Shown here: positions 1 to 39,424 of the stretch, in pieces
How the letters are laid out: each line of letters opens with the position of its first letter
Numbering within the stretch: the stretch's first letter is position 1
Source of the DNA: Methanobacteriota archaeon
GTDB lineage: Archaea; Thermoplasmatota; Poseidoniia; Poseidoniales; Thalassarchaeaceae
Length of the DNA stretch: 39,424 nt
Direction of reading: 5' to 3'
Assembly: GCA_014239955.1 (NCBI GenBank)
Contig: JAAZXW010000002.1
Location: 1-39,424 of the forward strand
Position numbers and translations under genes: made by a program
The notes under the pieces: model-generated
Told to the model about the DNA's origin: nothing
The model's database searches: none
What the model saw: the letters and a program-made list of their open reading frames with translations, nothing else

Positions 1-945
1 CTCTGGGACCCTTATTCCGGGTAGGGAAGAAAGCCCCCCCATCATCAAATCCCTCCTCTTCAGGTACTCCTGATTGAACTCATCAACCGAATCTTCGCAT
101 TCCAGAGCAACCCGTGCTGCATCCATCATAAATGTCGGGATGTGCGAGGCAGAGTTGGCCTGGCTCTTCACAGCGGCTTTCATCGCCTCACTGGGACCAG
201 TCAGGAATCCAACCCTCATCCCGGTCATTGCCCATGACTTGGACCATCCATTGACTACGATTGTCCTCTCCCTTCCACCAGGCAGGGTAGAGGGAGAAAC
301 ATGCGGCCACTCGACCCAAATCATTCGTGCGTATATCTCATCAGAAACTATCCAGAGGTCATTCTCAACTGCGATTTCGACAATCCCACCAATCTCCTCT
401 GGGGTAAAGACCGCTCCAGTGGGATTGCAGGGCGAGTTGATCAGGATCATAGTTGTCTTGTCCGTAATCGCCCCCCTGATCGCATCCAAGTCAGGATGGA
501 AGTTCTCCATGTTCACCTTTACATGAACGGGGTTAGCGCCGATGAACTCCAGCATTGGTTCGTACGATGCCCATGAAGGCGATAGCAGGATCGCTTCGTC
601 ACCGGGCATGGTGGTGATCAGGAAGGAATAGAGGAGGGCCTGCTTCGCCCCCGGGGTCACGACAATCTCGTTAGCCGGGGCCTCGATGCCATGGTGCTCC
701 ATGAGGTAGCCAGACACGGCCTCGCATAGCTCCAGTGAGCCAGGGCCTCGGGTGTACTTCGTCTTCCCTTCCTCGAGCCCATTGATCGCAGCTTCGATAA
801 TCGGCGATGGGGTGGCGAATCCAGGCTCCCCCACAGTCCACCTTACGACCTCTGGCCCCGGAGGTTGCAGGTAGGGGGCGAAACCAACACCCAGTCCTTC
901 GAAGCGGGAAGATACACGAGGCACGCCTTTCACACGAGTAGCCAC
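1..945 (-). CDS. Class I/II aminotransferase (aspartate aminotransferase-like), 3' end cut by window edge
   Basis: PLP-dependent transamination of an amino acid, probably aspartate or an aromatic/branched substrate, in the cytoplasm. About 315 residues are visible of a family normally near 390, so roughly the last 75-80 lie outside the window. The N-terminal part reads VRWTVGEPGFATPSP and KYTRGPGSLELCEAV, followed by a TPGAKQALLYSF stretch, as expected for fold-type I enzymes. The PLP-binding lysine lies in WSKSWAMTGMRVGF (about residue 236). The GTG at 945 gives an N-terminus VATRVKGVP typical of this subfamily; the frame stays open upstream to a TTG at 981, a less likely start. It is divergent from tRNA-Cys, which begins 63 bases away. 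The family is secure; the substrate cannot be read from what is visible. Confidence 0.9.
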   Translation of the reverse strand, partial: MATRVKGVPRVSSRFEGLGVGFAPYLQPPGPEVVRWTVGEPGFATPSPIIEAAINGLEEGKTKYTRGPGSLELCEAVSGYLMEHHGIEAPANEIVVTPGAKQALLYSFLITTMPGDEAILLSPSWASYEPMLEFIGANPVHVKVNMENFHPDLDAIRGAITDKTTMILINSPCNPTGAVFTPEEIGGIVEIAVENDLWIVSDEIYARMIWVEWPHVSPSTLPGGRERTIVVNGWSKSWAMTGMRVGFLTGPSEAMKAAVKSQANSASHIPTFMMDAARVALECEDSVDEFNQEYLKRRDLMMGGLSSLPGIRVPE

Positions 946-1008
946 CCAATGAAGGTATGCCGACGCTCGGACAGTCTTCAAGAAAGAAAGTAGGTTCGGT
1001 GGGACGAA

Positions 1009-1082
1009 GCACGAGTGGCAGAGCAGCTATGCAATGGACTGCAGATCCATGGACCCGGGTGCAAATCCCGGCTCGTGCTCCA
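1009..1082 (+). tRNA. tRNA-Cys (anticodon GCA)
   Basis: The cloverleaf can be drawn by hand. Acceptor arm GCACGAG (1009-1015) pairs with CTCGTGC (1072-1078). The anticodon arm is ATGGA/TCCAT around loop CTGCAGA with anticodon GCA, and the T arm is CCGGG/CCCGG around TGCAAAT. The discriminator base is T (U73), the expected identity element for cysteine. CCA at 1080-1082 is genome-encoded. The anticodon loop is uninterrupted, so there is no intron at the usual 37/38 site. Confidence 0.95.
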
Positions 1083-1087
1083 CCTAT

Positions 1088-2140
1088 TCACAGCCCAGAT
1101 AGCTCTACGAGCATGAATGCAACCGATATCGCAATCGCACCCATGACGAAGAATCGATCGAAGGAACTCGAATCCATGGGCTCTCCCTGGAACGTCATTC
1201 CTTCTTCGATCCCCTCTTCCCTTAGCCTCAGGTAGACTAGCAGGAACAGGAGCATCGTTGCCGGAGCGGAGATAGCATCCATCTGATTCTGCTCTGAGAA
1301 TTCCCTCAACGGGCCAAAGACGAAACCGAAGTAGTTGGCTATCGTAATAGTCAGGAAGGCGAAGAGCGCGGGATGTGCCACTGGCCACATTCCTCTGGCC
1401 CCCTGCGTCAGGATTGCCACTGCCCATAGGACGTAAGTCAGGAGAAGCGCACCGGTGAAGGCAACTGTGACCTCAGTAGGTGCTAGCAAACCATCGCTGG
1501 CAGCCCCGGGAGTGACTGCGTCAATCACGGACTGGGGATCTGCGATCTGACGGAAAACATAGAAGAGTCCCGTTGCGATTACTATGACTAGCCCCATCAA
1601 AGCGACAGGGTCCTTGACCCCAATCCCAAATGAGACGGAGTCCAAACCCTCGTCCACCTCGTCTTCCCCACGCAACATGAAGTATGCCGCCGCATAGGTT
1701 ATGGTAACTATCGGAGTTAGGAACTTGGGTGCTTCACTCGATTCGCTGGCATCATTCCAGAACATCCAGATGACTGCGGTAGCTACTGTCAGGCCGGAAA
1801 GAACTGGAAGCATAACCGTCCACTTCCCGCGCGCCCCCTCATTGAGGATCAGCATAGTTGAAATGAAAATCCCGAACATCAGAATCCCGTTGAATGCGGT
1901 TTCGGGAGCTCCAGCGCCATAGGCCACATCCAATGGGGTAGATGAGCCGCTCAGGCCATTGCTCAAGATGGTGAAGCAGTCACCCCCTCCACCTCCAGTG
2001 GTGTAACAGACAGAGAAGAACATGAAGTTCAACGAGTACACAAGTGTAACCAGGGCAGTCAGTAGAAGCAGTGCTTCGCCGGGTGTCGATTTAATCCTAT
2101 CAAAAACTAGGGCCATGAAACCGGCGGCACCCAATCGCAC
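1088..2140 (-). CDS. Polytopic membrane protein of unknown function (about 9 TM helices)
   Basis: I do not recognise this family. The 350-residue product is hydrophobic, with about nine predicted membrane segments, at roughly residues 22-45, 88-105, 113-132, 145-160, 181-200, 235-258, 265-290, 298-312 and 328-348. Two cysteines and a Gly-rich patch (residues about 44-52) follow the first helix; acidic loops lie near residues 154-165 and 312-325. The annotated start is GTG at 2140; ATG at 2116 (MALVFDRIKSTPGEA) is an equally good alternative. The gene begins 20 bases after the PLP-enzyme gene in the same direction, so the two may be cotranscribed, and it ends 5 bases from tRNA-Cys, convergently. 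No transport or catalytic motif could be assigned. Confidence 0.75.
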   Translation of the reverse strand: MRLGAAGFMALVFDRIKSTPGEALLLLTALVTLVYSLNFMFFSVCYTTGGGGGDCFTILSNGLSGSSTPLDVAYGAGAPETAFNGILMFGIFISTMLILNEGARGKWTVMLPVLSGLTVATAVIWMFWNDASESSEAPKFLTPIVTITYAAAYFMLRGEDEVDEGLDSVSFGIGVKDPVALMGLVIVIATGLFYVFRQIADPQSVIDAVTPGAASDGLLAPTEVTVAFTGALLLTYVLWAVAILTQGARGMWPVAHPALFAFLTITIANYFGFVFGPLREFSEQNQMDAISAPATMLLFLLVYLRLREEGIEEGMTFQGEPMDSSSFDRFFVMGAIAISVAFMLVELSGL

Positions 2141-2160
2141 TATTATCTGTTAGTCCGTTA

Positions 2161-3114
2161 CTACGGGGTGAATGGGAGATTCTCAGGGTCGACGTTGCCT
2201 CCACAGAGAATTATCCCGATCGAGCCAATGCCTTCCTTGGCTCTGAACTCGTCCTTCAGCACAGCAGCTAGGGAGATGGCGCCGCTGGGTTCCACTATCA
2301 TCCCGAAAATCTCGTGAATAATAGTCATCGCAATCAGAACCTCCTCATCGCTCACTCTGATGATTTCCTCAACATGACTCTTGATGATCGGCCACGTTAT
2401 TTCTCCCATGCTGGTCAGTAGCCCGTCACAGATCGTATCCGGGCCAGTCTGCGGCACATATTCCCCCGACTCCAATGATCTGGCAGCATCATCAGCGCCT
2501 TCCGGCTCAGTGCCGAACAGCAGGGCATCCGGCAGTAATGCCCTAGTGGAAATGCAAGTCCCGGACATCAATCCACCTCCACCAATGGGAGACAGGACCG
2601 CATCCAGATTTCCGCACTCTTCGATCATCTCCTTCGCAGCAGTACCCTGACCGGCAATGACGTCCGGATTGTCAAAGGGATGGATGAAAGTCGCACCAGT
2701 CCTTTCGAGGACCGAATTTGCAGTCGTGACCCTGGCCTCTAGGTTCGGTTCGCAGAGAATCACCTCGGCTCCATGGCTCCTAACTCCGTTAACCTTCACC
2801 TTCGGCGCAGTTTTCGGCATTACGATGTATGCGGGGACGCCTCGCTGCCTCGCTGCCAATGCAACTGCCTGCCCGTGGTTGCCACTACTATGGGTGCAAA
2901 GGCCGGATTCAGCATCCTCGCCCAGAATCTTCACTGCGTTCGTCGCCCCTCTGAATTTGAACGCCCCGACGTGCTGTATGTTTTCGCACTTCATGAACAC
3001 ACTACGACCAGCCATTTCGTCAATCTCGGGGGAGTTGACTACGGGGGTTCTCAAAACAATCCCATCAAGCCTCTTTGATGCCTCAATTACATCAGAGAAG
3101 AGAATACTGGACAT
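2161..3114 (-). CDS. Threonine/serine dehydratase or serine racemase-like PLP enzyme
   Basis: A fold-type II PLP enzyme of 317 residues acting on hydroxy amino acids (threonine or serine to 2-oxo acid plus ammonia, or serine racemisation). The Schiff-base lysine is K53 in AFKFRGA. The substrate loop SSGNHGQAVALAA is at about 76-88 and the phosphate-binding glycine loop PIGGGGLMSG at about 176-185. GTEPEGADDA (about 201-210) resembles the divalent-metal site of serine racemase, and a C-terminal CGGNVD lies where the pyridine nitrogen is contacted. There is no C-terminal ACT domain, so it is not the allosteric biosynthetic IlvA type. ATG at 3114 matches the family start. The reaction among dehydratase, racemase and hydroxyaspartate lyase cannot be decided by eye. 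Confidence 0.9.
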   Translation of the reverse strand: MSSILFSDVIEASKRLDGIVLRTPVVNSPEIDEMAGRSVFMKCENIQHVGAFKFRGATNAVKILGEDAESGLCTHSSGNHGQAVALAARQRGVPAYIVMPKTAPKVKVNGVRSHGAEVILCEPNLEARVTTANSVLERTGATFIHPFDNPDVIAGQGTAAKEMIEECGNLDAVLSPIGGGGLMSGTCISTRALLPDALLFGTEPEGADDAARSLESGEYVPQTGPDTICDGLLTSMGEITWPIIKSHVEEIIRVSDEEVLIAMTIIHEIFGMIVEPSGAISLAAVLKDEFRAKEGIGSIGIILCGGNVDPENLPFTP

Positions 3115-3176
3115 GTTCGCTCGGGTCTCGCAGCGAAGAGCAATACATCATTACTACGGCACGGCCTCGACAATTC

Positions 3177-3590
3177 GTGGGAGACGAAAACGCCCCTGAG
3201 TGGATTCCCCTTGCAATAGCCTCAGCAATCCTGATTCTTGACTCCCTTGTGTTTGGTGTGGCTCCAAGTGGACCTTGGGGAGACACCGGGTTCTCTATCG
3301 GAGTGATTGGGATGGTGGGGCTATCCATGGGATATGTTGCATGGTACCGATTCACATTCAAGAGAAGGGGATTGATACCCTGGATCGACCTCTGGAAGAC
3401 TCCTGAGGAATCCGTCAAGCGGGTATTCGCCGTGGCGGTTGCTTTCCTTGTCTTGGCTTGGGTTTCGGGGAATCCCATGCAGCCCTACTTGCCGGATCCA
3501 ACGGGATTAGTCCTGACCTTGGTGGGGCTGCTAATAGCCCTACAATCTGGATACGCCTATCTCGTCATGGGCCCTCTAAAGGAAGACTGA
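3177..3590 (+). CDS. Small four-helix membrane protein, unknown function
   Basis: A 137-residue hydrophobic product if translation starts at GTG 3177 (GDENAPEWIPLAIASAILIL follows). The frame is open further upstream to a TTG at 3075 and ATG at 3078, but that would run through the start of the divergent PLP-enzyme gene and add a basic non-hydrophobic leader. The later start is preferred. An AT-rich CAATACATCATTAC around 3141-3154 lies about 25 bases upstream, which would suit a leaderless message. Four membrane segments are visible, at about residues 9-27, 36-57, 83-100 and 107-129. The gene ends one base from the convergent RNase H gene. I do not recognise the family. Confidence 0.65.
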   Translation: MGDENAPEWIPLAIASAILILDSLVFGVAPSGPWGDTGFSIGVIGMVGLSMGYVAWYRFTFKRRGLIPWIDLWKTPEESVKRVFAVAVAFLVLAWVSGNPMQPYLPDPTGLVLTLVGLLIALQSGYAYLVMGPLKED

Positions 3591-3591
3591 C

Positions 3592-4131
3592 CTACCTATT
3601 GCCGGGCTTCCAGAATTGAAGAGGCAGCGGGGTCTCTCCCTGCATTGCTCGGAACGCAAGATGGTCTGCTCGCTCGTTCCACCGGTGCCCCCTGTGTGCG
3701 GGCACATGCTCTCCGCTGAGGCTAATTATGCTCGAAACCTCATCCCACAAATCCCTAACCCTTCGTGCCAGATCCCGATTCGCCTTCGCTCTCCACAAAC
3801 CAGAGGCGATGTTCAGTGCGTAGTTCGAATCTCCTCTGATGACTGCAGTCTCGATCCTCGACTCCCCCAATAGCCATCGGAGGGCGTGAGCTATCGCCGA
3901 GAGCTCTGCTGTGTTGTTTGACCCGACCTCGGCACCCAAATGCCCCCGCTCCTCGACATTGGTCACCACATCCCCATTCAACTCCGTAAGTAGGTGCCCC
4001 CTCCCATTGCCAGACCCGCTGTCATCCACAATCACACAAAGGCCCCAACCGGCTCTTGTCTCTGAGGTCACATTACGATTCTCACTGCAAGAACCATCAA
4101 CGTAAATGTGAACCCTTCGAATTTCGCTCAT
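3592..4131 (-). CDS. Ribonuclease HI-family protein
   Basis: Cleaves the RNA strand of RNA-DNA hybrids by two-metal catalysis. All four acidic positions of type 1 RNase H are visible: D12 in IYVDGSC, E76 in NNTAELSAI, D101 in RGDSNYAL and D156 in NERADHLA. The flexible-loop histidine H146 sits ten residues before D156, the same spacing as H124/D134 in E. coli. At 179 residues it is longer than the E. coli enzyme (155), mainly through an insertion at about residues 37-70. It starts 2 bases after the gcvH stop codon, so the two genes are probably one transcript. Archaea normally rely on RNase HII; a second, type 1 enzyme is known in some lineages. Confidence 0.85.
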   Translation of the reverse strand: MSEIRRVHIYVDGSCSENRNVTSETRAGWGLCVIVDDSGSGNGRGHLLTELNGDVVTNVEERGHLGAEVGSNNTAELSAIAHALRWLLGESRIETAVIRGDSNYALNIASGLWRAKANRDLARRVRDLWDEVSSIISLSGEHVPAHRGHRWNERADHLAFRAMQGETPLPLQFWKPGNR

Positions 4132-4133
4132 TG

Positions 4134-4517
4134 TCAGTCTCCGATCAATGCGGAGTAACTGGCCGAATCAAGGAGGGCACTCAAATCTACATCACCATCG
4201 GTCTTGATTTTGCAGATCCAGCCCGATCCGTATGGGTCATCGTTAATCTGCTCGGGTGCATCCTCGAGGGATTCGTTGACGTCGGTCACGGTTCCCGCTA
4301 CGGGTGCATAGATCTCGCTGACCGATTTTACAGACTCGACGCTAGCGAACGACTCCATCACCTCAACGACAGAATCGAGCTCCGGGAGCTCTACCCAGAC
4401 AACTTCTGTTAGGGCGTTCTGCGCAAAGTCAGTAATTCCGATGCTGACCTCTTTTCCTTCAACCTTCACCCACTCGTGTTCTTTTGTGTATCTCAAATCA
4501 CCAGGAACGTCTCCCAT
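4134..4517 (-). CDS. gcvH: Glycine cleavage system H protein
   Basis: Lipoyl carrier of the glycine cleavage system, shuttling the aminomethyl group from P protein to T and L proteins. With the ATG at 4517 the product is 127 residues and begins MGDVPGDLRYTKEHEWV, the usual H-protein opening. The lipoylated lysine is K64 in ESVKSVSE, matching the standard position. The C-terminus contains NDDPYGSGWICKI, also typical. The frame extends to 4556, but the 13 extra residues do not fit the family. No other glycine cleavage gene lies in the window. It is followed after 2 bases by the RNase H gene. Confidence 0.95.
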   Translation of the reverse strand: MGDVPGDLRYTKEHEWVKVEGKEVSIGITDFAQNALTEVVWVELPELDSVVEVMESFASVESVKSVSEIYAPVAGTVTDVNESLEDAPEQINDDPYGSGWICKIKTDGDVDLSALLDSASYSALIGD

Positions 4518-4567
4518 ACTGTCACCCAACCTTTCGTACAGGCAAGACGGGGTCAAGGTTTCGCTCC

Positions 4568-4918
4568 CTACTCCTCGCCGTGTTTAGACTCGAGGCGCTC
4601 CATTTCCATCTTAGCCCATTTGGAACCCAGGTCTTGCATACTCGCCTCGTTCCTCTCGCTTTCGAGTCTTGAAAGCATTTCATCCTCAGGCTCTCTGCTT
4701 ATCCACGAGTCTGTAATCCAGTTTCCGTGTCGCCTTTCTCGACCAGCAACTACCACACCAAGAAGGATCCCCGCCAATACCACAACCAAAGTGGGAACTG
4801 CCACCATGGCATCCGATGAAAAACCGCCTCCGTTCAGAATGGATATTGAAATCACCACCATCAGCGGCAGAATGAATCCAACCAGAAGCCTAGTCAATCT
4901 GGATGCCGGGGGCTCCAT
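4568..4918 (-). CDS. Small membrane protein with charged cytoplasmic tail
   Basis: A 116-residue protein with two predicted membrane helices (about residues 10-30 and 37-59), then a highly charged, probably helical tail (about 60-116) rich in Glu, Arg and Lys and containing a predicted coiled coil. I do not recognise the family. It lies upstream of gcvH in the same direction with 50 bases between, so it could share its transcript. The first residues MEPPASRL and the uninterrupted frame support the ATG at 4918. Confidence 0.6.
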   Translation of the reverse strand: MEPPASRLTRLLVGFILPLMVVISISILNGGGFSSDAMVAVPTLVVVLAGILLGVVVAGRERRHGNWITDSWISREPEDEMLSRLESERNEASMQDLGSKWAKMEMERLESKHGEE

Positions 4919-4970
4919 GGCATAACGAATTCGGCATTTCGCATCAACTTGACCGAAGAATGACTCACAA

Positions 4971-5540
4971 CTATTGGATTAGTTTGTGAATCTTGTACGG
5001 CAGTAGGGCCCTGTTAACCGGAGTAACCTCCAGAATCCTCGCATCGTCCCTCCTCCGGATATCCTGTAGCAATGGGTGCCTGCTCTTCTTGTGCAGAGTG
5101 AGGATGGTGGGCATGTCGTGTTGGAGAGCCAATCTGACCACATTCACGAAACCCTCGCTTTCCACGGTGAACTTCCCGACTTCGTCGATCACCAGGATCT
5201 CGCAATTCCCTATGCTATCCATTATCGCTGGTACTCCAACCCTGTCTACCTCAGTCGGGTCTATTCCGAACCCAAGAATCCTGTTCCTCGAGTCGATTTC
5301 TCGATGTGCCATAACTCCTCTCTCACCAGTAAGTATGTTGACGCATGCGTATCCCACCCTCTCCCCGTTTTCGATTACAGGCTCGCATCTCATCCCTCCA
5401 ACCACGTGCTCTGGGGGGTAGGGTCCCTTCGTCTTCTTGATCCCGCCTTCTTCGGAGATCATGTCCACTACCTTCTGCAGGACAGCTGACTTTCCTGAAC
5501 GGGGCAGGCCGGTGATTCCAATCTTCGGATTGATTCCCAT
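4971..5540 (-). CDS. THEP1-type nucleoside-triphosphatase
   Basis: A small P-loop nucleotide phosphatase of the archaeal THEP1 family (COG1618 type), cytoplasmic, physiological role unsettled. The Walker A motif is GLPRSGKSA near the N-terminus and the Walker B region reads EILVIDEVGKFTVESEGF. The conserved family stretch GERGVMAHREIDSR is also present. With ATG 5540 the product is 189 residues, the normal family length, and a Shine-Dalgarno AAGGAGA stands just upstream. The frame continues to 5768, but this would overlap the upstream methylase gene by over 100 bases and adds a non-family leader. Same direction as the methylase cassette, with a 116-base gap, so it may be independent. Confidence 0.85.
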   Translation of the reverse strand: MGINPKIGITGLPRSGKSAVLQKVVDMISEEGGIKKTKGPYPPEHVVGGMRCEPVIENGERVGYACVNILTGERGVMAHREIDSRNRILGFGIDPTEVDRVGVPAIMDSIGNCEILVIDEVGKFTVESEGFVNVVRLALQHDMPTILTLHKKSRHPLLQDIRRRDDARILEVTPVNRALLPYKIHKLIQ

Positions 5541-5656
5541 GCTGCTCTCCTTTGTCAATTCCAAGTTGGGAACGTCCCGCGTATGCAAACCAAGGATATT
5601 AAGCCATTCTCGATATGAGTGTTTTTCCGGAACTAGGAAACTGAAATCCGCAATCC

Positions 5657-7702
5657 TTAGTCGAGACTCCCTTCGTTTCTGAATAGGGTAAATAGAGCGC
5701 CACCCTCTTCGATCTCGAAAGGTAGCATCTCTATCTCGTAATTGTTCACGTTGTTGTTGGCTGCCCATGCTTTAGACCATAGGTCCAACTCTTCGGAATT
5801 TAGCTGAGATGCTAAGAAATTAAGTCCCCCTTCAAGAGAACCGAAACTCTCCCTCAGACCGTCAGTAACTTCGATTGGGAGATCGAGGAAGCTAACCGAG
5901 TTCCCCAAAACGCAGCCTTCTGGGACCACAGCCCATACCAACCTCCTCTCTGACTGCGGATTTACAACCGCTTGACAGACAATCCGAGTTGGGACCGACA
6001 TATCCATTGGGCCCTTCCATGCAGCAGATTTGCCAGCCCCTGCTCCTGACTCGAAGGCAGGGTGTCTAAGGACGCCTTCCCCATCTATGAAACTGATATG
6101 AGCAGCTCTGATGAATGGGATCTGACCATCCTTGCCATCCCAGTCGCAGATTTCCTTTTTCCAGGTCGATCTCTCCGCCTCCCCCACTCTGACCTTGATT
6201 GCCCTGCCGCTGGGATTCAGACCAGTCCCCTCTTCGATCAATCTAGGCTTATCGGCTAGGTTCCCGATCGCCGCGATGGTTCTATTCCTGTTCATCACGT
6301 CCCTAGGCATCTTTGGAACTGCCCATGAGGCGTCGGTCCAGGAGGACCAGGGCCCCCTCTCCAACTCAAAGAATGGGGCCTCGGGGTTGAGGCCACTGCC
6401 AGATGCAAGATCGTCTCTCATCAGAGGGTCGAAGCTAGTCAGAACGTCAGTCTCTTCTCCGACAGTTACCCCAATTACGGATACCCCCTGAGATCCTCCA
6501 AAAAGGAGCCTTGAGTCTTCGGGGAACGACCAAACCGAATCCCAACCGTTCGACTCGACTAGCAGCTTCCTGAGGGGCAAGCTGCTTTTTTCTCTTAGAA
6601 CGGAGCTCGGAACCACGAGTCTCACCCTTCCCCCACTCTGAGAAATCTGCAGAGCCCTCTCTATGTAGAGCCTGTACAGATTCACGTTCCCCTTTATCGC
6701 TGAGAACCTGGTCTTTCCATCTGCTCCCTTGAACTGCCTCAATTCACTGGAAAGTTGCTTTCTTAGAATACTTCCATCGGGATGTCCTCTGAATCTATCT
6801 TTTATTCTGAGCCATGGAGGGCGGGAGATTAGCAACATCGGGCGCTCATTCCAAGGCCACTCCCCTCTAAGTGGGTCGATGCATCTGACGTTGCTTTCGA
6901 CAATCATTTCGGCTTCGTTTAGCCCAATTTTACCGTCATCGCCATCTTCCTCCAAGTCCACCAGTCCAAGCCTCGCCAATACAATGACAATCCTCTTTCT
7001 TGCACTGTTCACAGCTACCTCTGAGGTATCAACCAACTGCAAACCCTCCAAGAGCCTAAGGGTATCCTCCCTCCTCTCGGTCGGGGAGTAATCGGCTAGC
7101 CTTTCCGCATGTATTCGCAGGACCCTCTCTGCGAAAAGCCCCGCACCTACACAAGGATCGGCAAACGGAATCGGGATTCCCGAAACTGTCAGGTTTTTTA
7201 CCGACTCGGAACTTCCTTCTTCGACTACATCATCTTCCCTGATGTTCTCGTTGAATTGCCTGGCAAAGGTCCTGAAACTCGGTGGTAGCGCTGCTAGAGA
7301 AAGAGTTGCAGGGGGCTCTTTCTTCTGGCTCTTACCGTGATGCAGCTCATCGTACAGGACGGCATCGACAAACCTTGCTGGAGGCGCGTAAACCCCTCTC
7401 GGCGAGCGTCCGTCGCTTTGGGCATCGAACCTAGCCAGCAGGTGGTCCAACACATTACCAGGATTACTCAGAAGGCCAGCAGGGAGAGTCGGCCAACTGT
7501 TCGGTAGTGTCGCTGCAATGGGCTGCCTCTTCCTAGTTGCCTCCAACCAAGAATCTAGCCAAACTTCGATCTGACTGGTCCTTTCAGGACACTCGTGATC
7601 GAGCCTAGCATACCATCCAGAAGTCTCGCTCGTCATGAGATATCCTAACCGACTTGCTCTTCCACTTTCAATGGTTGTATTAAACACGTCCGGACTTCTC
7701 AT
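5657..7702 (-). CDS. Eco57I-type N6-adenine DNA methylase-like protein with altered catalytic motif
   Basis: A 681-residue protein with the layout of Eco57I/TaqI-type adenine methyltransferases. There is a GVYAPPARFVD segment (about 103-113) like motif X and a SAM-binding motif I at about 180-190 (FADPCVGAGLF). NVNLYRLYIERAL (about 339-351) is followed by the GGRVRLVVPSSVL strand. A C-terminal half resembles a target-recognition domain and ends with NNNVNNYEIEMLPF. The catalytic motif IV, normally NPPY/NPPW, reads SRPPW at 293-297, with Arg in the place of the catalytic Asn. It may therefore be an inactive or divergent enzyme. Its ATG overlaps the upstream gene's stop by 4 bases (ATGA), so the two are translationally coupled. 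No nuclease motif was found. Confidence 0.75.
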   Translation of the reverse strand: MRSPDVFNTTIESGRASRLGYLMTSETSGWYARLDHECPERTSQIEVWLDSWLEATRKRQPIAATLPNSWPTLPAGLLSNPGNVLDHLLARFDAQSDGRSPRGVYAPPARFVDAVLYDELHHGKSQKKEPPATLSLAALPPSFRTFARQFNENIREDDVVEEGSSESVKNLTVSGIPIPFADPCVGAGLFAERVLRIHAERLADYSPTERREDTLRLLEGLQLVDTSEVAVNSARKRIVIVLARLGLVDLEEDGDDGKIGLNEAEMIVESNVRCIDPLRGEWPWNERPMLLISRPPWLRIKDRFRGHPDGSILRKQLSSELRQFKGADGKTRFSAIKGNVNLYRLYIERALQISQSGGRVRLVVPSSVLREKSSLPLRKLLVESNGWDSVWSFPEDSRLLFGGSQGVSVIGVTVGEETDVLTSFDPLMRDDLASGSGLNPEAPFFELERGPWSSWTDASWAVPKMPRDVMNRNRTIAAIGNLADKPRLIEEGTGLNPSGRAIKVRVGEAERSTWKKEICDWDGKDGQIPFIRAAHISFIDGEGVLRHPAFESGAGAGKSAAWKGPMDMSVPTRIVCQAVVNPQSERRLVWAVVPEGCVLGNSVSFLDLPIEVTDGLRESFGSLEGGLNFLASQLNSEELDLWSKAWAANNNVNNYEIEMLPFEIEEGGALFTLFRNEGSLD

Positions 7703-8304
7703 CCGTCGATGACAAACACGTCTCTTTCAATCTCGATGATCTCCTTGTTCTGAAGTAGCCAGGATATCGACTCATCTATGTCCTCTGAATTAATTCCAGG
7801 TGACTCAAGGAGCTGCATTATATCGTCAAAATGTAAACCTGCGCCCCCTCCATTCGAGTCTTCAATCGCAATCAGAATCTTCTGACTGATGTATGCCAGC
7901 AATAGGTCATCCCCTGTAGAAAGCGTCCCAAAATCGACTAATGGCCCCATCTCTTGATCGAGGTTGTCAGCCTCTCCAACTTTGCTGGAAGACCCGTATA
8001 CGTCGAAGAGATTTCGCTGATTGGGATCCGAAACCACTGCCCCACTCATGCTCTCGCGCCTCCTCTTCATCTGCTTCGAAAGGTTCTCGATTCTGTGCAG
8101 GCGTTGTTCGTACCTCAACCTCTCTCTTCCTAGATGCGACTCCAAAAGCTCCAACTCCTCGTTCGCCCTATCGTCTAGCCATTTGGCTAAGTCCCAGTTT
8201 GGATTCTTCCTTAGCATCGACTCCCAGAGCAGAGAAACTGACTCGGGCAGAGTTCTGATGTCTATCTTCGGTCCGCCTTGCCCTTCTTCTGAGTTGGTGC
8301 CCAT
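7699..8304 (-). CDS. Coiled-coil protein with C-terminal winged-helix-like region, partner of methylase-like gene
   Basis: A 201-residue protein of no family known to me. Residues about 45-85 are a charged helix likely to form a coiled coil (ELELLESHLGRERLRYEQRL and onwards). Residues about 155-201 look like a small winged-helix fold (FDDIMQLLESPGI, ISWLLQNKEIIEIERDVFVI), a DNA- or protein-binding element. It is the first gene of a two-gene unit, coupled by ATGA overlap to the methylase-like gene, so the two probably act as a complex. Divergent from the dehydrogenase gene at 8378. Confidence 0.6.
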   Translation of the reverse strand: MGTNSEEGQGGPKIDIRTLPESVSLLWESMLRKNPNWDLAKWLDDRANEELELLESHLGRERLRYEQRLHRIENLSKQMKRRRESMSGAVVSDPNQRNLFDVYGSSSKVGEADNLDQEMGPLVDFGTLSTGDDLLLAYISQKILIAIEDSNGGGAGLHFDDIMQLLESPGINSEDIDESISWLLQNKEIIEIERDVFVIDG

Positions 8305-8327
8305 ACATGTGGTGTTGCACTTGACCG

Positions 8328-8352
8328 TCTATCAATTATCTCCTTAATATGG
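8328..8352 (+). promoter_or_regulatory. AT-rich divergent promoter region
   Basis: The 73-base gap between divergent genes contains TATCAATTATCTCCTTAATATGG. CTTAATATGG lies about 28-35 bases before the ATG at 8378 and fits a TATA box for the dehydrogenase. AATTGATA on the other strand could serve the leftward cassette. Judged by eye only. Confidence 0.35.
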
Positions 8353-8377
8353 AACAGTTCTACACAGGGTCGGATTG

Positions 8378-9592
8378 ATGAATGAAAAGGTTCTGCCACG
8401 GTCAATGGCGGCATATCGTTTGACCCTTCTTCCCGGTGACGGGACTGGTCGAGAGGTGATGGGAGAAGTCAAGCGCATCCTATCGGTTTTCCAAGATTCT
8501 GGCGTCATACCCCTGGAAATATCCGAGATTCCTTGCGGAGGTCAGCATTACCTTGAGACCGGAGAGGAGTGGCCACAGGGATCTTTCGAATTCTGCCGGG
8601 ATGAGTCCGACGCCATTATGGTCGGCGCAGTGGGATGGCCCGGAGCCACACTACCCAATGGGGACATTGCCGGAGGGCAGGCACTATTGGGACTCAGATC
8701 CGCATTGGATCTCTATGCAAATGTTAGGCCGGTAAAGCTCTACAAGGGGGTAAAACACAAGGTTCACGGTACCTTCACAGATGTTTGGAACCATGAACTG
8801 GTTGACATCGTCATGGTTCGAGAAAATACAGAGGGACTTTACCACGCTCTTCTCAGAAGATCGGGAATGGCAGCCAGGGGCGGCGAAAGAGACGAACCGT
8901 TGGTCATCAATGGTTTCCCGGGCCTAGAAGGGGAGGTCGGATGGGACGTTAGGCCGATTTCTCGAAAGGGCAGCGAACGAGTCATACGTTTTTCATTCGA
9001 ACTCGCCAAGCGACGCCAATCTAGACTCGGCTCGATCCAGAAGGTAACATGCGTGGATAAGAGCAACGTCACTAGGGGTTGCAGACTCTTCCGAGAGGTC
9101 TTCCGGGAAGTTGCTTCAGAGTTCGAAGGGGTAGAGGCCAATGAAGCATTCATTGACGCTTTCACTATGTGGCTTGTCAGGAATCCAGAGGATATCGACG
9201 TGGTGGTACTGCCAAATATGTTCGGCGATATAGCAACCGATCTAGCCTCCGTCCTACAAGGAGGGATGGGGATGGCAGCCAGTGCCAACATCGGCGATAA
9301 TCACATGCTTTTCGAACCAGTACACGGCTCCAGCCCGAAACATGCTGGCCAGAACAAAGTAAACCCAATAGCATCAATTTCATCCGTGCAGTTGATGTTC
9401 GACTCACTGGGATTGCGGCATGACGACGAGAAAGCTACAATGTGCGCGGATGTACTCGAACGAGCAATCTCAGAACACATGTCAACTGGGGGCATCGTAA
9501 CATACGACTTAGGTGGGAGAGCTTCAACCACTGAGGTCGGCCAGGCCATCTCATCAAGATGTGCCGAGATTCTTCTCGAGATGTCGGGATAG
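8378..9592 (+). CDS. Isocitrate/isopropylmalate dehydrogenase family beta-decarboxylating dehydrogenase
   Basis: NAD(P)-dependent oxidative decarboxylation of a malate-type substrate. The order of family motifs is complete: LLPGDGTGREVMGEV at the N-terminus, LLGLRSALDLYANVRPVK (substrate arginines), VMVRENTEGLY, the metal-binding region with VVLPNMFGDIATDLAS, and FEPVHGSSPKHAGQNKVNP. The 'LLGLRSALDLYANVRP' segment resembles isopropylmalate or tartrate/malate dehydrogenases and lacks the Ser/Asn pair of E. coli isocitrate dehydrogenase. The cofactor loop reads PKHAGQ, close to the PKYAGQ of NADP enzymes. Substrate and cofactor are therefore left open. Start candidates are ATG 8378 (404 residues), TTG 8375 and ATG 8405 (395 residues, starting MAAYRLTLLPGDG). 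The last matches the family N-terminus best, but the first sits better relative to the TATA box. Confidence 0.88.
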   Translation: MNEKVLPRSMAAYRLTLLPGDGTGREVMGEVKRILSVFQDSGVIPLEISEIPCGGQHYLETGEEWPQGSFEFCRDESDAIMVGAVGWPGATLPNGDIAGGQALLGLRSALDLYANVRPVKLYKGVKHKVHGTFTDVWNHELVDIVMVRENTEGLYHALLRRSGMAARGGERDEPLVINGFPGLEGEVGWDVRPISRKGSERVIRFSFELAKRRQSRLGSIQKVTCVDKSNVTRGCRLFREVFREVASEFEGVEANEAFIDAFTMWLVRNPEDIDVVVLPNMFGDIATDLASVLQGGMGMAASANIGDNHMLFEPVHGSSPKHAGQNKVNPIASISSVQLMFDSLGLRHDDEKATMCADVLERAISEHMSTGGIVTYDLGGRASTTEVGQAISSRCAEILLEMSG

Positions 9593-9598
9593 CCCACC

Positions 9599-10390
9599 CT
9601 ACTGTCTGTCGAGAAAATCGTTTATTTCTCCAAGGGAGCCTCTCAGAGAGGATGTATTGTCCCATTCTGTCGGGATGCGGTTTGGATTGGCAATAAGCTC
9701 ATGCACGATCCCCTCGAAAGCCCTGGAGACCTCATCTACGATCGTGACGGTCGCCATCTTAGCACTCCTGGAAAGAGGATTGAGGTCGACCACAATTACT
9801 TCCTTCCCCAGATTCACTAGCGCCTCGCACCTATCCCCGTCCTCTAGAGGAACCAGTATCGAATCCGCACCGCCAATTCCTTCTTCCGTGCAGTGTGAAC
9901 GAGGTCCCTCCAGCCCTTCTATTCTGAAGTCTGGTGAACTACCAAGTAGGGGCACTGCTCTAACTGAGTCGGACCACTTTCCTTCGAATCCTTCTGGTCC
10001 GGATTCCCCCAATACAACAATCTTCTGTTCCTCCAATAGGGTTAGTAGACCGGTGATTCTCTCAGGAGTCCTGTAGTAAAGATTCACTTCGATTGGACAT
10101 CCAAGTACTGCAGCTAATCTCAATGCCTTCTTTCCTGCTAGCAATACAGTATTTCCGTTAACCGAGATAACCGGGCTATTGGCATCCCTTAGTCGAGCTG
10201 CAGACTCTCGGATCGCCCATCTGGCTGATTCAGTTGTCCTCTCACCCAGCAGGTAGTCAAACGCCTCACCTCGTCCATGGGCAATCATTGCGGAATCAGC
10301 AAGAAGCCCCTTGGAGCTCCCCTCGACTATCCTCTGCCGAGATAGCAAAGACTTCTTCCTCGGGTGGCTATCGGGTATCTCGACCATCAA
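9599..10390 (-). CDS. 4-phosphopantoate-beta-alanine ligase (archaeal phosphopantothenate synthetase)
   Basis: Joins 4-phosphopantoate and beta-alanine using ATP, the archaeal replacement for bacterial pantothenate synthetase plus kinase in coenzyme A synthesis. The 263-residue product shows the family signature stretches: SPVISVNGNTVLLAG (about 93-107), IEVNLYYRTPERI (about 120-132), a central VVLGESG, then ADSILVPLEDGDRCEALVN (about 176-194) and VIVVDLNPLSRSAKMATVTI (about 199-218). Length and order fit the family (COG1701). It overlaps the upstream nadC stop codon by 4 bases (ATGA), so CoA and NAD synthesis genes are translationally coupled here. It ends 6 bases from the convergent dehydrogenase. 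Confidence 0.93.
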   Translation of the reverse strand: MMVEIPDSHPRKKSLLSRQRIVEGSSKGLLADSAMIAHGRGEAFDYLLGERTTESARWAIRESAARLRDANSPVISVNGNTVLLAGKKALRLAAVLGCPIEVNLYYRTPERITGLLTLLEEQKIVVLGESGPEGFEGKWSDSVRAVPLLGSSPDFRIEGLEGPRSHCTEEGIGGADSILVPLEDGDRCEALVNLGKEVIVVDLNPLSRSAKMATVTIVDEVSRAFEGIVHELIANPNRIPTEWDNTSSLRGSLGEINDFLDRQ

Positions 10391-11271
10391 TCATCACCAA
10401 TCAGCATCGAAAAATCCAGTGGACTACAACCCATGTTCACCTCGCTTGAGGAAATCACATCGACCCCCGAAATGCTTGCCCAAGCAGGTAGATCCCCCCT
10501 ATTCACCCCTCCGGAGCCTTCCAGAATACACCATTCCCTTAACTCCAATTTCCTCAGATCCCTGTCAGTCCTCCCGCATGCGGTTGGCCCCATATTGTCC
10601 AGGAGTATCACTAACGGCTCTAGGCCATTCCTCGTTTTCTGGTTTTCTGACCAAGCACTCGCAGCCAATATTGCTTGGCCTGAATCCTGAACCTCTATCA
10701 CGGTGAACCTTGCATTGGAATCGAAATCGATAGAGGATATCGCGAAAGGGATAGAAGATTCCGGATCACCATCCGGCGCAATTACGCTCAAGTCATTTTC
10801 CTTGATCATCAACGCATCGCTCCTGCTAAGTCGATGTGTAAGGCCACCACCGATGTGGACCGCCCATTTGTCCATCAACCCCCACGCAGTCTTCCTAGTG
10901 CAGGCGATTCCAATTCCGCCCGCTTCTTTCACCCATTCGGACGTAAGTGTGGCTATCCCCGACATCCTCCCAAGTATGTTGAGCAGTGTCCTCTCACAAC
11001 TTAGAACACTTGCAGAGGGGCCAGTCAGAGACAGAACCCTATTCCCATCCGCAACCCTCTCGCCCTCCTCAACAAACCAATGAATTTCGCAAGTGGGAAA
11101 GAAGTCCCCAATGAGTATGCCAATGGGGTACTTTCCACACACCACCCCAGTGCTCTTGGAGTACACCACCGACTCAACAATATCTCCAGTCCCTTCGTCG
11201 GAAGCCAAATCGTCAGACAAATGGGCATTCAACCATCTATTGATCGACCTCTGGAATAACTCGGTTGGCAT
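10387..11271 (-). CDS. nadC: Nicotinate-nucleotide pyrophosphorylase (quinolinate phosphoribosyltransferase)
   Basis: Converts quinolinate and PRPP to nicotinate mononucleotide in NAD synthesis. Visible family features are the N-terminal DEGTGDIVES, equivalent to the usual EDxGxGDITS. LLNILGRMSGIATLTSEWV is the helix before the active site, and CTRKTAWGLMDKWAVHIGGG plus LTHRLSRSDALMIKEND carry the basic substrate-binding residues. VIEVQDSGQAI, VILLDNMGP, LEGSGGVNR and ISGVDVISS then outline the barrel strands. The core motif reads KTAWGLMDKWAV instead of the common KTTPGLRxLEKYAV, a divergent subtype. ATG 11271 gives 294 residues and is preferred; GTG 11328 adds 19 residues without family support. 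Coupled by 4-base overlap to the phosphopantoate ligase gene. Confidence 0.9.
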   Translation of the reverse strand: MPTELFQRSINRWLNAHLSDDLASDEGTGDIVESVVYSKSTGVVCGKYPIGILIGDFFPTCEIHWFVEEGERVADGNRVLSLTGPSASVLSCERTLLNILGRMSGIATLTSEWVKEAGGIGIACTRKTAWGLMDKWAVHIGGGLTHRLSRSDALMIKENDLSVIAPDGDPESSIPFAISSIDFDSNARFTVIEVQDSGQAILAASAWSENQKTRNGLEPLVILLDNMGPTACGRTDRDLRKLELREWCILEGSGGVNRGDLPAWASISGVDVISSSEVNMGCSPLDFSMLIGDD

Positions 11272-11379
11272 CTCGGTGACCCCCGACTCGATGAGCAGAT
11301 GGGATCGGTCGTGTGGCAGCCCATTCACGCGCGTTCGAATACAAACCCCTCCTTGAATGGTCCTAGTTTTCGATAACTA

Positions 11380-11619
11380 TCATCCCAGGGAGTCCAGTCC
11401 AGCCTCAGCAGCCGCCAAGCAAGCAAGGATATCATCGACAGACATCCTCGACTGGCCCAGACCTTCAGAGGAAACGACAATGCTCAACTTCACCAGATTC
11501 TCATCTCCCTTCAATTCCACGCTGAAGTCTTCTGGGTCATCAGGACATATTGCCGCCATGAGGGCCTCGCCCCTATCCTTAGGTCCCTCCCATGTTATGG
11601 AGGCCGTGACCTCTCCCAT
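11380..11619 (-). CDS. pcc1: KEOPS complex subunit Pcc1-like protein
   Basis: A 79-residue protein with the size and pattern of archaeal Pcc1, the small dimerising subunit of KEOPS that, with Kae1, Bud32 and Cgi121, makes the t6A modification at position 37 of ANN-decoding tRNAs. It has two short beta strands (TASITWEG; NLVKLSIVVSSEG) and a C-terminal helix MSVDDILACLAAAEAGLDSL, the typical end of the family. Its ATG overlaps the DUF373 stop by one base (TGATG), so it is translationally coupled to that gene. Assignment rests on size and pattern, since the family is poorly conserved; none of its KEOPS partners is in the window. Confidence 0.75.
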   Translation of the reverse strand: MGEVTASITWEGPKDRGEALMAAICPDDPEDFSVELKGDENLVKLSIVVSSEGLGQSRMSVDDILACLAAAEAGLDSLG

Positions 11620-12737
11620 CAGACTCCCCAGAACCGATTTCCTTGGGCCAATTCGTCATCCTCGGAAAAAGACTGCACGATAGTCCTCAGAAGATAATAC
11701 ATCACCATGGTCAGGATGGGAAGCCCCCAATCATCACCCAATTGGTCGAAAGTCGGGCTATACTGTTCACCGGACGAAATTAGTAGTGCGACGTCAATCG
11801 TTGCCGCGATGAAGGTGTAGATAACAACGGACAAACCAATGAGCAGCACGCTCCTTCCCGTGAAAGAACCCTCCTTCCACCTTAGCACCCCCAGTGCAAG
11901 CAAGAACGACAGGACCCCCCCAACGATCCATTGGAGAACCTCATCCACAAGCCCCACCAAATGCTCGAAATTAGAAGACTGTTCGTCGACCGAATCCCAC
12001 CCGGACCATACAGTTGCCACCGCTAGAAACAGGCTCACTATCGACATACCCCAGAGCAACGACGAGAAAAGCCCGCCTGTCGCACTGTCCCTCATCTCCA
12101 TCGCGACACGTTCCATTTGTGCCTCCAATCCCAGCCCCTTGCCTAATACCCATACCCCAATCAGCAACGGGAGTGAGCCAATGAGGGCGATACCATTCGG
12201 AAGGATCAGACCTAATCCGATTATGATTAGGAAAACCGCAAGAGGCACAAGCAGCCTCGATCTGAACCTGGGGTCCTCGATAGCCTTCACGATGTAGTAG
12301 TATGTCCCTTCGATTCCCTTCGATTGCCTTACGATAACCTTCTCCACGGTGTCCACCCTTACTCTGGAAGTAACAATCGGCAGTGAAGCCTCGTCATCTG
12401 CGCCATCGGTCACTAGCACAGCCGCATCGGGTTGAAAATCCTGAATGACTTCGTCTAATTGGCTTGCAATGGCACGATCGCTCCTAGGGCCAACTCGCAC
12501 ATCCCCGGTGAGAATGGCTATCTGAACCTCATCGCTTGCACTGGCCCCTTCGGCCAGTCTATCATGATGATGAAGCGCACCGAGTATCGCGTTTGTGTCC
12601 GACTCCTCTGGATCGGCAATACCCAATCTCAGAGCAGCCGTTAGGCAGGATTTCCTTCCAACCACTGGCCCCCTAATGCCAGATTTGACCCCGAGGTCGT
12701 TATCTCTGTCAATCGTCAGGACAAGTGTTCGTACTAT
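11619..12737 (-). CDS. DUF373-family archaeal membrane protein, probably starting at a non-canonical ATA codon
   Basis: The N-terminal cytoplasmic domain holds VRTLVLTIDRDNDLG, GPVVGRKSCLTAALRLGIAD and PEESDTNAILGAL, the hallmark of DUF373 proteins. It is followed by a strand-rich region (AVLVTDGADDE) and about six membrane helices from residue about 165 to the end. The first standard start codon in this frame is GTG 12665, which would delete the conserved LVLTIDRDND segment. That segment is encoded without interruption up to a TAG near 12795, but with no in-frame ATG, GTG or TTG. ATA at 12737, preceded by the purine-rich GGGGGCGGGGAG, aligns with the usual initiator Met (M-V-R-T-L-V-L) and gives 372 residues. 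Function is unknown. Ends with a TGATG overlap into pcc1. Confidence 0.85.
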   Translation of the reverse strand: MVRTLVLTIDRDNDLGVKSGIRGPVVGRKSCLTAALRLGIADPEESDTNAILGALHHHDRLAEGASASDEVQIAILTGDVRVGPRSDRAIASQLDEVIQDFQPDAAVLVTDGADDEASLPIVTSRVRVDTVEKVIVRQSKGIEGTYYYIVKAIEDPRFRSRLLVPLAVFLIIIGLGLILPNGIALIGSLPLLIGVWVLGKGLGLEAQMERVAMEMRDSATGGLFSSLLWGMSIVSLFLAVATVWSGWDSVDEQSSNFEHLVGLVDEVLQWIVGGVLSFLLALGVLRWKEGSFTGRSVLLIGLSVVIYTFIAATIDVALLISSGEQYSPTFDQLGDDWGLPILTMVMYYLLRTIVQSFSEDDELAQGNRFWGV

Positions 12738-12775
12738 CTCCCCGCCCCCGGTGGAGATAGTTGGCGAGGCCCTGC

Positions 12776-13951
12776 TTATGAGGAATTGGCCGAACTGCTA
12801 ATTGAACCATCGTCAGGCTCATTCGCTTCTTCTCTGTCTGAATTGAATCGCCTCCTCTGCTTAGCCCTGATGTACTTCAACGGGTGAGTCAGCCATTCTT
12901 GGTCACACAACTGATCCTCTCCAATTTGAATCGGGCATCTTGCGTTGGTCTTCAGAGCCGAGCACCCATGAGGGGTGTACTCCCTTTCGTATATCTGGTT
13001 CACTTGGTATGCAGTCGTGTCAGCGTTGTAGTCTGGGGCATTTGCGAAGAAGTTGCATGTCTGTTCCTGTGGCAGACCAATTGAACGAGAGAATGCCGCA
13101 AGGAAGACGCGTCCAGTGTGATTGACGTTCACTCCCTGATTCAACTCTGAAACCGCTGACTCGAAGCACGGCGGCCAGTCGTCCCTTATCGCTGCCGTCA
13201 TCGGCATCTCCTCCTTGACCCTCTCGGAAAGTAACCCGGCGATCCTCTCTACTGGGTCAGCGAACTTCGCAGCGAATTCATCATCCATCCTGGCCATTCT
13301 TCCCTCACAGCTCTCCCTCAGGCTCTCTCGAATTCTCTCTTTGATCAATCGTGCTGCCCTCTCACGACCAGATTCTCCTGCACCAGCATCCAAGCATACC
13401 CATCCCTTCTTCAACGGCCTGTTCACCAATCTCCAGTACTTCCCAGAAATCTTGGGACTGAGCTCAATGAAATCGACCATTGGTATCCAGTACACCTCCG
13501 AACCCCCCGAATCAACATCGACAACCATCCCAGAAAGGAAAGACGAGGAAATAAGTTTGAAGTTGTCAGAATCCATCCCCAAGAGCCTGTCGGCTCTGCT
13601 AGACTCCCCCTCAATCCACCTTGAAAGGAGCCTTTCGTCGAAGGACGCACATACTATCAACATCGCATGCAGGAAAGAGAGCGCTTCAGTCATCCTCCCT
13701 ACCTCTGTTGAGATGTCTATGCTGGAAGAAGCACCGGCCCCCTCTTGCTGTAAAACCGAATCTACCAGCCTCAGCATGCCCCTTGTCCTGACATCCTCCA
13801 ACCAAGGAGCATCGATCAGGTCCTCAACAGTAATCCCATTCTCCTCTAGCATCGATCTGATGAATGAGCCCCCTTGTGGTAGGAAAGGATAGCGAGCCAG
13901 AAGGCCCGCATCATCGATTTCCGGAGCTCTGATGGGCATAGGCACGTTCAT
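12776..13951 (-). CDS. priL: DNA primase large subunit PriL
   Basis: Regulatory and iron-sulfur subunit of the archaeal/eukaryotic-type primase, working with PriS (not in the window) to make replication primers. The N-terminal YPFLPQGGSFIRSML and the helical middle fit the family. The C-terminal domain presents four cysteines in the expected order for a 4Fe-4S cluster: DWPPCFESA, EQTCNFFAN, PHGCSALK and ARCPIQI. The tail after that is charged and ends in a Ser-rich stretch. Start candidates are ATG 13951 (391 residues), ATG 13939 and 13975; the first is chosen because it leaves a 52-base divergent promoter region toward the MptE gene. DUF373 begins 38 bases downstream in the same direction. 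Confidence 0.9.
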   Translation of the reverse strand: MNVPMPIRAPEIDDAGLLARYPFLPQGGSFIRSMLEENGITVEDLIDAPWLEDVRTRGMLRLVDSVLQQEGAGASSSIDISTEVGRMTEALSFLHAMLIVCASFDERLLSRWIEGESSRADRLLGMDSDNFKLISSSFLSGMVVDVDSGGSEVYWIPMVDFIELSPKISGKYWRLVNRPLKKGWVCLDAGAGESGRERAARLIKERIRESLRESCEGRMARMDDEFAAKFADPVERIAGLLSERVKEEMPMTAAIRDDWPPCFESAVSELNQGVNVNHTGRVFLAAFSRSIGLPQEQTCNFFANAPDYNADTTAYQVNQIYEREYTPHGCSALKTNARCPIQIGEDQLCDQEWLTHPLKYIRAKQRRRFNSDREEANEPDDGSISSSANSS

Positions 13952-14003
13952 CAGAGTTCCGCGAGGGTTCTTCAATACTTACCGAGCCCTTCCACTGGAG
14001 AGC

Positions 14004-14771
14004 ATGACGTACTCGGAAAACCCTGATGACTTGACGCCACATTTGTCGACGCTGGTCGATTTGCAAGGTGACGTTAGGGAGTATTTCGGCTGGACCGAGT
14101 CCGATGACATAGAGAGTGCACGCGCAATGCTCCACAGGGTCGAGAACTCAAGTGTGGAAAAATGGACCAGACACAACAGAGCAGTTTCACTATCGAGACT
14201 GTTCAGAAGATTAGTAATCCGAAAGGCAAGAGTGGCGATTCTTGGAGCCGCAATAGAGCCAGAGGAGATATTGGATATACTCTCCGAACCGATTCTGATA
14301 GTTGCTGCTGATGGTGCCGCAGGAGTGATCTCTGAGATACCCGGGGCGCTCTCAGAAAAGGCATGGTCTAGGGTTGCATGCATGGTAAGCGACGCCGACG
14401 GTGGAGAAGGAACAGTTCAGGCGGTCAGAAGGTCAATCCCAATTTTCCTCCATGCACATGGGGACAATAGACAGGATTGGGAGTCTCTACTGGGAATGGC
14501 AGAAGATCAAGTCAATCCACCTGAACTCGTACTCACGCACCAGACCCCAGAACGGATTGTCGGAATGCACAACCCAGGAGGTTTCACAGACGGGGATCGT
14601 GCAGCTTGCATCCTCACAGCCCTTGGTGTGAGCAAGAACCAGATCAAGATGCTTGGAACAAGGACGGACGTGGTTGGACGGTGGTCAGGAAAGACACAAG
14701 AACAAACCAAAATAGAGAAGCTTCAGTGGATGAGTAGGATTCTCAGCATCCAAGGCTTATCGATGGACTAG
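14004..14771 (+). CDS. mptE: 6-hydroxymethyl-7,8-dihydropterin pyrophosphokinase, archaeal MptE type
   Basis: Transfers pyrophosphate from ATP to 6-hydroxymethyl-dihydropterin, the step before pterin coupling in archaeal folate or methanopterin-type synthesis. It belongs to the archaeal DUF115 family rather than the bacterial FolK fold. Signature segments are VAILGAAIEPEEI, ILIVAADGAAG, MVSDADGGEGT, IFLHAHGDN with W three residues on, and the C-terminal FTDGDRAACILTALG. ATG 14004 gives 255 residues starting MTYSENPDDLTPHLSTL. TTCAATACTTA at 13970-13980 lies about 25-30 bases upstream, fitting a TATA box and a short or absent leader. The frame extends to 13932 but would overlap priL. Its stop overlaps the convergent neighbour by 3 bases. 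Confidence 0.88.
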   Translation: MTYSENPDDLTPHLSTLVDLQGDVREYFGWTESDDIESARAMLHRVENSSVEKWTRHNRAVSLSRLFRRLVIRKARVAILGAAIEPEEILDILSEPILIVAADGAAGVISEIPGALSEKAWSRVACMVSDADGGEGTVQAVRRSIPIFLHAHGDNRQDWESLLGMAEDQVNPPELVLTHQTPERIVGMHNPGGFTDGDRAACILTALGVSKNQIKMLGTRTDVVGRWSGKTQEQTKIEKLQWMSRILSIQGLSMD

Positions 14772-16000
14772 ACTTCGAAAGATCCAACTTCCACACTGGA
14801 ACCATCGGGTTGAACCACCCCTGAGAACTCCTCGGATTCTCCTCGGTTGTTTACGACCACATTGAAACCAATTTCTCCCGTATCTTCTTCGGCCTCGAAA
14901 TGCCTTACAACAACCGAATATGAGCCACTCGGAGGGCTCGAGTCCCAACTAATTGATCTGCTTCCAGATTTAGGCTCGAAACCCTCTAAGTCGAAGGAAC
15001 CGCCCCCCAATCCTTCGGGATTGAAGAAGGACAACTGGTCCCCATTTGAATCAACAATCGACAACCCCAAGTCACCCTTTCCTTCCCAGCTTAGGTTGAC
15101 TGAAACGCCATCTTGCACCGTTCCAACACGCCTGCGTAGAGTATCGACGTCTCTGGCTTCAGTGAAATCCTCCTTGCCCCCCTCGTCTTGTTGTTCATTC
15201 ACCGTTAGTTCGGGGACCTCTCCATCGGGGCCTGCTATAGCGAACTTAGCCACGAACTGCAAGTCATTGCTCTTGACCATTGACCCCTCGTAGAATCGCT
15301 TGCTATCACCAATGGTGAGGCTTACTGTGAAATCCGTAGAATTCTTTCGATGAATCCTAGATAGGAAAGGGACCCACGAGAAGATTCCTTTTGTGTGAAT
15401 TTTGTAGTGCCTTACTCCAACTCTGTATACCCCCGGAGGAGGTGACTTGGTCCAAACGATATTCTCCACAGGAGACTTTGAGGTGGGCTTGAAGTTCATG
15501 TCAATATCCAACTCACCCCCGCAACTAGAATTCCTGTTGTCGTGGTAGACGTGTTCTCCAGAAGGAGTAATTACGTGAAGATCGAGATCATTCCAGTTGT
15601 CCCACATCAGACTAATTTGAACAGAACCCCTCTTTGCACCTTCTCTCTCCAACCTCTTCTCGAGGGCAGAAGCTCCCTTCGAAGAAATCTCAGCCTCTTG
15701 AACTCCCGGGCCCATAGACTCTGAGCCCTCGCCGAGAGAACCTGCAATCGTGGGGCTCCCCGACCGGTCCCTCCCCCGTCCTCCTCTTCTCCTAGCAGCC
15801 ACTCCAGCTAGTATCGAATCGGGAACATTCCTTCTTGTTGAGGGAAGTATAGTCCTCCTTGACTGAGAACGCATTATTCTGAACAAGCCGTTGAACGTCG
15901 CTAGTAGAATAAGCACGATGATAATGAGGGATACAGCGTCCGCCACGTGACCGAACGCGAGCAGTGACTTTTCATAACATCGGTCGTAACACTTTGTCAA
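14768..16000 (-). CDS. Membrane-anchored protein with two YfaP/DUF2135-like beta domains
   Basis: A 410-residue protein with one N-terminal membrane helix (about residues 22-42, DAVSLIIIVLILLATF), a basic linker (RRRGGRGRDRSG) and a low-complexity region. Two related beta-sandwich domains follow. The first (about 123-235) has the clear pattern WNDLDLHVITPSGEHVYHDN, SSCGGELDID, VENIVWTKSPPPGVYRVGV, as in proteins annotated YfaP/DUF2135. The second (about 300-385) repeats the frame in weaker form: KGDLGLSIVDSNGD, ISWDSSPPSGSYSVVV. Function is not known to me; such domains are seen in secreted or surface proteins. TTG 16000 is the assumed start, with GGGTGA upstream; GTG 15946 is an alternative. 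It is divergent from the archaellum locus with only 76 bases between, so the promoters adjoin and may be co-controlled. Confidence 0.7.
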   Translation of the reverse strand: MTKCYDRCYEKSLLAFGHVADAVSLIIIVLILLATFNGLFRIMRSQSRRTILPSTRRNVPDSILAGVAARRRGGRGRDRSGSPTIAGSLGEGSESMGPGVQEAEISSKGASALEKRLEREGAKRGSVQISLMWDNWNDLDLHVITPSGEHVYHDNRNSSCGGELDIDMNFKPTSKSPVENIVWTKSPPPGVYRVGVRHYKIHTKGIFSWVPFLSRIHRKNSTDFTVSLTIGDSKRFYEGSMVKSNDLQFVAKFAIAGPDGEVPELTVNEQQDEGGKEDFTEARDVDTLRRRVGTVQDGVSVNLSWEGKGDLGLSIVDSNGDQLSFFNPEGLGGGSFDLEGFEPKSGSRSISWDSSPPSGSYSVVVRHFEAEEDTGEIGFNVVVNNRGESEEFSGVVQPDGSSVEVGSFEV

Positions 16001-16011
16001 TCACCCGGGAA

Positions 16012-16075
16012 ACTATTTTTCTCCGGTTGTTTCATAATGATTGTTAGTCTCCTCTACGAGGAGGGGAGCGGAAGC
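16012..16075 (+). promoter_or_regulatory. Divergent promoter region at head of archaellum locus, with Shine-Dalgarno
   Basis: The gap holds AACTATTTTTC (16011-16021) and TTCATAATGATTG (about 16031-16043), both usable as TATA elements for one or other direction. GAGGAGGGGAG (16059-16069) is a strong ribosome-binding site just before ATG 16077 and decides that start over the upstream in-frame TTG at 16041. Confidence 0.4.
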
Positions 16076-16076
16076 G

Positions 16077-19000
16077 ATGGGAACACAAGACATCTCAAAC
16101 CTTGCCAATTACTCCCAAAAGCTCACAGATAGGGCTAGCAAGGCCACGATTCTGGTGGCACTGCTGTTCCTCTCCCCATTGCTGGCAAGCATTCCGGCAG
16201 CACCAGTCGAAGACGTTCCGATGATGACCTCGGGAAGATCCATAGACCCGGATGTCGCAGTAACCGACCTCCATGTCACCACTCCCTCGGTTCTCGTTTC
16301 AGGAGTTCCAACCCTAGCTCCCCAGAACCATATTATCAGAGTAGGAATTCTGAACATCGGTGGTTCGGCTACGGAAGGAAACGTCACTCTGAAGGTCGAT
16401 GGGGTGTTGGTCGACAACAGATCCGTCACAATCAACCCAGGGGTTGCCGCAAACCATCTTCTATACTGGGATGCATCCTCCCTGATAGATTCCGGTTTGC
16501 AGATAACAGCATCATGGGAGGTTGCCTCGACGTCTTCTGATTCCAACTCAAGCAACGACGCGATGTCTCTCAACAACGTCAACATAGTTGCCTTGGAAGA
16601 CGCTGCAGACATTGCCGACTCCCTACCAGAAGACGGCTCCTCCTTAGCCCGAGCTATGTGGGAGGGGGGCATCACGGCGGTGAACACTGGAAACCAACCT
16701 GTAGACGTCACTGCACAACTAACCCTGACCCCCTCTCTGGGGGGTGCCAGCATTTCACTCACATCTTCCACTGAGGAACTATTGCCTGGAAGCCTAGCGA
16801 ACCCGCCCGAACCTCAGAACATCACCGTCTCCTTCGATGGCTCTAACTTGGAGGGCGACTACACATTGAGTGGGAGCATCTTGATCGCGGGCGTATCCAC
16901 CACATCAGCCACCATCGAATCCAGAATCGTCAACTTCGTCGCTCTCAGAGCCTCTCTGCTCCCGGCAATTAACAGAAACGTCGACCCCGGTTCCCAGACA
17001 GTTCTGAACTTCATCCTGCAGAACTCGGGAACGGTAAGCGATGACTTCGAGGTTCTCCAGTCAAACAACTCCGCACCGAGTGACTACTGGGTTAACGCAT
17101 CAGGGACAATATTCTCCTCCTCATCCCCACTCACGGTAGCAGCAGGAGTCACCGAGGCAATCCAGATCAACGTCGACGTTCCCGCAGACGCCTCAAACGG
17201 AGCATCCGTGTTGGTCACAGTAACTATCCAAAGCCAAACTGCGGGATACATCCTGGAGGCCACTACCATGGTAATGGCAGGAGGCACCTACTCCTCGGAG
17301 ATTTTCCAAAATCACAGCCATCAATCAGGTGAAAATTTCGCTAACATCACTCCGGGAACCCCTAGGACCATTGAGTACACACTCAAGAACACCGGAACCG
17401 CCCCAGCCCAGTACCAGATTGACGTCGGAGCCACAGAAGCAGTCCCATTCTGGACCATCCACTCCCCAGTAACCATCACTGATGTGTTATTGCCCAACGA
17501 GACTCGCGCAATCCCAGTCACGATCACGACCCCAGAACTAGAGATGCCGCTGAACCCGTCTTGGAAGGTATCATCGATAGAACAGGTCATCCTTATCGTA
17601 CAAGCCATCCCGATGGAGGGGGGGATTCCGTCCACGAACCAGACAACCATAGTTGTGGACAGCATTGTCAAGCTGGACATCACCGTCACAGGAGGAGCCA
17701 ACGACATCACGGTCAATGACATCATCGGTGGGAACTTCAACAGATGGGTCGACTACGAGGTTACCATCGTGCATAACCTCGGTTCGAACGATACATTGGC
17801 CCAAGTCTCCCTCGCCCCCTCCAATGGGAATGGCATGTCATTTGTCCAGGACACCCCTCTAACTGGCTCCAGTCCAGCCGAACTACAGAGGTGGACCGCC
17901 ACTGCAGCGCCATCTATTATGGAACTAGAACCAGGGGAGATCGGATACGGCAAAGTTGCACTAGCATTCAACCCGAACCCCGCCGAGTTCCCCTACCCCG
18001 CTGCAGGCACTCTCTCATTCTCATTCAAAGCAACCTCTGATTGGGGTACTTTCCCGGGAACGATCTCCCGCAATGCATCTGCTACCGTCTCATTGGCCAT
18101 AGAGGAGATTTGGTCTGCGGAGATGATATCTTCAGGCGTCTCAGTCGGTGACCCGGGGACGTCGATTTCCGCCAATCTAACCCTGAAGAACACCGGCAAT
18201 GACGTTGCTAACTTCACTCTCGGATATGTTTCTAAGCCCGGATGGACGATTTCACTTGCAAGCCCAGCTGCGAACCTGTTACAATCCAGAACCAACCTCT
18301 TCCCAGACAATGGGACGGGAGGGACGGCATTCCAAGACCAGTTCACAGTAATAGTCACGGCAATCCCTCCCGCTTCAGCCAGCGCCGACGAGATCCATGA
18401 GGTATGGGTCTATGCCAACGCCACGGAAACGGGAGAGCTAATGGCCTATGCGCCAGCACTGATCAGACTAACCGAAGTCGTCTCTGCTGAGTTTTACCCC
18501 ACCAAATCGACAGCGGTAATCGAGCCCTCCGAAACCGCTGACCTTTCCGAGACCAACAGAGTGGGCCAGAAAACGATTATCACAGTGCTAAACAACACCG
18601 GCAACACCAACATTACTTACGACCTTGCCCTGGACAGCTCGTATCCCGATAAACTCGACGTCTGCTTCAATGAGCAAGGGGCATGTGAGATGAACGCTAC
18701 TCAGTTGGTACCCCCCGGTTCTCAGGCAATCGTGAGAGTCTACGCCAAGGCTAGCCTACTTGCCAGGGCCGACATATCCCAGAGCTTCAATCTGACAGCA
18801 TCCCATAACGGCACGATCTTGTCTACATGCGAATGGAATGTGCAAGTAGCACCCGATCATCGAATCGACTTCATCGGGTCATCCCAATTCGAGGTCGCGC
18901 CTGGGAACTACGTAGATATCGAAGTGACGCTGATAAACAGGGGGAACCTGATGGAGACGCTGAACCTTACCGCAGACTTCGGGGACTCGAAGAACTGGAC

Positions 19001-21200
19001 TTACTCCGTCAACGAATCAGGATTCACGATTGATCCGGAATCAAGTCACAAGGTCATGCTGACGATCACACTCCCCGAATTGATCGATGGAGGCGAGATT
19101 CTCGAGGCCTACGTCATCCACAACATCACTCTAATGGCCATCAACATCACCGATCCTTACCCAACCTGGCCATCGACGATTATGGTCAATGGAACCCAGC
19201 AGAGCGTCCCCCTCCAAGATAGGGTTGCCATAGGGGGGGGAGTTCCCACTGGATCGAAGATGATCCAGATCGAAGTCCTACCGGTGTTTGACGTGCAGTT
19301 GGTAGAGGCGCCAGAGAGGATAGCAATTGTCCCGGGCGTGGCTCGTGCAGTCCACTTCGTGATGGAGAACAAGGGCAATGCCCAGATGCAATTGAGCGTG
19401 CAGTGGGCGACGACAGACATCGATCCGACCATGGATAGGTTCAGAGTTGACAACAACGTCGGATCCACCACCCTAACACTGGGAGTGGGGCAGACCAGCT
19501 CCTTCATGTTCACATTCAGCACCCTGCAAGCAGACCACTTCAAGGGTGAGACTGGCTCCTTCACCCTAACTCGAACCCCAATAGGGATCGAAGTCGATCC
19601 CCAGCAGGACAGCACCCCGATTATTGTTGTCAGGGCCCAGACCGACGACGAGTACCTACTCAGTTTCGACTCTGCTGGCGATCTGGCATGCGAAGGCAAC
19701 CAAGACCCCAACTGCCGTCAGATTGAGATCCCATGGACCAACGTTAACTCCTGGGGCAGCCCCTCCCCCGAGGAGAGGGCCTACACCCTAGCCATGAATG
19801 GAAAGAGGGACCCGTACGACACGGCTGCTGACCTTCCCGAAAGGAAAGTCATTTCCAGCTTCTTCTCTGATGCGGAGTGGGGGATGAGCATAGACCACGA
19901 CCCCGTAAACGGTAGCGGAATGTGCCTCCTAGCCGACCAAGGCGGAGCGGGAATAGCTGCTACCGCGGCAACCCTGGCGACATGCAATTCAGCATGGGAA
20001 CTGGACCCAACCACTCCCTACGAGGGCGGGTCACGCGAGGGACATGGTGGCACGATAATCATTCAGGTCATCATCCCCGACAAGAAGAATCCAGCACCCA
20101 ATGACGGATGGGACATCTTCCTGCAACTAAGGAACCCGAACGAGGCCACTGACACGGAATCCTCCACCGACCTAGTGGTCAAGCTCAGGATGTCCGAATC
20201 GACCGACCCCATGATCGACGGCGTCTCCTTCAGGAGCGAGGGAACAGAGGGCGGCAGCACTTGGATAGACGTCTCGGTAATCAACGCGGGCAATGCAATG
20301 ATGCCATCAGAAGTCAAAGTCAGGCTAGACTGCACGTCCACCCCATATGCGACAATCGCCAATTCGTTTTCCACCATCACCCTGCCTTCGCTCGGTCCTG
20401 GGGGCAATGCCACGGCATCATGGGCCGTCGAGCTAAACGCCATCCCCTGGTACTCATCTTCCGAGACACTCGACTGTTCGGTATCTCTGGAATTCCCTCC
20501 GGAAATAATGCAACAGGGGGGGATCTTCGGCAATTTGGAAGAAAACGACAATTACGCGGCAGCCCTCTCAATCAAATCGTGGACGACACCAACCATCGAG
20601 CTTTCGGGATTGGCAGTACCGACCGCAGCCATGGCTGCATTGGCTATCCTGTTCTTGGCATTCTCGCTCCTCCGCCAGGGAATGGATGAGGCAGAGAGCC
20701 GGCTCCACGCATCTGCCTACGTGGCTGCCATGGGATTCGGCATGCTCTCCCTATCCGGCCTCTCCACTTGGCTAACCCTGATCTGCGCGCTCGCCTCAGT
20801 CGTATTCGCAGCCTTTGTGGCATGGCTGTCCTCGAGCGAGCTTCAGTCCATCCATGATGACAGGAAGAAGTCCAGGATCGGGACCATGTCCCTCCTGGAG
20901 GACCACGACAAGGAACAGGTAAACACCCGAAAGGAACTACGGGCAATCATCTCATGCGCCCCATACGCCTTCCTGCCATTCGTCCTGCTCACCCCCGCGC
21001 TCGAAATAGACATGGGGGCGAACTCAATCATCTCGATCCTTTCCTTAATGGCGATCTCCCCCATCCTGATACACATGATTCTGAGGTTCCTAGACAGGTC
21101 ATACGACACGCTCTACAGCCAACTCGCAGACATCGAATTGCGCGCAATACGAATCAAGAAGATCCTTGGAAGGGCCGGTAAGCCAGGCGGGGGTAACTGA
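16077..21200 (+). CDS. Giant secreted/membrane protein with CARDB and Ig-like repeats, head of archaellum locus
   Basis: A 1707-residue protein with an N-terminal signal or anchor helix (about residues 22-42). A CARDB-like domain follows (about 55-165: DVAVTDLHVTTPSVLVSG to GVAANHLLYWD). Then come many beta-sandwich repeats of the type seen in COG1470/NEW3-like proteins, each with phrases such as LKNTGTAPAQYQID, LKNTGNDVANFTL, VLNNTGNTNITYDL, LINRGNLMETLNL and MENKGNAQMQLSV. At least four pairs of close cysteines suggest disulfides, and there are many N-x-S/T sequons. From about residue 1508 there are some five membrane helices and a basic tail. The extracellular mass is therefore carried on a C-terminal membrane domain. 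It leads the same-strand archaellum series and overlaps nothing upstream; the next gene starts 2 bases after its stop. I infer an envelope or stator-anchoring role; no function is established from sequence. Confidence 0.85.
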   Translation: MGTQDISNLANYSQKLTDRASKATILVALLFLSPLLASIPAAPVEDVPMMTSGRSIDPDVAVTDLHVTTPSVLVSGVPTLAPQNHIIRVGILNIGGSATEGNVTLKVDGVLVDNRSVTINPGVAANHLLYWDASSLIDSGLQITASWEVASTSSDSNSSNDAMSLNNVNIVALEDAADIADSLPEDGSSLARAMWEGGITAVNTGNQPVDVTAQLTLTPSLGGASISLTSSTEELLPGSLANPPEPQNITVSFDGSNLEGDYTLSGSILIAGVSTTSATIESRIVNFVALRASLLPAINRNVDPGSQTVLNFILQNSGTVSDDFEVLQSNNSAPSDYWVNASGTIFSSSSPLTVAAGVTEAIQINVDVPADASNGASVLVTVTIQSQTAGYILEATTMVMAGGTYSSEIFQNHSHQSGENFANITPGTPRTIEYTLKNTGTAPAQYQIDVGATEAVPFWTIHSPVTITDVLLPNETRAIPVTITTPELEMPLNPSWKVSSIEQVILIVQAIPMEGGIPSTNQTTIVVDSIVKLDITVTGGANDITVNDIIGGNFNRWVDYEVTIVHNLGSNDTLAQVSLAPSNGNGMSFVQDTPLTGSSPAELQRWTATAAPSIMELEPGEIGYGKVALAFNPNPAEFPYPAAGTLSFSFKATSDWGTFPGTISRNASATVSLAIEEIWSAEMISSGVSVGDPGTSISANLTLKNTGNDVANFTLGYVSKPGWTISLASPAANLLQSRTNLFPDNGTGGTAFQDQFTVIVTAIPPASASADEIHEVWVYANATETGELMAYAPALIRLTEVVSAEFYPTKSTAVIEPSETADLSETNRVGQKTIITVLNNTGNTNITYDLALDSSYPDKLDVCFNEQGACEMNATQLVPPGSQAIVRVYAKASLLARADISQSFNLTASHNGTILSTCEWNVQVAPDHRIDFIGSSQFEVAPGNYVDIEVTLINRGNLMETLNLTADFGDSKNWTYSVNESGFTIDPESSHKVMLTITLPELIDGGEILEAYVIHNITLMAINITDPYPTWPSTIMVNGTQQSVPLQDRVAIGGGVPTGSKMIQIEVLPVFDVQLVEAPERIAIVPGVARAVHFVMENKGNAQMQLSVQWATTDIDPTMDRFRVDNNVGSTTLTLGVGQTSSFMFTFSTLQADHFKGETGSFTLTRTPIGIEVDPQQDSTPIIVVRAQTDDEYLLSFDSAGDLACEGNQDPNCRQIEIPWTNVNSWGSPSPEERAYTLAMNGKRDPYDTAADLPERKVISSFFSDAEWGMSIDHDPVNGSGMCLLADQGGAGIAATAATLATCNSAWELDPTTPYEGGSREGHGGTIIIQVIIPDKKNPAPNDGWDIFLQLRNPNEATDTESSTDLVVKLRMSESTDPMIDGVSFRSEGTEGGSTWIDVSVINAGNAMMPSEVKVRLDCTSTPYATIANSFSTITLPSLGPGGNATASWAVELNAIPWYSSSETLDCSVSLEFPPEIMQQGGIFGNLEENDNYAAALSIKSWTTPTIELSGLAVPTAAMAALAILFLAFSLLRQGMDEAESRLHASAYVAAMGFGMLSLSGLSTWLTLICALASVVFAAFVAWLSSSELQSIHDDRKKSRIGTMSLLEDHDKEQVNTRKELRAIISCAPYAFLPFVLLTPALEIDMGANSIISILSLMAISPILIHMILRFLDRSYDTLYSQLADIELRAIRIKKILGRAGKPGGGN

Positions 21201-21201
21201 G

Positions 21202-22251
21202 TTGGCTAGGAAGCAAGCACCAGCCACGGGGGCAGGAGGGGCCGAGGCGACCCTCAAGAGGATAGACTACATCGAGGAAGAGGCGGAGAACGTACAGTTC
21301 GCCATCTGGGCCAACAGGCCATTGAGCGCCAAGAAGATGCTGAAGACCCTGTCAAAGGAGGTCGATGACGCCGAGGGCCAGATCATGGATCTCTACAGGG
21401 CGCTTTCCTCACTGGAGCGCTCGCTCGAGGAACTCGAGGAGATGTCCGAGGGCGACCGCAATGCCTGGGACCTCACGATGCTGGGCCTCCAGCACCTAAG
21501 GGAGGGGAACTGGGGCGCTGCTGGGGATTGCGTCGAGGGAGCGGTGTCATCATTGGGAAGGAATGGCTTGGAGCGCTCCCTCAACACACTCGGAAGGCAC
21601 CTCAACGAGATGGGGGAGCTGAGCGACATCGAGGAGATCGCACTGACTCTGGTCAACCAGGGCAAGAAGGCCATAGACTCTGACCTGTCCTCAGCTGCCA
21701 AGGCCTTCGAGGATGCGATAAGCGCACTCGGGCCGGTCGCAGTTCACGAGGCGACCAGCCCCTTCCTAGTGAACAGCTTCTTCCTCTCGATCGGAACATC
21801 ATGGCCAGAGGGCAAGGACCACGCCCTCATGGTGATAACCCTCGAGAACACAGGCGAGAACAACATCTCAACCATGAGGCTGGCACCGCCAATCCCGTAT
21901 GGGTGGTCCTCCACCCCGAAGATGTGCGAGATCCCCGAGATCCCCCCCGAGGGATTCATCGAGATAGGGATCGAGATACGACCCTCGGGTTCATTCCCCC
22001 AGACATCTCTCCTTGGAAGCAGCCTGAACATCACTACAGGTTACCATGTCGATTATGGCAGCCTCAAGGTCCAGACCAGGGTAGAGAACAGGACACCGAA
22101 CCTCATGCAGGGGCTCCTTCTAGACCCATGGATGCCAGACGGCTTCGAGACCCTAAGGCTGCCACTAGTCGAGAACCTGTCACCCGGAGACGTAGTGCAC
22201 GTACCAATCGAGGTACTCAACCTGCGAGAGGCTATTGGGATTGGCAGTTAG
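21202..22251 (+). CDS. Cytoplasmic coiled-coil protein coupled to the giant envelope protein
   Basis: A 349-residue product if started at TTG 21202, one base after the preceding stop codon and preceded by GGCGGGGGT within the end of that gene; this implies translational coupling. No signal peptide or membrane helix is visible. Residues about 15-85 are charged helices likely to form a coiled coil (ENVQFAIWANRPLSAKKML and on), and about 90-190 is another alpha-helical region. From about 200 to the end it becomes a beta-rich domain with ITLENTGENNISTMRLAPPI, like the Ig-type repeats of its neighbour. I do not recognise a family. Its position suggests an intracellular partner of the giant protein. 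In-frame GTG 21193 and TTG 21166 are less likely starts. Confidence 0.7.
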   Translation: MARKQAPATGAGGAEATLKRIDYIEEEAENVQFAIWANRPLSAKKMLKTLSKEVDDAEGQIMDLYRALSSLERSLEELEEMSEGDRNAWDLTMLGLQHLREGNWGAAGDCVEGAVSSLGRNGLERSLNTLGRHLNEMGELSDIEEIALTLVNQGKKAIDSDLSSAAKAFEDAISALGPVAVHEATSPFLVNSFFLSIGTSWPEGKDHALMVITLENTGENNISTMRLAPPIPYGWSSTPKMCEIPEIPPEGFIEIGIEIRPSGSFPQTSLLGSSLNITTGYHVDYGSLKVQTRVENRTPNLMQGLLLDPWMPDGFETLRLPLVENLSPGDVVHVPIEVLNLREAIGIGS

Positions 22252-22265
22252 TTTTCATATCCAGA

Positions 22266-22292
22266 ACTGGAAAAACACACCCATTTTCCAGT
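22266..22292. repeat. 9-bp inverted repeat upstream of archaellin promoter
   Basis: ACTGGAAAA (22266-22274) and TTTTCCAGT (22284-22292) are perfect inverted copies separated by 9 bases. The repeat sits 14 bases after the preceding stop codon and directly before TAATATCATAAATG. It could be a dimeric regulator's operator or a hairpin that ends or processes the upstream transcript. There is no T-run after it, which argues against a simple terminator. Confidence 0.6.
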
Positions 22293-22306
22293 AATATCAT
22301 AAATGA
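22292..22306 (+). promoter_or_regulatory. Probable TATA box for the archaellin genes
   Basis: TAATATCATAAATG lies about 35-49 bases before the archaellin ATG at 22341, in an otherwise GC-balanced context. It would allow a separate, stronger transcript for the abundant filament proteins. The adjoining inverted repeat overlaps where the BRE would lie, so a bound factor could block TFB/TBP. Confidence 0.45.
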
Positions 22307-22340
22307 TTAGCATTCACAGAGGGGCACGGGTGAACACGCA

Positions 22341-23030
22341 ATGAGCGAAGAATACCAGACAGTAGAAAGAAACCGAGACGAGGGCTCGATCGGTATTGGA
22401 GCGATGATTGTCTTCATCGCACTGATCCTAGTAGCCGCGGTGGCCTCGACGATCATCATCAAGACCGCCGAAGAGCTTCAGCAAAACGCCGAGTCAACGA
22501 GCGACGACACGAGGAAGGAGATATCCGGAAAGGTGAACATCATCCAGATCATCGTCAACGGATCGACCAACGATGACATCGACTCCCTGATAGTGACGGC
22601 CAAGATAGCATCTGGATCCACTGACGTGCAGGTCCAGGACATCACATGGGCAATAATCTGCGGAGGGACAAACGGGTTCGGCCTGATTACAGGTAACCTG
22701 GGGACTGGGAACGCCTGGGGCGGCCCAGCAGCAGGTCTGGACGCAACTAACCCATCACCCAACGCAGACAATCTCGACGGATCTGATTACTCTGCCACCG
22801 ACGAGCTTGGTGCAGGAACCACCTTCAAGTTTGATATTGATGTGGATACAGACGTCGCAGACGACTCGATATCGAACGATGACAACACCTTCGATGTCGG
22901 AGAGGCTCCTTGCAATGCTTCAGCGGGCGTCGGAGAGACGCTCGAGCTCAAGATGATTGTCGACGGCGGGGGCACAACGATATCGGAGCTCCAAATCGAA
23001 TCGGTCGTCTCCGGAAAGGAGGTGACCTGA
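22341..23030 (+). CDS. arlB1: Archaellin 1 (archaellum filament protein)
   Basis: Major-filament type protein of 229 residues with a class III (type IV pilin-like) signal. The predicted cleavage follows G15 in RDEG/SIGIG, and the hydrophobic assembly helix is residues about 19-41 (GIGAMIVFIALILVAAVAST). This aligns with the KKG/ASGIGTLIVFIA region of known archaellins, but with an acidic residue at -2 in place of lysine or arginine. The rest is a beta-rich domain with two cysteines (C107, C191) at positions matched in the next gene, suggesting a disulfide. The C-terminal strand ends LQIESVVSGKEVT. It has its own likely promoter. The stop codon is next to the start of the second archaellin. 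Confidence 0.92.
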   Translation: MSEEYQTVERNRDEGSIGIGAMIVFIALILVAAVASTIIIKTAEELQQNAESTSDDTRKEISGKVNIIQIIVNGSTNDDIDSLIVTAKIASGSTDVQVQDITWAIICGGTNGFGLITGNLGTGNAWGGPAAGLDATNPSPNADNLDGSDYSATDELGAGTTFKFDIDVDTDVADDSISNDDNTFDVGEAPCNASAGVGETLELKMIVDGGGTTISELQIESVVSGKEVT

Positions 23031-23031
23031 G

Positions 23032-23712
23032 ATGGTTACCGAACCAACGACTCCAGACAGGAGGGACACAGAGGGATCGATCGGTATCGGGGCGATGATC
23101 GTGTTCATCGCGCTCATCCTAGTCGCAGCAGTGGCATCCACGATCATCATCAAGACCGCGGAGGAGCTGCAGCAGAACGCAGAGAACACCAGCTCGGACA
23201 CCAGGCAGCAGATATCCGGGAAGGTCTCGGTCGCCGACGTGTACATCACGACGACCCACGACCCGTTGGCCGGAGGTGCAGATACTGACGTCGACACTAT
23301 GACCGTAATCGCTAGGGTCTCATCCGGTTCGCTGAACGTCCAGGAGGGAGACATCACGTGGTACGTCACATGCAAGCTGACTTTCGTGGGCGGCGCTAGC
23401 GTCGGAACCACCTTCGCCGTTGTCGATACCGCCGAGGCCGACTCACTGCAGCTCGACGGCACGGACATCACCGACGGTCAGGAGATGACCGCGGGTACCA
23501 CGTTCAAGTTCGTGATCGACCTGACCGTATCGGATGTGGACGCCGACGATGCACTCGATGGCGATGACTTCGCAACAGCCGTCACGCCCGGGTGCGACGC
23601 AGAAGCCGGTCCCGACCAAGAGCTAGAACTCAGGGTCGTCGTAGCTGGTGGCGGTGAAACGCTAGCCAACCTGAAGGTATCGTCTCTTACCCTTGGCAAG
23701 TCGGTAATGTGA
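23032..23712 (+). CDS. arlB2: Archaellin 2 (tandem paralogue)
   Basis: A 226-residue paralogue of the preceding protein. Residues 16-51 (from GSIGIG through the helix to LQQNAEN) are almost identical between the two, while the outer domain has diverged. Cleavage is predicted after G15 in DTEG/SIGIG, again with Glu at -2. Cysteines C114 and C188 match the positions in archaellin 1. The C-terminus LKVSSLTLGKSVM parallels its neighbour's ending. It starts one base after the neighbour's stop and is preceded by the strong Shine-Dalgarno AAAGGAGGTGA, which lies inside the end of that gene. Confidence 0.92.
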   Translation: MVTEPTTPDRRDTEGSIGIGAMIVFIALILVAAVASTIIIKTAEELQQNAENTSSDTRQQISGKVSVADVYITTTHDPLAGGADTDVDTMTVIARVSSGSLNVQEGDITWYVTCKLTFVGGASVGTTFAVVDTAEADSLQLDGTDITDGQEMTAGTTFKFVIDLTVSDVDADDALDGDDFATAVTPGCDAEAGPDQELELRVVVAGGGETLANLKVSSLTLGKSVM

Positions 23713-23767
23713 GGCAAAGCTCGCGAAGAGGCATGATTGACTGGGGATGGCGCAATGAGGTGTTACG

Positions 23768-24589
23768 ATGGGGATAATGGACAGGTTCCGTCCCTCCTCT
23801 GACTCCTCCGCCGATCCGGGCATGGCCTCCCGACTAGACAAGGTCGCCAAACTGTCCGTTGAACACGTGGACATACCAACTGAGTTCAGACCAACAGACC
23901 TCGAGGCGTGGCTGTTTGCCCCCTCGGGAACGAGGGTCGGTGTACTCGGTGACCCACAGGCCAACAAGGGACAGGACATGATCCCCGAGCTAGTGGACAT
24001 GGTTAAGGACAGGTTCGAGAGGCTGGAGACGGCCATGGACCTCATGGAGGCCAACATCAAGATGACCGCCCAGCAGACGGCAAAGATCGCCGCCGAGTCG
24101 GTTTCCAGCGCATCCGCTCCTTCAGGCGGAGGGGGTGGCGATTCTCAGGACGTAATCCACACCGTGGGAGATGATGGGGAAGTCACTAGCCGACCAGTTG
24201 ACGGTCCCCCTTCCGGAGGGGGGAACCTCACTGCTGGAGGGTTGCCAGGAGGACCCGGGCTCCTCGACCTATACGAGGCACAGTCCCTCGCGGTTAACCC
24301 GTTCCTGAAGAGCTCCGAGGCCGATGCCCTGATGCACGGACCGAGCGTCGACCCCACCAAGATAGTCGCCCTCCTGCTAGATCACATGAACGGCGCAGAC
24401 GCCCTCAGCTTCCTGAAGGCCGCCTCGAAGTCAGGCGTCATCACTTCAGCCGAAGAGAAGGCACTCAGCTCCATTGCGACCCTCGCAGAGCCCGGAGAGG
24501 GTTCCGAGGGAGCACCATCCGTGAACAACAGGACTCTACTGACATTCGCTGCGATGATCGAGGCTTGGAGAACCCCGGGGACTCCCTAG
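23768..24589 (+). CDS. ArlD/ArlE-like archaellum cytoplasmic protein (divergent)
   Basis: A 273-residue soluble protein in the position of arlC/D/E. The first third contains a helix (about 75-110, MVKDRFERLETAMDLMEANI) that probably forms a coiled coil. It is followed by a Gly/Ser/Pro-rich linker (about 115-160). The C-terminal part (about 200-245, TKIVALLLDHMNGADALSFL, SGVITSAEEKALSSI) has the helical rhythm of the FlaD/E domain, in which a hydrophobic helix pair is followed by an 'IGWIS'-like turn. In other archaea these proteins connect the motor to the chemotaxis adaptor CheF. The call is by position and weak pattern; no strong motif was found. ATG 23768 is chosen for length; the Shine-Dalgarno is weak. 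Confidence 0.6.
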   Translation: MGIMDRFRPSSDSSADPGMASRLDKVAKLSVEHVDIPTEFRPTDLEAWLFAPSGTRVGVLGDPQANKGQDMIPELVDMVKDRFERLETAMDLMEANIKMTAQQTAKIAAESVSSASAPSGGGGGDSQDVIHTVGDDGEVTSRPVDGPPSGGGNLTAGGLPGGPGLLDLYEAQSLAVNPFLKSSEADALMHGPSVDPTKIVALLLDHMNGADALSFLKAASKSGVITSAEEKALSSIATLAEPGEGSEGAPSVNNRTLLTFAAMIEAWRTPGTP

Positions 24590-24602
24590 GGGGGGGATTT
24601 GA

Positions 24603-25301
24603 TTGTCTGGGTCCAGCGTCGGTGCAATGGTTGTCGGCACCGTTTTCATATTGGTGTTCGGAATGGCAACTGTGACCATGGTCGAGAGCATCGACGAGTC
24701 GGTGAAGAACTCAGAGTTCGAACTTCCAGATCCACAGATATCTCTCGTATCAGTGACGGACAAGGTCGAATCGACAGGTCCTGTCATTTCTCTTTCAGTC
24801 AGCTCCAGTGGTTCTGGATATGCCACTGGGGGGAGTTGTAGTACTACAACTGGGGGAGACGGAACCGGTCTAGTGGTGTCAGTAGCTCAAACCGCGGGTT
24901 TGGTAGACTCGATTTCTGTAGTACAACCAGGATCAGAATACGCGATTGGCAACGTAATCACCATTTCCGGATGCGGAAATGGCGACGCAACCGGGACAAT
25001 AGCTTCCCTCCACGATAAGAACACCATAAACATCAGGAATACTGGTTCTGAAACGGTTGATCTCTCACACATCTTCATCACCTTCTCAGACACGGCGACC
25101 AAAGCCCAGGGAATCCCATTCATCCCCTTCGTTACCCACTATTCCGGCACTAACCTGTACCTATTCCCCGGAGAGCAACTATCTACGGATGCATTCCCCC
25201 TGGATTCCAACACCCACGGATTCGCAATCACCGACGACCCAGACAGGGCCTTCCTTGCTATATACGACTACAACGACGCGGAGACCGTAACCATAACGTG
25301 A
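24603..25301 (+). CDS. arlF: Archaellum stator protein ArlF with inserted GSGY repeat domain
   Basis: ArlF sits outside the membrane on a single N-terminal helix (residues about 8-28, AMVVGTVFILVFGMATVTMV) and helps anchor the motor to the envelope. The beta domain starts PQISLVSVTD (about 44-53) and resumes at NTINIRNTGSETVDLSHIFI (about 140-159), the usual ArlF pattern. Between them is an insertion of some 80 residues described separately. Without it the length would be near 150, normal for ArlF; with it, 232. Start is TTG 24603, preceded by a run of seven G's as ribosome-binding site. Spacing to neighbours is 13 and 9 bases, consistent with one operon. Confidence 0.8.
   Translation: MSGSSVGAMVVGTVFILVFGMATVTMVESIDESVKNSEFELPDPQISLVSVTDKVESTGPVISLSVSSSGSGYATGGSCSTTTGGDGTGLVVSVAQTAGLVDSISVVQPGSEYAIGNVITISGCGNGDATGTIASLHDKNTINIRNTGSETVDLSHIFITFSDTATKAQGIPFIPFVTHYSGTNLYLFPGEQLSTDAFPLDSNTHGFAITDDPDRAFLAIYDYNDAETVTIT
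24762..25013 (+). other. Inserted GSGY-type beta repeat inside arlF
   Basis: Residues about 54-137 of ArlF contain two imperfect units. One has SGSGYATGGSC and GDGTGLVVSV; the next has LVDSISVVQPGSEYAIGNVI followed by SGCGNGDATGTI. This alternation of 'GSGY-T/I-G' and 'G-GTG' phrases with a 'V-SI-V' strand is familiar from tail and fibre proteins of marine viruses. One cysteine in each unit could pair. It interrupts the first ArlF beta hairpin without breaking the frame. Confidence 0.6.
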
Positions 25302-25310
25302 GGAGAGAAA

Positions 25311-25796
25311 ATGACAAGCGGACCTTCAGAGATAATCCTCCTCAGTACTGGTCTGATTGTTGCAGCACTGGTCTCTGGCATCCTTCTAGGGACATGGGAT
25401 GACATGGATGACGTCCTCGACGAGCGGGGCAAGCAGGGTGCGGAGGACGTCAGGACGCGCGTGTCACTGGTCAGCGACCCGATCAACATAGCTTGGGAGG
25501 ATAGCAATAATGTGAAGATACACCTCCAGAACTCGGGGGACACCTTCTTGGACGTCAACTCGGTCGGTGCTGCACTAGCGGGCACAACCATGACCGTTAC
25601 AATCACTGATGGGATTACTACGGAATGGCTACCGGGCGAAACGGTCCAGTTCACACTCACCAATGGCGGCCTCCACGGCTCGCTAATCGTGGGTGACAAT
25701 GACCTATTAATGACAGTCAGCGCCTCCTCGACAGCAACCGGTTACACGGGTCTAGACACACTTAGGGAGGAAGTCCGAATTGTCAAGCCAGCCTAA
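25311..25796 (+). CDS. arlG: Archaellum stator protein ArlG
   Basis: A 161-residue protein with an N-terminal helix (residues about 5-27, PSEIILLSTGLIVAALVSGI) and one extracellular beta domain (about 50-161) containing NNVKIHLQNSGDTFLDVNSV, the ArlG/ArlF fold pattern. ArlG caps a filament and binds ArlF so that the motor is held against the S-layer or its substitute. The opening 'SEIILLSTGLIVAA' is characteristic of ArlG. It overlaps the arlH start by 17 bases and follows arlF after 9 bases. Confidence 0.85.
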   Translation: MTSGPSEIILLSTGLIVAALVSGILLGTWDDMDDVLDERGKQGAEDVRTRVSLVSDPINIAWEDSNNVKIHLQNSGDTFLDVNSVGAALAGTTMTVTITDGITTEWLPGETVQFTLTNGGLHGSLIVGDNDLLMTVSASSTATGYTGLDTLREEVRIVKPA

Positions 25797-26481
25797 CGTG
25801 GACAACTTCGATTTCGGAGTAATACAGGACAGCTTGGCTCAGAGCATGGGCACAGCAATCCCAAACAGGGCACTCATGCTCGTGGGTGGGGGGATAGGAT
25901 CCGGCAAGAGCATCATAGGCCAGCGAATGTCATTCGGGTTGACGGCCAATGACGTCAGGGTCGCACTGTACACAACCGAACTAACCACCAGAGGCTGGCT
26001 CGAGCAGGTTGCCAGCATCGGGTACTACATGGACAAGAGAATAGACGAAGGCACCTTCCATTTGATTTCCAGCCTCGGGGTCATCGCCGAACCCACCGAG
26101 GAGAACGTCACTCTGTTGGATATACTGGATTCCCCTGCCTCCAAGGATGCCGAGGTCGTCATAATCGACAGGGCATCTGAGCTAATGCCAGAGGGGATGC
26201 CCTGCAAAGAGCTAATGTTGTTACTGAGGAAATTCACATCAGAGGGCCGTACCCTGATTCTCACGATCGATCCAGATGAGATGGACAATGACACCCTCAG
26301 GGGCATGAAGAACTCCGCCGAGGTCGTCTTGGACATGATGACGTCAGTCGTTGGAGGGCAGTTGGTTAGGACGGTGGGGGTAACTAGGTTCCTCAGGGCC
26401 GCCGGACCACTAACCGAGAGAATAGGTTGGAAGGTGATGCCTGAGATGGGTTTCATCGTGGACATCACAGCAGTTGCTTGA
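25780..26481 (+). CDS. arlH: Archaellum motor regulator ArlH (KaiC-like ATPase)
   Basis: A RecA/KaiC-fold protein that forms a ring under ArlI/ArlJ and controls motor assembly through ATP binding and autophosphorylation. The Walker A motif is GGGIGSGKS (residues 36-44) and Walker B is VVIID (126-130). The 233-residue length is normal. TTG 25780 lies inside the end of arlG with AGGGAGGAAG upstream, so the two genes are translationally coupled. The C-terminal LGWKVMP-like phrase (RIGWKVMPEMGFIVDITAVA) fits archaeal ArlH. Confidence 0.93.
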   Translation: MSSQPNVDNFDFGVIQDSLAQSMGTAIPNRALMLVGGGIGSGKSIIGQRMSFGLTANDVRVALYTTELTTRGWLEQVASIGYYMDKRIDEGTFHLISSLGVIAEPTEENVTLLDILDSPASKDAEVVIIDRASELMPEGMPCKELMLLLRKFTSEGRTLILTIDPDEMDNDTLRGMKNSAEVVLDMMTSVVGGQLVRTVGVTRFLRAAGPLTERIGWKVMPEMGFIVDITAVA

Positions 26482-26493
26482 GGAGGGGTTTGA

Positions 26494-28242
26494 ATGGTAA
26501 CGGAGCAGGAAGCAGGCGAAGAAAAACCCGAGAAGCCTACCTTCAACATACAACCGGGGGATTTGGGTGGCTTGATGGCAGAATACCCACACATCCGGGA
26601 ATGGATCGAGGACTTCGAAGCAAAGCACGGTTCTAGGCCGATATACTACGGACCACTCGATAGGGATGCAAAGAGCGTCAGTCCTCGGAACCTGATTTAT
26701 TCAACCAAGCCACCATGCTTCGCACACGTTTACTCCCCTCCGGAGGGGGCCGAGGGAGCAGGAAACACCTTCTGGTTCGGCCTCGAGCCAACCATCACAG
26801 CGGATGAGGAGGAAATCCGGGACAATATCGTGGAGCGCCTCCTCCGAGACGCCCCCCAGAAGGAGAGATTCGATGACGACGAGGAATTCATCATAATGAT
26901 TCACGAGATGATGGATGAGATGACCACCACCACGACCTCGTCATTCCTGTCGAATCCATTTATCAACCAAGCTAGGGAACTCATTGGCCTGGGCGAGGCC
27001 CCATTGAAGGTAACGCCTGAGCAGCTGGATCGCCTGAAGTACGTGGTTGTGAGGGATCTGGTGAACAACGGTCCCCTTGAGACGCTACTAGCCGACGAGA
27101 TGCTGGAGGACATTCACTCCATCGGCCTCTCGAGGATCAACATGGACCACAAGGTCTTCCCTATGCTCACATCCAATATCGCATTCAAGGACCAGGATCT
27201 CCTTACCAAGTATCTCAGATCCATGTCGGAGAGGATCGGGAGGCCAGTTTCCGACAGCAAACCAATTGTCGACGGTGCCCTGCTGGATGGCTCGAGAATC
27301 AATATTATCTACAGCGACGATGTCTCAATCCAAGGCTCTTCGTTCACGATTAGGAAGTTCGCGGAGGAGACAATCTCGATTATCCAGCTGATCAAGTGGA
27401 AGACCCTCTCGGCTCAGATGGCCGCATATCTCTGGCTGGGGCTCGAGTCGGGGATGTCCATGCTCGTCTCTGGAGAGACGGCATCCGGAAAGACCACGAC
27501 CCTTAATGCAATTCTCCCATTCATCGATCACAACGTCAAGATCTACACCGCCGAGGACACACCCGAGGTCAAGGTGGCCCACACCATCTGGCAGCGACTG
27601 ATAACTAGGGAATCGAAGAACGAGGACTCCCGTGTCGAGATGTTCGACCTGCTGAAGGCGGCACTAAGATCTAGGCCCAGATACATCATCATCGGGGAGA
27701 TTCGAGGAGTCGAGGGGGCAATCGCCTTCCAAGCTATGCAGACCGGACACCCTGTCGTCGGGACCTTCCACGCATCCAATATTGTGAAGCTCATCCAGAG
27801 GTTCACCGGAGACCCAATCAACGTCCCCGCACGTTTCTTCGACAATCTCAATTTCGCGATCTTCCAAGAGGTCGTCGAGGCCCCGGGAGGGGGAATAGCC
27901 AGGAGGATTACTGGGGTCAGTGAGGTCATCGGCTTCGACAAAACCGCAGACGGCATCTTGACCAGGAACATGTTCGAGTGGGATCCAGTTGCAGACGAGG
28001 TCTACTTCAGGGGGATGTTCCAATCGGACATGCTCGAAAACAAAATAGCCCCTAGGATGGGGTTCCGCAGTAAGAGGGACATCTACGACGAACTCCAACG
28101 GAGAACCGAGGCAATACAGAGGATGTGCGATCGCGATCTGACCCACTACGACGATGTGTTCGACCTCCTGGACATTTACTTCAAGGAAGGATGGGACAGA
28201 TTCATCTCTTCACTGGAGACTTGGACGGGAATTAATCACTAG
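26494..28242 (+). CDS. arlI: Archaellum motor ATPase ArlI
   Basis: Hexameric type II/IV secretion ATPase that assembles and rotates the archaellum. In the 582-residue product the Walker A motif is GETASGKTT (327-335), the Asp/Glu box YTAEDTPE is at about 351-358, Walker B YIIIGEIRG at about 397-405 and the His box TGHPVVGTFHASN at about 417-429. The N-terminal domain (about 1-150) carries acidic stretches before the conserved core. It follows arlH by 12 bases and precedes arlJ by 8. All catalytic elements are present, so the motor should be functional. Confidence 0.95.
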   Translation: MVTEQEAGEEKPEKPTFNIQPGDLGGLMAEYPHIREWIEDFEAKHGSRPIYYGPLDRDAKSVSPRNLIYSTKPPCFAHVYSPPEGAEGAGNTFWFGLEPTITADEEEIRDNIVERLLRDAPQKERFDDDEEFIIMIHEMMDEMTTTTTSSFLSNPFINQARELIGLGEAPLKVTPEQLDRLKYVVVRDLVNNGPLETLLADEMLEDIHSIGLSRINMDHKVFPMLTSNIAFKDQDLLTKYLRSMSERIGRPVSDSKPIVDGALLDGSRINIIYSDDVSIQGSSFTIRKFAEETISIIQLIKWKTLSAQMAAYLWLGLESGMSMLVSGETASGKTTTLNAILPFIDHNVKIYTAEDTPEVKVAHTIWQRLITRESKNEDSRVEMFDLLKAALRSRPRYIIIGEIRGVEGAIAFQAMQTGHPVVGTFHASNIVKLIQRFTGDPINVPARFFDNLNFAIFQEVVEAPGGGIARRITGVSEVIGFDKTADGILTRNMFEWDPVADEVYFRGMFQSDMLENKIAPRMGFRSKRDIYDELQRRTEAIQRMCDRDLTHYDDVFDLLDIYFKEGWDRFISSLETWTGINH

Positions 28243-28250
28243 GGGGGCGG

Positions 28251-30059
28251 GTGAAGGTGGAGTCAAAGGCCAGCACGTGGGAAATCGCTCTCCTGCGACT
28301 CGGGATGCCCTTCAGCAGGTATCTGACGTACTTCTCCCTGCCAGCAGTAATCATCGGCCTAATAGCAGGGTTATCTGTTTGGTTATCGGTAAGCGATACC
28401 ATCGGAGGAGTGTCTGCCATCGCATTGGTTCTGATGTTCCCGCTTCTCGCCTTCGCTGGAACGATAGCATACCCAGTGGCACAGGTCTCCGCTGAGGCAA
28501 TCCAGATTGAGCAGGACATGCACATGTTCATGACCAGGATGGGAATCCTCTCCATGGGCGAGTCAGCCGAGAAGGGTATGTTCGACGTCCTCAAGGAGAT
28601 GGGTGACTACGGTGCGCTCGCACACGAGATACAAGCGATCGAGACGTTAGTCACCAAGTGGCACACAAACCTCCCAGAGGCTGCTAGGATAGTGGGCCGT
28701 CAGAGCCCATCCGAAATCTGGAGCGATTTCCTCGACAGGATGGCGTTCTCAGTGGAGGTCGGCCAGCCAATAGGGGAGTTCTTCACCAGCGAGAACGAGA
28801 CCTTCGAGCAGGCCTACACCACCATATACGACGCCAGGCTGGAGCAGTTGGACACCCTGAGGGAGACCTTCGTCTCACTGACCACCACAGGACTCCTCCT
28901 TCTTGTGGTCGCTGGTCTGCACCTTATCCTCTTCCAGACCGGGTCAGAGACAGACAACTGGTTCGAAGTGGCCTTCAGAGCCAGATGGGTCCTGCTGGCC
29001 GGGACCCTATTCGGCATGCTACAGATAGGCGCATGGTACCTCTTCACTCTAGTGATTCCGGATGAGGACCTGTTCGCCAAGCACGGCTTCAACACCGATC
29101 AAGCGATTGACATGCGACGATCGTGGATTTTCGCTGGCATTCTTGCAATCATGATGTTCACTCTAATCATTACAGTGTTCATCTTTTTCGGGACAGACAT
29201 CCTTTTCGCCCAATGGAAATACTACGGTCTGCTGGTTATCGCAGCAATGATGTCCCCGCTCCTCGCACCCTCAATGATCACCTCCCAGGAGGAGACGCGA
29301 GTTAGGAGGAGGGACGATGCATTCCCCGAGTTCATCAGGGCTTTCGGAGGGACGGCTCAGGCTAGGGCGCAGGAGCCGAGCGCAATGGTGAAGGCACTCT
29401 CGGGGATCGACTTCGGGGCCCTCGACGATTCCATCTCAAATTTGGAAAAGAGGCTATCGATGAGGATCGACAGCGACTACTCATGGGATTGGTTCGCAGC
29501 GGACAACAACTCGATGCTCGTCTCGCGTTTCACAAGAGTGTTCATCGAGGGCTCTTCCTCGACCGGTATGCCGGGTCTGGTGGGCGACATGGTCTCCCAG
29601 AGCACGACCACCCTCCTCGGACTACGTCAGAGGAGGGAGATTTCGGCCAACGTGATGAGAAGCGTATCCTACGGTCTGCTGATTGCCATGATAATCGCGC
29701 TGAACATCACCACCTCCATCATCTCCGGCCTGGGAGAGACCATCGCATCGGTTGCCCAGGGGCTAGTGGATAGCACAGGTGAGGTAGGAACCGCGTCCGG
29801 TGGGGTTGACGTGGCTCTGCCGGCCCTAGCCGAGACAGGTGGCATAGAACAGAACATTGCAGTCTTCAACTACATGGGTTCGGGACTCATCGTCATTACA
29901 ATTTTGGTTCTTGGCCTAATCACTGCGAGAATTAGGGGAGGGGGAACAACCCTAGTTCTGGGGCAGATGATCCAGATGATGTGGATAGCCGGCATAGCGA
30001 ATTTCTTCAGCGCTTGGATACTCGACCAATCGGTCGGGCTGTTCTCGTCCGGCGGATAG
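28251..30059 (+). CDS. arlJ: Archaellum membrane platform protein ArlJ
   Basis: Polytopic inner platform that binds ArlI and the growing filament. The 602-residue protein has about nine membrane helices, with two T2SF-like cytoplasmic regions: about residues 90-210 (SMGESAEKGMFDVLKEMGDY and on) and about 345-465 (RRRDDAFPEFIRAFGGTAQA and on). The second contains the conserved 'FPEFIRAFGGTAQARA' phrase of archaeal TadC/ArlJ proteins. The start is GTG 28251 or GTG 28257; the poly-G ribosome-binding site AGGGGGGCGG (28242-28251) is better spaced for the second. Last gene of the tight archaellum series; the prepilin peptidase follows 45 bases on. Confidence 0.93.
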   Translation: MKVESKASTWEIALLRLGMPFSRYLTYFSLPAVIIGLIAGLSVWLSVSDTIGGVSAIALVLMFPLLAFAGTIAYPVAQVSAEAIQIEQDMHMFMTRMGILSMGESAEKGMFDVLKEMGDYGALAHEIQAIETLVTKWHTNLPEAARIVGRQSPSEIWSDFLDRMAFSVEVGQPIGEFFTSENETFEQAYTTIYDARLEQLDTLRETFVSLTTTGLLLLVVAGLHLILFQTGSETDNWFEVAFRARWVLLAGTLFGMLQIGAWYLFTLVIPDEDLFAKHGFNTDQAIDMRRSWIFAGILAIMMFTLIITVFIFFGTDILFAQWKYYGLLVIAAMMSPLLAPSMITSQEETRVRRRDDAFPEFIRAFGGTAQARAQEPSAMVKALSGIDFGALDDSISNLEKRLSMRIDSDYSWDWFAADNNSMLVSRFTRVFIEGSSSTGMPGLVGDMVSQSTTTLLGLRQRREISANVMRSVSYGLLIAMIIALNITTSIISGLGETIASVAQGLVDSTGEVGTASGGVDVALPALAETGGIEQNIAVFNYMGSGLIVITILVLGLITARIRGGGTTLVLGQMIQMMWIAGIANFFSAWILDQSVGLFSSGG

Positions 30060-30104
30060 CGATAGCGCAGAAGCCTTGATGTCGCCAGCCCGTTGCCTCT
30101 TGGC

Positions 30105-31097
30105 ATGGCCGACCCCCTATTCTCCACTCTCAGGATTTCATTTCTCATCCTTTGCATGGCAACTGCGGCCCGGTCGGACTTCCAGACACTTTCTGTCAGA
30201 GATAGCCACTGGATTAGATGGTCAATCCCAGCCGCGCTAATCCTGATTATTGAGATGGCCTCAGATGACGCTGGTTTCGCTAACATCTGCATGGCTATGG
30301 CCATTGTTTCCATTTTCTCCGTATGCTTCGCAGATCCCCCCGACCCCAGGAATCTCAGAGAGTGGAGCGGACAAGAGAAGATTCTCTCAATAGCCTATGC
30401 CCTAGGAATGGCAGGACTCGTCGGAGGGGCTGTCTCCTACTCCGAAACAGACTTCGTCGATTTGGTCCTCGGGGATGAGGCCCAAAACACTACACTCTGG
30501 TGGAGCATGGTGGGTGCATTGCTGACTTCAACCGTCTTCTACTTCTCGTGGAGGCTAGGCCTTATCCAGGGGGGGGCGGATGTGAAGGCACTAATTCTAG
30601 TCACACTCTTCTTCCCCTCGTGGGCTTTCGTCCCTGAGCAGATATACCCACTAGCCGAAGAACCAATATTCAGGATGCCACCGTCGATGGTGATGTTCAT
30701 TTGGGCTGCAGCCGCCTTCCTCATTGCACCACCAGTTATTTTCGTCCACAATGCGACGAGGGGGAATATAGGCTCGATCTCCGATCTGAAGATGGCGTGG
30801 CACGCGACCAAGAAGAGCATCTCAGAACTCGGGGAAACCTCAGAAATGGACGATAATCCTTCATGGATACTCACGGAGGTCATCCAGAAGAATGGTGAGA
30901 ACACCGTTGTGAACCGAATACTACCATCTCGAAAGTCGACCTTTGACAGGGCGAAAGAAGCAGAATTGTCACTTCTGGAGGAATTGGGGATAGATAGCGT
31001 CTGGATAACTAGGAAGCACCCCTTCCTAGTGTATCTGTTCTTGGCGATTCTGCCGATGCTTCTCCTCGGTGACCCTCTAGCATATCTTATCAGATGA
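30105..31097 (+). CDS. arlK: Preflagellin/prepilin peptidase ArlK-type (GxGD aspartic protease)
   Basis: Membrane aspartic protease that cuts class III signal peptides from archaellins, ArlF, ArlG and other pilins. The first catalytic aspartate is in ARSDFQTLSVRD, after the first helix, where FlaK/PibD have 'D-x-x-x-R-x-I'. The second lies in the GxGD-like motif GGADVKALI at about residue 160. About six membrane helices are visible. With ATG 30105 it is 330 residues, longer than FlaK (about 230), mostly through a cytoplasmic domain at about residues 210-300 before the last helix. Its stop overlaps the convergent polymerase gene end by 8 bases. Placement right after arlJ supports an archaellum role. 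Confidence 0.82.
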   Translation: MADPLFSTLRISFLILCMATAARSDFQTLSVRDSHWIRWSIPAALILIIEMASDDAGFANICMAMAIVSIFSVCFADPPDPRNLREWSGQEKILSIAYALGMAGLVGGAVSYSETDFVDLVLGDEAQNTTLWWSMVGALLTSTVFYFSWRLGLIQGGADVKALILVTLFFPSWAFVPEQIYPLAEEPIFRMPPSMVMFIWAAAAFLIAPPVIFVHNATRGNIGSISDLKMAWHATKKSISELGETSEMDDNPSWILTEVIQKNGENTVVNRILPSRKSTFDRAKEAELSLLEELGIDSVWITRKHPFLVYLFLAILPMLLLGDPLAYLIR

Positions 31098-34000
31098 AAT
31101 CCTCGAGAGTCATCACGGTGACTCTGTCGTTGTTGAATAACGAGTCTACGCTCGAGGACATCCATCCGACTCTATGCTTGGTGTAGTCATCCACGCCATA
31201 TTCCTCCATGACTTCTTCAGTGATCTGGATATATTTTCTCACCGCTCCTTCTGAAACTGTGAGCACCACGTTGCCTCCACAACCGGAGTCTATGACCCCT
31301 CCTGTGAAACCGCCCGAAGGCCTAGACTTCTGTTTGATGCATTTCCCTGCCAACGGCATCCTTCGATACGACTCACCGCATTTCACGCATCGAATCTTCT
31401 GTCTCGTGTATGCCATCAGATTTCCTCTCATGTCTGGTAGGAAGTGTGACTCAATCACTTGCTTTGCAACTCTCTCAGCAGCAACAGGACGCAGGACCCT
31501 CCCTAGGCTCAATTGACTGTCTAGCTTGTCCTTCATGGTGACGAGGGTCTTATACGAGGAGTTTTCTGGACCCGCATCCAATGGTCCCGAATCGTGAGTC
31601 CACCCATAACCACGAATCTCCCCAATCATCCCAAGTCTGTTCTCAACTAGGTCCACCAATCCCCTGACTTCCTTTGAGTGCGGCTGGCCAAGAGTCGCCT
31701 CGTAGAACTCTCTACTGTAGCACCATGAGCAATCGACGTTCAATGCCTCCTTGTCAATTTCACTGGGATTCAGTCTAGTTGTGAGGACCAGGGGGGCATC
31801 CATTCTGCCGCCCCTGTTCGCCGGGAGGATCGTCTGAGTGAAGTTTAGCAAACCATCCATTAGCATCATAATGCTATCTTCGTCACCATCGCAGTTCCTT
31901 CTCTTTGCAGCATGGAAGAGGGGGTGGGCATATCCAGCAGAGGCACCTGTCCACCCGATGATCCTGCATGCAACGCCTCCTGAGGTATGGGGGGCGAGCC
32001 CAATGGCGATATGGCCCACGAGGTCTTGCAGGCTCTTCGTTTTGTAGAAAGGACTCATTCCATAGAACCTAACGAGCAGGTCATCGACAAACGAGCAAGT
32101 GGACAGAAGGTGATCCGAACCAAGGCTAGAGGGAATGAAGTCCTGAGGGAACAACTCCAGAATCTGACCATCATTTCTCAATGGTTCCCCCAAGAAATCA
32201 TGAGTGTACCCCAATTTCACCATCCTCTTCCATGGGGTGCCGATCTCTGATGGTCGGAAGTGAGTTACTGGGACATCGCTCATGTCTAATCTGGAAGTCC
32301 CGTCCCTGAAAACGGAAACTCCGTGCAGACCTCTCAGGATTCCCTTCTCCAACTGCTCTGGAGACTGCTCTTCCGAGATCAATCCTTTGACGGCTTTGAT
32401 CTTCTTTGGGATTCTATCAAGCCCAAGCTTCCTCCTCTTAACCTCGATAATTGAACCAAGATTGACCGCAGTCCTCTCTCCCTTCCTCCTGCCTCTTCGC
32501 TTTCTCGGAGAGCTGACGGTTCTCCCTCCGCATTCCACTGGCTCATCAGGGTTAGGTCTGTGATGGCATGTGATTTGTGGTGTCTCCTTACCGCAGGTCT
32601 GACATATTCTTGGTCCAACTGTGACTCTAATAGTCCCCTTTGAGGAGGCTTCTGATATCAGTCTCTGTGGACCACCGTTCTCGCCAATGGGGAAGATCGA
32701 GTGGACGAGTGGTTTCATCTCCCTAGCTCCTGACTTCTCCGGTCTGCCCATCCTCGCCCCAATTCTGCAAGGGACCGAGTCCTCCCACCTGGGAAGATTA
32801 GAAACTCTCCTGACCAGTTGGAGTGAGCGCTCAACTAGGTAATCGTCTACCTTACTCCGTGCTCTCGACTCTTCGGGGTTTTCTCCTTCTGCATCATCAG
32901 ACGATTGAATGATCTCAAAGCATTTGGATACTCTGCCTACAATCTCAGCAACGATTGGCTTCACATCACTTCTGATAACCGCTCGTCCTTGTGAGGTCCC
33001 TATGCCCAACCCATCTAGTAGACTCTCCCAGTTCTTTGGAATCAATATGTCTGTGCCTTCGTGACGATGCTCTATTCCAAGTGTCATTAGCGATGATTTG
33101 ACCAATCCGTGACGCGATACTTCCGTCCAACGAGGCCACTCCCCCAAGATTGGTTGACCAATTTCAAGTGAATTGCTTCCCAACGAGAAAGGCCATCCAT
33201 TGACCGCTTCTCTAATCCTAAGCGATGAATCTTCGATAGACCCTTTCTCTATTATTGAATCAACTAATGGGGGAACGAACTGGATTGGCAGATCAGACCA
33301 CCAATGGTTCCATGGAGGGGGGACTGCAGTTCCGAAACGCTCGGAGATTTTCTGGATCTGAATCCAAGAAAGATCCAATGTCTTGAGATAAGAAATCCAT
33401 TCTCTTCGCCTCCATGACCTCTTCACAGTAGATTCTCCTCCGCGTTTTATTGCCCCATTGAAGGGCATCCCCAAGGGGAACTCGTCCCTCCGAACCCCAA
33501 TTATCTCAGCTAATTCCTCGACCTTATCATGTGTGTCAAGTGAATCGGCAACGTCAACCGACCACCAATCAACGGAATAGGAGGAGGGTACCAGAGATTT
33601 GTTGTTCTCCAGGAATTCACCAAACCCAAGAAGAATCTCGCCGGCATCCCAGATTGAGGCCAGCTCTCCTTCACACTTCCCCCACTCTTCTTCGGTCCTG
33701 ACCCTGAGGAATTCGCCGTCTTTCAGAAGCACCGTGGGACCGTCAATCTCAATGCATGGGGTGACAGCACAGGCTTTCCCTGGACCCTCAATCTTCATCT
33801 GAGTACCTACAGAAAGAAATCCTCCCATAGCTTCCATTGTAATCGGATTTAGGCCGGCCGCCGCAAGTCCCGTTGCCCTGCTTCTGCCGTATCTGAGCCT
33901 GAACCCACCAGGCTCACGCGGTTCACCGAAGACCGGTCTCCCAGCAATCACGTCTTCCATGTACCTGCCTTCTTTTTGGATCGATCTTCGCTTCTTCTCG

Positions 34001-34953
34001 GAATCATTCGAATCACCTCCCTTTTTCTTATCAACGAACTTCGAAATGAACTCCCAACCAGGGACGCCCAGCCTCTCTGTATGGGTCTGGATTTTTGGCG
34101 CCTTGAGGCAAAGACCCTCCCCAATTACCAGCATCACACCACCTCTCACTCTTGTTCTGAAGGTCCCATTTTCATTCACTATATTCCTGACTTCTTTGTA
34201 GCCAGCACACTCCAACTTCTCGGTCTCTTCACCGTTAATCATCACAGGGCACTCGTTGACGATTACCTCCGTCTCTTCCGGTGGTGGTTTGTATTGGAGG
34301 TTGGCACGATATAGTCCAAACTCTTCTTTCACTCTCTCTACTTCAGGAATCGTGGGAAGGTACCTGCCTACGCCTATTTCTCTTCGAAGAATATCTCCAA
34401 TGAGCACCCCCAGGGCCTGTGCGGTCCCTCCTGCGGCCCTAATAGGGCCGCAGAAGTCGATCGAAAGAAACTCAGAACCGTCAGCGTTGTTCATGATCCT
34501 GACTTCTCCGATTCCATCCAAAGGAGCAACTAGAACGGCTTCGGTAAGCACTGCAAGACCGACTCTTAGGCCCGAGTCTATCGCCCTCCTCCTATCACCG
34601 GTCGCAGCATGCATCTCTTTTGTCACAGAAATCGCAATCATGATTGCAGCCGTTTCCCTATCGTGCTCCTGAAGGAGGCCCCTCAATTGACTCTCGATCT
34701 TCAGTGGCGGATGTTCACGCTTTATTGGATCGACGAATAGATACGGGTCTTCGAGGAGCCTCTCCGTTCTACTTGCTAGATCTGACGCTCTAGGAATTTC
34801 AACCGACTCTGAAAAGTCCAAACCCTTCTTCTTTGCTTCTGTAGCAATGGCATAAGCCCCCTCTATCCGTTCGTCCAGTATTTCGTAGTATGAAGAGCGC
34901 TCAGACTCAAGCCTGTCGATATCCATTTCCGCAATTTTGGGGCTATTGGGCAT
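31090..34953 (-). CDS. polC: DNA polymerase D large (catalytic) subunit DP2
   Basis: Catalytic subunit of the euryarchaeal replicative polymerase; the exonuclease/small subunit DP1 is not in the window. The 1287-residue product has the N-terminal [40 protein letters not shown] and [20 protein letters not shown]. The catalytic aspartates are in NCDGDED at about residue 1020, followed by [26 protein letters not shown]. A zinc motif CQTCGK...CHH...CGG lies near 785, and a second, [12 protein letters not shown]...C...CGG, near 1185. The N-terminal '[18 protein letters not shown]' start is consistent with the family. No intein interrupts the catalytic motif, unlike in some Thermococcales and halophiles. 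Convergent with the prepilin peptidase gene. Confidence 0.96.
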   Translation of the reverse strand: [1287 protein letters not shown]

Positions 34954-35078
34954 GACTCTTCCTCGCTACAGCCCCTACTCGGACACGGCCGTCCAAGAAC
35001 ATTGACCGTCATCTCGGGCTATGTCCACCACAACAAAGGCAACCTTCATGCCATTTCGTCTAGGCCAGAACAGGTATA
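34954..35078. promoter_or_regulatory. Divergent intergenic region between DP2 and pyrE
   Basis: A 125-base gap that must hold promoters for both directions. GGTATAATG immediately at the pyrE start resembles a TATA sequence but is too close to act for that gene. I see no clear Shine-Dalgarno for pyrE and no repeat. Confidence 0.3.
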
Positions 35079-35663
35079 ATGGCATCAACTACGGTGGAGC
35101 AGGCGAGAGAAATTCTGATTGTGCGGATTCGCGAATTGGCTTATCTTTACTCAGAAAAAGAAGATTTTACCCTAGCTAGTGGAAGGAAGAGCAAGCACTT
35201 CTTCGACATGAAACCAGTGATGATGGATCCTGGGTGTGCGCACCTTCTAGGAGTGTTGATTCACAGCCAAATTGAGAATATCGGCCAAGTCGATGCAGTG
35301 GGGGGACTCGAATTGGGGGCCGTCCCACTCACGGGGATAGCAATCGCCAAAGCCGGTCGAGGATCATCTCTCAAGGGATTCATTGTGAGGAAGGAACCCA
35401 AGGGTAGAGGGGGTAGGAAAACAGGAAATCCCCCTGGAATAGAAGGCTCAAGTCTTGAGAGGGGCCACAGAATAGTACTCTTGGAAGATGTGACCACTAC
35501 TGGAGGATCCGCATTGAAGGCAGCGCAGAGGCTTATGGAAATGGGATGTGATGTGGCATCCTGCATCACCATATTAGATAGGCAGGAGGGTGGTTCAGAA
35601 GCATTCGAAGAAGCAGGAATCCCCCTAATACCTCTCACTCTTAAGTCCGAAATCGCGAGTTGA
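35079..35663 (+). CDS. pyrE: Orotate phosphoribosyltransferase
   Basis: Makes orotidine 5'-phosphate from orotate and PRPP in pyrimidine synthesis. The 194-residue product begins its core with FTLASGRKSKHFFDMKPVMM, contains VGGLELGAVPLTGIAIA and FIVRKEPKGRGG (the flexible loop with catalytic lysine), and has the PRPP motif RIVLLEDVTTTGGSA (about 131-145). The ATG at 35079 is accepted because the N-terminal helix fits the family, though no good ribosome-binding site precedes it. The CsaA-like gene starts 4 bases after the stop, suggesting one transcript. Confidence 0.93.
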   Translation: MASTTVEQAREILIVRIRELAYLYSEKEDFTLASGRKSKHFFDMKPVMMDPGCAHLLGVLIHSQIENIGQVDAVGGLELGAVPLTGIAIAKAGRGSSLKGFIVRKEPKGRGGRKTGNPPGIEGSSLERGHRIVLLEDVTTTGGSALKAAQRLMEMGCDVASCITILDRQEGGSEAFEEAGIPLIPLTLKSEIAS

Positions 35664-35667
35664 AGAA

Positions 35668-36066
35668 ATGGGGCAGCATGAAATAGATTCTGAGAGCCTA
35701 CCTTATCATCCCTCCAAGCTAGATCGAAAGGAGTACATCGGGATAGGGGAGTTCTTCTCCATAGATATGAGGTCTGGAGTTATCGATGATGTTCAAGAGT
35801 TCCCGGAGATGAGAAAGCCGTCTTACAAGATTAGAGTGGATTTCGGACCCGTGGTAGGAAAACTATGGAGCTCTGCACAAATCACAAACTATTCCCGATC
35901 CCAGCTAATCGGCAGATCAGTAGTAGCCGCGATAAATCTTGGAGAAAAGACACTACCGACAGGGTTCGTTTCCCAATTCCTTATTCTGGGTGCTCTCGAT
36001 GCAGACGGAACTGTTAGGCTTCTGGAGCTTCCAGAAGGGACACCTCCCGGTTCAACGGTAGCATAG
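35668..36066 (+). CDS. csaA: CsaA-like tRNA-binding-domain protein
   Basis: A 132-residue single OB-fold protein of the EMAP/Trbp111 type, found free-standing as CsaA, which binds structured tRNA and unfolded proteins as a dimer. Visible hallmarks are MRSGVIDDVQEFPE near residue 32 (normally 'RVGKI'), YKIRVDFGPVVGKLWSSAQI, LIGRSVVAAINLG and TGFVSQFLILGALD. The N-terminal ~30 residues are an extra segment before the OB fold. It follows pyrE in the same transcript. The role in archaea is not well defined. Confidence 0.85.
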   Translation: MGQHEIDSESLPYHPSKLDRKEYIGIGEFFSIDMRSGVIDDVQEFPEMRKPSYKIRVDFGPVVGKLWSSAQITNYSRSQLIGRSVVAAINLGEKTLPTGFVSQFLILGALDADGTVRLLELPEGTPPGSTVA

Positions 36067-36075
36067 CCACCAACC

Positions 36076-36087
36076 ATACCATATTGA
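36076..36087 (+). promoter_or_regulatory. TATA-like box upstream of cyclophilin gene
   Basis: ACCATATTGAAC lies about 25-35 bases before ATG 36111, with no Shine-Dalgarno between, so a leaderless transcript is likely. Confidence 0.35.
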
Positions 36088-36110
36088 ACTTGGAACGACC
36101 GATACACAAT

Positions 36111-36593
36111 ATGACATACGTGAGGATGACTACAAGCGCTGGAGAAATTGACATAGAGTTGTATACTGATGAATGCCCAGATACTACTGGGAATTTTCTA
36201 AAATTGGTGGACGACGGATTCTATGACGGATTACACTTTCACCGTGTCATCAAGGACTTCATGATCCAAGGAGGATGCCCTCACTCCAGTGATGCAAACA
36301 ATGGAAGAGCTGGGACTGGGGGCCCGGGTTGGAAAATTCCCTGCGAGCCCTCAGCATTGGGAAAGAAGCATGACAAGCCAGGCATCTTCTCAATGGCAAA
36401 TTCAGGTCCGAACACCGGGGGGTCACAATTCTTCCTCACCACCGTAGTCACTCCGTGGCTTGACGGTAGACATGCAGTATTCGGAGAAGTCGCCAAGGGA
36501 ATGGAAGTGGTGAGGGCAATCGAATCCACAGAGACACTTCCTGGTGACAGGCCGTCCTCACCTCAGAAGATTATCAAGGTAGAACGAGTCTGA
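36111..36593 (+). CDS. Peptidyl-prolyl cis-trans isomerase, cyclophilin type
   Basis: Cytoplasmic protein-folding catalyst. The 160-residue product from ATG 36111 (MTYVRMTTSAGEIDIELYTD) shows the complete cyclophilin core: GNFLKLVDDGFYDGLHFHRV with the catalytic arginine in FHRVIKDFMIQGG, then SMANSGPNTGGSQFFLT and the C-terminal WLDGRHAVFGEV. There is no signal peptide. The frame reaches back to 36084, but those nine residues are not family-like. The length is typical for a minimal single-domain form. Confidence 0.94.
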   Translation: MTYVRMTTSAGEIDIELYTDECPDTTGNFLKLVDDGFYDGLHFHRVIKDFMIQGGCPHSSDANNGRAGTGGPGWKIPCEPSALGKKHDKPGIFSMANSGPNTGGSQFFLTTVVTPWLDGRHAVFGEVAKGMEVVRAIESTETLPGDRPSSPQKIIKVERV

Positions 36594-36611
36594 AACCAAG
36601 AAAGAATAAAT

Positions 36612-36631
36612 TTATTAATAAGTTATTAATA
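36612..36631 (+). promoter_or_regulatory. Tandem TTATTAATA repeats: candidate operator over the fumarase promoter
   Basis: TTATTAATA occurs at 36612-36620 and again at 36623-36631, an exact direct repeat with an 11-base period (about one helical turn). It lies 9-28 bases upstream of ATG 36640 in an AT-rich block that also serves as the likely TATA element. Ribbon-helix-helix repressors commonly bind tandem sites one turn apart, and the gene it controls encodes such a domain. Confidence 0.45.
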
Positions 36632-36639
36632 GAGACAAC

Positions 36640-38241
36640 ATGGCAAAGCATAGAGTCGGCGATCGTAGAATAATAACCGTCAGCATTCCAGAGGATTTGG
36701 CTAGAAGATTGGATGCACGGGTCGGTCAGGGACGTGAGAAGGGCAGATCGGCAACTATCTCCAAGATGATTGAGACCTCGCTCACTGGGGGCAATGCCCA
36801 TCAGATCGCTACCAAATCACCCGTTTCAAGGGTCCCCAAGGGTGTCCGTGGGAAGGTTAGGATTGAGCTAGACACTATGGGGGAGGTTGAGGTGCCAACA
36901 GACAGATATTTCGGTGCACAAACTGCTAGGTCGCTAATCAACTTCGATATCGGTGAAGACCAGATGCCCCGCTCAGTCATCCGAGCGTTTGGGATTCTTA
37001 AGCAGGCAGCCGCCGAGACAAACGTATTTCTGGGAACTCTCGACGATGATGTTGGAACTCTCATTTCAGAGGCATGCGAAGAGGTAATTTCTGGGTCTCT
37101 TGACGACCATTTCCCACTCAGGGTTTGGCAGACCGGTTCGGGAACCCAGACTAACATGAATGCAAATGAGGTAATTGCAAACAGAGCCATAGAGTCTTCA
37201 GGAGGGAAGCTGGGAAGTAAATCCCCTGTCCACCCTAATGACCACGTTAACCGTGCCCAGTCGAGCAATGACACATTCCCAACTGCAATGCATATCGCTG
37301 CAGCAGAGGAGATACAGCACCGACTCATCCCATCTGTACAGAAACTTCGAACTTCCCTGGCCGAAAAGGCAGATGAGTTCGTGCATATCGTCAAGATCGG
37401 ACGAACTCATCTGATGGATGCCGTCCCGCTAACTCTAGGCCAAGAGTTCGGAGCATATGTTTCGATGTTGGATGCTGGCCTAATTAGGATCCAAACAGCA
37501 CTGAATGACCTACTTGAACTCGCATTAGGTGGAACTGCCGTTGGTACGGGGCTGAACACCCATCCCGACTTCGCAGACTTGGTCGCCAAGAAGATAGCCG
37601 AGAAGACCGGCCTTCCTTTCATTAGTGCCGAAAACAAGTTCGCCCAACTCGCTGCACACGATGCCATAGTCGCTGCCTCAGGGGCACTCAACACCCTCTC
37701 AGCATCTCTCATGAAAATCGCCAATGATATTCGATGGCTAGGTTCTGGGCCCAGGTGCGGATTTGGAGAACTCGCTCTTCCAGCTAATGAGCCAGGATCA
37801 AGTATCATGCCTGGAAAGGTGAATCCAACCCAATCAGAAGCGATGACAATGGTTTGCTGCCAGGTAATGGGTAATCACACTGCAATTTCTATAGGTGGAA
37901 GTCAAGGGAACTTCGAGTTGAATGTATTCAAGCCAATGATGATTCACAATCTCTTGCACAGCATAAGACTACTTTCCGACACTTGCGTATCATTCTCTGA
38001 TAAGTGTGTAACTGGTTTGAAGGCAAACGAAGAGAAAATCTCAGACCACCTAGAGAACTCATTGATGTTAGTGACTGCTCTAAACCCCCACATAGGTTAC
38101 GACAACGCAGCAAAGATTGCCAAGAATGCCCACGAGAAAGGCCTAACTCTCAAAGAGAGTGCTATCCAACTGAAACTGCTCAATGAAGATCAGTTTTCAG
38201 AATGGGTAAAACCCAGTGACATGACAGGTCCGAGCCTGTAG
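36640..38241 (+). CDS. fumC: Class II fumarase with N-terminal ribbon-helix-helix DNA-binding domain
   Basis: Reversible hydration of fumarate to malate in the TCA cycle. Residues about 73-533 are a full class II fumarase: [59 protein letters not shown] (catalytic region), [19 protein letters not shown] and the superfamily signature [15 protein letters not shown] near 387-401. Ahead of it, residues about 8-50 read [20 protein letters not shown], then [12 protein letters not shown]: a strand followed by two helices, as in CopG/Arc-type ribbon-helix-helix DNA-binding proteins. The join is in one open frame with no start codon between the domains until Met80, inside the fumarase core, so a separate fumarase is unlikely. 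The fumarase is tetrameric, which would present four strands and thus two RHH dimers. Known fumarases end near 465 residues; this one is 533. Confidence 0.9.
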
Positions 38242-38307
38242 AGAAATCCCTCGACGAAGACTACGTTCAAGGTCGTAAAATGGTATGGGCCGAATTCAGG
38301 TGGGAGC

Positions 38308-38347
38308 AACAGGGGGTTCCACACATGGGGGAGTTTCCCCCCCTGTT
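38308..38347 (-). repeat. Alternative G/C hairpins in the candidate RNA
   Basis: On the minus strand AACAGGGGG (38339-38347 as its complement) can pair with CCCCCTGTT (38308-38316) over 9 bases. The same run of seven G's can instead close a GAAA-capped hairpin with CTCCCC (38327-38333 region). The two pairings are mutually exclusive. No T-run follows on the plus strand, so it is not an ordinary terminator for fumC. Confidence 0.5.
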
Positions 38348-38360
38348 AACTCCGCAGGGT

Positions 38361-38399
38361 CCGGGTGTCACCTGGGCCCGAAGGCCCAGGTTTCCCCGG
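38361..38399 (-). repeat. UUCG-capped long hairpin in the candidate RNA
   Basis: Perfect 9-bp inverted repeat ACCTGGGCC (38370-38378) / GGCCCAGGT (38383-38391) around CGAA, which reads UUCG on the minus strand. A further 5 bp (CCGGG 38361-38365 with CCCGG 38395-38399) extend it across a small internal loop. The c(UUCG)g cap points to the minus strand as the transcribed one. Confidence 0.65.
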
Positions 38400-38577
38400 G
38401 TAGACGACTCCGGAACTTCATGCTCTTCCTTTGCCATTTTCCGACTTTCAAGAGATCTCCCTCCTAATCGCCGCATCCGCTTCTGGTACTTCGTCTCCGC
38501 TTTCCCTTCCACGTCTCGATACTGGCTTCTCCACGGGTCTCCCCGCCCTTGTTGCCTGATGTTTCCCTCAGTTTCCT

Positions 38578-38700
38578 TCCCCTTCGTTTCCTCCGGTTTT
38601 CTCCACTTCGTTCCCCATCCACGTGACCCAGGATTATTCTCTTCCCCCTACGCACATGTATCTCTTCAACTCCTATCTCGCTCTCCCCTTCGTTTCCTCC
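38578..38700. repeat. 17-bp direct repeat within the candidate RNA
   Basis: TCCCCTTCGTTTCCTCC occurs exactly at 38578-38594 and 38684-38700, 106 bases apart. On the minus strand each copy contains GGAGGAAACGAAGG. Such an exact repeat in a short purine-rich stretch suggests either internal duplication or a repeated structural module. Confidence 0.7.
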
Positions 38701-38884
38701 AGTTCGTCCGATTTATTCGCCGCGACCTTCGCGTTCACATTCGCTCCAGTCTTTCCCCGAGATCCTTTCGTTTCTCGGTTCTACCGCCTCGGTTTCGAGG
38801 CTCAGTTTTTGTGGCCCGCGAGTCGCGCCGAAGCGCCCTCACACCACTCCCCCGGAGCGGCAAAGAACACAGGGTAATGGATGG

Positions 38885-38894
38885 CTCATAAACA
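38885..38894 (-). promoter_or_regulatory. TATA-like box for the candidate non-coding RNA
   Basis: On the minus strand the sequence reads CGAAATGTTTATGAGCC; TGTTTATGAG lies about 25 bases upstream of the first GC-rich structured bases, with CGAAA as a possible BRE. It sits between the end of the beta-propeller gene and the RNA. Confidence 0.4.
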
Positions 38895-38958
38895 TTTCGC
38901 TAATATTGTCGCAGTTCACTGGAAATAAGGGTCTTTGGGAGTGTTTTTCCACTGCAAA

Positions 38959-39424
38959 TCACCCTCCTCGCAGTCCACGTATTTTCCTCCGCATCTCTGA
39001 ACTCCGATCTTCCTCTGATATTTCTTCCACTGGAATAGAGAACCGACGCCGGAGCACATCCTCCTCGACTACATAGACGCAACCAGAAGAATCACCGAAG
39101 CAAATTACATTTCCAATACCGAAAGAAGATCGAATTCTAGAATGATGTGAAATCTCCAATTCCACACTTCCATCCGAAGAATCAATTAGACAAATCTTGG
39201 ATTCTTTTTCCCATGAAGAGGCCCAAACTCCCTTCCCATCACCCAATGATGGCCCGAAACTGACAATATCGATTACACCATGTAGATCAACAGACCAAGA
39301 TCCAAAAAATTCGCTTGAGGAAACAAAACCTGAATCCAATCCAACCACCCACCCATCAAAGTAGTCAATTGCACGAACCGATGACTCTCCATGAGTAATC
39401 GCCTGTACTTCATGACCAACAATC
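38959..39424 (-). CDS. Beta-propeller-like protein, 5' part outside window
   Basis: The frame is open to the right edge, giving about 154 visible C-terminal residues. Repeated blade-like units can be seen: ITHGESSVRAIDYFDGWVVG, SWSVDLHGVIDIVSFGPSLG, KICLIDSSDGSVELEISHHS and NVICFGDSSGCVYVVEED. Each has the hydrophobic-strand pattern 'G-x-V/I-x-x-I-D' of WD40/PQQ-like propellers. The tail (EEDRSSEMRRKIRGLRGG) is charged. The protein may bind partners or proteins; no specific family is recognised. A first in-frame GTG at 39348 is internal to the propeller and not the true start. Confidence 0.65.
   Translation of the reverse strand, partial: IVGHEVQAITHGESSVRAIDYFDGWVVGLDSGFVSSSEFFGSWSVDLHGVIDIVSFGPSLGDGKGVWASSWEKESKICLIDSSDGSVELEISHHSRIRSSFGIGNVICFGDSSGCVYVVEEDVLRRRFSIPVEEISEEDRSSEMRRKIRGLRGG

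Follow-up and report, generated by a model that had tools for sequence, protein, structure and literature searches.

A large structured RNA gene, apparently of a new class, at a conserved locus in marine archaea

Results

An RNA gene between a fumarase gene and a beta-propeller gene

The window analyzed here, meaning the whole 39,424-nucleotide stretch of DNA, is contig C18 of a 1.28-Mb genome (G000) that is 79% complete. Judging by the named relatives of the fumarase encoded there, the source is a Poseidoniales (Marine Group II) archaeon, probably one of the Thalassarchaeaceae. It contains a non-coding gap of 717 bases between the stop codon of a class II fumarase gene (38241) and the next stop codon on the minus strand (38959), where the 3′ part of a gene for a beta-propeller protein lies (Table 1). 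The initial annotation had proposed that the minus strand of this gap encodes a structured RNA, and the sequence signals on which it drew are all in place: the purine fraction of the plus strand drops to 0.32 to 0.35, the extreme for the window (the next place has 0.38), two c(UUCG)g hairpins lie at 38832 and 38382, the minus strand holds exactly six GGAAAC motifs across the region, and a 17-base repeat (GGAGGAAACGAAGGGGA) is found at 38700 and 38594. The six GGAAAC motifs had been read as potential tetraloops, and those at 38697 and 38591 coincide with GNRA tetraloop positions that are conserved among homologues. The folding energy of the single sequence (z = −2.0) is modest evidence when taken alone.

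We placed the ends of the RNA using the spacing from the TATA-like box, the limits of conservation, and a T-run. The box (GTTTATG, 38893 to 38887), also part of the initial annotation, is conserved at a fixed distance in the aligned homologues, centered ∼26 nt before the conserved TTTGCCGC; since the usual archaeal distance from TATA box to start then puts the first base at about 38864, we moved the 5′ end there from 38866, while the 3′ limit of 38278 could be kept. The T-run at the 3′ end, which may be a terminator, is longer in several relatives. Possession of its own predicted promoter suggests that the RNA gene is transcribed independently. Farther upstream lies an inverted repeat, CAGTGGAAA-N20-TTTCCAGTG, whose exact form is present in 12 of 30 genomes searched, solely at the RNA locus; the reversed control of this pattern had zero occurrences in the 30 genomes, and diverged versions of the repeat are present in genera of a sister family (f2). 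Confined as it is to this one place in all genomes searched, the repeat may have a regulator dedicated to it.

Another contig of the same genome ends inside a second version of the RNA locus (C21, 26999 to 27083) that is 93% identical. We rejected a second gene here because a contig end overlapping the same locus at 93% identity is a strain variant, which implies that the genome bin mixes strains.

Table 1. Features of the RNA locus, with positions in the window
Feature	Position	Strand	Observations
Class II fumarase with N-terminal ribbon-helix-helix-like extension	36640..38241	+	Neighbor, convergent with the RNA
T-run after conserved CGGCCC, possible archaeal terminator	38277..38280	-	Read from the sequence; putative
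RNA gene	38278..38864	-	∼587 nt from predicted start to T-run, conserved core ∼565 nt; homologues, full-length alignment A7, covariation
3′-terminal long hairpin GCGGAG...CUCCCA, C-rich apical loop	38301..38356	-	Found across both families
UUCG-loop hairpin in CCGGG/CCCGG stem, helices 29 and 30	38361..38399	-	Compensatory at 8/13 pairs; UNCG in 15/25
GNRA-loop hairpin, helix 25	38450..38465	-	Compensatory at 6/6 pairs; GNRA in 24/25
GNRA-loop hairpin, helix 23	38490..38501	-	Compensatory at 4/4 pairs; GNRA in 20/25
Middle domain, long-range helix GAUAC (38658-38662)/GUAUC (38518-38522)	38518..38662	-	Helix 11, 92.5% paired
Hairpin GCGGG-GAGA-CCCGU, helix 20	38533..38546	-	Every lettered cell paired; 3 pairs compensatory; GNRA in 22/25
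17-base repeat, copy 2, GNRA loop inside	38578..38594	-	GNRA in 23/25; a related module occurs in multiple copies in L024 and L025
17-base repeat, copy 1, GNRA loop inside	38684..38700	-	GNRA in 25/25
UGUG-type-loop hairpin, helices 7 and 8	38725..38750	-	Compensatory at 7/8 pairs
GNRA-loop hairpin, helix 6	38757..38778	-	Compensatory at 6/7 pairs; GNRA in 24/25
Hairpin GCCUCG/CGAGGC plus extension	38783..38806	-	Helices 4 and 5; helix 5 compensatory at 4/6 pairs
GGG, 5′ strand of long-range closing helix with CCC 38357-38359	38815..38817	-	Paired in all sequences with letters
P2, UUCG-loop hairpin	38818..38842	-	Compensatory at 6/9 pairs; UNCG in 20/25
P1, 5′-terminal hairpin GCCGCUCC-nnn-GGAGUGGU	38843..38861	-	Strongest sequence signature; 100% paired in 11 sequences from both families; double changes at 3 pairs
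TATA-like box GTTTATG, predicted archaeal promoter	38887..38893	-	Conserved in aligned homologues
Inverted repeat CAGTGGAAA-N20-TTTCCAGTG, possible operator or upstream activator	38917..38954	-	Upstream of promoter; putative function
Beta-propeller (PQQ-repeat-like) protein gene, 3′ part	38959..39424	-	Neighbor, upstream, same strand as the RNA

Conservation and covariation of the RNA

BLAST searches recovered the region in 24 of the 27 other genomes of the genus (the three exceptions are 53 to 67% complete) and in the majority of genera in the rest of the family (f1), with the RNA aligning mainly at its two ends in comparisons between genera. A full-length alignment of 25 sequences (A7) yielded a consensus of 137 base pairs in 32 helices, in which 92.0% of cells are paired compared to 82.3 ± 0.3% in shuffled alignments, double changes occupy 305 cells compared to 88.3 ± 8.7, and compensatory changes fall at 81 pairs compared to 42.7, an excess that is still large even though the shuffles ignore relatedness. 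The paired fraction falls to 36 to 42% for versions of the structure slid along the alignment, a comparison that favors the consensus since it was built from the same alignment. Cells with G-U far outnumber those with A-C (308 versus 44), which establishes the minus strand as the RNA.

Support extends to individual elements of the fold. One pair of helix 11 changes from A-U to G-C in seven sequences, and the 3′-terminal hairpin, assessed separately (alignment A6), is 95.8% paired with 19 double-change cells compared to 6.0 after shuffling; the closing GGG/CCC helix lacks covariation because it is invariant. GNRA loops are kept by six hairpins in 20 to 25 of the 25 sequences, with exchange among GNRA types, and two hairpins mostly keep UNCG loops. 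Of 120 conserved unpaired positions, 62 are adenines, and together with the GNRA loops these form the pattern needed for tertiary A-minor contacts, which the RNA may make. The C-rich 3′ loop could plausibly pair with G-rich segments in the middle of what is a very G-rich RNA. A pseudoknot between CCACA and a UGUGG loop was rejected, as it is not kept in L022, L155, and L162. Variation in architecture was also observed: in L024 and L025 the middle of the RNA is enlarged to as much as ∼780 nt by repeats of a module like GGACGCAAGGAAGGGGAAGGAA, and in one genome of genus g3 (G070, locus L311 on contig C85) the 3′ hairpin is present twice, with 300 bases between the copies.

An open frame of 203 codons on the plus strand (38280 to 38891) raises the question of whether the region is instead a protein-coding gene, particularly as relatives often have an open frame as well, but the plus strand is poor in stop codons because it is pyrimidine rich. 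The frames are broken in L013, L015, L020, and other homologues, the lengths of the region within the genus differ by amounts that are not multiples of 3, and variable sites are spread over the three codon phases as 95/101/95, so that the comparison of homologues recovered no conserved frame with codon-phased substitutions; we therefore assign the coding reading almost no probability. Conservation and covariation strongly support the minus-strand structured RNA proposed in the initial annotation, and we regard such a gene as nearly certain.

Inheritance at one locus

We searched more broadly with covariance models for the 5′ domain (R2), the 3′ domain (R1), and an order-wide 3′ hairpin (R3). 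In an order-wide draw of genomes, the three models together identified homologues in 57 of 59 members of family f1, and the RNA is also present in genera g14, g16, and g22 of sister family f2; it was not found in f2 genera g11, g12, g13, g15, g17, g19, g20, and g21. A pattern match in G123 (g12) and a weak R3 match in G119 (g21) were judged to be due to chance. When R3 was run against 243 genomes drawn from the phylum, under strict filters that could miss remote relatives, it recovered nothing outside the order.

Throughout f1 and in f2 genera g14 and g16, the beta-propeller gene is followed by the RNA and then by the fumarase gene in the opposite direction, demonstrating that the RNA is inherited at one conserved locus. 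This position between the same two genes in most genomes would also be expected of a cis element, such as a 3′ untranslated, antisense, or attenuator region of either neighbor. We consider this very unlikely, however, because the RNA has its own conserved TATA box and does not overlap the fumarase gene, the two genes lie 3 to 7 nt apart with no RNA between them in g20 and g21, and in g22 the RNA still follows the beta-propeller gene while a different gene comes after fumarase. As the flanking gene order survives without the RNA, the neighbors are no evidence of its function, and its clean absence at the locus in several f2 genera shows that it is dispensable in the order.

The fumarase gene itself has an N-terminal extension (36640 to 36820) that resembles a ribbon-helix-helix domain (PF01402, E value of 0.001, just under the cutoff) and is present in f1 and some f2 genera. 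A link between the RNA and this domain was rejected because g14 and g16 have the RNA without the extension and g13 and g20 have the extension without the RNA.

Relatives of the 5′ domain on a viral and a possibly foreign contig

A 72-kb contig in IMG/VR (L314, 1532 to 2010; IMGVR_UViG_3300007514_000005) carries the 5′ domain of the RNA, preceded by a TATA box at an equal distance, in the form TTTGCCGCTCC-TGT-GGAGTGGTGTG...CGCGCGGG. The match to R2 has an E value of 5.5e-6 over 48 kb and 4.1e-5 over 360 kb; the ∼430 bases that follow, the remaining part of a putative viral RNA, have no match to the rest of the RNA, and genes close by encode a NUDIX protein and a DUF932 protein. Other viral contigs matched by DNA patterns were rejected because L314 alone combines the promoter spacing with a clear match to the model, and the phage and plasmid records gave no match. 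Separately, contig C32 of genome G019 has a short element (L133, 1361 to 1620) with a TATA box of its own that shares the 5′ domain (R2 E value of 2.2e-7) and is otherwise unmatched in the 40 genomes searched; this contig may be foreign.

Comparison with known RNA families

A permissive scan of the gap with 4,227 Rfam models returned a single match at an E value of ≤10, a 12-bit chance hit outside the RNA, and the RNA of relatives, including distant ones, matched no Rfam family at an E value of ≤1. At gathering thresholds, the window contains one tRNA and nothing else that Rfam recognizes. The models for archaeal RNase P RNA (RF00373, at an E value of ≤10) and archaeal SRP RNA (RF01857) do not match the RNA, consistent with the earlier statement that their conserved cores could not be found. 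Both of these are, like the RNA studied here, large structured archaeal RNAs, and a very divergent version of either would fit the size class; moreover, we detected no RNase P RNA in the window's own incomplete genome. They occupy separate loci, however: the SRP RNA of the same genome lies on contig C4 (94541 to 94853; E value of 2e-30), and 48 of 60 relatives, many of them with the RNA studied here, have an RNase P RNA above the family cutoff elsewhere (G001, G005, G007, G010, G019, G022, and others have both, with E values of ∼1e-70 for the standard RNase P RNA). This excludes a divergent RNase P or SRP RNA, to which we give a negligible probability, and for the same reason we abandoned a reading in which the 3′ end resembled the CR-V segment of RNase P RNA. 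Of the two outcomes that the initial annotation allowed, a new class or a very divergent known RNA, the first therefore stands.

The many short hairpins in series, together with segments that are unpaired and conserved (the C-rich 3′ loop and a GCCACA segment, for example), resemble what might be expected of a multi-hairpin, H/ACA-like guide or assembly RNA that pairs with rRNA or other RNAs. No Rfam guide family, box H/ACA included, matched at an E value of ≤10, and the conserved unpaired positions are mostly adenines rather than guide-like pockets, making this an unlikely role. The size of the RNA, its ornate fold, and its near-invariant patches (GUGGUGUG, CGCGGGCCAC, and GACCCUGCGGAG) would also suit a new class of ribozyme, yet no known ribozyme family was matched and nothing indicates a substrate, and we view catalysis as distinctly improbable.

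A different question is whether the RNA has been encountered before. A metatranscriptome study of the Red Sea reported a Marine Group II RNA that is abundant and 229 nt long, Tan1 (Thalassoarchaea ncRNA 1), from “Candidatus Thalassoarchaea” (PMC5069720), which is described there as a non-coding RNA with complex secondary structure and could be a stable part of the RNA studied here. Identity would bear on novelty and not on mechanism. The published description, on which our comparison is based, gives a length of 229 nt, compared to ∼540 to 800 nt here, and five homologues at 75 to 79% identity (PMC5069720), whereas BLAST aligns our RNA mainly at its two ends between genera; we see only a minor chance that the RNA is, or contains, Tan1. 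Apart from this possible link, we found no report of the RNA in the literature.

Discussion

To our knowledge, reports of large structured non-coding RNAs in archaea are rare once rRNA, RNase P RNA, and SRP RNA are set aside. The RNA characterized here is unrelated to any catalogued family, and its standing as a new class is upheld by our searches. We propose that the minus strand of the locus would be transcribed independently into a large structured RNA of ∼580 nt that acts in trans and whose multi-branched fold is tied by its GNRA tetraloops and by adenines conserved at unpaired positions. The RNA may be compacted by tertiary contacts of the GNRA and A-minor kinds and may form a stable RNA or RNA-protein particle, and the upstream inverted repeat may be a means of regulation. 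Because the fold appears to be tied in this way, a trans-acting architectural RNA is the most likely role, and we judge the chances of this being correct to be about even. It counts against an architectural role that repeats change the length of the middle part, as they would not in a rigid core, and that several f2 genera lack the RNA.

The RNAs nearest in style are the bacterial OLE, GOLLD, and ROOL, which are comparable in being non-coding, several hundred nucleotides long, and multi-branched with covariation support. The archaeal RNA shares the large, multi-branched, covariation-supported fold by which ornate RNAs are recognized, but it differs in its terminal hairpins, and the covariance models of the three bacterial RNAs match neither it nor its relatives, so that the resemblance is one of style, with no sequence relation detected. 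A-minor contacts and self-assembly have been reported for OLE, GOLLD, and ROOL, and such large ornate bacterial RNAs proved to have unexpected architectures (PMC12286853). We identified no palindromic loop in the archaeal RNA that covaries as self-assembly would require. GOLLD is in part phage encoded (PMC12286853), and here one viral contig bears the 5′ domain. We tentatively suggest, as a possibility short of an even chance, that the RNA represents a lineage-specific class of large ornate archaeal RNAs, distinct from rRNA, RNase P RNA, and SRP RNA, which would build an RNA-based particle in these abundant marine archaea and has its 5′ domain and promoter arrangement in common with a virus.

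These findings have several implications for this group. The presence of the 5′ domain on a viral contig points to a possible link between host and virus, and the covariation model of the RNA is ready for testing. Nearly every sampled genome of f1, an abundant family of marine archaea within Marine Group II, has retained the RNA, as have some genera of the sister family. Close genera that either have it or cleanly lack it at this one locus offer a natural comparison for finding its partners and function.
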